Part shown: in pieces, positions 1-47,064 of the stretch
Layout: the number at the start of each line of letters is the position of its first letter
Position numbering within the stretch: position 1 is the stretch's first letter
Source: an uncultured Alphaproteobacteria bacterium
GTDB lineage: Bacteria; Pseudomonadota; Alphaproteobacteria; RF32; CAG-239
Reading direction: 5' to 3'
NCBI GenBank assembly: GCA_944390915.1
Contig: CALXRS010000013.1
Location: 1 to 47,064 of the forward strand
Length of the DNA stretch: 47,064 nt
Made by a program: the position numbers and the translations under genes
The notes under the pieces: generated by a model
Databases searched by the model: none
Told to the model about the DNA's origin: nothing
The model's input: only the letters and a program-made list of their open reading frames with translations

Positions 1-75
1 AAAATAATCTTGAAATTAAACTTTCGTTAAGTTATTATTTGAGTGTTGCAAAAAAACGATCCTTTTCCCGCGACA
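1..75. repeat. 75-bp repeat, inverted partner of 45930-46004
   Basis: The reverse complement of this stretch matches 45930-46004 with about four mismatches over 75 bp, including the TCGTTTTTTTGCAACACTC core. At the right end the sequence lies in the leader of a Pmp-like adhesin. Read on the minus strand here it would lead into a gene beyond the left edge, so a second adhesin-type gene probably starts there (inference). The window begins inside the repeat. Confidence 0.85.
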
Positions 76-82
76 GATCAAT

Positions 83-114
83 AAAAAAAAGGCACCCCCG
101 CGTAAAACGCGGGG
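83..114 (-). terminator. Rho-independent terminator after the tnpA remnant
   Basis: On the minus strand a CCCCGCG/CGCGGGG stem with a short TTTTA loop is followed by a run of T. It lies downstream of the IS200-like transposase remnant, and could also be part of that element's right-end secondary structure. Confidence 0.6.
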
Positions 115-195
115 TTCTTCATATGCGGGTATAACCCTTTACCACTGGCATCCCCTGAACGGGGTACTCAAAAATCAGGCAGACGCAATCTGTTA

Positions 196-432
196 CTACT
201 TACCCGTAAACGGGTCGTTTAAGTCTATTGTCAGTTGCTCGGCCAATTGGTCTTGCTTTAACTGCTCGGATATATATTGTCGGATTTTTTCTGTGTTCTT
301 TCCCACAGTATCAACATAATACCCCTTACACCAAAATTCCCGATTGCGATACTGATATTTTATGTTGCTCCATCTCTCATATATCATTAAACTGCTTGTG
401 CCCCTAATTTTGACGATGAGCCACTTATTCAA
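196..432 (-). pseudogene. IS200/IS605-family transposase tnpA, 3' remnant
   Basis: The translation carries the conserved C-terminal part of IS200-type Y1 transposases: GTSSLMIYERW, then FWCKGYYVDTVGKN, then a tail ending in DPFTGK. In intact TnpA (about 130-150 residues) this follows the HUH motif and includes the catalytic-tyrosine helix region. Here the N-terminal half with HUH is absent. The homology begins around residue 11 (about base 400), where the frame is joined to unrelated sequence, so the ORF start is fortuitous. A terminator-like hairpin lies downstream. I read it as a dead fragment of an IS200 insertion. Confidence 0.75.
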
Positions 433-567
433 AGGCGAGCGTACGGGTTCAGAAATTTTGAAAACTACCGCTTGCGCGTGCGGATTTTATGTGCTTAACT
501 TATTTTAACTTCTGGGCTCTGATTATGATACTTTTTTACTCCCTGCCCCTAAATTTGACGATGAGCC
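399..567. repeat. 24-bp direct repeat pair flanking about 121 bp
   Basis: The sequence TGCCCCTAATTTTGACGATG at 399-418, continuing as AGCC to 422, recurs at 544-567 with one mismatch. The first copy sits exactly where tnpA homology is lost. The 121 bp between the copies has no recognisable gene. The pair may mark a duplication or an insertion that split the transposase gene. Confidence 0.6.
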
Positions 568-593
568 GTTAAGTTCTTGATTTATAAAAGAAA

Positions 594-619
594 AACGGCA
601 GTTTTTATACCTGCCGTTT
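594..619 (-). terminator. Terminator downstream of tRNA-Glu
   Basis: On the minus strand an ACGGCAG/CTGCCGT stem with a short AT-rich loop is followed by a T-rich tract. It lies about 5 nt past the 3' end of tRNA-Glu and fits its intrinsic terminator. Confidence 0.7.
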
Positions 620-623
620 GAAT

Positions 624-698
624 TGGCGACCCCAACGAGACTCGAACTCGTGTTACCACCGTGAAAGGGTGATGTCCTAACCGCTAGACGATGGGGTC
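624..698 (-). tRNA. tRNA-Glu (anticodon TTC)
   Basis: The minus strand folds into a full cloverleaf. The acceptor stem pairs GACCCCA with TGGGGTC, the D arm contains TAGCGGTTAGGA, the anticodon loop is CTTTCAC with anticodon TTC, and the T arm has GTTCGAGTC. The 3' CCA is encoded. A terminator follows directly, and the flanks carry gene debris (IS200 remnant downstream, fabZ relic upstream), as is common next to tRNA genes used as integration sites. Confidence 0.95.
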
Positions 699-789
699 AT
701 CAAAAACTAGGTGCATATATACAGACAAAAAAAATAAAGGTCAAGCATTATTTTGCAAAAAAAATTTTTTTTGTGTTATTGTAAACCGG

Positions 790-924
790 TCGAAGCCCGG
801 CAGTCGGTCGAAAATTCGTATCGAAAAGGTGCGGAAAAGACGCAATGTCTTTGTTTTCAAAGGAAAATCCATGGTTGATGACAAGGTTGTTTCGGAAGCC
901 GAATTGACGGCGATGATTGTTTAG
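790..924 (+). pseudogene. fabZ: fabZ 3' relic (3-hydroxyacyl-ACP dehydratase)
   Basis: The last ~40 codons before the stop at 922-924 read IRIEKVRKRRNVFVFKGKS followed by MVDDKVVSEAELTAMIV. This matches the C-terminal strand of FabZ, where a PGDQ-x-EV segment is followed by FKG-x-x-x-VDGK-VV-EA. The N-terminal hot-dog fold, with the HFPG motif and catalytic His/Glu, is missing. Upstream the sequence turns into an A/T-rich stretch reaching tRNA-Glu. A functional fabZ is essential and should exist elsewhere, so this is a leftover from duplication or rearrangement. The family call rests on about 40 residues read by eye. Confidence 0.6.
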
Positions 925-1018
925 AAAATCGCCGATTTTAATAACAGATCCGGGCAGGGTGGTTGCAACCGGTGCTTCTTTCCGAATTTTTTTATCTTTT
1001 AAGCCGTATTTTTCCGAT

Positions 1019-1089
1019 TTTTCGGCGCTCCTCTTTTCAGCTTCCTCTTTTCGGCGCTCCTCTTTTCAGCTTCCTCTTTTCGGCGCTCC
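1019..1089. repeat. 29-bp tandem repeat, about 2.5 copies
   Basis: A 29-bp unit beginning TTTTCGGCGCTCCTC and ending CAGCTTCCTC starts at 1019 and 1048, with a partial copy at 1077. The copies are essentially identical and unspaced, so this is not CRISPR. The unit is not a multiple of three. It lies in the 925-1146 gap between the fabZ relic and the regulator gene, which otherwise holds nothing I recognise. Confidence 0.75.
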
Positions 1090-1146
1090 CGTCAGCGAAA
1101 GTCTTCGCAAACGAAAGCCCCGCGCTATAGCCCGCCAATCCCTTTG

Positions 1147-1494
1147 TTATTTATTTTTAACTTCAAGAAGCAGTTTGATTTGTTTTAGGGCAAGCTCTGT
1201 CATCCGCTCGTCTTCGTTTTGCAGGAGGTCGTTTATTTGTTTGAGATTATTGCTGGCGTGAGGAGCACCCGCGACGTTATTGTCGGTAAACAGATTTTCA
1301 ATCCGTATATTCAGGGTTTGGGCAATGGCAAGAAGGGTAGAAACCTTCGGATCGCTCAATCCGCGTTCTATGTTGGAAATCGTATTAATCATTTTGCCGG
1401 AAGCTGCGGCAAGTTCTTCCTGGCTCATTTTTTGTTCTTTACGCAAAAGAGCCACTTTTCGACCGATTGCGCGTAATAAATCAATTTCTTTCAT
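1147..1494 (-). CDS. XRE-family helix-turn-helix regulator
   Basis: 115-residue DNA-binding protein. Residues ~8-65 form a Cro/C1-type HTH: GRKVALLRKEQKMSQEELA, then a turn and the recognition region MINTISNIERG, then LSDPKVSTLLAIAQTL. The C-terminal ~45 residues are charged and helical, possibly for dimerisation. No sensor domain is visible. The gene is divergent from the glycan operon beginning at 1651, and their shared 156-bp spacer contains a perfect 16-bp palindrome and a half-copy. It probably autoregulates and controls the glycan genes (inference from position). The start codon is the first ATG of the frame. Confidence 0.85.
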   Translation of the reverse strand: MKEIDLLRAIGRKVALLRKEQKMSQEELAAASGKMINTISNIERGLSDPKVSTLLAIAQTLNIRIENLFTDNNVAGAPHASNNLKQINDLLQNEDERMTELALKQIKLLLEVKNK

Positions 1495-1554
1495 AAAATC
1501 ATTTTTTCACTATCTGCTGTGTAATTCTATAATGTTATAATGTGTTTTTTGTAG

Positions 1555-1586
1555 TTGACTCATGATGTTTACACATTATAATGTGT
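1555..1586 (+). promoter_or_regulatory. Glycan-operon promoter with palindromic operator over -10
   Basis: TTGACT (1555-1560), a 16-bp spacer and TATAAT (1577-1582) make a good sigma-70 promoter pointing to the gene at 1651. The -10 lies inside a perfect palindrome, ACACATTATAATGTGT (1571-1586). A half-site, TTATAATGTGT, recurs at 1535-1545 closer to the divergent XRE gene. A repressor bound at the palindrome would occlude the -10; the XRE protein is the obvious candidate (inference). Confidence 0.6.
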
Positions 1587-1650
1587 GATTGTTTAATTGT
1601 TGACCGTAACCGGCCGTTCTTAAAATATATTTGAAAGGGTAAATATCAAT

Positions 1651-2523
1651 ATGCAGGCAACAAAAAGGAAGCCGTCTTTAGCCGTGCACTTGCATTTGTA
1701 TTATCAGGGTATGTGGGATAACATAAAAAATTATCTCAAAAATATGGGAAACTACAAATATCGGCTTTATGTTACCATGGCGGAAGAAAATCCTTCGTTG
1801 ACAGACGAAATAAAGGCTTTTCATCCGGAAACGGAGTTTTTTGTCACCTCCAACCGCGGCTATGATGTCGGCCCTTTCGTAGATATGCTCAAGCGTGCCG
1901 ATTTGTGCGGATATGATCTTATCTTAAAAATCCATACCAAAAATTGCCGCACAGGCGTCGACACGCTCATCAACAATCGTTTTATTGATCGTTTATCCTG
2001 GTTTAGGCTACTGATGGGCGGTGTTCTCGGTTCTCCGGAATTGTTTGAAAAAAACATAAAACGGTTTGCCGAAGATAAAACTTTGGGAATGGTCGGTTCA
2101 AGATATCTGATAACCTCTGCCGCCACCACCGAAGAAGAATATGCCGAAATCCGCCGGATTATGGCGCGTCTCGGCTATGATTGTCCTCAAAAAATAACTT
2201 TTGTTGCCGGCACCATGTTCATGGTGCGCGGTTCTCTGCTGCGGGCAATCAGGGATAATTTTTCGCTTGCCGACTTTGAGCAGACCGACGGCGCAATCCA
2301 TGCGGGTACGCTGGCTCATTTGCTGGAACGTCTGTTTGGTTGCGTGATAGAGGCGCAGGGCTATAAAATTGCGTGTTCGGATAAGAAAAACTGGCGTTTT
2401 TTGTGTTATAACAAAACCCGCGCGCTGAAACGCTTTTTCTATCATAAAAAAGTTACCTCCGGCGGCAAGCTTCTCATTAAGATATGCAAAGTACCTGTTT
2501 TTTCCCGCAAACTCGGCGATTGA
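1651..2523 (+). CDS. RgpF-like (rhamnan synthesis F family) glycan protein
   Basis: 290 residues. The pattern is that of the rhamnan synthesis F family: an N-terminal VHLHLYY strand, NRGYDVGPFVDMLK near residue 68, and DLILKIHTKN near residue 89, then a conserved core with GMVGSRYLI and FVAGTMFMVRGSLL. Family members are linked to polymer side-chain or backbone assembly in rhamnose-rich and other surface glycans. There is no signal peptide or membrane span, so it is probably cytoplasmic or peripheral. It is first in an operon with the gene at 2535 (11 bp apart) and lies behind the promoter and operator at 1555-1586. Substrate is unknown. Confidence 0.75.
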   Translation: MQATKRKPSLAVHLHLYYQGMWDNIKNYLKNMGNYKYRLYVTMAEENPSLTDEIKAFHPETEFFVTSNRGYDVGPFVDMLKRADLCGYDLILKIHTKNCRTGVDTLINNRFIDRLSWFRLLMGGVLGSPELFEKNIKRFAEDKTLGMVGSRYLITSAATTEEEYAEIRRIMARLGYDCPQKITFVAGTMFMVRGSLLRAIRDNFSLADFEQTDGAIHAGTLAHLLERLFGCVIEAQGYKIACSDKKNWRFLCYNKTRALKRFFYHKKVTSGGKLLIKICKVPVFSRKLGD

Positions 2524-2534
2524 AAGGCTGTAAA

Positions 2535-5147
2535 ATGAAGTTGTTTTCCTTTTTTTCCAGACAATTATCCAAAAAAAGAAATTCCGACCGCGCTCCGAAC
2601 CACTGGAAAACCATAAAACATTCCGCTCTGTTTGATAAAAAATGGTATCTGGGGCATTATCCCGACGTAGCTGCCTCCAAGGCCGACGCCGCCGCGCATT
2701 ATCTGACGGAGGGCTATGCTTTGGGATACAATCCGTCGGCGGCTTTTGACAACGATTTTTATCTGAATCGCTATCCGGACATTTTATTTGCGAACATGAA
2801 TCCGCTGTTGCATTACGAATTGTACGGACGAAAGGAAAAAAGAGAAATATCGCGGGTAAAAAATGCGCCCGTTGATTATGCCGGATTGTCCGGCAGCGGA
2901 AAGGTGCTTCTGGTTTCTCACGAATTTTCCCTGACCGGCGCGCCGATTGCCTTGCTAAACATGGCGCAGGCTCTGCGCAAAAGCGGCATGGAACCGGTTA
3001 TGCTGTCGCCTTGCGGCGGCGGTTTGGAAGATGAGCTGCGGGAGCGTTCGCTCAAATATGTTGTCGACGAGCATTTTTTGCTGCGTTTGTATCGCCGGGA
3101 CAGGGGACTGAACAAATTTCTGGCATCTTTTCCGGTTATTTTGTTCAACACCATCGACAGTTTGAAATATGCCGCCCTCATCAATACGTCCAATCGGAAA
3201 ATATGCTGGGTGCACGAAGGCTGTTTCGGCTACGGCTGCGCAACCCGGGCTTTTGATCTGCCGCGTGCTTTTGCCAAAATGGACGAGGTTTATTCTGTCG
3301 GCGAATATTCAAAATCTTTTACCGACAAGCATGTGCCCGAAAATAAATCGAAAATTTTGCTGTATGGTCTGGATGCCGTAAACACGCCGGCTGTCGAAGC
3401 GCGGGAGAACAAACTGACGTTTGGCATATTCGGCGTGTGCTGCGAAAGAAAAGGGACGGATCTTTTTTTGGAAGCGGTCAAAAAGCTGCCGGAGAAGATA
3501 AAGAAAAATTGTCGTTTTAAGGTGGTCGGGCGCGTTGATGACAACGATTTTTGCCGTCGCCTGAAAAAGCTGGCGAAAAACGAGCCGGTAGTTTTTACCG
3601 GCGAACTGCCGCACGAAAAAACGCTGCGGGAGATGGCCTCGGTTGATGTTGTTGTTTGCCCGTCTTTGGACGATCCGATGCCGATTGTGATGACGGAAGC
3701 CATGCAGCTGCAAAAAACGCTGATTTGCTCCGTTTTAACCGGTACGGCGTCTTTTATTACAAACGGCGTCAACGGTTATCTTTATTCTCCGGAAGAGGAT
3801 AATCTTTCGGATATCATGGCCGACGTTTGGTATGACCGGGAACGGCTTTCCGCCGTCGGCCGGAAATGCCATAAAATCTATTTGCAAAATTTTACGACCG
3901 ATGTTTTTGCCGCCCGCGTTCGCGAGATATTCCGCGGTTGTTTTAGCGAAAATCAGTCATCGGTTGTTTGTCCGCCGGCAAAAGAAAAAATCCGCCGCAA
4001 ATGCCGCGTTATGGTGAGTAATATGCCGTCGACGGATATTCCCCTGTGGCAGCTGGCGGATTCCGAAACTCAAAGAAAAATCAGCCATAATACGGGCAAC
4101 ATCGTTATTGCCCACTATGGGAGCAAACGGTTGGATTACGATTTTGACTGGTCTTCTCCGTGGTCAACAGACGACGATATTGACGAATATCTGATTTTGG
4201 CGGCAAATTGTTTACGGCCTTCGAAAAACGAAATTTCGTTCGAGCGTTGGTTTTCTTTCTTAGACAAACTGCAAAAACCGCTGAATATTATAGGGCTCGG
4301 CGCGCAGGCCGTTTTGGAAGAGATGTCGCCGTCGCGCTATGCCGAGACTTTGTCTCCGGAAATGAAAAAATGGGTGTCGATGATTGCGGATAAATGTGTG
4401 TCCGTCGGCGTCAGGGGAGAATTTACGGCGGACGTGCTAAAAGAGCTCGGCATTAAAAACGTGGATGTTATCGGTTGTCCGACTTGGTTTGTCAACGGCA
4501 GAAATCAGCCGCTTGTCAATAAAAAGGAATATTCGCCGTTGTTGCGCCCCGTTTTCCACACCGCCTGGGATCCATATACGCCGTGGCATACCGGTTTTCA
4601 CAATGCTCTTTTGAATAATATGCTCCGATTGGCAGATCCGAAGTTTGTCATTCAATCGGAATTCGGCTTTTTGCCCTATCTTGCGGCTAACAGACATCTG
4701 TTGCAGTATCTGAGTCATTTTGACGGCGGCCGCTTAAACGATTCGATAACCGCAATTGCCCGCCATTTCGGCATCAGTGAGGAAGAAGTCTGTCATAACA
4801 AAAAAATAAACAATATGTTTGAAGTGTTTACCGATATTGACAAGTGGGAAGATTTTATAAAAACCAGAGATTTTTCATGCGGTTTTCGCATTCACGGAAC
4901 AATCGTTTCCTTAAAAAACGGCATTCCGGCCATTTGTCTGGTCTCAGATTCCAGAACTTACGAATTGTGCGATTTCCTAAAGATTCCGTTTGTGCCGGTC
5001 AATAGAATGCATCCGGAAACCATGAGCCTGCGAACCGTTTATGAGCGTGCCGATTTTTCGGAACTGAATAAACGATATCCGCAGCTTCTGGAAAATTACG
5101 TATCTTTTCTGAATAAAAACGGGATTGCGCACAAATTTGGAAAATAG
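2535..5147 (+). CDS. Three-module glycan enzyme: GT4 plus pyruvyltransferase
   Basis: 870 residues from ATG 2535. The frame is open from 2484, but 2535 clears the upstream stop and has AAAGG before it. Residues ~31-100 hold two copies of the FDxxWYLxxYPDV / HYLxxGxxxG repeat found at the ends of large glycosyltransferases. Residues ~122-470 are a GT4 domain: KVLLVSHEFSLTGAP, then FGVCCERKGTDLFLEA, and the donor-site stretch SLDDPMPIVMTEAM. Residues ~510-850 resemble polysaccharide pyruvyltransferase: NTGNIVIAHYG, GVRGEFTADVLKELG, and RIHGTIVSLKNGIPAI near the end. It would add a sugar and a pyruvyl (or related) group to the same surface glycan. No signal peptide is seen. Module calls are confident; acceptor and linkage cannot be told. 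Confidence 0.8.
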   Translation: MKLFSFFSRQLSKKRNSDRAPNHWKTIKHSALFDKKWYLGHYPDVAASKADAAAHYLTEGYALGYNPSAAFDNDFYLNRYPDILFANMNPLLHYELYGRKEKREISRVKNAPVDYAGLSGSGKVLLVSHEFSLTGAPIALLNMAQALRKSGMEPVMLSPCGGGLEDELRERSLKYVVDEHFLLRLYRRDRGLNKFLASFPVILFNTIDSLKYAALINTSNRKICWVHEGCFGYGCATRAFDLPRAFAKMDEVYSVGEYSKSFTDKHVPENKSKILLYGLDAVNTPAVEARENKLTFGIFGVCCERKGTDLFLEAVKKLPEKIKKNCRFKVVGRVDDNDFCRRLKKLAKNEPVVFTGELPHEKTLREMASVDVVVCPSLDDPMPIVMTEAMQLQKTLICSVLTGTASFITNGVNGYLYSPEEDNLSDIMADVWYDRERLSAVGRKCHKIYLQNFTTDVFAARVREIFRGCFSENQSSVVCPPAKEKIRRKCRVMVSNMPSTDIPLWQLADSETQRKISHNTGNIVIAHYGSKRLDYDFDWSSPWSTDDDIDEYLILAANCLRPSKNEISFERWFSFLDKLQKPLNIIGLGAQAVLEEMSPSRYAETLSPEMKKWVSMIADKCVSVGVRGEFTADVLKELGIKNVDVIGCPTWFVNGRNQPLVNKKEYSPLLRPVFHTAWDPYTPWHTGFHNALLNNMLRLADPKFVIQSEFGFLPYLAANRHLLQYLSHFDGGRLNDSITAIARHFGISEEEVCHNKKINNMFEVFTDIDKWEDFIKTRDFSCGFRIHGTIVSLKNGIPAICLVSDSRTYELCDFLKIPFVPVNRMHPETMSLRTVYERADFSELNKRYPQLLENYVSFLNKNGIAHKFGK

Positions 5148-5230
5148 CAGGCCGTTTTTTCGGCGGTCGTGGTTGTGCCGATTTTGTTCTGAGCAGATGT
5201 TTTTTAGCGCAATATTTGCAAATTGTCGTT

Positions 5231-5317
5231 CTTTTCCACAGTGGCAAAATAGCCCTTGCCAAGAGAATTTTTTTTGCTTAGTATCCACTTGTACCTGAGA
5301 AGGTGCGGGAGCCGTCG
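5231..5317. repeat. Dispersed 87-bp repeat, copy 1
   Basis: It matches 18550-18637 in the same orientation with only a few changes, from CTTTTCCACAG through GCCCTTGCCAAGAG and GAAGGTGCGGGAGCCGTCG. It starts about 80 bp after the gene ending at 5147. Neither copy has a convincing conserved reading frame, because a 1-nt length difference shifts it. It is probably a small interspersed element or RNA-level motif. Confidence 0.85.
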
Positions 5318-5324
5318 AAAGCTC

Positions 5325-5353
5325 TTGATTTTGTATGCGCGGTGCATGATATA
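5325..5353 (+). promoter_or_regulatory. Possible promoter for the Stealth-GT2 leader
   Basis: TTGATT (5325-5330), 17 bp, then GATATA (5348-5353). The match is fair only. It would start a transcript just before the palindrome at 5369 and the folded leader at 5402, giving the downstream gene its own leader. Confidence 0.3.
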
Positions 5354-5368
5354 GCATCGTTAAATTTC

Positions 5369-5397
5369 GTGCATAATATATTATGCACCGGTTTTTT
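5369..5397 (+). terminator. Palindrome plus T-run, probable terminator
   Basis: A perfect 20-nt palindrome (GTGCATAATA/TATTATGCAC, 5369-5388) is followed by CGGTTTTTT. It could end transcripts from the 1651-5147 operon, or act as the first hairpin of the leader of the gene at 5554. Confidence 0.5.
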
Positions 5398-5401
5398 GTA
5401 T

Positions 5402-5529
5402 CCTCGGCTGTCTGACAGAGGCCGGGGAGCTTTTAACAGATGTCCAAGGCCTTTTGGCTAAAAAGTTAAAAGGATCATCTCGCATACATGATTTTCGAAC
5501 TCCCCGGCCACCTTTGCAGGTGGTTTTTT
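5402..5529 (+). ncRNA. Structured leader RNA ending in a terminator
   Basis: The paired segments are visible by eye. A perfect 10-bp outer stem joins GGCCGGGGAG (5420-5429) to CTCCCCGGCC (5500-5509). Inside it, CTTTTAAC (5430-5437) pairs with GTTAAAAG (5465-5472), enclosing a CCAA/TTGG hairpin. A second arm is ATCAT/ATGAT (about 5474-5492). This is a closed three-way junction. A small CTGTC/GACAG hairpin precedes it. The intrinsic terminator at 5508-5529 follows and shares two bases with the 3' outer strand, and the coding start is 25 nt further on. The arrangement fits a riboswitch or attenuator, or a stand-alone small RNA. I do not recognise it as a known class. Confidence 0.45.
5508..5529 (+). 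terminator. Intrinsic terminator ahead of the Stealth-GT2 gene
   Basis: CCACCT, a TTGC loop, AGGTGG, then six T. It sits before the coding start at 5554, not after a gene, so it should act as an attenuator or as the 3' end of a small RNA. Confidence 0.75.
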
Positions 5530-5553
5530 GCTTTTTAGACTATGGGGAAAAAG

Positions 5554-7518
5554 ATGAAAATAGACTTGGTGTATCTCTGGTGTGACGGCAGTGATCCGAA
5601 ATGGCTGAAAAAGAAAGAATACTGGCAGCAAAAATATGGTCTGGTAAATGCGGAAGCGGCATACAGCTGTCGTTTCGTCCAGCATGACGAATTAAAATTT
5701 TCCCTGCGCTCGGTCGAAATGTATATGCCCTGGATTAATCATATTTTCATTGTCAGTGACGAACAGGTTCCCGAATGGCTGGATACGGACAATCCCAAAA
5801 TAAGCATTGTTGATCACCGGGACATAATTCCCGAAGATGCCTTGCCGACGTTTAATTCAAATGCCATCGAGGCCTGTTTGTGCAATATTCCCGGGTTGTC
5901 GGAACATTTTTTATATGCCAACGATGATATGATGGTTGCCCGCCCGCTCACTCCGGATTATTTTTTTGCGCCGGACGGCAGACCATATGTCTTTTTAAGA
6001 AACAGCAATCTTTCCGCTCCCTGCGTTTATACCGATCAGGTGCTTTTGGCGCAAAATTTAATCAAAGAAAAATACGGGACATATTATCCGTTTTCGCCGC
6101 ATCACAATATTGACGCCTACCGTTTGTCGGATGTCCGTCGCTGCCTGCAGGCTTTTCCCGAATTGACAACAAAAACCGTCCGTCAGCGTTTTCGTGAAAG
6201 AGAGACCCTGCAACGTTCACTTTGGGGATATTATGCTTTGGCGACCGGCAACGGCATTTTGGTACACAACAGGAATATTGATCCGCGGCTTTCTCTTATC
6301 AGAAAAATAAATTTGACAATGAGCAATCGCCGGCAAAAAATTTCCGAAACCGTTATGCGTCCCGCCATGCTGTCTTCAACTCTTTGCCGGACAAATCCGG
6401 GGTTGTTCTGCATCAATGACAACGAGTATCTGTTTTCTGAAGAACGTTATCAGATAAAATGGGAACTGGCACACATTCTTCCGTTCCCTTCCGTTTTTGA
6501 AAAACAGATACGGAAAAAATGGAAATATAAAGTCAGCGTGATTGTGCCGGTCTACAATGCCGGGCGATATTTGAAACGTTGTCTGGATTCGCTGCTTGCT
6601 CAATCTCTGGCGGATATGGAGATTGTTTGTGTCAATGACGGTTCGGATGACAACAGTTCGGAAATATTAAACAATTATGCCGCGACGGATGCCCGCGTAA
6701 AAGTCCTTTCTTTCGAAAAAATCGGGCCGGGCGGTTGTCGCAATGCCGGCATCGACGCGGCCGAGGGAAAATATATAGCGTTTGTTGACGCGGATGATTA
6801 TGTGGAAAGAGAAACTTTTTTGACGGCGTATGAAAAAATCGAAGAAAGCGCTGCGGAAATATTGTCGTTTAACGCTCTGGAAATTCAAACCGACGGCATC
6901 AAAAAAAATATATTTTTTTCCGCCGACAGAGAAAAAGAAGTTTCCGGCGGGGAGCTTTTGCCCTCGTTTTTCAAGAACCGCCTTTGCTGCTGGCATTTGC
7001 TGATAAACCACGATTTTCTGCTTCATAACCATTTTTATTTTTCGGCAAACCGCTATTACGGAGAAGAAATGATGTTTATGCTGCCGCTGTTTGCCGCGGC
7101 GCAAAAAGTAAAACTGATACCGAATTCGTTTTACCGCTATTGCCGCAACCAGACATCGCTGATTGCAACGGCTGCAGGCGGACGTCTCCAATTGCTGAAA
7201 ACAATTCCGGAAATTATGAGATTCCTGCGCCAGAAGGAAAGTTTTGCCTGCATGGAAAAAGAATTTCGCCGATGGTGCGTAAAGTTTTCGTGCTTTGCCT
7301 ATAACGATATGAGCGACAACCGAAAAAATCAGCAGATATTATGCAAAGGCCTGAAAAAGGTTTTGGATAAGAAAACATATCGTAAATTCAGAAAATCGGC
7401 CGCAACAGGCTGGAAAATGGCGTTGTTTGGAATTTCCTTTGCCAGAGTCGTTTATTTTAACAACACGTATACACTTAAATTGTTCGGCATCCCTCTGTTT
7501 GTGTATAAAAAAGGATAA
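5554..7518 (+). CDS. Stealth-family phosphotransferase fused to GT2
   Basis: 654 residues. The start at 5554 is preferred over ATG 5542 because GGGGA lies 5 nt upstream and 5542 has no SD. Residues 1-~250 are Stealth conserved regions of the capsular sugar-phosphate transferase type: IDLVYLWCDGSDPKW (region 1), then HDELKFSLRSVEMYMPW, LPTFNSNAIEA and FLYANDDMMVARP (region 2), with later blocks in order. Residues ~325-550 are a GT2 domain: VSVIVPVYNAGRYLKRCLDS, VCVNDGSDD, then the DADDY metal-binding motif. Stealth proteins move hexose-1-phosphates into capsule- or teichoic-like polymers, so the fusion could add alternating sugar and sugar-phosphate units. It is the last gene of the glycan island and is preceded by the folded leader. 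Confidence 0.85.
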   Translation: MKIDLVYLWCDGSDPKWLKKKEYWQQKYGLVNAEAAYSCRFVQHDELKFSLRSVEMYMPWINHIFIVSDEQVPEWLDTDNPKISIVDHRDIIPEDALPTFNSNAIEACLCNIPGLSEHFLYANDDMMVARPLTPDYFFAPDGRPYVFLRNSNLSAPCVYTDQVLLAQNLIKEKYGTYYPFSPHHNIDAYRLSDVRRCLQAFPELTTKTVRQRFRERETLQRSLWGYYALATGNGILVHNRNIDPRLSLIRKINLTMSNRRQKISETVMRPAMLSSTLCRTNPGLFCINDNEYLFSEERYQIKWELAHILPFPSVFEKQIRKKWKYKVSVIVPVYNAGRYLKRCLDSLLAQSLADMEIVCVNDGSDDNSSEILNNYAATDARVKVLSFEKIGPGGCRNAGIDAAEGKYIAFVDADDYVERETFLTAYEKIEESAAEILSFNALEIQTDGIKKNIFFSADREKEVSGGELLPSFFKNRLCCWHLLINHDFLLHNHFYFSANRYYGEEMMFMLPLFAAAQKVKLIPNSFYRYCRNQTSLIATAAGGRLQLLKTIPEIMRFLRQKESFACMEKEFRRWCVKFSCFAYNDMSDNRKNQQILCKGLKKVLDKKTYRKFRKSAATGWKMALFGISFARVVYFNNTYTLKLFGIPLFVYKKG

Positions 7519-7528
7519 TGAACCAAAA

Positions 7529-8515
7529 TCATCTCCCGCCGCCGTTTTGAGATTTTGCAAAATCGGCCGGCAGCAGGACGTTGCGGTTTTTGTCGCCGCC
7601 GTCAAGAGCGGCAAGGATGGCCGCCGTTTCGCGGCAAAAGGCTTCGTCCCGATATTTTGCAAGTGCGTGCTGCACGCACTGCAGCTTGAACTTGTCCTGT
7701 CCGGCAATGGCCTTATAAACTTTGTTGACGGCATATTTGCGGCAGATTTCTTTGCCTTTGGCATCTCTGGTGCCGGTCAGGTCGCGCACCTGTTTTTGCA
7801 CATCGAGCCGGTGGCGGCGATAAAGTTCTTCGGGGTCAAGGTCTTTGGTGTCCGTCTGCCGCACCAGACGGGCGTAGGCAACGTTGATATAAGTGTTGCG
7901 GAGAGAAAGTTTTTTTAACAAATCATCACTGTTGAAAGCCATTGCCCAGCGATTGAGCGAGCGCATGTCGCGGTTTCTTTTTTGCTTGTGGACAAGCCCC
8001 GTTTCGCGGGCGGCGGCGCGGAGGATTTCTTCTATCCGCGGGTTCGGCAGCCGCCGGCCGAGGGTGTTTTGCAGCCGCAAAATTTCTTCGTCGGTAAACG
8101 AATGTCGCCATATCTGGTCGGCAAAGAATTTTTGCGTGCGGGCGGCAAAGCCGGGGCAGACGCTTTGTTTTTTGTCGGCGTTGTCGCCGATGGCGCGGGC
8201 GATTTTTTCGAGTCCCCGGGCATCTCCGCGAAAGGCATCCGTTTTCAGTTCGTCAAACAGTTCGGCGCTTTCGGGCGTCTGCATGGCGCGTCTGGCCAAA
8301 GCCAGTTCGGCGGCATTGTAGCTCAGATTGTCGAGCCGGCTGACAAAACGCCCGAACAGGCGGCAAAAAGGGGCAAAGTTTCGTTCGCCCAAATCCGGCG
8401 CGCTCAAAACATATTCGTCAAAAACAGACGGAGCCGTCTGCCATTGCGGCGACGCTCCGTCCAAAGCTTGCAAATTGCCGAGGGCTTCGGCAAACCTGTC
8501 ATTTTGCGGGCTCAT
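7529..8515 (-). CDS. Conserved-looking protein of unknown function
   Basis: 328 residues, not recognised. It is largely helical and charged, without signal peptide or membrane span, and rich in Arg/Lys in the second half (RNRDMRSLNRW, DPEELYRRHRLDVQKQVRDL). No catalytic motif stands out. Its ATG overlaps the stop of the upstream lipoprotein gene (ATGA at 8512-8515), so the two are translationally coupled and probably serve a shared purpose or at least a shared mRNA. It ends 10 bp from the convergent Stealth gene. Confidence 0.7.
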   Translation of the reverse strand: MSPQNDRFAEALGNLQALDGASPQWQTAPSVFDEYVLSAPDLGERNFAPFCRLFGRFVSRLDNLSYNAAELALARRAMQTPESAELFDELKTDAFRGDARGLEKIARAIGDNADKKQSVCPGFAARTQKFFADQIWRHSFTDEEILRLQNTLGRRLPNPRIEEILRAAARETGLVHKQKRNRDMRSLNRWAMAFNSDDLLKKLSLRNTYINVAYARLVRQTDTKDLDPEELYRRHRLDVQKQVRDLTGTRDAKGKEICRKYAVNKVYKAIAGQDKFKLQCVQHALAKYRDEAFCRETAAILAALDGGDKNRNVLLPADFAKSQNGGGR

Positions 8516-8991
8516 ATGCCATATCCGTTGTAGGGGATAATTCTTGCCCGTTCGGAGCCGCTTCCGTACAGCACCATGCAGCGCTGACCGGTGGTCATCA
8601 GCACGTCGCTGCCCTGAGTGACGGTAATCAACCCGCCGCCGTCAAGTTGGACGACATATTCGTAACCGCTCTGGCTGGAAAGGCCGCGCTGAGCCATGTT
8701 GCCTGCCGCTCCGCCGACCAGTGCGCCGCCGACGGCGCCAAGCACGGCGGCCGTGCTGCCGCTGCCGATCTGCGAACCGGCTACGCCGCCGGCAATGCCG
8801 CCGATCGTTGTGCCGAGCGAACCGTTACTGTCGGCCACAGTAATCTGACGGACAGAAACGATTGTTCCCATTCGGGCGCGGTTGACCGAACCGACGGCCG
8901 ACGAATCATATTGGTTTACGCCTATCTGCGCCGCGCATCCGGCCAGGGTCAGCGCAAACGGCAGCAGCAGTAAAAATGCAAATTTTTTCAT
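8512..8991 (-). CDS. Outer-membrane lipoprotein with glycine zipper
   Basis: 159 residues. The N-terminus is a lipoprotein signal peptide with lipobox LAGC, giving a lipidated Cys at residue 19. Residues ~58-100 are a glycine-zipper segment (TTIGGIAGGVAGSQIG, then AVGGALVGGAAGNM), followed by a small beta-rich C-terminal domain (YEYVVQLDGGGLITVTQG). This matches the SlyB/PcP/17-kDa surface-antigen type, a small outer-membrane stabilising protein common in alphaproteobacteria. GGAG lies 8 nt before the ATG, and a strong promoter is present at 9034-9061. It is translationally coupled to the unknown gene downstream. Confidence 0.88.
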   Translation of the reverse strand: MKKFAFLLLLPFALTLAGCAAQIGVNQYDSSAVGSVNRARMGTIVSVRQITVADSNGSLGTTIGGIAGGVAGSQIGSGSTAAVLGAVGGALVGGAAGNMAQRGLSSQSGYEYVVQLDGGGLITVTQGSDVLMTTGQRCMVLYGSGSERARIIPYNGYGI

Positions 8992-9033
8992 CTTGTTTTC
9001 TCCGCTGGTTAATTTGAGAACTTAACTGTTTTT

Positions 9034-9061
9034 ATATTATCTACAGATTTTTTTTTGTCAA
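9034..9061 (-). promoter_or_regulatory. Strong sigma-70 promoter for the lipoprotein operon
   Basis: On the minus strand TTGACA (9056-9061), a 16-bp A-rich spacer and TAATAT (9034-9039). It points to the lipoprotein at 8991 and stands back to back with the asnS promoter. Confidence 0.65.
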
Positions 9062-9071
9062 TGGAGGACTC

Positions 9072-9100
9072 TTGCCAAACGCCGCAAACTGTTATATATT
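9072..9100 (+). promoter_or_regulatory. asnS promoter
   Basis: TTGCCA (9072-9077), 17 bp, TATATT (9095-9100). A 7-bp dyad, GCCGCAA/TTGCGGC (9081-9087 and 9099-9105), brackets the -10 and might be a binding site or leader hairpin. Confidence 0.55.
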
Positions 9101-9157
9101 GCGGCAAAGAAAAAACAAACCAAACAAGCATAAATAACTTTTGACGGGAAAAAGAAA

Positions 9158-10546
9158 ATGTTGAAAAGAACCAAGGTTGCAAAATTGTTGTCTGCCGAGG
9201 CCCCGCTGCCCGAAGTGCTGGTCAAAGGCTGGGTACGCACGCGCCGCGACGCGAAAGATTTTTCTTTTATCGAAATAAACGACGGCTCCTGCCTGAAAAA
9301 CATTCAGGTTATCGCCGGCAACAATCTGCCCAATTATGAAGACATCAAAAAACTTTCCACCGGTTCTTCGGTGGCGGTGGAAGGGGCTTTGGTGCCCTCG
9401 CAGGGCGGCAACCAGAAATTTGAGGTCAAGGCCGAAAAAATAGAGGTTTACGGTTTTGCGGACGAAACTTACCCGCTGCAAAAGAAAAAACATACCGACG
9501 AATATCTGCGCACGATAGCCCATTTGCGGCCGCGCACCAACAAATACGGGGCGGCGTTCCGCATCCGTTCCGAGCTGTCGTATGCCATCCACAGCTTTTT
9601 CCACGAACGGGGTTTTCGCTATGTGCATACGCCGATTATCACCGCTTCCGACTGCGAAGGCGCGGGCGAGATGTTCCAGGTGACCACGCTTGACCTGAAC
9701 AACCTGCCGAAAACGCCCGACGGCAAAGTGGACTATTCGCAGGACTTTTTCGGCAAAGAGGCCAGACTGACGGTTTCCGGCCAGCTGAACGGCGAAATGT
9801 ATGCCACGGCTTTGGGCGATATTTATACTTTCGGCCCCACCTTCCGTGCAGAAAACTCAAATACCACCCGTCATGCGGCGGAGTTTTGGATGATAGAGCC
9901 GGAAATGGCTTTTGCCGATATCCATGATGATATGGATTTGGCCGAAGATATGGTGCGGTATTGTGTTAAACATATTATGGAACATTGCCCCGACGATTTG
10001 GAGTTGTTTGAAAAATTTGTTGCTCCGGGGTTAAAATCGACACTTGAAACGATTGTCAACAACGATTTTGCCCGCATTACCTATACCGAGGCCATCGAGA
10101 TTATGAAAAATTCCGGCGAAAGCTTTGAATATAAGCCGGAATACGGGGTTGACCTGCAAACAGAACACGAACGTTTTCTGGCGGAAAAATATTTCAAAAG
10201 ACCCGTAATTGTCCGTGATTATCCGAAAGAAATCAAGGCTTTTTACATGCGTCTGAACGACGATGGCAAAACGGTTGCGGCCATGGATGTGCTGGTGCCG
10301 GGCATCGGTGAACTTATCGGCGGTTCTCAGCGTGAAGAACGGTTGGATGTGCTGATTAAGCGTATTGAAGAAATGGGTATGACTGAGGCTGATTATGAAT
10401 GGTATCTCGATTCGCGTCGTTACGGTACGGTGCCGCATGCCGGCTTCGGGCTTGGTTTTGAACGGATGATGCTGCTTGTTACCGGCATCGGCAACATCCG
10501 CGACGTCATACCTTTCCCGCGGACGCCGAAATCGGTTAACTTCTGA
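9158..10546 (+). CDS. asnS: Asparaginyl-tRNA synthetase
   Basis: 462 residues, the usual AsnRS length. It charges tRNA-Asn with asparagine using ATP, in the cytoplasm. The N-terminal OB-fold anticodon-binding domain ([23 protein letters not shown], about residues 21-43) is followed by a class II catalytic core: motif 2 around [26 protein letters not shown], and motif 3 near the end in [15 protein letters not shown]. The [15 protein letters not shown] stretch is characteristic of AsnRS, as against AspRS. It has its own promoter upstream and is the first of a run of genes on the plus strand. Confidence 0.97.
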
Positions 10547-10617
10547 GATCGGCGGTTTTTGCCGGACGCAATGGTAAGAGGCGTCGGGCATGACAATAAC
10601 ATTTTGAGGAGAAGACA

Positions 10618-11265
10618 ATGCTGCGCTGTTTTTTAACCGCTTTTGCCGTTTGTCTGGCTTTTTGCGCCCGTGCCGAAGAGCCGACCGAAGAAATCAATAT
10701 GGTAATACCGGCCGCAGAGGAAAAGGCGGAACAGAGGCAGAGCCTTCCCGAATGCAATGACACCGGTGTGCTGACGGCGATTGCCGAAAAAATTGCCGAA
10801 TATTACCGCGGCAGTCCGGCAACCAGCATCATCGGCCGCCGCCGGCAGGCTTTGCTTCTGAAAAACCTGAGGGAATTTACGGAAATTCCGATAGACGATT
10901 TTGACAACGCGGATAACTATGCCGTTGCCAGCCAGTTGATTATGACCAAGGTCAATTATCATTTCGGCAATGACGACCTGCGGCTCTGCAAAGGCAACGA
11001 CGACAGCGACATCTACCTTCTGATGTATCCGGAAGGCGGCGGCACGAGAGTGCACATTTTGAACTTTGTGCCGATGTCGGAAACAGGCAACGAATTTTCC
11101 GTTTATGTAGAGCCGGCGGCAGATAATGACGCAATCGAAGATAATGCTGTCGCGGAGGAAATTGCGCAAGACGATGCTGCCGCGGAGGAGATTGCGCCGG
11201 ACGATGCCGTGGCGGAAGAAACCGTGCCGGAAGCGGAAAGCGGACGGGATGAAAATCCGGCTTGA
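10618..11265 (+). CDS. Secreted protein with acidic repeat tail, function unknown
   Basis: 215 residues. A clear Sec signal peptide ends near AFCARA (residue 19). The middle (~35-165) is a compact domain of no recognised family, with two Cys that could pair (PECNDTG and RLCKGND). The C-terminal ~45 residues are low-complexity and very acidic, with three near-copies of a DDA-VAEEIA unit. A periplasmic location is likely. It lies 71 bp after asnS with a good SD (GAGGAG 7 nt before ATG). Nothing in the context fixes its role. Confidence 0.8.
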   Translation: MLRCFLTAFAVCLAFCARAEEPTEEINMVIPAAEEKAEQRQSLPECNDTGVLTAIAEKIAEYYRGSPATSIIGRRRQALLLKNLREFTEIPIDDFDNADNYAVASQLIMTKVNYHFGNDDLRLCKGNDDSDIYLLMYPEGGGTRVHILNFVPMSETGNEFSVYVEPAADNDAIEDNAVAEEIAQDDAAAEEIAPDDAVAEETVPEAESGRDENPA

Positions 11266-11285
11266 AAAAAATTGCCGATTGCCTG

Positions 11286-11313
11286 TTGAAAAAATAAAGA
11301 AAAAGTATATAAT
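11286..11313 (+). promoter_or_regulatory. rpoH promoter
   Basis: TTGAAA (11286-11291), 16 bp, TATAAT (11308-11313). It starts transcription about 25 nt ahead of the rpoH start and its GGAAGG Shine-Dalgarno. Confidence 0.6.
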
Positions 11314-11345
11314 TACTCTTCGTGTAGAAAGGAAGGTGATGTCAG

Positions 11346-12260
11346 ATGACAACAAGTTCTTCATTGATGGTGCTTAACCCGACCCCGCAGTTACCGGCTT
11401 TGCCGGAGAGCGGTGGTTTGCTTGCCTATTTTGAAAAAATCAAAAGCTTTCCGGTTTTAAGCGAAGAAGAAGAGCGGCTTCTGATACTTGATTTTAAGAA
11501 AAACAACAATTTGGAGGCGGCTCATCGTCTGGTGTTGTCGCATTTGCGGCTTGCTGCCAAAATTGCGTTGACATACCGACGTTATGGTTTGCCGTTGGCC
11601 GACCTGATTTCGGAGGCCAATATCGGTCTGATGCAGGCGGTTAAAAAATTTGACATAGCCAAAAAGGTACGCCTTTCGACTTATGCCATCTGGTGGATAA
11701 AGGCAGCCATCAACGATTTTATTTTGCGTTCGTGGTCTTTGGTAAAAATAGGCACCGTCGCGGCGCAGAAAAAACTGTTTTACAACCTCGGACGGATTAA
11801 GGCCAAACTCGGACTGTATGAAAACAAAGAGCTTGAGCCCTCGGTCGTAAAACAAATTGCCGGTGAGCTGGTTGTCGACGAAAAAGAGGTGGTGGAGATG
11901 AACCGTCGTCTCGGCGGCGATTCGTCGTTGAACGTTGCCGTCGGCGACGATGAAGACGCGCGCGAAAAAATAGACATGCTGGTGGATCGCCGACAAAATC
12001 TGGAGGCCTCTCTTGCCTGCAAACAGGAGGCGCAACAAAAGCACAGGGTTTTGCAAAAATGTTTGGCCATGTTGCCGGAGCGCGAAGCTTACATCATTCG
12101 CCGCCGCATGCTGACGGAAACGCCGGATACGCTGGAGGAAATAGGCGCCAGATTTTCGGTCAGCCGCGAGCGGATTCGCCAGATAGAGAAAAAAGCTTTT
12201 GAGCATTTGGCCGAACTGGTAAAAAAAGAGCTCTCGGCCGAAGAACGGCAGGCAGCCTGA
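11346..12260 (+). CDS. rpoH: RNA polymerase sigma-32 (heat-shock sigma factor)
   Basis: 304 residues, typical RpoH length. It directs RNA polymerase to heat-shock promoters. Region 2 is seen in LVLSHLRLAAKIALTYRRYG and ADLISEANIGLMQAVKKFD, then STYAIWWIKAAINDFILRSWS. Directly after comes the RpoH box, QKKLFYNLGRIK, which separates sigma-32 from other group 2/3 factors. Region 4 is at the end (ETPDTLEEIGARFSVSRERIRQIEKKA). It has its own sigma-70 promoter and is followed by a small gene and prmC. Likely targets in this window are clpP and clpX, though their upstream match to a sigma-32 promoter is poor. Confidence 0.93.
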   Translation: MTTSSSLMVLNPTPQLPALPESGGLLAYFEKIKSFPVLSEEEERLLILDFKKNNNLEAAHRLVLSHLRLAAKIALTYRRYGLPLADLISEANIGLMQAVKKFDIAKKVRLSTYAIWWIKAAINDFILRSWSLVKIGTVAAQKKLFYNLGRIKAKLGLYENKELEPSVVKQIAGELVVDEKEVVEMNRRLGGDSSLNVAVGDDEDAREKIDMLVDRRQNLEASLACKQEAQQKHRVLQKCLAMLPEREAYIIRRRMLTETPDTLEEIGARFSVSRERIRQIEKKAFEHLAELVKKELSAEERQAA

Positions 12261-12294
12261 CTTCAAAACTTTCAGCAGCGGAGAAATAACTCTT

Positions 12295-12504
12295 ATGGCC
12301 GGCAAAAAAAGCAAAAGCAAATTTGAAGAATTCGGCGGGGAAATGGTTGTTGCCCCGTTGACCGGTTTTGAGTTTAAGGAAAGTTTTTCCCCCTCGGAAT
12401 CTCTTGACGGCATGCAGGAGCGGATGGAAGAACGCTTAAAAAAAGTTCGCAAACTCAAAAAGAACAACATTTTTACCAACCCGTTCACAAGTTCGGAAGA
12501 CTAA
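12295..12504 (+). CDS. Small basic protein, function unknown
   Basis: 69 residues, lysine-rich at both ends (MAGKKSKSKFEEFGGE and RLKKVRKLKKNNIF). The middle predicts a helix (MQERMEERLKKVRKL). It has GGAG about 12 nt before the ATG and lies 34 bp after rpoH and 8 bp before prmC, so it is probably co-transcribed with both. No family is recognised; the spacing and reading-frame bias support a real gene. Confidence 0.65.
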   Translation: MAGKKSKSKFEEFGGEMVVAPLTGFEFKESFSPSESLDGMQERMEERLKKVRKLKKNNIFTNPFTSSED

Positions 12505-12512
12505 ACAACCCC

Positions 12513-13346
12513 ATGGCGGAAGATTTTTTCAAAACAACGGTGGCGCGTCTGGCGGCGGGCGGCGTGGATTCGCCGCGGCTGGAAGCGCGGCTGCTTCTGG
12601 CTTTTGCGGCAAACGAGCCGGTGGAAGATTTTTGTCCGTGGCGGGAACTTTCGCCGACTGTCCGGGAAAAAGCGGAAAAACTGACAGCAAGAAGACTGGC
12701 GCATGAACCTTTGGACAAGATTGTCGGCCGCCGCAGTTTTTACAAATATGATTTTGCCGTCAGCAAAGACGTGCTGAGCCCGCGTCCCGACAGCGAAGTG
12801 TTGGTTGAGGCCGCCGCCGCTCTGATGAAAGAACACGATTGGCATACGGTTTTGGATTTGGGCACCGGTTCCGGCTGTCTGCTGTTATCGCTGTTGGCCG
12901 ATTTTCCGATGCTTTCGGGATGCGGCGCCGATGTTTCGCCGGCAGCGCTTGCGGTGGCTGCTAAAAACGCCCGCGCACTCGGTGTCGAAAAAAGAGCCGA
13001 GTTGCTGCGTTTTGACTATTTTGCCGATGATTTTGACCGCCGTTTCGACCTGATCGTGAGCAATCCGCCCTATATTCCGACGGCGGAAATTGCCGCTCTG
13101 GAAGCGGAAGTAAAAGATTATGACCCGCAGCTTGCGTTGGACGGCGGCGCCGACGGACTCAATCATTATCGCCGGCTGGCGGATGTTGCCGGCAAATGGC
13201 TGGAGGAGGGCGGCCGTATGCTGCTTGAGGTCGGGTGCGGACAGGCCGGTGATGTCAGTACGCTGTTTGCCGCCGCCGGCTGGCAAACGACGGAGATATT
13301 AAACGACTTGAGCGGTATAGCCCGTTGTGTAATATTGAAAAAATAA
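12513..13346 (+). CDS. prmC: Peptide chain release factor glutamine methyltransferase
   Basis: 277 residues. PrmC (HemK) methylates the GGQ glutamine of RF1/RF2 using SAM. The N-terminal helical substrate-binding domain spans ~1-100, with the linker SPRPDSEVLVE. The Rossmann methyltransferase domain shows VLDLGTGSGCLLLSLL (SAM-binding motif I) and the signature NPPYIP around residue 187, followed by the usual DPQLALDGGADGL. It is last in the rpoH operon and not next to prfA, its common partner. Confidence 0.93.
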   Translation: MAEDFFKTTVARLAAGGVDSPRLEARLLLAFAANEPVEDFCPWRELSPTVREKAEKLTARRLAHEPLDKIVGRRSFYKYDFAVSKDVLSPRPDSEVLVEAAAALMKEHDWHTVLDLGTGSGCLLLSLLADFPMLSGCGADVSPAALAVAAKNARALGVEKRAELLRFDYFADDFDRRFDLIVSNPPYIPTAEIAALEAEVKDYDPQLALDGGADGLNHYRRLADVAGKWLEEGGRMLLEVGCGQAGDVSTLFAAAGWQTTEILNDLSGIARCVILKK

Positions 13347-13508
13347 TTTGCAATTCGCAAAAATATCTGTATTATCACCTTGTTAATGCTTGCGGGGGAG
13401 AAAATTGCCGCCGCGACATTTGCTTTCCGTTTTACTAACAATTTACCCGCGAGTGTGCCGATAGTCGGTTTACCACTCCTTAATATATGATGTTTTTATG
13501 GTACAAAG

Positions 13509-14102
13509 ATGAAAAAAACAAATAATGTCAAATATCGCGGCGCCAATAACGGCGGCGGCGTCATTTATTCGCTGAATTACAAATTCGACAGCAATTCCAT
13601 TGCCGGCAAAATTAACGGAACGGCGCTTGATCTCATCCGGCGCTACAACGATTTTGCCAAAGAGGCGCAGAGCAACAACGACTATGTGAGCGCCGAGATT
13701 TTCCGCCAGTATGCCGAACACTACCGGAAAATCGTAACCGAAATCAACGAACGCAAAAATCAGATGAGGGCAACGCCGCAAACGGAAGAAGACAATGTTG
13801 CCGAAGAAAATGCCGCAAATGTTGCCGAAGCCGAAAATGCGGCGGACGGCGCTTCAGCCGCAGAAGAGGAAAAAGCGACAACCGATCGGGAAAAAGAGCC
13901 TGCGGTAACCGCAACCGAAACAGCATCGACGAAAGATGCCGTTTTGCTCAAAAAAGAGCCCCGCAAGTCTTTCAAAATTATTGAAATTACGCACAAGGCA
14001 GAAAGTCCGGCGCTTTCCGAAGCGGAAACGGCGACAGCTTCCGTGCCGGCGTCTGCGCCCAAACGAGTATATCGCCGTCGTAATAATAATACAACGGCAT
14101 AG
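13509..14102 (+). CDS. DUF4167 family protein
   Basis: 197 residues. The first ~85 match the alphaproteobacterial DUF4167 pattern: a Lys/Asn/Gly-rich start, YKFDSNSIAGKINGTALDLI, then DFAKEAQSNNDYVSAEIFRQYAEHYRKIV. The rest is low-complexity Ala/Glu, then a basic end with YRRRNN. Family members are restricted largely to alphaproteobacteria and of poorly known, possibly RNA-related role. The 162 bp upstream hold no gene and no clear promoter. Confidence 0.8.
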   Translation: MKKTNNVKYRGANNGGGVIYSLNYKFDSNSIAGKINGTALDLIRRYNDFAKEAQSNNDYVSAEIFRQYAEHYRKIVTEINERKNQMRATPQTEEDNVAEENAANVAEAENAADGASAAEEEKATTDREKEPAVTATETASTKDAVLLKKEPRKSFKIIEITHKAESPALSEAETATASVPASAPKRVYRRRNNNTTA

Positions 14103-14141
14103 CTTCATATGAACCAGTCATCTCCGCAAAAGGAATAACAA

Positions 14142-15308
14142 GTGTATTTTGCCATCGCCTTTTTTACCATAGCTCTTGCCGGTGCTCTCATCAGCGCCCG
14201 TACGCTTTGCGGTTATAACCAAATTTCTCCGTGGTGGAAGATTTTTGTTTTTTTGTTGATATTTTTTTGCTGGCTGACGCCGGTGCTGATGAGAGCGCTT
14301 CGCGGGCAGGCCTGGCTTGCCTCTGAGATTTACGGAAAAATATCGTTAATCGGGTATTTTCTTTTCGGTTTTGTATTTATATTGCTGATGCTTCTGTTGG
14401 CGCGAGACATATTGTGGGGCGGCGCATACGGCATTGCGCGGTTGACGGGAACGGCAAAACCGAACTGGAGCCCGCTCAATGTTGCTCTGCTGACAAAAGT
14501 CAACGCCGTTACGCTTGGATTTGCTTTCCTGTTTTCTCTCGGGGCGCTTTATGCGGGCATCCGGACGCCGGCGGTTAAAGAGGTGGAAATCCGGACTCCG
14601 AAGACGGACAGAGAAATCCGTATTGTGCAGATAAACGATATGCATATCGATCGTTCAAAACCCGTAAAATGGTTTGCCGACATGGTCGACAGAGTCAATT
14701 CTTTGAATGCGGACATCGTGGTTATGCCCGGGGATATCATTGATGACAATATGGAAGCCGTCCAAACTCAGGCGGATGAATTGAAAAGACTAAAGAGCCG
14801 CTACGGAATATATTATTCACCCGGAAATCATGAATTTTATAACGGAATCGTAGCCATTCAATGGTATCTGCAAAAAATCGGCGTGGTTTGGCTTGCGGGC
14901 AACGGGGTTAACGTTGCGGGACTGCCGCTTTATGTTGCCGGTGTGCCCGATATTCCGGTTTTGCGCAAACAGGCCGGTTACGAGCATATTCTGGATAACG
15001 CTTTTTCCGATTCTTACAAAATTTTGTTGGCGCACAATCCCACGCTGGCGCGGGAATATCTGGCGCGCGGATTCGATTTGCAGCTGTCGGCGCACACCCA
15101 CGGCGGGCAGATTTTCCCGTTCCACATTCCGGTTAAAATCGTCAACAATTATCTGGCCGGCATGTATGATCTGCCGGAAGGAAAGCTCTATATTTCCCGC
15201 GGCGCCGGCTATTGGGGGCCGCCGCTCAGGCTGTTGGCACCTTCCGATATAACGTTAATCCGCCTGTTGCCCGAAAAGCAGGTTGCAGACGAAAATCGTG
15301 CCGACTGA
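14142..15308 (+). CDS. Membrane-anchored metallophosphoesterase (YkuE/YaeI-like)
   Basis: 388 residues from GTG 14142, with AAGGA 7 nt upstream. Four or five hydrophobic segments fill residues 1-~145. The calcineurin-like phosphoesterase domain follows: NDMHID (metal ligands D, H), VMPGDIID, SPGNHEFY, LLAHNP and SAHTHGGQ, a complete metal-site set. YGXWGPP-type residues near the end (GAGYWGPPLR) fit the YkuE/YaeI group, some of which act on lipid-linked phosphodiesters. The active domain should face the cell envelope. The exact substrate is unknown. Confidence 0.85.
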   Translation: MYFAIAFFTIALAGALISARTLCGYNQISPWWKIFVFLLIFFCWLTPVLMRALRGQAWLASEIYGKISLIGYFLFGFVFILLMLLLARDILWGGAYGIARLTGTAKPNWSPLNVALLTKVNAVTLGFAFLFSLGALYAGIRTPAVKEVEIRTPKTDREIRIVQINDMHIDRSKPVKWFADMVDRVNSLNADIVVMPGDIIDDNMEAVQTQADELKRLKSRYGIYYSPGNHEFYNGIVAIQWYLQKIGVVWLAGNGVNVAGLPLYVAGVPDIPVLRKQAGYEHILDNAFSDSYKILLAHNPTLAREYLARGFDLQLSAHTHGGQIFPFHIPVKIVNNYLAGMYDLPEGKLYISRGAGYWGPPLRLLAPSDITLIRLLPEKQVADENRAD

Positions 15309-15423
15309 AGTCGGACAGTGTAAAAATTCGCACAAACCCGAGTGGCCGCCGCGTTTTTTTGCCGGCCGTTTTTTTTATCGCGAATATACCGAATATACCG
15401 AAAACAATTTTGAAAAATCGGCA

Positions 15424-15455
15424 AAAAAAAAGACTTTGCCGATTATCGCAAAGCC
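15424..15455 (-). terminator. Terminator of tRNA-Phe
   Basis: On the minus strand a CTTTGC/GCAAAG stem is followed by about nine T, directly past the 3' end of tRNA-Phe. It could also stop the convergent phosphoesterase transcript. Confidence 0.7.
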
Positions 15456-15466
15456 TAAGAAATGAA

Positions 15467-15542
<76 letters not shown>

Positions 15543-15841
15543 ATTTGTTGTTCGAAAAAGCTTATAACGGATATTTTTTTTGTTGTCCAGCATAATTTTT
15601 GTTTTTTTTATTTTTTTTTATGAAAAAAACGACGGCGGAACAGGCAGGCGCCCTCCGTCCGCCGAAAAAACCGCCGATATCGGGGGCTGCCGCATGCTCC
15701 GCAATGTCTTTGCCGTTTGGAAACATCCGGTAATAAAATGTTAGCAAAAAACGACAACGGTTCCTGTTTTGGCTCTTTACTTGCCGAACAAATGTCGCTA
15801 GTATACCGCGTCAGTTAAGTTTTTTATATGGAGATGCCTAA
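15543..15841. other. Intergenic, tRNA-Phe to adhE
   Basis: It begins with an A/T-rich tract including long T runs on the plus strand. A 37-codon ORF (15620-15733, +) has no SD and is not supported. The adhE promoter candidate is at 15776-15804. Nothing else is recognised. Confidence 0.5.
15776..15804 (+). promoter_or_regulatory. Candidate adhE promoter
   Basis: TTTACT (15776-15781), 17 bp, TAGTAT (15799-15804), 37 nt before the adhE start. No Fnr-type box was seen near it. Confidence 0.4.
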
Positions 15842-18481
15842 ATGGAGCAAAAAGAAAAAACTGTTGAAACATCGGAAATCGTGGCCGATACCGAGGCCTT
15901 AAACGCGCTCATCGCCCGTGTGCGCCGCGCACAAAAGGAATACGCAACTTTTTCGCAGGAAAAAGTCAACGCCATTTTCCAGGCGGCGGCCGCCGCTGCC
16001 GACAAGGCGCGTATTCCGCTGGCCAAAATGGCGGTAGAAGACACCGGTATGGGCGTGGTGGAAGATAAAATCATTAAAAACCACTTTGCCTCTGAATATA
16101 TATATAATAAATTCAAAAACGAGAAAACCTGCGGCGTGATAAAATCCGACCGCACCAACGGCATAAAAATCGTGGCCGAACCGCTGGGGGTTATCGCCGG
16201 TATTATTCCGACGACAAATCCGACTTCGACGGCCATTTTCAAGTCGCTTATCTGCTTAAAAACCCGCAATGCCATTATTTTTTCGCCGCACCCGCGGGCA
16301 AAAAAATCCACCATTGCCGCCGCCCGTCTGGTGCGTGACGCTGCCGTTGCCGCCGGCGCTCCGAAAGATATCATCGCCTGGATAGACGAGCCGACTTTGG
16401 AACTTTCCAACATGTTGATGACCCATCCGCTGGTTGACACCATTTTGGCCACCGGCGGCCCGGGAATGGTAAAAGCGGCCTATTCGAGCGGCAAGCCGGC
16501 CTTGGGCGTCGGCGCAGGCAACACGCCGGCGGTGATTGACGAAACCGCGGATGTGGAAATGGCCGTTTCCTACATATTGATGTCCAAAACCTTTGACAAC
16601 GGCATGATTTGCGCTTCCGAACAGTCGGTTATTGCAGTCAAAGACGTTTATGAACAGGTGAAAAAAGAGTTCGTTTATCGCGGCGCCCATCTTTTGAACG
16701 CCGAAGACAACGAAAAACTCGGCAAAATCATTTTAACCGAAAAGATGACGGTCAATCCGGCGATTGTCGGCCAGCCGGCGGCGGTTATTGCCAAATTGGC
16801 CGGTTTTGAAGTTCCGCCGCACGCCAAAATTCTGCTTTCCGAACAGAGCTCGACCGATATTAAAAATCCGTTCGCGCACGAAAAGCTGTCGCCGATTCTT
16901 TCTCTCTACAAAGCGGAAGATTTTGATCAGGCGACGGAAATTGCCATGGAACTGGTGCATTTGGGCGGCATGGGGCACACCTCCGTGTTGTATACGGACA
17001 GCCGTTCGCAGGAACGTATAGACCGTTTTGCCACCAAACTGCCGACCGGCCGTCTGCTTGTCAATTCGCCGTCGTCGCAAGGGGGCATCGGCGATTTGTT
17101 CAACTTCAAGCTGGAACCGTCGCTTACGCTCGGCTGCGGTTCGTGGGGCGGAAACTCCGTCAGCGAAAACGTGGGCGTCAAACATTTGTTGAACTATAAG
17201 ACCGTTGCCGAAAGGAGAGAAAATATGCTTTGGTTCAGGGTTCCCCCGAAAATTTATTTCAAACGCGGCGCGGTCGATCAGGCGCTGCGCGAGCTGGAAG
17301 GCAAAAAACGCGCCTTTATCGTTACCGACCGTTTTCTGTTCGATTCCGGCATGGTCAACAACGTTACCCGCGTGCTGGAAGAAATGGATATGGACTATCA
17401 GATTTTCTTTGACGTCAAGCCCGATCCGACTTTGTCGACCATTGACGAAGCTCTGACGATGGTTCGCCCGTACCAGCCGGACGTCATTATTGCCATGGGC
17501 GGCGGTTCGCCGATGGACGCGGCCAAAATCATCTGGCTGATGTACGAGCATCCGGAAGTGAACTTTGCCGACATTTCCATGCGTTTTATGGATATCCGCA
17601 AGCGTATCTGCGCCATTCCCGAACTTGGCAAAAAAGCAATGATGGTAGCGATTCCGACTACTTCGGGCACCGGTTCGGAGGTAACGCCTTTTGCCATCAT
17701 CACCGATGACAAGACGCATGTCAAATACGCCATTGCCGACTATGCTCTGACGCCGAACATGGCGATTGTCGACGCCAACTTTGTCGACCACCAGCCGAAA
17801 GGGCTGACGGCGGCGTCCGGCTTTGACGCGCTTGTCCACGCGGTGGAAGCCTATGTTTCCGTTATGGCGACAAACTTTACCAACTCGGCTGCGCTCGAGG
17901 CCATCAAGCAGGTCTTCCGCTATCTGCCGCGGGCATATAAGAACGGTGCCGACGATCCCATCGCGCGGGAAAAGATGCATCACGCCGCTACCATTGCCGG
18001 CATGGCCTTTGCCAACTCGTTTCTGGGGCTTTGCCATTCCATGGCGCACAAACTGGGCGGGGCGTTCAACATTCCGCACGGCATAGCCAATGCGCTGCTG
18101 TTCAATCAGGTGATTCGCTACAATGCCACCGACTGCCCGCGCAAACAGGCGATTTTCCCGCAATATAAATTTCCGAACGCCAAACAGCGCTACGGGCAGA
18201 TTGCCGGCAACCTGAAGCTTGGCGGCAAAGACGATGACGAAAAGCTGGAATTGTTGCTTGCCGCCATCTCGAAGCTGAAAGACGATATCGAAATTCCGCA
18301 CTCCATCCGCGACTGGGGCATCAAGGAAGAAGATTTCTACGCCAAGCTCGATGACATTGTCGAAAAAGCCTTTGACGACCAGTGCACCGGCGCCAATCCG
18401 GTCTATCCGCTGATGGAAGACATCCGCCGGATTTATATTGCCGCCTACAACGGCGAAGACTATCGGCCGGAAGAAAAATAA
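15842..18481 (+). CDS. adhE: Bifunctional acetaldehyde/alcohol dehydrogenase
   Basis: 879 residues, full length. The N-terminal acetaldehyde dehydrogenase domain (1-~440) reduces acetyl-CoA; its catalytic Cys lies in GMICASEQ near residue 257. The C-terminal iron-dependent alcohol dehydrogenase domain (~455-879) has AMGGGSPMDAAKI for NAD and the iron-ligand region GFDALVHAVEAY plus CHSMAHKLGG and IPHGIANAL. It makes ethanol and recycles two NADH per acetyl-CoA in mixed-acid fermentation, and assembles into spirosomes in other bacteria. It points to anaerobic growth. GGAG lies 8 nt before the ATG. A terminator follows. Confidence 0.97.
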   Translation: MEQKEKTVETSEIVADTEALNALIARVRRAQKEYATFSQEKVNAIFQAAAAAADKARIPLAKMAVEDTGMGVVEDKIIKNHFASEYIYNKFKNEKTCGVIKSDRTNGIKIVAEPLGVIAGIIPTTNPTSTAIFKSLICLKTRNAIIFSPHPRAKKSTIAAARLVRDAAVAAGAPKDIIAWIDEPTLELSNMLMTHPLVDTILATGGPGMVKAAYSSGKPALGVGAGNTPAVIDETADVEMAVSYILMSKTFDNGMICASEQSVIAVKDVYEQVKKEFVYRGAHLLNAEDNEKLGKIILTEKMTVNPAIVGQPAAVIAKLAGFEVPPHAKILLSEQSSTDIKNPFAHEKLSPILSLYKAEDFDQATEIAMELVHLGGMGHTSVLYTDSRSQERIDRFATKLPTGRLLVNSPSSQGGIGDLFNFKLEPSLTLGCGSWGGNSVSENVGVKHLLNYKTVAERRENMLWFRVPPKIYFKRGAVDQALRELEGKKRAFIVTDRFLFDSGMVNNVTRVLEEMDMDYQIFFDVKPDPTLSTIDEALTMVRPYQPDVIIAMGGGSPMDAAKIIWLMYEHPEVNFADISMRFMDIRKRICAIPELGKKAMMVAIPTTSGTGSEVTPFAIITDDKTHVKYAIADYALTPNMAIVDANFVDHQPKGLTAASGFDALVHAVEAYVSVMATNFTNSAALEAIKQVFRYLPRAYKNGADDPIAREKMHHAATIAGMAFANSFLGLCHSMAHKLGGAFNIPHGIANALLFNQVIRYNATDCPRKQAIFPQYKFPNAKQRYGQIAGNLKLGGKDDDEKLELLLAAISKLKDDIEIPHSIRDWGIKEEDFYAKLDDIVEKAFDDQCTGANPVYPLMEDIRRIYIAAYNGEDYRPEEK

Positions 18482-18506
18482 TTTCGGCAGTCGATCCGAA
18501 AAACAG

Positions 18507-18538
18507 GAAGCCCCGTCTGAAAAACGGGGCTTCTCTTT
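18507..18538 (+). terminator. adhE terminator
   Basis: GAAGCCCCGT, a short loop, ACGGGGCTTC, then CTCTTTT. It lies 26 nt after the adhE stop. Confidence 0.8.
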
Positions 18539-18549
18539 TGGGTACGGAG

Positions 18550-18637
18550 CTTTTCCACAGCGGCAAAATAGCCCTTGCCAAGAGAATTTTTTTTGCACAA
18601 GTATCCACTTGTGCCTGAGAAGGTGCGGGAGCCGTCG
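18550..18637. repeat. Dispersed 87-bp repeat, copy 2
   Basis: Same orientation as 5231-5317, almost identical. In this copy GCACAAGT, ATCC, ACTTGTGC forms a perfect 8-bp hairpin that copy 1 has lost. Its 3' edge abuts the broken GT8 frame, so the junction is likely a recombination or insertion point. Confidence 0.85.
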
Positions 18638-19101
18638 GAGATCTGCTCAACGTCTGCTGCCGGGGGAGGGTGCTGTTTGCCGATATGGGCTGGAACGTGA
18701 TGTGGCAGCACCGGTTGCCGCAGTTTGTCGGCAAAGTAAATTTTTTGTCCGGGGAATGGGCGGAATATGACACAGCCGCGGCAAAGCCGCAGATTATCCA
18801 CTATACAACTGATATTAAACCATGGAATTTTCCGGAATATGAATGGGCGGACAAATGGTGGCAATATACTGCGGCAACGCCTTTTTACCATCAAATATTG
18901 TGCGGTCAGGTAGATGGCAAAGCTGAACAGATTCGTACAAATATAGCCGATGTTTTGCTTCTGCCGCGCTTAAAGAGGAGGTATTGGCTGTTGTGGTTTG
19001 CTTCCAAGCTTGCTTTCGGTAAAAAGCGCCGCCTTATGAAACAGAAACGCAAGGATCTGAAACAACGGATCAGAGCCGCAAAAAAATTTGTTAAAAAGTA
19101 A
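18638..19101 (+). pseudogene. GT8 glycosyltransferase, C-terminal fragment
   Basis: The frame opens straight out of the 87-bp repeat with DLLNVCCRGRVLFADMGWN, the GT8 segment normally written DQD-x-LN-x-x-x-x-G. It continues with IIHYTTDIKPWNF and EYEWADKWWQY, typical of the GT8 C-terminus, and ends in a lysine-rich tail. The N-terminal half with the DxD metal site is missing. The open stretch of ~155 codons has a GTG at 18670 that could still be translated, but no catalytic protein can result. It probably belonged to a surface-glycan locus like that at 1651-7518 and was cut at the repeat. Confidence 0.75.
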
Positions 19102-19131
19102 GGATAAAGCCGTTTCGGCATGCAGACAAAG

Positions 19132-19163
19132 AAAACCGGTTTATGTGAAAATAAACCGGTTTT
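19132..19163. terminator. Bidirectional terminator
   Basis: AAAACCGGTTTA and TAAACCGGTTTT, a perfect 12-bp stem with 8-nt loop, with A/T runs serving both strands. It separates the GT8 fragment from the convergent gene ending at 19193. Confidence 0.85.
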
Positions 19164-19192
19164 CTAAAAAATGAAAATTTTATCCCGTTTTC

Positions 19193-19996
19193 TCAACGAC
19201 TTTTGCTTGCGGGTTTAAGCGAAAGGTTATCTGTTTTCCCCGCAGCATGAGAACTGTTTCCGCTTTCAAGAGGGATTTCTCCAAGGTCGACGGCTGTTTT
19301 TGATTTTTGCGAAGGTTTGAAGCCTTCTTTTAAGGGAGATTTTTCACCGCCGCGGAAAAAAGCCTCCAACCGGAGCTCCAGCGTTTTTGTCGGCAGGCCG
19401 TAGTGTTTCATCTGGCGGATGGTTGCTTTCAGTTCTTCCGGCGTGGCCAGGCAGACATGTCCTTTTTTGGAACCTTCGCCGTTCCAGAACTTGTGGCATT
19501 CGCGGTTATAGGCCAAAAGCTGCTCGGATTCGTTTTCGCCCAAATCTTTGGGCAGCGACATCCCCGGCCGACCGAAAGCCATGGTGTACATGCCGGCTTT
19601 GCCGCTTTGCCGGTAGGGGCCGTAAAAACCGTGCACCAGATTGGTGGTGGGCATGTCTTTGCTGCTGATAAGGGCTATTTTTACTTTTCCCGCTTTCGGG
19701 GTGCCCAGTCCGCAGACGACTTCAAAGGCCGCGCCTTCGGTGATGTCTTCGGCGGCGACGATGGCATCTGTGCCGACGGGTGCGTTTGTTTTCAGGCAAA
19801 ACTCCTGCCGTCCGGGATTTTCGTTTTCATCGATCAGACGGGCATAAGCTTTGTCAAAACAACGGAGAATATCCTGAATATTCTGTTCGGAAATATGGGT
19901 TAAAACTTTCGGGCCGATGTATGAGGCGTGTTCTGCCGCGTCGCGGCGGATACGCTCGTGATTGTCGGCGGCTCTGATAAAATCTTTTTTCTTCAT
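19193..19996 (-). CDS. Unknown protein with GPYRQSGKAG motif region
   Basis: 267 residues, not recognised. There is no signal peptide or membrane span. The central part is the best conserved-looking: VHGFYGPYRQSGKAGMYTM, then FGRPGM, AYNRECHKFWNG and KGHVCLATPEEL, with His, Cys, Asn, Glu and Trp that could form an active or metal site. The last ~55 residues are low-complexity, Ser/Lys/Pro-rich. It is a single gene between terminators and inert flanks, with a hint of SD (GGAGGTATTG) before its ATG. Enzyme or toxin-like roles are possible but not supported by any clear motif. Confidence 0.7.
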   Translation of the reverse strand: MKKKDFIRAADNHERIRRDAAEHASYIGPKVLTHISEQNIQDILRCFDKAYARLIDENENPGRQEFCLKTNAPVGTDAIVAAEDITEGAAFEVVCGLGTPKAGKVKIALISSKDMPTTNLVHGFYGPYRQSGKAGMYTMAFGRPGMSLPKDLGENESEQLLAYNRECHKFWNGEGSKKGHVCLATPEELKATIRQMKHYGLPTKTLELRLEAFFRGGEKSPLKEGFKPSQKSKTAVDLGEIPLESGNSSHAAGKTDNLSLKPASKSR

Positions 19997-20088
19997 AACA
20001 ATACCTCCCGAAAATTACAGGATAAGATATTATAGCACAAACAAAAGAAAAAACAACGCTTAATTTTTGCCGGTTATCATAACGGCAA

Positions 20089-20113
20089 AGCCCCGCCGGA
20101 GCGGAGCCTTGTC
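20089..20113 (-). terminator. Weak terminator after the ABC permease gene
   Basis: On the minus strand AAGGCTCCGC and GCGGGGCTTT pair imperfectly, with only three T after. It is 38 nt past the permease stop. Confidence 0.4.
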
Positions 20114-20150
20114 GTTTGTTTGTTGAAAGTCTGCGTCCGCTGCCGAAGGC

Positions 20151-21518
20151 TCAGGCCTCCAGTTCGCGGAACTTTTTGCGGATGCCGAGCGAGAGCAGCG
20201 CCAGCATGAACAAAAATTCGAGCGCCGGCGGAATAACCGTCAGGAAAGCGCTTTCATTAAAGCTCAAATAGCTGTTGGCGTAAAAATAGGGCATGAAAAA
20301 CGGGCAAAAGATATTGAGATCAAAATGCCGGAACAAAACCGGGACGATGGTATAGGTGGCAAGCGAGATAAGCACCGGCACCACCGTCGTTTCCTTTTCG
20401 TTGCCCTGGGCAAACAGCGACCACAGATAGATAAAGCAAAAGTCGCGCAGCATAAACATGATCATGGCCCACACCATAAAGCTCATGCCGTTGCCCTGTA
20501 CGGCGTTCAGCCTGCCGAACTGCGTGCTCAGCACAAACGCCAGCGCAATGATGACGGGAATGGTAATCAGGCTGCGCGGCATAATCATGAACAGCCGCTT
20601 AAACTGGCGGGTGCGATAATATTTTAACACCATGTGCGGACGCAGAGCCATGTTCGATTCTCCGCAAAGCGTCAGATAGGTGATGCAGAGCACCGCAAAG
20701 AACGACAACAGCGTGCCTTTGTAAGCTGTCAGCGGGTTGTCGGCCGCGTCGTCGTTAAAACCGAACAAAACGGCCACGAGCGACAAGGTGAACAGAAACC
20801 ACGAAACGGGGTAGGGCTCCTGCCCGAATTCGGTTTTTATCTGGTTGATGACGGCGATAAAACCCCAGACAATGAAAATGCAGAGGAAAATTGCCGCCGC
20901 TTCTTTTATCGGAAAATAAGTTCCGTACCACAAAATGCCGCCGTCGCTCCCCATCACTTTGTACAGCGGGAAAACCATGGCAAACCCCGTGAACTGGAAA
21001 AAGGTTACGTCAAATTTTTCAAAAAAATGCCGCCAACGGATGGAGTGCAGGCTGAGCAAAAGCGGCAGAATCTGCGCCGCCAGAGCAAACAGAACAAACA
21101 GCAGCACATTGGTAAAGAGCGCGCCGGGCGTGGTTTGCGGCAACCGGTCGGCATGCAGATGAAAGGCGAGTACGTAAAGCGCAAGGCAGATAAAGTTGCC
21201 GTACCAGATGTATATCGTGCTGCCGAATATTTTGCCGATTGCCATTTTGAAAGGCGACATGGAAGTCATGACCTGAAACGACCAGGTGTTGGCGTTGATT
21301 TCCTTAACCACCGTTTCCGCCGCCAGTCGGGTGCCCCAGATATATGTCAGCACGACATAAAAACCGACGGCAATTTCCGGCAGGAACGAAAACGGCCAGG
21401 TTTCGCCGAGAATGTAGGCCATCAGGTAGACTGTTATCAGCATCAAGGGCATGGCCGCGAGCTTTTTGGCCGTCAGCTCGGTCCAGGTGTTTCTGATAAA
21501 TTCCGGATTCCTAAACAT
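20151..21518 (-). CDS. ABC transporter permease (ABC-2-like)
   Basis: 455 residues, mostly membrane: about 10-12 hydrophobic segments, starting at LAAMPLMLITVYLMAYIL. No soluble domain is evident. It overlaps the ATP-binding gene by 8 bp (21511-21518), so it is the membrane partner of that ATPase in a type of exporter seen with ABC-2 genes. The load is unknown; no periplasmic binding protein is nearby, which favours export. Confidence 0.8.
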   Translation of the reverse strand: MFRNPEFIRNTWTELTAKKLAAMPLMLITVYLMAYILGETWPFSFLPEIAVGFYVVLTYIWGTRLAAETVVKEINANTWSFQVMTSMSPFKMAIGKIFGSTIYIWYGNFICLALYVLAFHLHADRLPQTTPGALFTNVLLFVLFALAAQILPLLLSLHSIRWRHFFEKFDVTFFQFTGFAMVFPLYKVMGSDGGILWYGTYFPIKEAAAIFLCIFIVWGFIAVINQIKTEFGQEPYPVSWFLFTLSLVAVLFGFNDDAADNPLTAYKGTLLSFFAVLCITYLTLCGESNMALRPHMVLKYYRTRQFKRLFMIMPRSLITIPVIIALAFVLSTQFGRLNAVQGNGMSFMVWAMIMFMLRDFCFIYLWSLFAQGNEKETTVVPVLISLATYTIVPVLFRHFDLNIFCPFFMPYFYANSYLSFNESAFLTVIPPALEFLFMLALLSLGIRKKFRELEA

Positions 21519-22464
21519 GTTCTTCTCCTTCCTTCAGCGTTTCAAAATAGGCGGTTTTAAGCGAGTTTTTCTCGGGACGGAACTCGATGACCCTGATGTC
21601 TGCCTTTATCAACGCCCTGAGCAGCGCGCACAATTCGTTTTCCGTTCCCCAGACGGCGGCGTGAATATATGTGCCGTCGCCAAAGATGTCGCTTGTCGAA
21701 TTGTTTTCTTCCAGAAACTGAATGGCCTGTTCGGGGCTGCCTTTAACCCGCAGGGCAATGTTGATTTTGTTGTTGGTATCGGCGCTTGTCGTTTTGCTGC
21801 CGAATTTTTCGTATTTGACGATACGTCCGGCATTCAGCACGATGACGTCGGTGGCATAATCTTCAAGCTCGGCCAGAATATGCGAGGAGATAAGCAGCGT
21901 GTGTCCCTGTTCTTTTAAGGCAACAAACAGTTTGGAGAGCTCGAGCCGTGCTTCCGGATCCAGCCCCGAAGCCGGTTCATCAAGGATGATGAATTCCGGT
22001 TTGTGGATGATGCCGAGCGCAATGGCCAGTCGTTGGCGCAGGCCGCGGGAAAGATTACCGGCGTAGGTATCGAGATGTTCCGTCAGGTTGAGCATGGCGG
22101 CTGTTTCGCTCACCCTCTGGTCAATTTCGCCGGTCGGAATGTCAAACGCCAGCGCCGCATAGCGCAGGCATTGGCGCGCCGTTAAGTTGTCATACAGGCC
22201 GAAAACGTCCGACAGGTAGGAAATATGCCGGTGCGCGTTGCGGGAATCTTCCGCCACGTTGATGTCATTAAGATAAATTTCGCCGCTGAAGGGCTTGACC
22301 AGCCCCGCCAGGCAGCGCATGAGCGTTGTTTTGCCGGCGCCGTTTGGGCCGATAAGAGCAACAATACTGCCTTTTTCTATTTCAAACGAAAGACCGTGAA
22401 GAGCTCTTTTCGTCATATAGTCAAAAATCAGATTGGAAACTTTTATCATCTGTTTTTTCCTCAA
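21511..22464 (-). CDS. ABC transporter ATP-binding protein
   Basis: 317 residues. Walker A is GPNGAGKTT near residue 38, the signature is NLSRGLRQRLAIA near 145, and Walker B is EFIILDEPASGLDPEA. The N-terminal ~220 residues are a canonical nucleotide-binding domain of the CcmA/ABC-2 type; the last ~90 are a regulatory extension. It drives the permease encoded right after it (8-bp overlap). The 139 bp upstream, to the divergent small membrane gene, hold no clear promoter. Confidence 0.93.
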   Translation of the reverse strand: MRKKQMIKVSNLIFDYMTKRALHGLSFEIEKGSIVALIGPNGAGKTTLMRCLAGLVKPFSGEIYLNDINVAEDSRNAHRHISYLSDVFGLYDNLTARQCLRYAALAFDIPTGEIDQRVSETAAMLNLTEHLDTYAGNLSRGLRQRLAIALGIIHKPEFIILDEPASGLDPEARLELSKLFVALKEQGHTLLISSHILAELEDYATDVIVLNAGRIVKYEKFGSKTTSADTNNKINIALRVKGSPEQAIQFLEENNSTSDIFGDGTYIHAAVWGTENELCALLRALIKADIRVIEFRPEKNSLKTAYFETLKEGEEHV

Positions 22465-22612
22465 AAGATGTGGTTATCTGCCAAACAATATAATTCAATC
22501 GACGGATAAATACAAACAATAAAAAATGTCTCGAAAACAAAACGCTTGCCTTATGCCGGTGCTTATGTTATGCAAAAGCAAAACGAATTATTTATGAAAC
22601 TATTTGTGTTAT

Positions 22613-22936
22613 ATGGAAAAAGTTGTTTATTTTCAAGATGTTGCCCCGCATATATATGCTTTTGTCGGGGTGGCCGTTGCCGTGTTGTCCGCCTTTCTCG
22701 TTTATGAATTTATCTGGCGACAAAAACATCCTCAGGCAGCTGCCGGAAAACTGACTTCGGCCGAGAAAAGAGCCGTTTCCCGCAGGCTGTTTTTTGTTTT
22801 TGCTTTTCTGTTTATGTGGATTTTGACTTTTGTCAGCTATTTACTCACCATAACGGAAAGCGGCGGTTACAGGTATGTGCCCTTTGCGCTGATCTGCTTG
22901 GGCGGGCTGTTTTTGTGTTTTTCGTTTAGAAAGTAA
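22613..22936 (+). CDS. Small membrane protein, function unknown
   Basis: 107 residues from ATG 22613; a TTG three codons earlier is possible, and neither has a clear SD. Three hydrophobic segments are seen: YAFVGVAVAVLSAFLVYEF, LFFVFAFLFMWILTFVSYL and FALICLGGLFLCFSF, separated by a basic loop (ASEKRAVSRR-like). It is isolated, divergent from the ABC operon, and followed by a strong terminator. No family is recognised. Confidence 0.6.
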   Translation: MEKVVYFQDVAPHIYAFVGVAVAVLSAFLVYEFIWRQKHPQAAAGKLTSAEKRAVSRRLFFVFAFLFMWILTFVSYLLTITESGGYRYVPFALICLGGLFLCFSFRK

Positions 22937-22957
22937 GCAGGGAGTATTTCCAAAAAA

Positions 22958-22991
22958 ACGCCGGCGGAAAACCGCGCGGCGTTTTTTTTTA
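22958..22991. terminator. Bidirectional terminator
   Basis: AACGCCG and CGGCGTT with an inner GCGG/CCGC pairing and AAAA loop, flanked by A and T runs. It serves the small membrane gene and the convergent gene ending at 23012. Confidence 0.8.
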
Positions 22992-23011
22992 GGGTTTGAA
23001 CCGAAAGCCCG

Positions 23012-23620
23012 TCAGATGTCGGCAACATAGCGGATGATACCCTCGCTCTGCAGATCGTCGGCCAGCATGTAGTTGCGGGAACCGATGACGTCGCCGCCGA
23101 TTGCCTTCAGGCAGTCGTTAACCTTGTTGAGAATGTCCCGAATGCTGCAAGCCTCGCGTTCGTTCATCAGGTGCCAGTTGTAACCACCCGGCAGTCGGCG
23201 GATATATTTCTCAGCCTGACTGCCTGTAAGGGCTTCGCCGGATTCCTGCCAGTAAAGCAGCTTGTTGCCATAGACGACAACGCCGACGGGCGTGCGCCCG
23301 GAAAGGACTTTTCTGCTCCTTACGCCGCCTTCGTAAACGACTTCCAGCGGCAGGACAAATCCTTTGAAAAGGGCATTTTCGTCTGTGTTTTCGCTGCGAG
23401 GATTAATCTGCTGCCAAAGAATTGAAGATTCTTTTTGCAATCCGTCGCAGAGCTCGCGCATTTTGTCGAAGCGGGCGGCCGTGTCGGGGTACAAATCGGC
23501 AAACGATATTTTGTACTGCGACAACAGGTTTTTGATGAGCTTAACCGCTTCTTCCCTGCCAAAACCGAATTGTACCGTCAAATCGGTCAGGGTTTTCAGA
23601 TGTTCTTCCAACTTGTTCAT
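23012..23620 (-). CDS. Unknown protein with C-terminal ligand-domain look
   Basis: 202 residues, not recognised. Residues 1-~75 are helical (EEHLKTLTDL, AVKLIKNLLSQYK). The rest is beta-rich and includes PVGVVVYGNKLLYW, LPGGYNWHLMNEREACSI and a closing SEGIIRYVADI. The second half recalls the DUF1566/legionella-type pattern of small secreted or surface domains, though no signal peptide is present, so this is weak. It is 39 bp downstream of the PcfJ-like gene and likely co-transcribed with it. Confidence 0.65.
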   Translation of the reverse strand: MNKLEEHLKTLTDLTVQFGFGREEAVKLIKNLLSQYKISFADLYPDTAARFDKMRELCDGLQKESSILWQQINPRSENTDENALFKGFVLPLEVVYEGGVRSRKVLSGRTPVGVVVYGNKLLYWQESGEALTGSQAEKYIRRLPGGYNWHLMNEREACSIRDILNKVNDCLKAIGGDVIGSRNYMLADDLQSEGIIRYVADI

Positions 23621-23659
23621 AATAATAAGATTTTATGGTTTGTAATGATAATAATTATT

Positions 23660-26200
23660 CTAAATTCGTCGTGTGTTTCCGTCCGCAAGATAAAAAGCGG
23701 AGGGCAGGGCGGTCAGCCTTTGCGGCGCCGCGGCAATAAGGTCTGTTTTTGTTTGTTCGCCAAAGCTGCATTTTTCTTCCTTGTAGACTTCCTGCGGGGC
23801 GACAAGTCTTGTCAATTTTGGAAAGGTACTGTGGTAAAGCGAAAGTTCTTTTATGCCCCGACAGTCGGCAAAGTTGAGTTCTTCCAACTCGTCCGCTTTG
23901 ACATGGGAACATGAAAATTTTTGCAGACTTTCCGGCAGCAGTATTTTTCTGCAACCGAAACGGCTGTTTCCAAATTGGAAAATATCAAATTCTTTCATAT
24001 CCTTGCACAAATGAAAATCAAGTATGCTGCCGGGTTGAAAGATGTTGCTGTCGAGGTAACATGTTTTCAGCAACGACGGAAAAACAATCCTTCCGACACC
24101 GTCGAAATCCGTTGCCGTAAATCGAATTTCCTCAATGCCGGACAAACGGGAAAAATCGATGATTCCCTCTTTGCCTTCGATTTTGGCCGTACAGCCGCCA
24201 AACCCGAGATAGGTCAGGTTTTCGGGCAGTTGTGTTTTGTCCGCATCTTTTATGATGTATTTGTTCAGTTGCAGGGTTTTGAGTTCTTTACAGGGAGAAA
24301 AAACAGAAAAATTAAGCAGTTGCGGTTTTTCACCGGCGTCCAAAATCAGATGCTCAATCTGCGACGGAAAAACAATTTTGCCAACGGCAGGCATATTTTT
24401 ACAGTCCGCAAAACGGATGCTTCGGTTGTTGACAAATTTGGCAATGGTGGTAACGGTTGTTTGAGGGTTGGTTATGGCAACCATGCAGGCTTCTTCTCTA
24501 AAAGCATTCAGATTGTTTGTGCTCGGCAATTGCAGATTAAAGTTTCTGATTGGGCTTAAATCGAGCTTTTCCGTTTCCGAAAAATCCGCTTTTTGAAAAA
24601 AAATGTTGCCGACGGCACGGAATTTGGCCGCCGTATTTATCATTTCCGGAGTGATTTTGCCGGTTATTTTCAAGGTACGAACGGAAATATTTTCCGGTTT
24701 TATTAATCGCGCCAGCTCGGAGGTTAAGATAACCTCGTTTACCGGTCGGGGATTGCGGCCGGGGTTGAGCAGATCGACATATTGTTCCTGTTTGTCGGTT
24801 GGGAAATCGGTTGCGATGAAAAAAATATTGTCGCATTTTTCATCATATACTTTTGCAAAACCCAGATTTGCAAGTCCGGATACATTGTCAAAAAGTTTGC
24901 CGCCACCGTTGTTTGTTTCCGCAAGATATTTTCTTGCTCTTACAATGCCGCCGGTCATGGAATACAGGTTGAAATTTTTGATTTTTTTATATTTCTTTAT
25001 TTTTTTTGTCGTTTCCGCCGTCCAGGTTCCCCGGATGTCCGTTTGGCGGGCAACAATGAAAGCGGCGTTTTTTTCATCAATGTCGTAAATGTCGGCTTTT
25101 TCCAGTTCGATGGGGGCGCTTAAATTATCATAATCGCGGATAGCGCCGTTAACGTCTAAAATAAAGCCGATATTTTTCCAGTCGCTGATTTTTTTCTGTC
25201 GGTACAAGGCGGCAATGTCTTTTTCGCTGCAGATAATGCCGATTGCCTGTCTTGTCGTGCTGCGGTAGGGAAAAGGCACGGGACGGTCTTTGAAGCCTTT
25301 TATCTGTTTTATCTCGCCGTCCTTATATTCGATGGTGGCGTGCGGCAGCCACTCGCCGTCGTCGGTTAAGTCGCGCAGGGAATAGATGGCGCTTTTGCCC
25401 TCCGTAACGTCTTTGTCATAACTGCCGTGTCCGACGCAATGCTCCATTCTTTCCGATTCGTAATCGAGCGCTTCGGGGGAGAGAAGGCGCACCAGCTGCA
25501 ATTTTTGCTCGGGAAAAATATGGACGACTTCCACGTCTTTGCGACTGGCTTCCGCGGTGTTTTGCTTTTTGTCGGCAGCCTTTTGGCGGGCGGCAAAATA
25601 ACTGTCGGCATAGTTGATAACGTCGTCCCAGCCGCGGGCGCCGTTCAACAGCGTATTGAAATATCCGGGAGTTTTTACTTTGTCCGGATTTTGCAGCAGA
25701 TAGGCCGCCACAAAATCGCGCAAATGCACCGCCTGACGAAAAATCTCCGATTGCCGCAGGCTGTCGCAGTCTACCACCAGATTGCCGTTGTTGTCTTTGG
25801 CAAAATGCAGGGGGTTTTGGGTCAGAAGTTCGCGGGTCAGATATTTTTGCAGCAAAAAACCGCTGCAAACGCCGGTTTTGGCCTCGTCGCTCAGAACATT
25901 GAAGTGATCCGTCTGCTGCAGGGCTTTCAGGTTTTTAACCAGTTCGCATTTTTGCCGTCTGATCTCTGCCAGCCTTATGCCGGCGGTTCTTTTGTCCGCG
26001 CTTTGGCGCAGCAACGCCGCCTGTCTGTCTATCTGCCGGTTGCAGGCAACGATTTTTTCTTTCAGTTTTTGTTTTTTTTCGCCGACTTCTTTGCCGGAAC
26101 GCATCAGTTCCTGATAATAACGGCCGATTTCGCCCATCGCGTCGCGCGAATAGACGTCTCTTAAAACAGAAACATATTCCCTGAAATTGGCGATAATCAT
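23660..26200 (-). CDS. PcfJ-like domain with C-terminal leucine-rich repeats
   Basis: 846 residues. After a basic coiled N-terminus (~1-90), residues ~170-320 show the PcfJ-like pattern: SPEALDYESERMEHCVGHG near 252, GKSAIYSLRDL, HATIEYKDGEIKQIKGFKDRP. PcfJ was first named on conjugative plasmids; its role is unclear. From ~590 to the end is a solenoid of irregular leucine-rich, BspA-like repeats: FPSQIEHLILDAGEK, LKTLQLNKYI, LPENLTYLGFGGC, IEEIRFTATDF, LPESLQKFSC and so on, each about 23 residues. There is no signal peptide. The fusion could mean protein-protein recognition by the LRR part. I infer a role in host interaction or DNA mobility only from that; it is not shown. Confidence 0.7.
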   Translation of the reverse strand: MIIANFREYVSVLRDVYSRDAMGEIGRYYQELMRSGKEVGEKKQKLKEKIVACNRQIDRQAALLRQSADKRTAGIRLAEIRRQKCELVKNLKALQQTDHFNVLSDEAKTGVCSGFLLQKYLTRELLTQNPLHFAKDNNGNLVVDCDSLRQSEIFRQAVHLRDFVAAYLLQNPDKVKTPGYFNTLLNGARGWDDVINYADSYFAARQKAADKKQNTAEASRKDVEVVHIFPEQKLQLVRLLSPEALDYESERMEHCVGHGSYDKDVTEGKSAIYSLRDLTDDGEWLPHATIEYKDGEIKQIKGFKDRPVPFPYRSTTRQAIGIICSEKDIAALYRQKKISDWKNIGFILDVNGAIRDYDNLSAPIELEKADIYDIDEKNAAFIVARQTDIRGTWTAETTKKIKKYKKIKNFNLYSMTGGIVRARKYLAETNNGGGKLFDNVSGLANLGFAKVYDEKCDNIFFIATDFPTDKQEQYVDLLNPGRNPRPVNEVILTSELARLIKPENISVRTLKITGKITPEMINTAAKFRAVGNIFFQKADFSETEKLDLSPIRNFNLQLPSTNNLNAFREEACMVAITNPQTTVTTIAKFVNNRSIRFADCKNMPAVGKIVFPSQIEHLILDAGEKPQLLNFSVFSPCKELKTLQLNKYIIKDADKTQLPENLTYLGFGGCTAKIEGKEGIIDFSRLSGIEEIRFTATDFDGVGRIVFPSLLKTCYLDSNIFQPGSILDFHLCKDMKEFDIFQFGNSRFGCRKILLPESLQKFSCSHVKADELEELNFADCRGIKELSLYHSTFPKLTRLVAPQEVYKEEKCSFGEQTKTDLIAAAPQRLTALPSAFYLADGNTRRI

Positions 26201-26576
26201 CGACTGTCCCGTAAGAAGTAAATTTTAACCGTGAAATCGACAAAAGAATACGACAAAATTTTGAAAAAGTCAAATTTTTTTAAAGCTTGCCGACAGGAAA
26301 CATTCTTTACGGTCTTTGCCGCCGGCGGAAAGTTTGGGCGCGTCTGCCGCTTAAAACATTCGGTACGCGGGCAATGACTCGGGGTACGAAACAACGGTCA
26401 AAGGCGGGAATGTGACGGGAAAACGATACCTTGGACATTCATTTTAAGCGTGGTTTATTGATTTTGGCAGGACAATAAATCTTTGTATATAATTAAAATT
26501 GACAAAATTTCAAAAAAAGTCTTGCGTGAGCAGATCAAATGGTGTATGTTTTATTCAGTACCAAATAAATATTAGT
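26201..26576. other. Intergenic with lipoprotein promoter
   Basis: The stretch is A/T-rich from ~26400 on. TTGGCA (26464-26469), 18 bp, TATAAT (26488-26493) form a fair promoter for the lipoprotein at 26577. The leader of about 80 nt has no clear SD near the ATG. No other gene is seen. Confidence 0.5.
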
Positions 26577-27281
26577 ATGAAAAGTTTTTATGTGTTTGCA
26601 AGCTGCGTGCTGTGTGTGCTAGCTTGTTGTTCCTGTACGCTGGATTCAGTGGTTGATGAAGTCGATTTTCATAATCTGCCGACCACAGTTGAAGAAAGCG
26701 GTATTCTAAACCAGACTGAGGAATCTTACACAGTCTTCGTAAGACTGCAAAGTCATGGATATGGCAGCAGAACCTACGAGGCATCCCTTCAGAATGTTTC
26801 CGGTATGGAGCAAAATTTGGAAGCGAAGCCTATTGTCAGCGGCGATATAACCGCTTCGGCCGTTTTATCTCCACTGCCCGACGGTGATGCTGTTTTGGAA
26901 GAAAGGACAGAGGAAGATCTTATCATCAGGAAAATAAGAATGGACTATGTTCTTGTTTTTGCCGATACCGAACTTCCCGTTTCTTTCGTGACCGAACGAG
27001 CATTTTTCAGAGACGGTTACGGCGAACATGTGTTGCCGATGCCAAAAGTTGAATTTTCTCTGGAAGAGCCCGAAATTGAGAAGGCCGATACCCTCTTGGT
27101 GGATGATGTCTGGTACGGGCGATATTTCGTCAAGTATCGGGCAAACGCTTCTACCGCTTCTACCGGGCGAACCGTTTCTTCCGAAACAAGCGCGGTTGTC
27201 ATGAAAAAACTTCCCGTCATTACATTTGACGTGACGGTTGATGACTGGTGTGATGCCGGTAACGAACAATTAGACTTCTGA
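26577..27281 (+). CDS. Lipoprotein, function unknown
   Basis: 234 residues from ATG 26577. An in-frame extension to 26499 adds 26 residues without SD and would bury the signal. Residues 1-~20 are a hydrophobic signal rich in Cys (SFYVFASCVLCVLACCSC); Cys around 19-21 would be the lipidated residue. The mature part is beta-rich and acidic, with no Cys until the last DWCDAGN. The closing TFDVTVDDW-x-x-x-GN-x-x-x-DF resembles the ends of Bacteroidales fimbrillin-like or IgG-like surface proteins, but this is faint. A/T-rich leader and isolated position hint at acquisition. Confidence 0.7.
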   Translation: MKSFYVFASCVLCVLACCSCTLDSVVDEVDFHNLPTTVEESGILNQTEESYTVFVRLQSHGYGSRTYEASLQNVSGMEQNLEAKPIVSGDITASAVLSPLPDGDAVLEERTEEDLIIRKIRMDYVLVFADTELPVSFVTERAFFRDGYGEHVLPMPKVEFSLEEPEIEKADTLLVDDVWYGRYFVKYRANASTASTGRTVSSETSAVVMKKLPVITFDVTVDDWCDAGNEQLDF

Positions 27282-27305
27282 GTAAATTCGGAAGCGTGAA
27301 TAAAA

Positions 27306-27335
27306 ACAGACGCCCCTGCGGACGTCTGTTTTTTT
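27306..27335 (+). terminator. Lipoprotein gene terminator
   Basis: ACAGACG, a GC-rich loop, CGTCTGT, then seven T. It starts 25 nt after the lipoprotein stop; A runs on the other side let it work both ways. Confidence 0.85.
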
Positions 27336-27385
27336 GTATGTCGAAAATCGCCGGCCGGCTCGGCGAAGCTTTTTTTTGCACACGG

Positions 27386-27412
27386 AAAACCCCGCATTGG
27401 TCGCGGGGTTTT
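27386..27412. terminator. Terminator downstream of clpX
   Basis: AAAACCCCGC, ATTGGTC, GCGGGGTTTT: a perfect 10-bp stem. On the minus strand it ends the clpP-clpX transcript, about 60 nt past clpX. Confidence 0.8.
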
Positions 27413-27470
27413 CTAATGTCTGTTGCCTAAAAACAAAATATGTTTTGCCGGGGAGGTGCCGCCAAAGGAC

Positions 27471-28757
27471 CTATTCGGCGCTGATGGCGTCTTTATTTTC
27501 TTCCTTATAAACCAGTATGGCTTCTTTTTTGCCGTCAACGACGTCGCCGTCGATAATGATTTCCGACACGTTTTTCTTATCGGGAACGGCATACATCAGC
27601 TCCAGCAGCTTTTCTTCCATAATCGCGCGCAAACCGCGGGCGCCGCTTTTGCGTTCGATAGCCTTGCGGGCAATGGCGGTGAGTGCGTCGTCGGTGATGG
27701 TCAGCTTGACGTTTTCCATGTTAAACAGGGCAACATACTGCTTGACAAGAGCGTTCTTCGGCTCGGTCAAAATTTTCACCAAAGCCTTTTCATCCAGGTC
27801 TTCAAGCGAGGCAATAATCGGCAGACGGCCGATAAATTCCGGAATAAGGCCGTATTTCAGCAAATCTTCCGGCTGCACGTCTTTCATAACTTCGCCGACG
27901 GGCTTTTCCTGTTTGCTGGCCACTTTGGCGCCGAAGCCGATGGACGTTTTCTGGCTGCGGCGGTTGATGATTTTCTCTATACCGGCAAAAGCGCCGCCGC
28001 AAATGAACAAAATGTTGGTCGTGTCCACATGCAAAAACTCCTGTTGCGGATGTTTGCGGCCGCCTTGCGGCGGAACGTTTGCCACCGTGCCTTCAATAAT
28101 TTTCAGCAGCGCCTGCTGCACGCCTTCGCCGGAAACGTCGCGGGTGATGGACGGGCCGTCGCCTTTGCGGTTTATCTTGTCGATTTCGTCAATGTAGACA
28201 ATGCCGCGCTGCGCTTTTTCGATGTCATAATCGGCGGCCTGCACAAGTTTTAACACAATGTTTTCGACATCTTCGCCGACATAGCCGGCTTCCGTCAGCG
28301 TGGTGGCGTCCGAGATGGCAAACGGCACATCCAGAATTTTTGCCAGCGTCTGCGCCAACAGCGTTTTGCCGCTGCCGGTGGGGCCGATGAGAATGACGTT
28401 TGATTTGGAAACTTCGACATCGCTGTTGTTGTGGTTGGAGTTTAAGCGCTTATAGTGGTTATAGACCGCCACCGACAAAACTTTTTTGGCATAATCCTGA
28501 CCGATAACGTATTGATCGAGAAACTCCTTTATTTTCGACGGCGTCGGCAATTTTTCCATGGTGTTGCCGGTAACCACGCCGCCTTTTTCCTTTTCGATTT
28601 CGTTCATCTCGTCATGGACGATGCTGATGCACACGTCGATACATTCGTCGCAGATATAAACGCCGCGGCCGGCCACAAGTTTTTTGACTTCCGACTGCGA
28701 CTTGCCGCAAAAAGAGCAGCAAATCTGGTCGTCTTTGTTTTTGTTGTCGTCGCTCAT
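27471..28757 (-). CDS. clpX: ClpX ATPase subunit of ClpXP protease
   Basis: 428 residues, full length. ClpX unfolds tagged proteins and feeds them to ClpP. The N-terminal zinc finger shows CSFCGKS and CDECID (residues ~13-42). The AAA+ core has Walker [13 protein letters not shown] near 124, Walker [11 protein letters not shown], and the sensor-2 arginine in [13 protein letters not shown]. The pore GYVGED loop is present. It follows clpP after one base, the standard order, and the two are surely one transcript. RpoH is encoded in this window and normally drives the pair. Confidence 0.98.
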
Positions 28758-28758
28758 C

Positions 28759-29391
28759 CTATTCTCCTTTTGCGGAAACTTCTTTACGGGAGGTCACAAT
28801 CTGGTCAATCAGACCGAATTTCAAAGCTTCTTCCGGCGTCATGAAATTGTCGCGATCCATGGCTTTTTCGATAACGGCCAGTTTTTGCCCCGTATTTTCG
28901 GCATAAATGTTATTTAAGCGGCGGCGCATATCCAGAATAAGTCTGGCCTGGATTTCGATGTCCGCGGCCTGTCCTTTGGCACCGCCCGACGGTTGATGAA
29001 TCATAATCTGCGAGTTTGGCAGGGCAAAACGTTTGCCTTTGGTGCCGCCGGCCAGAAGAAACGAACCCATCGAGCAGGCCTGACCGATGCACAGCGTGTT
29101 GATGTCGCAGCTGATGTAGCGCATGGTGTCGTATATCGCCATCCCCGAGGTAATCACGCCGCCCGGGGAGTTGATGTAAAGATAGATGTCTTTATCCGGA
29201 TCTTCCGCTTCCAAAAAGAGGAGCTGCGCGCAGACCAGAGAAGCCATATCGTCTTCCACCTCGCCGGTCAAAAAGACAATACGCTCCTTCAAAAGGCGCG
29301 AAAAAATATCAAAAGAGCGTTCGCCCTGCGGGGTTTGTTCCACCACCATCGGCACCAGCCGGTTATATAATTCCATTGTTTTCTCTGACAT
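28759..29391 (-). CDS. clpP: ClpP serine protease subunit
   Basis: 210 residues from ATG 29391. The frame runs to 29436, but the inner ATG has GGAA 5 nt upstream and gives the usual N-terminus before [18 protein letters not shown]. The catalytic triad is visible: Ser in [15 protein letters not shown], His in MIHQPSG, Asp in [12 protein letters not shown]. It forms the two-ring 14-mer chamber that degrades proteins fed by ClpX. The upstream TATAAT-like and CTTGAAA-like sequences (29431-29448, minus) are weak candidates for sigma-70 and sigma-32 promoters. Confidence 0.96.
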
Positions 29392-29496
29392 ATTGTTCCA
29401 TCTTTCAAACAGGTTGGCAAAAAGCATTTTTTTCAAGCGCGTATTATAAACGGAAAAACCTTAACAATTTACCAACATTTTATCGGCTTCAGCATG

Positions 29497-29526
29497 AAAA
29501 AACCCTGCTTAAAACACGGCAGGGTT
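29497..29526 (-). terminator. csp terminator
   Basis: On the minus strand AACCCTGC and GCAGGGTT pair and are followed by T residues. It lies 25 nt after the cold-shock gene stop. Confidence 0.8.
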
Positions 29527-29550
29527 GTTGAAAGTTCGGCGGATTGGAAA

Positions 29551-29754
29551 CTACAGCAGCTTGATATCGCCCGCAACAACACGGTCTCTTTCCGTCATTG
29601 TTTCGTAGCTTACCCGATCTCCTTCGTTCAGTGCTTTAAGCCCTGCGCTTTTGACTGCCGAAATGTGGACGAAGATGTCTTTTTCGCCCTCGTCGGGAGT
29701 AATGAATCCGTAACCTTTTCTTTTGTTAAACCATTTTACCGTTCCTGCTGCCAT
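29551..29754 (-). CDS. Cold-shock domain protein
   Basis: 67 residues from ATG 29754, chosen because AAGGA lies 8 nt before and it gives the normal N-terminus [10 protein letters not shown]; two earlier ATGs are in frame. The single cold-shock domain has RNP1-like KGYGFI and RNP2-like DIFVHI, which bind single-stranded RNA or DNA. Members act as RNA chaperones, and not all are cold-induced. Paralogue letter cannot be assigned. Confidence 0.95.
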
Positions 29755-29951
29755 AATCGTCATCCTTTTCACAAACAGGTTAAACTAAAAACTCCGCAGC
29801 CGTCGCGGGCTGCAACATACAAGCTACTACATATTTGCCGGTTTAGCAAGCAATTTTTTCTTTTTACCGCTTGAAGAACGGGCGGCATAGATTATATGAA
29901 AAGGCGACTATCCTGTTTTCGCAAACATCAAAAAACAAAGGATTGAACATC

Positions 29952-30314
29952 ATGAACAAATACATTTACCGCCTGACGGCAACGGCTTTTGCGGCTGCCG
30001 TTTTCTTCGCCCCGGGAACGGCCTCCGCCGGCGAAAAGGACAAACATCACGGCTGGCTTGACGAAAAGATGGAAGACATCCGTGAAGACTATGACAAAGC
30101 CATAAAAAGGATAGAGGAATCTTCCTTTACCGAAGAGCAGAAAAAACTTTTGACCGACCAGGCCGCGGCCAACCGCGATTTGGCAATTTCCCAGGCGCAG
30201 GCCGAAGCCGACCAGACGACAAAGAACCGCGCCGCCCGCAGCGGCTTTGACAGCGCCGTCCGCGCCAGCAAAAAGAACCGCAAAGCCGTCAAGGAAGTGG
30301 ACGATATTCTGTAG
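29952..30314 (+). CDS. Small secreted helical protein, function unknown
   Basis: 120 residues from ATG 29952 (the frame runs from a TTG at 29871 that has no support). A signal peptide ends near APGTASA. The mature part is one or two long charged helices: WLDEKMEDIREDYDKAIKRI, FTEEQKKLLTDQAAANRDL and a basic end. It may be a periplasmic chaperone-like or structural protein, vaguely in the size range of Spy/OmpH-type proteins, but no family motif is seen. Confidence 0.75.
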   Translation: MNKYIYRLTATAFAAAVFFAPGTASAGEKDKHHGWLDEKMEDIREDYDKAIKRIEESSFTEEQKKLLTDQAAANRDLAISQAQAEADQTTKNRAARSGFDSAVRASKKNRKAVKEVDDIL

Positions 30315-30341
30315 CCAGCCCCGGCAGATGCCGCCCGACAC

Positions 30342-30371
30342 GGAAAAAACCGGATAGAAGTCCGGTTTTTT
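30342..30371 (+). terminator. Terminator
   Basis: AAAAAACCGGA, TAGAAG, TCCGGTTTTTTTT; ends the small secreted gene and insulates proS. Confidence 0.85.
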
Positions 30372-30477
30372 TTGCGATTATGGCATATATTTTCTATTCA
30401 CAAATAAAATAAAATTTGCTAAATTCGGGAGCAAAAAACAAAAACCCATAACCAACCTGTTGAAGGAACAAACGAAA

Positions 30478-31998
30478 ATGGCATTAAAAAACACCAGAGA
30501 AGCAAATTATCCCGAATGGTACCAAAACGTGATTGCCGCCGCCGACATGGCCGAAAATTCGGTTTCGCCCGGCTGCATGGTCATCAAATCGTGGGGCTAT
30601 GGAATGTGGGAAAAAATCCGCGACATATTTGATGAAAAATTTAAGGAAACCGGACACGAAAACTGCTATTTCCCGATGTTTATCCCGCTTTCGTTTTTCC
30701 AGAAAGAGGCCGAACACGTCGAAGGCTTTGCCAAAGAAATGGCCGTTGTCACGCATTCGCGTCTGGGGGCGGAAGAAGGCAAACTGGTGCCGCAGTCGCC
30801 GCTTGACGAGCCGCTCATCGTCCGCCCGACGTCGGAAACTATTATTGCCGACTCTTTTGCCAAATGGATTAAATCGTACCGCGATCTGCCGGTGCTGGTC
30901 AATCAATGGGCCAATGTCGTCCGTTGGGAAATGCGGCCGCGTTTGTTTTTGCGCACCCGCGAATTTTTGTGGCAGGAAGGCCACACCGCCCACGCCACCG
31001 CCGCCGAAGCCGAGGCGGAAACCAAGCAGATGCTTGAAATCTATCGTGACGTGGCCGAAAACGCCCTGGCGTTGCCGGTCATCGTCGGCCGCAAACCGGA
31101 ATATGACAAATTCCCCGGCGCCGTGGACACCTATTGCATTGAAGCCATGATGCAGGACGGCAAAGCCCTGCAGGCGGGAACGTCGCATTTCCTCGGGCAG
31201 AATTTTGCCCGTTCGGCCAATATCAGCTTTATCAACAGCGAAGGCAAACCGGAATTTGCCTATACCACCTCCTGGGGCGTTTCCACCCGGCTTATCGGCG
31301 GCATCATCATGACCCACGCCGACGACGAAGGCATGGTCGTACCGCCGCGGATTGCTCCCTATCAGGTTGTTTTGGTGCCGGTGGTGAAAAACGAGGCCGA
31401 CCGCGAAAAAATCTCGGCTTACATCGAAAAAGTACGCGCCCTCCTGAAAAGCGCGACGCCTTTCGGCGAAAAAATCCGCATCAAAATCGACAACCGCAAC
31501 AAATCGAGCGTCGATAAGTTTTGGGAATGGACCCGCAAAGGCGCGCCGATTATCTGCGAAATCGGCATCCGCGACGCCGACGGCGGCAATGTTATGTTGC
31601 GCGAACGCTTAAAGCTCGGCACGCCGGAAGGCAAAGAAATCGTTGCGCTCGACGAGCTCGCGGCACAAATTGCCGGCCGGCTCGAAAACATTCAACGCGA
31701 AATGTTTGCCCGCGCCGAAAAGCGTCTGCAAAGCAACCTGCGCACGGATATTGCCACCCATGAGGAATTTAACCGCTATTTTGCCAACGCCAGCAAATTC
31801 CTCAAGGAAGGCGACAACAACAACGTGGCTTTCGTCCGCGGCAAATGGAGCGGCGACCCGAATTCCGACGAGCTGCTGAAAGCCTTGAAAATCACCATCC
31901 GCTGCATTCCGTTCGACCAGAGCGGAACAACCGGCGAATGTCTGCTGACCGGCAAACCGGGCGCCACCATCGACGTTATTTACGCCCGCAGCTATTAA
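30478..31998 (+). CDS. proS: Prolyl-tRNA synthetase, eukaryote/archaeal-type
   Basis: 506 residues from ATG 30478 (GAAGGA ~10 nt upstream). It charges tRNA-Pro with proline. Class II core motifs are clear: motif 1 in GCMVIKSWGYGMWEKIRD, motif 2 in RWEMRPRLFLRTREFLWQEGHTAHAT, and motif 3 in TTSWGVSTRLIGGIIMTHADD. The length and the GHTAHAT / SWGVSTR features are those of the ProRS group shared by archaea, eukaryotes and scattered bacteria. The usual bacterial form has an editing insertion and is different. The C-terminal ~80 residues form the extra zinc-like domain of this type, though only some Cys (CIPFDQSG, GECLL) remain. Confidence 0.93.
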   Translation: MALKNTREANYPEWYQNVIAAADMAENSVSPGCMVIKSWGYGMWEKIRDIFDEKFKETGHENCYFPMFIPLSFFQKEAEHVEGFAKEMAVVTHSRLGAEEGKLVPQSPLDEPLIVRPTSETIIADSFAKWIKSYRDLPVLVNQWANVVRWEMRPRLFLRTREFLWQEGHTAHATAAEAEAETKQMLEIYRDVAENALALPVIVGRKPEYDKFPGAVDTYCIEAMMQDGKALQAGTSHFLGQNFARSANISFINSEGKPEFAYTTSWGVSTRLIGGIIMTHADDEGMVVPPRIAPYQVVLVPVVKNEADREKISAYIEKVRALLKSATPFGEKIRIKIDNRNKSSVDKFWEWTRKGAPIICEIGIRDADGGNVMLRERLKLGTPEGKEIVALDELAAQIAGRLENIQREMFARAEKRLQSNLRTDIATHEEFNRYFANASKFLKEGDNNNVAFVRGKWSGDPNSDELLKALKITIRCIPFDQSGTTGECLLTGKPGATIDVIYARSY

Positions 31999-32018
31999 AA
32001 ACCGAAACCAAAGCATCA

Positions 32019-32055
32019 AAAAAGCTCTGCCGATACAATGCGGCGGAGCTTTTTT
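32019..32055 (+). terminator. proS terminator
   Basis: AAAAAGCTCTGCCG pairs with CGGCGGAGCTTTTTTT around a short loop, about 20 nt after the proS stop. Confidence 0.8.
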
Positions 32056-32140
32056 TGATGCACAGCGGCCAAAAAAAGGTTTAAATTTGCGGCAAACTGT
32101 CCTAAATTTGAGAAAAAACAAATAAACAGAGGTGTTTTTC

Positions 32141-33028
32141 ATGAGCAACATATTCATACTTTGCATAATCGGCGGCTATTTTCTCGGTTCGCTGCCTTTC
32201 GGGCTTATTCTGACCAAAATCGCCGGCGTCGGCGATATCCGTAAAATCGGCTCCGGCAACATCGGCGCCACCAACGTTTTGCGCACGGGGCGCAAAGATC
32301 TGGCTCTGCTGACGGTTTTGCTCGATGCCGCCAAGGCGGGTTTTGCCGCCTGGCTGGCTTTGGCTTTTGTGCCGGTGGAAAATATGTTTTTTGCGGGCAT
32401 TTATACGCAAACCAATCTGGTTGCCGCGCTGTATGCGGGAACGGCGGCCGTGCTCGGCCACAACTTTCCGATATGGCTCGGGTTTAAGGGAGGCAAAGGC
32501 GTGGCCTCTTCTTTCGGGTTCATTCTGGTCATCAATCCGCTGATTGCCCTGCTTGCGCTTGCCACCTGGCTGGTGTTTGCCTTTGTTTTCAAATATTCTT
32601 CCATGGCGGCATTGGCGGCGGCGGCCTTAACCCCGCTCTACAGCTATTTTTACGCCGGCGAGGTGGAAACCGTTTTCTTTTCGGTGATAGCCCTGTTGCT
32701 TATCTTCCGCCATCACGCCAATATCCGCCGGCTGCTTCGGGGCGAAGAGAGCAAAATTTCCTTCCGTAAAAAAGCAACCGCCCCCGCGGCAGCGGAAGAC
32801 GCCCAACCGACGGAAGCCGCGCAACCCGTCAAAACGACGGCGGCAAAAGCCGACAAACGGGGCGCCGCAAAAACAGAAAAACGCGCTGCCGGCGGCAAAG
32901 TTCAAAAACACCCCGGTCGCAGAGGCAAAAAGAAAAACGATGCGGAAGCAAAAGACAAACCCGCCGCCCCGGCGTCAACAGCCGGCAAAAAACGCGGCCG
33001 CCCGCGGAAGAACACCGGCAGCAGATAA
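32141..33028 (+). CDS. plsY: Glycerol-3-phosphate acyltransferase PlsY, long tail
   Basis: 295 residues from ATG 32141 (AGAGG 8 nt before; GTG 32132 rejected). Residues 1-~200 are PlsY: several membrane spans, the GSGNIGATNVLRTG loop, GHNFPIWLGFKGGKGVA, and the RHHANIRRL end. PlsY transfers acyl from acyl-phosphate to glycerol-3-phosphate, starting phospholipid synthesis in the inner membrane. The usual family length is about 200. The extra ~95 residues are Ala/Lys/Pro-rich, repeated and strongly basic, and end with KKRGRPRK, an AT-hook-like core. Such a tail would face the cytoplasm. dprA starts immediately after the stop. Confidence 0.92.
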   Translation: MSNIFILCIIGGYFLGSLPFGLILTKIAGVGDIRKIGSGNIGATNVLRTGRKDLALLTVLLDAAKAGFAAWLALAFVPVENMFFAGIYTQTNLVAALYAGTAAVLGHNFPIWLGFKGGKGVASSFGFILVINPLIALLALATWLVFAFVFKYSSMAALAAAALTPLYSYFYAGEVETVFFSVIALLLIFRHHANIRRLLRGEESKISFRKKATAPAAAEDAQPTEAAQPVKTTAAKADKRGAAKTEKRAAGGKVQKHPGRRGKKKNDAEAKDKPAAPASTAGKKRGRPRKNTGSR

Positions 33029-34156
33029 ATGCGAGCAAATCCATCTCTTATTGCCCGTTTGCGGCTGATAAACACCGAAGGCATCGGCCCCGTCGGCTAC
33101 AAAAAACTGGTCTTGCGTTTCGGTTCCGCGGAAGCCGCGCTGAACGACGTTATCCATAAAAAGAACGTCCCTTCCGAAGAATGGGCAAAAGATGAAATTT
33201 CCCGCTCGGTGGCGGCAGGAGTCGAAATTGTTGCCGACGACGACAGGCGCTATCCGCAGGCGCTGCTCGCCCTCAAAGACGCCCCGCCGCTGCTTTATGC
33301 CAAAGGAAACATCGAGCTTTTCAACCATCGGCCGATGTTGGCCGTCGTCGGCACCCGCAACGCCAGCATTGCCGGCCGCCGGTTTGCCTCGCGCATGGCT
33401 TTTGAACTGACGGAAAACAACGTGCTGATTGTTTCCGGCATGGCGCGGGGCATAGACTCCGCCGCGCACAAAGGTGCCCTTTATGCCCGCGGCCAACGGG
33501 GTCCTACCGTTGCCGTGCTCGGCACCGGCATCGACCTGGTTTATCCTCCGGAAAATGAAAACCTTTATCGCCAGATTGCCGAACAGGGGCTGCTGGTGTC
33601 GGAATATCCGCTCGGCACAGCCGCGCAAAGCGGCAATTTTCCGCGCCGCAATCGAATCGTTGCCGGCATGGCAAACGGCGTTCTTGTAACCGAAGCCACC
33701 CAAAAATCCGGCTCGCTTATCACCGCGCGCTTTGCCGCCGACAACGGGCGGACGGTTTTTGCCGTTCCCGGCGCACCGGGCGACGCCCGTTCCGAGGGAC
33801 CAAATTTTCTGCTTCGCCACGGCGCTTTGTGGACGGAAAAAGCCGGCGACATAACGACCGCTTTTTCCGCTTTGCCTTCGAGCCCGCTGCCGCGGTCGAC
33901 GGAAAGACAGAGCGCCGATTTGTTCACAATGCCCCTTGACAATTTGCAAAAATCTGTTGATATTCCACCGATAAAGAGCCGCGACAAAAATACGCTGCTG
34001 ACGTATTTGTCGGCCGAGGGCGTTGACGCCGACGAGCTTATCCGCAGTTCGGGGCTCGACGCGCCGACGGTGGCGCTGCTCCTTATCGAGCTGGAAATAG
34101 AAGAAAAAATTATCCGTCTGCCCGGCAACAAAATTGCGCTGACCGGTAAAAAATGA
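33029..34156 (+). CDS. dprA: DNA processing protein DprA
   Basis: 375 residues. DprA loads RecA on incoming single-stranded DNA in natural transformation. The Rossmann-like DNA-binding core shows VVGTRNASIAGRRFA, VSGMARGIDSAAHKGAL, AVLGTGIDLVYPPEN and FPRRNRIVAGMA. The C-terminal ~60 residues form the winged-helix DML1-type domain (LLTYLSAEGVDADELIR). It begins at the base after the plsY stop and is followed by topA, an order common in alphaproteobacteria. Confidence 0.95.
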   Translation: MRANPSLIARLRLINTEGIGPVGYKKLVLRFGSAEAALNDVIHKKNVPSEEWAKDEISRSVAAGVEIVADDDRRYPQALLALKDAPPLLYAKGNIELFNHRPMLAVVGTRNASIAGRRFASRMAFELTENNVLIVSGMARGIDSAAHKGALYARGQRGPTVAVLGTGIDLVYPPENENLYRQIAEQGLLVSEYPLGTAAQSGNFPRRNRIVAGMANGVLVTEATQKSGSLITARFAADNGRTVFAVPGAPGDARSEGPNFLLRHGALWTEKAGDITTAFSALPSSPLPRSTERQSADLFTMPLDNLQKSVDIPPIKSRDKNTLLTYLSAEGVDADELIRSSGLDAPTVALLLIELEIEEKIIRLPGNKIALTGKK

Positions 34157-34166
34157 AAGTGAGAAG

Positions 34167-36626
34167 ATGAAGTTAGTTATTGTGGAATCTCCCGCCAAAG
34201 CCAAAACCATCAACAAATATCTGGGGTCGGATTACAAAGTTCTGGCAAGTTTCGGGCATATCCGCGACCTGCCGAGCAAAGACGGCTCCGTGCAGCCGGA
34301 TCATGACTTTGCCATGACCTGGGAACTAAGCGCCGGCGGCAAAAAACGCCTGAACGACATTATCGCCGCGGTTAAAGACGCCGACACCGTCATTCTTGCC
34401 TCCGACCCGGACAGAGAAGGAGAAGCGATTGCCTGGCATATTCTGGAAGAACTGAAAGCGCGCGGCAAAATCAAAGACAAAAAAATCGAACGCGTCGTCT
34501 TTCACGAAATTACCAAATCGGCCGTAACCGAAGCCATCAAAAACCCGCGGCAGATTGACGACAATCTGGTTTCCGCCTATATGGCGCGGCGGGCGCTCGA
34601 CTATCTGGTGGGGTTTACGCTCTCGCCGGTGCTGTGGCGCAAGCTGCCGGGCTCAAAATCCGCCGGTCGCGTGCAGTCGGTGGCTTTGCGGCTTATCTGC
34701 GACCGGGAAACGGAAATCGAAAACTTCAAACCCGAAGAATATTGGACAATCGATGCCGAACTGTTTACTTCCCAACAGGCGTTGATAAAGTCGCGGCTGA
34801 TTGTGCTTGACGGCAAAAAACTCGAGAAATTCGACATCAACAGCGAGGAAAAAGCCCTTGCCGCCAAAGCCAAAATCGAAGCGCAGGAATTTTGCGTGGG
34901 CAACGTCGAACGCAAAAAGGCCAACCGTTATCCGGCGCCGCCTTTCACCACCTCCACTTTGCAGCAGGAAGCAGCCCGCAAGCTCCGTTTTTCTGCCAAA
35001 AAGACCATGCAGATTGCGCAAAAGCTCTACGAAGACGGTTACATTACGTATATGAGAACGGATGCCGTCAACCTCTCCAAAGAAGCCGTTGCCGCCTGCC
35101 GGGAAGCCATTGTCAAATATTTTGGCGAGGCTTATCTGCCCAAAGTTGCCAAAGAATATAAGACAAAATCCAAAAACGCTCAGGAAGCGCACGAAGCCAT
35201 CCGTCCGTCCGACGTTAACAACACCCCCAAAAAGATGGAAACCAAGCTCGACGCCGACGCGCACAAGCTTTATGAACTGATTTGGAAACGTACCGTCGCC
35301 TGCCAGATGAACCCCGCCGTGCTCGACAAAGTGGCTATCGATTCCGTTTCCGCCGACGGACAGATTACCCTGCGCGCCAACGGTCAGGTCATCGCTTTTG
35401 ACGGCTTTTTGAAACTTTATCAGGAGAGTTTTGACGACGACGACGAAAACGACGAAAACCGGATTTTGCCAAATGTCGAAGTCGGCGAAAAAGAAACCAA
35501 AGGCGAAATCTTTACCGATCAGCATTTTACCGCGCCGCCGCCGCGCTTTACCGAAGCCAGCCTGGTCAAAAAACTGGAGGAGCTGGGCATCGGTCGCCCG
35601 TCTACTTACGCAACGATTATCGCCGTTTTGCAGGAACGCAAATATGTGCGGGTGGAAAAACTGCGCTTTATTCCCGAAGAACGCGGACGGATTGTTACCG
35701 TTTTTCTTGAAAACTTTTTCCGCAAATATGTGGAATATGACTTTACCGCGCAGATGGAAGAGTTTTTGGACGACGTTTCCGCCGGAGAAATGGAATGGCG
35801 CAAGCTGCTTACCGGCTTCTGGACCAAGTTTGTCAAAAACATAGACGCCGTTACCCCGTTGCAGATGAGCGAGGTTATCGACCGTATAGACGAGGCTCTG
35901 GCCAAACATCTTTTCCCCGAACGCGCCGACGGCAGCGATCCGCGCAGCTGTCCCGAGTGCAAAACCGGCAGACTCGGCATCAAATTCGGCCGCTTCGGCG
36001 CTTTCATCGGCTGCTCAAACTATCCCGAATGCAAATATACCAAGCAGCTGGTGGATACCGTGGCCGAAGAAGAAGCCGCCGCCGCTTCCGCCGAAAAGAA
36101 AGCCCCCAACCCCGAAGACCGCATTTTGGGCGAAAAGGACGGGACAAACATCTATCTGAAAAAAGGCCCCTACGGTCCTTATGTCCAACTCGGCGAAGAC
36201 AACCCCAAGGCCAAGCCCAAGCGCTGCTCGTTGCCGAAAGGTACCATGCCGGAAAACATTACCCTGGAACAGGCGGAAATTCTGCTTTCCCTGCCGCGAC
36301 AACTCGGCAACGGCATAGAAGTCAACATCGGCAAGTTTGGCACCTACATCAAACAGGGGAACAAATCAAAATCGCTTTACGGCAACGACACGGTGTTTAA
36401 CATCACTCTCGAGCGGGCGGAAGAACTGCTGAAAAACGCCGCGGAAAAAACGCCGGCGCAGGTTATCGGCACTCATCCGGAAAGCAAACTGGAAATTACC
36501 CTAAACAAAGGACGCTACGGCCCTTATCTGAAATGCGGCAAAAACAACTATGCCCTGCCGAAAGAATTTAAGGACAAGGCGCCGACTTTGGAAGAGGCCG
36601 TCAAAATCATTGCCGCAAAGAAGTAG
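34167..36626 (+). CDS. topA: DNA topoisomerase I
   Basis: 819 residues. It relaxes negative supercoils by passing strands through a transient break. The TOPRIM domain has VIVESPAKAKTINKYLG and DPDREGEAIAWHI; the active tyrosine is in GYITYMRTDAVNLS near residue 293. Toward the end there is one clear four-Cys zinc ribbon (CPECKTGRLGIKFGRFGAFI then GCSNYPEC). Three GPYGPYV / GKFGTYI / GRYGPYL repeats follow in place of further fingers, as in other alphaproteobacteria. It ends the plsY-dprA-topA operon. Confidence 0.97.
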   Translation: MKLVIVESPAKAKTINKYLGSDYKVLASFGHIRDLPSKDGSVQPDHDFAMTWELSAGGKKRLNDIIAAVKDADTVILASDPDREGEAIAWHILEELKARGKIKDKKIERVVFHEITKSAVTEAIKNPRQIDDNLVSAYMARRALDYLVGFTLSPVLWRKLPGSKSAGRVQSVALRLICDRETEIENFKPEEYWTIDAELFTSQQALIKSRLIVLDGKKLEKFDINSEEKALAAKAKIEAQEFCVGNVERKKANRYPAPPFTTSTLQQEAARKLRFSAKKTMQIAQKLYEDGYITYMRTDAVNLSKEAVAACREAIVKYFGEAYLPKVAKEYKTKSKNAQEAHEAIRPSDVNNTPKKMETKLDADAHKLYELIWKRTVACQMNPAVLDKVAIDSVSADGQITLRANGQVIAFDGFLKLYQESFDDDDENDENRILPNVEVGEKETKGEIFTDQHFTAPPPRFTEASLVKKLEELGIGRPSTYATIIAVLQERKYVRVEKLRFIPEERGRIVTVFLENFFRKYVEYDFTAQMEEFLDDVSAGEMEWRKLLTGFWTKFVKNIDAVTPLQMSEVIDRIDEALAKHLFPERADGSDPRSCPECKTGRLGIKFGRFGAFIGCSNYPECKYTKQLVDTVAEEEAAAASAEKKAPNPEDRILGEKDGTNIYLKKGPYGPYVQLGEDNPKAKPKRCSLPKGTMPENITLEQAEILLSLPRQLGNGIEVNIGKFGTYIKQGNKSKSLYGNDTVFNITLERAEELLKNAAEKTPAQVIGTHPESKLEITLNKGRYGPYLKCGKNNYALPKEFKDKAPTLEEAVKIIAAKK

Positions 36627-36648
36627 CCGAAACAGCGGCCAAAACAAC

Positions 36649-36685
36649 GGGAACAAGGTCGTAACAGATCTTTGTTCCCTTTTTT
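36649..36685 (+). terminator. topA terminator
   Basis: GGGAACAA and TTTGTTCCC pair, followed by TTTTTT, 23 nt after the topA stop. Confidence 0.8.
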
Positions 36686-36754
36686 GTCCGCGGCCGTCTG
36701 TTCGCAGCGGCATTGTCGGAAGCTTGGATTTTCGGGGCAGGTTGTGCCGCGGTT

Positions 36755-37612
36755 TTATACAAAAATCAGCGGCAGGGCAAAAAGCAGCGCCAACAGCCCG
36801 AAAACAAGCTGGTTTTTTACGCTTTGTTCATGATATCTGACAGCCGATACCAGCATCACCACCGGCGCCGCCAGCCGCATAAACATGGCCACGAAGGAAA
36901 CCGGCAGCAGGTTGACGGAGGTATAGATAATCAAAAATTCCGAAGCGGTATAGACAATGCCTGCCGCCACTACCTGCCGGTTGCAAAATATATTGCGGTA
37001 GTCTTGCTTGGATATGCCGCGGAACAGGCAGGCCAGATACATAAACAGCGACGAAAACAGCAGATGCGGGTACCAGCCGACTTCGGGAATGGCCAGATGG
37101 TCAAAAACACTGAAAGAAGCGCCGAGGACGATGATGGCGACAAAATTGATTTTTCCCGCGAGCGACAACCGCCGGGCATCGCCCCGCAACACAAAAAACA
37201 GTCCCAACAGCCCCAGCATGGAAATGCAACCGAGCTGGAAGGGGAGCAGTCCTTCTTTGAAAAAAATGTTATTGACCAGCGAACCGAGCGCCATCGCCAC
37301 AAAGCCGAAAAACACCGAAGAGGAAGTGCTCTCCCTGTTGACAAGCTGTTGCAGTTTTATCATAAACCACAGGAGCACGCCTTTAAGCAGGCTGAACAAC
37401 AGATAGGGCGAGGTCATAATCGCCTTAAAATCGTCGGTCAGCAAATGTCCGAAAACCGGCCAGGAAACAGCCAGTCCCGCCATCAGCCACACTGATGTGA
37501 ACGCAACCGACAGTTCGGCCGGAAAATATTGCGCGCAGGGTTTGTATAAAAACGGTCTGACAACCATGGAAAACAGGATTATCAGTCCGATTGACAGTTG
37601 AAAAAAAGTCAT
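36755..37612 (-). CDS. EamA-like (drug/metabolite) transporter
   Basis: 285 residues with about ten membrane spans, in two similar halves of five, each with a short loop; this is the DMT/EamA arrangement. The sequence GIVYTASEFLIIYTSVNLLPVSF and the closing NQLVFGLLALLFALPLIFV fit the pattern. The substrate is unknown. It is convergent with topA and lies 126 bp upstream of the HAD gene on the same strand; the gap has no clear promoter. Confidence 0.75.
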   Translation of the reverse strand: MTFFQLSIGLIILFSMVVRPFLYKPCAQYFPAELSVAFTSVWLMAGLAVSWPVFGHLLTDDFKAIMTSPYLLFSLLKGVLLWFMIKLQQLVNRESTSSSVFFGFVAMALGSLVNNIFFKEGLLPFQLGCISMLGLLGLFFVLRGDARRLSLAGKINFVAIIVLGASFSVFDHLAIPEVGWYPHLLFSSLFMYLACLFRGISKQDYRNIFCNRQVVAAGIVYTASEFLIIYTSVNLLPVSFVAMFMRLAAPVVMLVSAVRYHEQSVKNQLVFGLLALLFALPLIFV

Positions 37613-37738
37613 AGTACTGTTTCTCTTAAAAAAAAATATCTAAATCAGCCGCAACAGATTTTACAACCGCCGGCCATAAATTGCAAAAGCCTGTCGTTTG
37701 CTGTGCCCACACCGTGTCGTCGGTCACGTTTCTGCCGC

Positions 37739-38404
37739 TTAATCCATGGTGGTGTTGGTTTGCAGCCAGTTTTTCAACTCCTCCAGACTGTGCACTTCCG
37801 GTATCCATTTCAGGTCTTCCGGCAGGTCGGTGGTAAATTCGCAACGGTAGCGTATCGGATGCGCGCCGACGTTGATGGCAGCATATTGGTTGTAGATTCT
37901 GTCGTCGACCAAAATGGTTTCTTCGGCTTTCAGGCCATATTTGTCAAAACAGCTTTTGAGCATGTCTTCTTTGGCGCTGTCGTGCATGAATTTGCCGTGC
38001 TGGACGCATTCAATGGTCAGAAAATCGGTAACATCTTTCAACAGTTCGTTGAGAAAGCGTTTTTTCGTTTCCACGTCGAAGGTGGCGGACATGGTGAACT
38101 GCCGATATCCTTTGTCGTGAAAATCCTTTAAGGTCTCGATGACATGCGGATAAAGCGGCCGATTGGTAAAAAATTCCGGTGAATGGCAAAAATCATAATC
38201 CATCTCCACACCGAGTTCGGGATGCGTTTTCAGCTCCAAGGCGCCGTATTTGGGCACGATCGGCAACACCTTGGGCAAGTCTTCCCATTTGAGGCCGGCA
38301 TATTGCGGAGCATATTTCGGGTGTTTGGTTAAAAAATTGTAATAAGCATAATTCAGGTTTGCCAAAACGCCGTCGACATCCCAGAAAATGTTTTTGATAA
38401 TCAT
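37739..38404 (-). CDS. HAD-superfamily hydrolase
   Basis: 221 residues. Motif I is FWDVDGVLANL, with the nucleophile and acid Asp; motif II is the Ser/Thr in FTMSATFD; motif III and IV are in HDSAKEDML and ETILVDDR. A cap of ~60 residues lies after motif I (KYAPQYAGLKWEDLPK and on). The substrate is likely a small phosphate ester; the sequence does not say which. Confidence 0.85.
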   Translation of the reverse strand: MIIKNIFWDVDGVLANLNYAYYNFLTKHPKYAPQYAGLKWEDLPKVLPIVPKYGALELKTHPELGVEMDYDFCHSPEFFTNRPLYPHVIETLKDFHDKGYRQFTMSATFDVETKKRFLNELLKDVTDFLTIECVQHGKFMHDSAKEDMLKSCFDKYGLKAEETILVDDRIYNQYAAINVGAHPIRYRCEFTTDLPEDLKWIPEVHSLEELKNWLQTNTTMD

Positions 38405-38457
38405 TTGCTTTCTCCGGTTTATGTAAAAACGTATGCAAAACGGTACAATATTTTTTG

Positions 38458-39627
38458 CTATAAATCAAGCAGCCCGCGCAAAAAACTTTCGGCCTTTTCT
38501 TCGTCGATGCGGTTGGCGTCCGTTTCGCTCCGGTGTAAGGCTTCTTTCAGTCCGTTTTCGTAAAATTGGGCGACGCCTCTGCTGCCGCGCCCTGCCCAGT
38601 GGCGGATTATCCGCGTGTTGTCCAGCAAAATTTCGGCAAAAGGAGAAATAAGCCGGGTGATGATCCGGTTGTTATCGGCAATTCCTGCCAAAAAAATCAT
38701 GTACACGGATTTTTCGGTGGCAAGGAACGAAAGCAGTTTGTCTACGTTGTAGGCTTTCGGACTGCTGTTCAGAGCCAGCATTTTGGTTTTGATGTCGGTT
38801 TGCGTGTGCCAGCCGTCATAGTTTCCGGCAAAATCGCCAAGTCCGTCGGGCACGCGAAATTCCGGCAGCGGCAGCCCGTCGGTCAGGCAGCGGACAAGAT
38901 GTTCTTTTTCGGCGCCCGGTTCGGCGGTAATCAGATATTCTATCACCCGGCCGCGGATGTTGATGTTGTCGATGGCGGCGGCGGTCAAAATCTCCTTCTT
39001 TACGGCTTTTGTACGCTGTTGCAGCTCGCGGTTCAAATCCGTGTATGCGGGCGATTGCAGAAAATCCCGCGCCCTGCGGACGGCCTCGGCAAGACAGCGG
39101 AGGTTGTCTTCCGTCGGCGCAAAAGCTCTGCCGACGGGAACGATGTTGTTGGTGCTTTCAACCAGCCTTTCGAGATTTTCGCGGAACGTGAAATTTTGGT
39201 GCATTTCAAACAGGTTTTCAAAATTTTCCGGCCGGTTTTCCGTGCCGTCGATTTCTCTCATAATATCGCTGCCGTTAAAAGAGCCTTTGATATTGTCTAC
39301 CCGCAGCGCCTGCGAAGAATGACTGATTTTGCTCAAAAAAGTGCTGTTCATCAGCCGCAGAAAATTTTTAGACGGCGTCACCACGCATAAAAAGACCGGC
39401 CGGTCGTCATATTTCTGCAAAGCGGACAGGGAAAGCACGGTATTGCTCAGGTTTTCCGTGTTTGAGCGGCAAAAACGGACGGCAAACAGGTTGTTAAAAT
39501 AAACGCTGCGTTCTTTTTTTAGATCGAATTTTTTTTGCGCTTCGGCGGCAAGAGCGGCCTTGTCACCGATGCCGTCGCGGTCGCCGATAAAATCAATAAA
39601 CCGTTGTATCGGAGAAAAGTTCGCCAT
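38458..39627 (-). CDS. Putative type II restriction endonuclease
   Basis: 389 residues from ATG 39627, which has AGGAGG 5 nt before; the frame runs to 39792 but only inside the methyltransferase. No signal or membrane span. A candidate PD-(D/E)xK centre is seen: GDFAGNYDGWHT with Asp ~271, then DIKTKM with Asp 278 and Lys 280, and Glu ~230 upstream (GRVIEYL). It overlaps the methyltransferase end by 35 bp, and enzyme after methyltransferase is a common order that favours protection first. The recognition sequence cannot be read. Without the neighbour I would call it unknown; with it the endonuclease call is fair. Confidence 0.65.
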   Translation of the reverse strand: MANFSPIQRFIDFIGDRDGIGDKAALAAEAQKKFDLKKERSVYFNNLFAVRFCRSNTENLSNTVLSLSALQKYDDRPVFLCVVTPSKNFLRLMNSTFLSKISHSSQALRVDNIKGSFNGSDIMREIDGTENRPENFENLFEMHQNFTFRENLERLVESTNNIVPVGRAFAPTEDNLRCLAEAVRRARDFLQSPAYTDLNRELQQRTKAVKKEILTAAAIDNINIRGRVIEYLITAEPGAEKEHLVRCLTDGLPLPEFRVPDGLGDFAGNYDGWHTQTDIKTKMLALNSSPKAYNVDKLLSFLATEKSVYMIFLAGIADNNRIITRLISPFAEILLDNTRIIRHWAGRGSRGVAQFYENGLKEALHRSETDANRIDEEKAESFLRGLLDL

Positions 39628-40597
39628 TTCCCGCCTCCTTTTGCTTGCTTTTGGCCTTGTTTTGCAGGCCGCAGGAGTTTCTTTCCCAAAAAACGCCGTC
39701 GGTGTAGCCCTGTATGCTTTTGTCGGTTTCGGCGTCGGCCAGCCTTTTTTCGCACCAGACGCAGTAACGCTCGTTTTGCTCAATGCCGACATAGCGGCGG
39801 TTCAGCTTTTTGCAGACAACGGATGTGGTGCCCGAGCCGGCAAACGGATCCAGCACGACGTCGCCTTCACGTGAGCTGGCCAGCACCAGCTTGGCAAACA
39901 GTTTTTCCGGCTTTTGAGTGGGGTGGGCGGTGTTTTCGGGCATGCTCCAATAGGGAATGGAAATATCGTCCCAGAAATTTGACGGGCAGGTGTTGCGAAA
40001 GTTTCCGTCCGCCGTTTCTTCCCAGTCTTTCGGTTTGCCGTCGGCGCGATACGGGGCGATAACCTTTTTGCGGATTTTTACGGCCTCAAGGTTGAAGGTA
40101 TATTTGCCGCCGTTTGTGGCAAACCAGATGTCTTCCATGCCGTTTTTCCAGTTGGCGGCGGCGCCGCGCCCCTTTTCGCGCTGCCAGGTAATGCGGTTTT
40201 GCAGACAGAAATGTTTTTTGAGCACCGTGCCGACAATCAGGCTTGTTTTCCAGTCGCAGCAAACGTAAAGGGAGGCGTTGTCTTTTAAGAGCGGCTTGAC
40301 GAGATCCACCCATTTTTCGGTGTAGGCGTGATATTGTTCGTCGTTGAGAGCGTTAAACTTTTTGCCGTCGTAATCTTTGCTGAGATTATAGGGCGGATCG
40401 ACGATAAGCAGGTCGACGAATTTGCGCGGCAGCCGGGGCAAAATCTCAAAAGTGTCGCCGCAAATCGTCCGGTTGAGGATATTTTGCTCTTTTGCAAAAT
40501 CCGCCTCGCCCGTTTTGAGGCATCTGTCAAGATATTCCCGTCCTTCGTCAACGGTAATATCAAGAGTTTTGTTGCGCGGAGATTTTTCTTTTGCCAT
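39593..40597 (-). CDS. DNA methyltransferase, beta class (N6-A or N4-C)
   Basis: 334 residues. Motif IV, DPPYNL (67-72), comes before motif I, DPFAGSGTT (250-258), which is the beta-class order; HPTQKP sits between. DPPY favours N6-adenine over N4-cytosine. It carries its target-recognition segment between the two motifs (~75-220), with ITWQREKGRGAAANWKNG and FWDDISIPYWSMP. It would methylate the sites cut by the nuclease encoded next. It begins 24 bp after uvrA on the same strand, so the pair seems inserted into the uvrA transcript end. Confidence 0.92.
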   Translation of the reverse strand: MAKEKSPRNKTLDITVDEGREYLDRCLKTGEADFAKEQNILNRTICGDTFEILPRLPRKFVDLLIVDPPYNLSKDYDGKKFNALNDEQYHAYTEKWVDLVKPLLKDNASLYVCCDWKTSLIVGTVLKKHFCLQNRITWQREKGRGAAANWKNGMEDIWFATNGGKYTFNLEAVKIRKKVIAPYRADGKPKDWEETADGNFRNTCPSNFWDDISIPYWSMPENTAHPTQKPEKLFAKLVLASSREGDVVLDPFAGSGTTSVVCKKLNRRYVGIEQNERYCVWCEKRLADAETDKSIQGYTDGVFWERNSCGLQNKAKSKQKEAGNGELFSDTTVY

Positions 40598-40620
40598 CGG
40601 TTGTTTGCTTTCAGTTGGGG

Positions 40621-43437
40621 TTATTTCAGTTTTTGCCGCAGATAGCGGGCGGTGTAGCTTGTCTTTGATTTGGCCACTTCTTCGGGGGTTCCTTCGGCGA
40701 TGATTTTTCCGCCGCCGTCGCCGCCTTCCGGCCCGAGGTCAACGATATAATCCGCCACTTTGATAACGTCGAGATTGTGCTCGATAACCACCACCGTATT
40801 GCCCTGGTCGACCAGCGTCTGCAACACTTTCAGCAGCCGGTTGATATCTTCGAAATGCAGGCCGGTTGTCGGTTCGTCAAGGATATACAGCGTTTTGCCC
40901 GTCGCCCGTTTGGAAAGCTCTTTGGAAAGCTTGATACGCTGGGCTTCGCCGCCGGAAAGCGTGGTTGCCTGTTGGCCGAGATGGATATAGCCGAGTCCGA
41001 CTTTGCGCAGCAGGTCGAGCCGGTTTTTTATCGGCGGAATGGCGTCAAAAAACTCATAGGCTTCGTCCACCGTCATGTCCAGCACGTCGGCGATGGATTT
41101 GCCCTTGTATTTTACCTCCAGCGTTTCGCGGTTAAAGCGCTTGCCTTTGCACACGTCGCAGGCCACATAGACGTCGGGCAGAAAATGCATTTCTATTTTG
41201 GTTACGCCGTCGCCTTTGCAGGCTTCGCAGCGCCCGCCGGCAACGTTAAACGAAAAGCGTCCGGCGTTGTAGCCGCGGGCTTTGGCGTCCGGCAGGCCGG
41301 CAAACCAGTCGCGGATATAGGTAAACAGGCCGGTATAGGTGGCGGGGTTTGAACGCGGCGTGCGGCCGATGGGCGATTGGTCGATGTCGATGACTTTGTC
41401 GATGTTTTCCAGTCCGTCGAGGCTGTCGTATATGCCGGCCGGTTCGCGGCTGCCGTTTAACTCGCGGTTGACGGCCTTAAACAGGGTTTCCAGAATTAAA
41501 GACGATTTTCCGCCGCCGGAAACGCCGGTGACACAGGTCATGGTGGCAAGCGGAATCTTCAGGCAGACGTTTTTGAGGTTGTTGGTTTTGACGCCGCAAA
41601 GGCGCAGGAAATTTCCGTTTCCTTTGCGTCGTTTGCGGGGAACGGCAATTTCCTTCTGTCCGTTCAGATATTGAGCGGTCAGGCTGTGCGGACTTTGCAA
41701 AACTTCGGCCACCGTTCCTTTGGCGGTTACGTTTCCGCCCTGTTCGCCGGCGCCGGGCCCCATGTCCACCAGATAATCGGCGGCGCGGATGGCGTCTTCG
41801 TCGTGTTCGACGACAATCACCGTGTTGCCGATGTCGCGCAGGCGGGTGAGGGTGGCAAGCAGTCGGTCGTTGTCGCGTTGGTGGAGGCCGATGGAGGGTT
41901 CGTCCAGCACATACATGACGCCGGTTAAGCCGGAGCCGATTTGCGAGGCCAGTCGGATGCGCTGGGCTTCGCCGCCGGAAAGCGTGCCCGATTGACGGGA
42001 AAGCGACAGATATTCCAACCCCACGTTATTCAAAAAACTCAGCCGGTCGATAATTTCTTTTAAGATTTTGCGGGCGATTTCCTTTTTTTGCGGGTTTAGT
42101 TTTTCTTCCGCCGTTTCAAACCATTCCTTGGCCTGTTTTATGGACATGGCGGCCACGTCCATAATGTCCAGCCCGCCGATTTTAATGGCGAGAGCTTCCG
42201 GTTTCAGGCGTTTGCCGTGGCAATATTCGCAGGTTGCCGCAGACTGATATTGGGCAAATTCGTCGCGGGTGGCCTGCGAGTCCGTTTCCATAAACCGGCG
42301 TTCCAGATTGTTGACCACGCCTTCAAAGGGGCGGTTGGTGGCAAAGCGGGAATAATACATCGGCACGGGCTCGCCGCCGGAACCGTAAAGAATAACGTTT
42401 TTGGCGTTTTCCGGCAGATCTTTCCACGGAGTTTTCATTGAAATGTCGAGATATCGGCAAAGCGATTCCAGCGTGTCGGTATAAAAACCGTGCTTACGGC
42501 TGGCCCACGGCAAAATTGCCCCCTGAGCGAGCGACAGATTTTCGTTGGGCACAATCAGCAGCGGATCCATATAGAGGCTGGCGCCGATGCCGTCGCAGTG
42601 CGGACAGGCGCCGTAAGGATTGTTAAACGAAAACAGGCGCGGTTCTATTTCCTCAATGGTAAAACCGCTGACCGGGCAGGCGAATTTTGAAGAAAATGTA
42701 ATTCTGCTGCCGGAAGCGGCATCTTCGGCAAAAAGCAGGCCGTCGCTCAGTTTGAGCGCGGTTTCCGCCGACTGCGCCACTCGGCTTTCGATGCCCGGTT
42801 TGATGACCAGCCGGTCGACCACCACCTCAATGTCGTGCTTTTGGTTTTTGTTCAATTCCGGCAGGTTTTCGATGTCATAAACCGTGCCGTCTATTTTCAG
42901 GCGCTGATAGCCCTGTCGCTGCAGGCTTTCAAATTCTTTTTTGAACTCTCCTTTTTTGCCGCGGGCGACGGGAGCAAGAAGAAGGATTTTGCTTGCCTCG
43001 GGCAGGGCGATGATGCGGTCGACCATCTGCGACACGGTTTGCGATTCGATGGGCAATCCCGTTGCCGGCGAATAGGGCGTTCCCGCCCGCGCCCACAAAA
43101 GGCGCATATAATCATAGATTTCGGTAACCGTGCCGACGGTCGAGCGCGGATTGTGCGAAGTTGTCTTCTGTTCGATCGAAATGGCAGGTGACAGGCCTTC
43201 GATCGAGTCGACGTCGGGTTTTTTCATCAGTTCGAGAAATTGTCTGGCGTAAGCGGACAGGCTTTCCACATAACGGCGCTGTCCTTCGGCGTAAACGGTG
43301 TCGAAAGCAAGCGACGATTTGCCCGATCCCGACAAACCGGTGACGACCGTCAGCCTGTTTTTGGGAATGTCGATATCGATATTTTTCAAGTTGTGTTCGC
43401 GCGCGCCTCTGATCTCTATAAATTTGCTCTCCGCCAT
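40621..43437 (-). CDS. uvrA: UvrA, excinuclease ABC subunit A
   Basis: 938 residues from ATG 43437 (GGAG 8 nt before; the frame upstream to 43644 is not coding). UvrA recognises DNA damage and loads UvrB in nucleotide excision repair. Two ABC modules are present: Walker A in [13 protein letters not shown] near residue 31 and [13 protein letters not shown] around 640. The signature motifs are [12 protein letters not shown] and [11 protein letters not shown]. Zinc-finger cysteines are at CPHCDG/CEYCHG and [14 protein letters not shown]. It is divergent from the binding-protein gene and near ssb, as in many bacteria. Confidence 0.98.
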
Positions 43438-43616
43438 CTTTTTTCTCCGTTGCCGAAATATAAACGGAAAAGAACAAAAAGGCAACAAAAAAGCAGGTCG
43501 GCCGGCAGGGCGCGGCAGATTTGTGTCGATAAAAGGCATTCCCCGCTTGCACGCGGTCGGCAAATGTATTAAACTTATCGACAGTTTGGAAAAACGGTTC
43601 ATAACGGAAGATGGGT

Positions 43617-44735
43617 GTGAATTATAAATACATATTGTCGGCATTGTTTGTTTTCGGGCTTGCCGCCTTTTCGGCGCGGGCAGATATGAATGTTGCCGTC
43701 ATCACGCCGACTTCGGGCGATTTCAAATATTTCAGCGAAGAACTTATTAACGGCGCCAAGGTGGCCGTTGACGAGATTAACGAAACGGGCGGGCTGCAGG
43801 GCAAAAAGGTGAATCTGGTGCAAATTGACGACCCCTGCGACGACACGTTGTCGCTGACAACGGCGGAAATGATTGCCGTCAACCGTTCGTCTGCCGATAA
43901 AATGCAGCTGGTTATCGGCCCGCAATGCTACCATCAGACGGAAAAAATAGCCCGATTGTTCGCCGCGGCGAAAATTTTTCAGATTCATCCCACCGGCAGC
44001 AGCCGCGCGCTGTATCTCGAACCGCATCCGCAGGTAGTGGAGATGGTCGGTTTTACGGAACAGCAGGGGATAGATTTTTTCCGCTACTATGCCAACAGTC
44101 ACGGGGCGTATAAGCTGGCGGTGGTTTACGACGGCCGCAACCCCGAATTAACGGAGATTTCCCGCGAGATTCAACATCTTTTTACGAAAGGCGGTTTAGG
44201 GGAAAAACTGACGGCTTTCAGCACGGAGTCGTTTGCCGGTGATGCCGATAAAATTGCCGAGCAGGTAAGGGCGCACGGCGCAGAGGCGATTTTTATGCTG
44301 GCCGATGCCGATTTGACGACGGCCACCGTTCTCAATCTGAAAAAAGAAAATCCGCAGATGAAAGTTTTCGTCAATCGTTATTTCGGCGGCCGCAAGTTTA
44401 TCCGCGCGCTTGGGAACTATGCTGAAGGCACGTACCTGATTTCTTTGCCGTCGCTTTCCGGCAACCCGAATTTTGCCGAAAATCTGGTTCGTCTGCGGTT
44501 GTGGGGGATTGAGCCCGAAGGGCTGATGGCCTACGGTTATCTGGCGGTCAAATTGTGGCAGCGGTTGGTTGAATCGGCCGGCAGCACCAATTATGACAAG
44601 CTGCAAAAAAAATTGGACGGGCAGCTTATGTCCGCCGGCTGGGGCAATGTGGTCTATACTTCGGGCGTGCCCGATCGTTCGCTGAAATATGCAATTTATC
44701 GTTATGAAAACGGAGAATATACACAAGTTTGGTAA
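43617..44735 (+). CDS. LivJ/LivK-type periplasmic binding protein
   Basis: 372 residues from GTG 43617, with GGAAG 6 nt before; ATG 43611 is in frame but has no spacing to that SD. A signal peptide ends near AAFSARA. The mature protein is a Peripla_BP_6 type: [30 protein letters not shown], then [19 protein letters not shown], and [15 protein letters not shown]. It should bind branched amino acids or another amide-like ligand for an ABC importer. No permease or ATPase gene is beside it. Confidence 0.85.
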
Positions 44736-44833
44736 AGTTGATAAAATTTGCTTGGCGGATAAAATGTTTTCTCCTATAGTGGCAAAAGCATTTAAGTAAA
44801 AGTAATTTAATTTTTTTGACAAAGGCAAAAGAT

Positions 44834-45307
44834 ATGGCAGGAAGCATTAATAAAGTTATTCTCGTCGGCAATCTGGGCGCCGATCCGCGCGTCAACACCA
44901 TGCAAAACGGAAACAAGGTTGTTACTTTAAGCGTGGCCACGACCGACACCTGGAAAGACAAGCTTTCCGGAGAGAGAAAAGAGCGGACGGAATGGCATCG
45001 GGTTGTCGTGTTCAATTCTCAGCTGGCCGACGTGGCGGAAAGATATTTGCGCAAAGGCTCGAAAGTTTATCTGGAAGGTCAGCTGCAAACCCGCAAATGG
45101 GAAGATGCCAACGGACAAGAGCGCTATACGACGGAGGTGGTTCTGCAAAATTTCAGCTCCAATCTGGTTATGCTCGACAGCCGTGGCGATGCCTCTTCGG
45201 CAGCCGGCGGCGATGTCTTTTCTTCTTCTCCCGCTTCGTCGGGCTGGGATTCCTCTTCTCCGGCCGGCGGGGCTTCAACCGATTTGGACGACGACATTCC
45301 GTTTTAA
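44834..45307 (+). CDS. ssb: Single-stranded DNA-binding protein
   Basis: 157 residues from ATG 44834 (AAAGG 9 nt before; the six-codon upstream extension is rejected). The OB-fold is clear: [55 protein letters not shown] Ser/Gly/Ala-rich linker of ~40 residues leads to the acidic tip DLDDDIPF that recruits partner proteins. It coats single strands in replication and repair. A terminator follows. Confidence 0.97.
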
Positions 45308-45340
45308 GATGCGTTTTATATAAAATATGTTTGTTTTTGT

Positions 45341-45384
45341 TTGCGGCAGTTTTCCGGCAGGAAGGGTGCCGCAATTTTATTTTT
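45341..45384 (+). terminator. ssb terminator
   Basis: TTGCGGCA and TGCCGCAA pair across a GC-rich loop and are followed by TTTTATTTTT, 34 nt after the ssb stop. Confidence 0.7.
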
Positions 45385-45517
45385 ATCGGAAGAATTTTTA
45401 TTGAAAAATAGGATTCAAAATATTTGCTTATTGAAAAAGGCGGCCGCCGGCAAAAGAAAGATTCCGAAAACACGGAAAAAGCGGACGGGCACGAATGCGG
45501 GACATACGAATAAAAAA

Positions 45518-45546
45518 AATTATTCCGGCATAAAGCCGGAATAATT
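45518..45546 (-). terminator. Hairpin in repeat copy 1
   Basis: AATTATTCCGGC, ATAAA, GCCGGAATAATT: perfect 12-bp stem. On the minus strand it is followed by a T-rich run, so it is a proper terminator for leftward transcripts; on the plus strand it has no T run. Confidence 0.6.
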
Positions 45547-45667
45547 CCCAAAAGATTATAGAATATGTATCATGAAATATACCAAATACAAACTAGCATA
45601 TCAAAATATAAATAGCAAGAGAAATTTTTATATTTTTTCAAAAAAATAAAAACAGGAGGATTGGGCA

Positions 45668-45757
45668 GTGCAAATTGAAAAAGGCGGCCGCCGGCAAAAG
45701 AAAGATTCCGAAAACGCGGGAAAAACGGACGGGCACGAATGCGGGATATACGAATAA
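45668..45757 (+). CDS. Possible 29-residue basic peptide (repeat-borne)
   Basis: GTG at 45668 has a consensus AGGAGG 8 nt upstream. The peptide begins MQIEKGGRRQKKDSENAGK and ends HECGIYE, highly charged, followed directly by the hairpin. Copy 1 of the repeat has the same frame from IEKGGRR on but no SD-GTG ahead of it. The good ribosome site argues for translation; the low information content does not. Treat as a candidate. Confidence 0.35.
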   Translation: MQIEKGGRRQKKDSENAGKTDGHECGIYE

Positions 45758-45761
45758 AAAA

Positions 45762-45790
45762 AATTATTCCGGCATAAAGCCGGAATAATT
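45762..45790 (-). terminator. Hairpin in repeat copy 2
   Basis: Same 12-bp-stem hairpin, 244 bp downstream of the first and with the same minus-strand T run. Confidence 0.6.
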
Positions 45791-45911
45791 TCCAAAAGAT
45801 TATAGAATATGTATCATGAAATATACCAAATACAAACTAGCATATCAAAATATAAATAGCAAGAGAAATTTTTATATTTTTTCAAAAAAATAAAAACAGG
45901 AGGATTGGGCA

Positions 45912-45989
45912 GTGCAAAAAAGTAAGTGTTGTCGCAGGAAAAGGATCGTTTTTTTGCAACACTCAAATAATAACCCAACGAAAGTTTGA
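45912..45989 (+). CDS. Possible 25-residue basic peptide
   Basis: The second AGGAGG-GTG (GTG at 45912) opens MQKSKCCRRKRIVFLQHSN and stops at 45987-45989, inside the 75-bp repeat that recurs at the window start. Start signal and basic composition resemble the 45668 candidate, while the sequence is unrelated beyond the first two residues. Low confidence as a protein; it could be a leader ORF. Confidence 0.3.
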   Translation: MQKSKCCRRKRIVFLQHSNNNPTKV

Positions 45990-46004
45990 TTTCAAGATTA
46001 TTTT
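45930..46004. repeat. 75-bp repeat, inverted partner of 1-75
   Basis: See 1-75. Here it lies about 135-210 bp before the adhesin start, between the tandem repeats and the Fnr-like dyad. Confidence 0.85.
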
Positions 46005-46078
46005 GACATTTATCAAAATGTTATAAAATTTCCGGAAAAACAAGGGGGAGCCTTGAAAGCTGTCGCAAAAAAACGATC
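45944..46078. repeat. 14-bp perfect inverted repeat, 107-bp spacer
   Basis: GATCGTTTTTTTGC (45944-45957) and its exact reverse complement (46065-46078) enclose the Fnr-like dyad and the adhesin leader start. The sites also share a 22-bp direct similarity (45930-45951 versus 46061-46082, 19 matches). Confidence 0.7.
46003..46016 (+). promoter_or_regulatory. Fnr/FixK-like site upstream of adhesin
   Basis: TTGAC-ATTT-ATCAA is one change from the Fnr/FixK consensus TTGAT-N4-ATCAA. The dyad is extended by TT/AA on both sides (TTTTGA...TCAAAA, 46001-46018). TATAAA at 46021-46026 lies just downstream. An oxygen-responsive activator could govern the adhesin. A -35-like TTGACA is part of the same site. 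Confidence 0.4.
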
Positions 46079-46142
46079 GTTTAAGCGCATCGCCTTTTTG
46101 CTATGTATATTTTGTAAAATATCAAAGGACTATAGCCCATGA
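46053..46142 (+). other. Possible leader peptide ORF coupled to adhesin
   Basis: A TTG (46053) after GGGGGAG opens a 29-codon frame: LKAVAKKRSFKRIAFLL and so on, basic then hydrophobic, with its TGA (46140-46142) overlapping the adhesin ATG (46139-46141). The overlap would couple translation. TTG start and tight SD spacing (2-5 nt) keep the confidence low. Confidence 0.3.
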
Positions 46143-47064
46143 AAATATCTTCGAAATTCTCTCTTGCCCTGCTTGCGGGGACGATTCTCTCTACCCCGAC
46201 AATGGCTGCGGAAGAAAAAGAAATCACCGTCGATTACTTAAACTCCCTGACCGGCCCGAAAGTCACCTGGTCGGAAAGCGAGGGCACTTATCAGATAAAC
46301 CTTGCCGGCAAAACCTGGTATTATGATTACAATAAACCGGAAGGCTATACCGATGCCGCCGACCGTATTGACTATACCCTTAACTCGGCCAATGTAACCA
46401 ATGTTGTTTTTGAAGGGATGAGAGACAATTTCGGCGGAGCGATTGATAATACGGAAGATAACGGCGATATTAACATTACGGCCGATTTTATCAGAAATAG
46501 GGGTAGTTATTGGGGCGGAGCGATTTATAACCGTGGCGCCATCGGCGATATCGCGGGCAATTTTATCGGTAATTATTCAACTGGTGGAGAAGGCGAATAC
46601 GGCGGGGCGATTGATAACCGTGGCGCCATCGGCGATATTACCGGTGATTTTATCGGGAATTATGCCTATGTTGGCGGAGCGATTGATAACTCTGGCACCA
46701 TAGGCGACATTACCGGTGATTTTATCGGGAATTATGCTTATGCCTATGGCGGGGCGATTGATAACAATTTTACCCCTGGCATTGCTACCATCGGCGACAT
46801 CACCGGTGATTTTATCGGAAATTATGCCCAAAGCGAAAATGACTTGGCCTTCGGCGGGGCGATTGTAAATCAGTTTGGCAACTTCAACATCACCGGCAAT
46901 ATCTTGAACAACTACGCCCAAAGCGAAAATGCTCAAGCCTATGGCGGAGCGATCCTGTCTACAATCGGCGCGGATGAGAATACCATGGAAGTCACGGCCT
47001 CAAGCGTTTCATCCAAAGGGCAGGATATTTTTCTTTCCGGCAATTATACGGAAGATACCCGCGG
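46139..47064 (+). CDS. Pmp-like repeat adhesin/autotransporter, 5' part
   Basis: 308 codons are open from ATG 46139 to the window end with no stop; the gene continues beyond. A signal peptide ends near STPTMAA. After a ~75-residue lead-in (KTWYYDYNKPEG), residues ~100-290 are seven repeats of about 24 residues, best seen as GGAIDN-x-G-x-IGDITGDFIGNYA. Each has both GGAI and FxxN, the pair that defines chlamydial polymorphic membrane proteins and related beta-helix passenger domains. A C-terminal beta-barrel would be expected outside the window. It should be exported to the surface and could bind host or neighbouring cells. Upstream are a Fnr-like dyad, repeats and a possible leader ORF. Confidence 0.85.
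   Translation, partial: MKISSKFSLALLAGTILSTPTMAAEEKEITVDYLNSLTGPKVTWSESEGTYQINLAGKTWYYDYNKPEGYTDAADRIDYTLNSANVTNVVFEGMRDNFGGAIDNTEDNGDINITADFIRNRGSYWGGAIYNRGAIGDIAGNFIGNYSTGGEGEYGGAIDNRGAIGDITGDFIGNYAYVGGAIDNSGTIGDITGDFIGNYAYAYGGAIDNNFTPGIATIGDITGDFIGNYAQSENDLAFGGAIVNQFGNFNITGNILNNYAQSENAQAYGGAILSTIGADENTMEVTASSVSSKGQDIFLSGNYTEDTR

Follow-up and report, generated by a model that had tools for sequence, protein, structure and literature searches.

The surface-polysaccharide locus and its leader

The window, by which we mean the whole 47,064-nt stretch of an uncultured Alphaproteobacteria contig analysed here, holds at 5554–7518 (+ strand) a gene for a 654-aa protein with domain matches to Stealth_CR1/CR2 and glycosyltransferase family 2 (GT2). 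The gene upstream of the leader described below (2484–5147) specifies a fusion of a group 1 glycosyltransferase with a polysaccharide pyruvyl transferase domain, and together with an RgpF-like ORF (1651–2523) and the Stealth gene it makes up a surface-polysaccharide locus. Ahead of the Stealth gene, the initial annotation had described a perfect 10-bp outer stem (5420–5429 with 5500–5509), two inner arms, a terminator sharing the last bases of that stem and a gene start at 5554; reading the sequence directly confirmed each of these positions, and a Shine–Dalgarno sequence, GGGGA, lies at 5544–5548, with no copy there of the a1 and b1 sites introduced below. The annotated extent of the leader was half right: the three-way junction stands, but it is only the 3′ half of a unit running from approximately 5291 to 5529, and some 110 nt of conserved sequence 5′ of the part first reported had been missed, as had two long-range pairings (PK1 and PK2), the stem P0 and a first terminator-like structure (T1).

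All parts of the unit lie on the + strand. A putative promoter (TTGCCA-17-TAGTAT, 5256–5284) matches the consensus at 9 of 12 positions in a scan that was as a whole no better than chance, and from it transcription would be expected to start at about 5291; conservation begins at this promoter-like region, both in orthologues and at unrelated loci. The transcript would open with hairpin H1 (GUACCU-GAGA-AGGUGC, 5291–5306), which is paired in all aligned copies from genome G028, followed by hairpin H2 (5309–5324), the loop of which (UCGAAA, 5315–5320) is an a1-like site, and by a b1-like site (UGUAUGCG, 5332–5339). Next comes T1 (5340–5397), a terminator-like hairpin CGGUGCAU...AUGCACCG (5340–5390) with a run of six U residues (5392–5397), or alternatively a small hairpin, H3 (5340–5359); their folding energies are −22.0 and −6.8 kcal/mol respectively. 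P0 (5401–5428) pairs 5401–5409 with 5420–5428 and is mutually exclusive with P1, the outer stem of the junction.

The junction itself (5420–5509) is recognized from alignment, a covariance model and a weak full-length match to Rfam RF02221 as an antisense RNA core resembling those of C4 and sRNA-Xcc1. Its stem P1 pairs GGCCGGGGAG (5420–5429) with CTCCCCGGCC (5500–5509) in 10 perfect pairs, and its two arms, seen in both sequence and alignment, are P2 (5430–5437 with 5465–5472), closed by P2b (5448–5451 with 5456–5459), and P3 (5474–5478 with 5488–5492). The P3 loop carries a b′-like antisense segment (CGCAUACA, 5481–5488) complementary to 5332–5339, and the joining region J3/1 an a′-like segment (UUUCGA, 5493–5498) complementary to 5315–5320. 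The intrinsic terminator T2 (GGCCACC-UUUGCA-GGUGGUU, 5506–5529; hairpin 5506–5525, U-tract 5524–5529) overlaps the 3′ end of P1, and its energy of −10.2 kcal/mol falls to −2.3 kcal/mol without the bases shared with that stem.

Conservation of the fold

Folded on its own, the window RNA is only mildly better than shuffled sequences (z = −1.98, 5 of 200 as good), which from the window alone left chance as a possible explanation, and proof was therefore sought in relatives. The stretch 5420–5527 matches dozens of sites in genomes of the same family, and 41 copies were read for the first comparison. In an alignment of 13 copies, 98.0% of cells in P1, P2, P2b and P3 were paired, a value that none of 500 shuffles equalled, and 15 of the 27 pairs showed changes on both sides; these compensating changes bear out the initial annotation's proposal of a folded leader. 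A covariance model built from this alignment detects the element in 83 of the 101 family genomes.

On the 5′ side of P1, H1, H2, a variable segment and H3 are common to the copies. When the full structure with both long-range pairings was imposed on 30 aligned sequences from G028, 98.9% of cells were paired (0 of 500 shuffles as good) and 284 cells had changed on both sides. P0 is significant in 104 of 123 family copies and in 70 of 76 copies from G028, where 98.3% of its cells are paired. P0, P1 and T2 overlap, and the internal-loop nucleotides AUGUNCA and UAAAG are strongly conserved.

Two long-range pairings and their turnover

Within each copy, PK1 joins the variable upstream segment to the P3 loop (5332–5339 with 5481–5488 in the window), and PK2 joins the loop of H2 to J3/1 (5315–5320 with 5493–5498). 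Both show near-perfect covariation across approximately 260 copies, with controls reaching the observed values in 0 of 500 and 0 of 1000 trials. Over 98 copies the P3 loop scored 19.7 at PK1 with its own upstream region, as against 13.5 with those of other copies, and the window's own score of 20.0 was equalled by none of the upstream regions of 97 other copies. In G028, 98.7% of PK1 cells are paired, 73 of the 76 copies have at least 8 contiguous pairs with their own strand, and 64 of the 76 have no sister copy that pairs as well. PK2 reaches 6 bp or more in 246 of the 256 copies, a result that none of 1000 permutations matched, and G–U pairs are rare in both pairings. The pairing is lost in a few copies (L103, L058, the second copy of L056 and three in G028). 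In one of these, L058 (G015:C32), the upstream strand is mismatched to its own P3 loop and resembles the strand of L115 and L050, as if the two halves of the leader derived from different loci.

The PK1 strands change far faster than their surroundings. Mean pairwise identity in G028 is 0.40 for the PK1 columns, compared with 0.64–1.00 for H1, H2, PK2, H3, P1, P2b and P3; P2 is also variable (0.50). PK1 strands may be unrelated in leaders that are otherwise 93–98% identical (L203/L107, L111/L093 and both leaders in L031), and only two pairs of close leaders (>90%) retain theirs. Comparisons within and between genomes did not separate, the pairing strands diverging quickly in both, which speaks for fast coordinated turnover and not yet for selection against crosstalk; we infer that selection for orthogonality within one genome may nonetheless contribute.

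The two pairings could form solely in cis, within one fold, and the element would then be a leader of approximately 220 nt in which PK1 and PK2 are mere pseudoknots and a ligand or protein switches between P0 and P1, that is, a new riboswitch or protein-responsive attenuator. We regard this as unlikely, although several features fit it: each pairing is intramolecular and almost without exception perfect, the conservation of the internal loop is aptamer-like, and P0 excludes P1, which in turn overlaps T2. Near-random strands between otherwise almost identical leaders, however, exceed what a structural helix needs, and three further observations against a cis-only leader are given with the downstream genes and the related RNAs below. 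With PK1, PK2 and an order of parts like that of phage P1, a riboswitch is not the preferred reading.

Position, terminators and downstream genes

An ORF with a Shine–Dalgarno sequence lies within 130 nt downstream of 100 of the 123 family copies (median 52 nt), compared with 6 on the opposite side; the figures are 72 and 0 for the 76 copies in G028, and 54 and 10 for 66 wider relatives. The element is by this comparison of sequences a leader, placed on the same strand 30–60 nt 5′ of a start codon. An intrinsic terminator follows P1 in 108 of the 123 family copies (7.7 expected) and 70 of the 76 in G028, and in only 16 of the 66 wider relatives (2.4 expected). T1-like sites were found in 58 of the 123 family copies (8.9 expected) and in 20 of 28 copies of the sRNA-Xcc1 type (1.4 expected), and are missing from about half of the family copies and from most in G028. 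Given the terminator between RNA and start codon and the recurrence of the element before surface-glycan and surface-protein genes, attenuation is likely. To this extent the initial annotation, which saw the layout of a riboswitch or attenuator, holds; the riboswitch half is not supported, in view of the antisense segments, the locus-private strand of the P3 loop and the lack of any match to a riboswitch class in Rfam.

The genes that follow the element are pilin-like, glycosyltransferase, outer-membrane, restriction and regulator genes. Among 54 downstream proteins in the family, 10 are GT2 glycosyltransferases and 6 are HTH regulators; others are beta-barrel and opacity-type porins, SNase nucleases, Stealth proteins and a DNA methylase, and autotransporter-like proteins with signal peptides were also seen on direct reading. 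In G028, 53 of 63 are pilin-like (Bundlin/PilS), and most leaders there precede an expanded pilin-like family (GRSMIEMLGVLAIIGVLSVGGIAGYSKAM...; loci L147–L186 and L207–L226 in G028 and G226). A spectrum of pilins, glycosyltransferases, XRE regulators, restriction–modification genes and TraM offers no common pathway to which a cis-only leader might respond.

Relation to sRNA-Xcc1, C4 and P4 CI

The initial annotation could match the element to no known class. At gathering scores, an Rfam search of the whole window indeed returned two tRNAs only, and no known riboswitch class in Rfam scores on the element. A permissive search of 5148–5600, however, gave a single notable match, full length, to sRNA-Xcc1 (RF02221; 24.2 bits, E = 0.062), below the gathering score of 53, so that the element can be related to sRNA-Xcc1 and C4 even though it stays under the Rfam cut-offs. 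C4 (RF01695) gave no match up to E = 10 in 5148–5600 and none in the same genome at E = 0.1. Our family model (R1) scores the C4 of phage P1 at 13 bits; homology with C4 therefore rests on anatomy and on two loci of relatives (L298 and L299) that weakly match both the C4 and the sRNA-Xcc1 models, and not on a strong score. No published link between sRNA-Xcc1 and C4 was found in the openly accessible literature.

In anatomy the element resembles C4 of phages P1 and P7 (RF01695; a1/b1 sites, RF03163). The phage P1 record annotates a1, b1, C4 RNA, a2 and b2, in that order, ahead of icd/ant; its sequence has a terminator-like hairpin between b1 and C4, and computed complementarity places a′ in J3/1 and b′ in the P3 loop. 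The window element has the same order in one transcript, with a three-stem RNA (P1, P2 and P3) derived from a longer leader, a P1 beginning with GG, and J3/1 and P3-loop segments complementary to two sites upstream in the same transcript. Its PK1 strands, near-private to each locus, correspond to the C4 specificity segment, which differs between immunity groups. In C4, RNase P generates the mature 5′ end at the first G of P1 (PMC5320573), and the GG at 5420 is compatible with such processing; by analogy with it and with the size of sRNA-Xcc1, the 5′ end of the mature RNA is predicted at G5420. Unlike C4, the window RNA falls below the cut-offs of both Rfam models, is without a2/b2 and has T2 between RNA and gene, and its target is a surface-glycan gene instead of an antirepressor, with tens of copies per genome in relatives. 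The a2/b2 sites at the ribosome-binding site are the proven target of C4. In the window family the P3 loop pairs with its own downstream region no better than with those of others (10.40 versus 10.39; 481 of 1000 permutations as good), and the same comparison in G028 was no better than chance (711 of 1000).

sRNA-Xcc1 is the nearest covariance model and has the same P1, P2 and P3, and many of its copies in other Proteobacteria share both upstream pairings; its internal loop is AUACAA/GAAUAA, where the window family has AUGUNCA/UAAAG. Loci of the sRNA-Xcc1 type carry a2/b2-like target copies flanking the Shine–Dalgarno sequence of the next gene (e.g. CCGAAAA-GGAG-CAAACAG-CC-ATG in L286), and this downstream pairing is specific to the copy (own versus other copies, 14.34 versus 10.90 for the P3 loop and 14.53 versus 12.92 for J; 0 of 1000 permutations each). 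The window family, in contrast, lacks these copies and has intrinsic terminators instead. With both cut-offs missed and a2/b2 absent, the window element cannot formally be placed in RF02221 or RF01695; its shared order and pairing positions lead us to read it as a C4-like self-directed antisense RNA. An anatomy equal to that of C4, whose segments act in trans, and the copies of both targets at ribosome-binding sites in sRNA-Xcc1-type loci likewise tell against a leader working solely in cis.

sRNA-Xcc1 is an 88-nt RNA confirmed by Northern blot (PMC2996969), a length equal to that of the junction, and is abundant with low ribosome coverage in Escherichia coli EDL933 (PMC5331693), where the published coordinates do not coincide with sRNA-Xcc1 in the genome record. 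It has been found upstream of symE in Xanthomonas integron cassettes (PMC12444791) and, on a Xylella island, as five copies at even spacing (PMC12189769). Its discrete size and abundance would suit an independent sRNA gene that has a promoter and terminator of its own and regulates other mRNAs in trans, as proposed for sRNA-Xcc1. We consider this very improbable for the window element, which sits tightly, and on the same strand, before the start codons of unrelated genes, finds its best complement in its own leader, and is followed so closely by the Shine–Dalgarno sequence after the terminator that another promoter would not fit. Least credible of all is that the element brings about processive antitermination in long surface operons by recruiting a NusG-like factor, as in RfaH/ops or the Bacillus EAR: the glycosyltransferases, autotransporters and pilins resemble such regulons, but the targets include many single short genes (XRE regulators, traM, lipoproteins), and private pairing strands leave an antitermination factor no common protein code.

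Two further systems resemble the element. In the P4 CI RNA (seqA and seqC), as described in PMC4825925, a processed leader antisense RNA pairs with sites on its own transcript and causes premature termination. It is the closest known system in the proposed outcome; one site lies on either side of CI, whereas the window sites are upstream only. The C4-like Group 1 sRNAs of Acinetobacter baumannii share many chromosomal copies, a variable specificity segment and processing at the GG of P1, but number 21 and have C4-type sequence, as against up to 85 leaders of identified surface genes here (PMC5320573).

Copies in the family, on plasmids and beyond

By the covariance model, G028 (1.6 Mb) has approximately 85 copies and G226 approximately 71; in most genomes the count is to be read as at least the number found, and the family relatives are all draft genomes, most probably MAGs. 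In wider samples the model matched 21 of 190 genomes from the class and 22 of 398 from the phylum, and the RF02221 model matched 32 of the 190 (3 above cut-off) and 55 of the 398 (39 above cut-off). Three further copies lie in the window's own genome: one upstream of an XRE-type regulator with a 10-bp PK1 of its own (L138, G000:C6:14327–14418), one nearer to sRNA-Xcc1 with a 12-bp PK1 (L087, G000:C16:33713–33801), and one at G000:C1:35321–35406. Within the window, 18550–18637 is 94% identical to 5231–5317 (promoter region, H1 and the start of H2) and is flanked by an adhE-like gene and an ORF resembling the end of a glycosyltransferase; its abrupt stop 5′ of the pairing sites and its place beside that ORF suggest that it is the remnant of a second such leader. 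Elsewhere two junctions stand in tandem about 35 nt apart (L231/L250, G623:C6), the second having no upstream pairing sites of its own.

The leader is also found on plasmids. It is followed by traM on Ti plasmids and others from Agrobacterium, Bradyrhizobium and Ancylobacter, and by HTH genes on p42d and pAMI8. Matches occur in 361 plasmid records, of which 266 are predicted to be conjugative, and the traM copies have their own pairing. On Ti-type conjugative plasmids the leader separates traM from traH or from other genes (L255, L259, L261, L262, L263 and L265), where it is unannotated in all plasmid records inspected, and in the Rhizobiales plasmid copies L254–L264 a conserved hairpin, GCGGGGGCGYACCGC, replaces the U-tract terminator after P1. 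The phage collection gave no DNA match to the pTi traM leader.

A probable self-directed antisense attenuator

Taken together, the sequence comparisons indicate that the element is probably a self-directed antisense-RNA attenuator of the phage P1 C4/P4 CI kind, here on a chromosomal surface-glycan gene; that it acts in trans, and in which direction it controls the gene, we infer from the same comparisons. As proposed, polymerase would pass a1 and b1 and either stop at T1 or go on to make the antisense RNA, after which it may stop at T2. The 3′ RNA, released at T2 and matured at G5420 by RNase P as C4 is, would pair with a1 and b1 on new leaders of its own locus and not with those of sister loci. 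With a1 and b1 occupied, T1 and T2 may be free to form, and premature termination would be favoured, which would keep expression of the gene down until the RNA is gone or titrated. Docking of a′ and b′ in cis could instead keep P1 closed and permit read-through, since, with its base held in P1, T2 keeps little of its stability. There is precedent both for premature termination through sites on an RNA's own transcript (P4 CI) and for a short leader, IsrK of Salmonella Gifsy-1, acting back in trans on a longer transcript (PMC4825925).

Implications

The comparison ties an orphan family, sRNA-Xcc1, to the C4 type of antisense immunity RNA and predicts that the real target of sRNA-Xcc1, which has presumably been filed so far only as a virulence-related trans-acting sRNA, is its own leader, and frequently also the ribosome-binding site of its own locus. 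It also places the design far beyond phages: before traM on Ti and other conjugative plasmids, before restriction and XRE regulator genes, and before tens of surface genes in small-genome Alphaproteobacteria. More speculatively, a phage-immunity mechanism may have been turned into genome-wide addressing, in which a private lock and key of 8–10 nt at each of up to about 85 leaders would allow every locus to be silenced or released only by its own RNA; expression of the pilin-like genes could then be independent, possibly heritable or one at a time, and selection against crossing would drive the turnover of the strands. If the private codes do act in trans, they would form the largest orthogonal set of RNA regulators in one cell known to us and, if so, a natural source of non-crossing attenuators.
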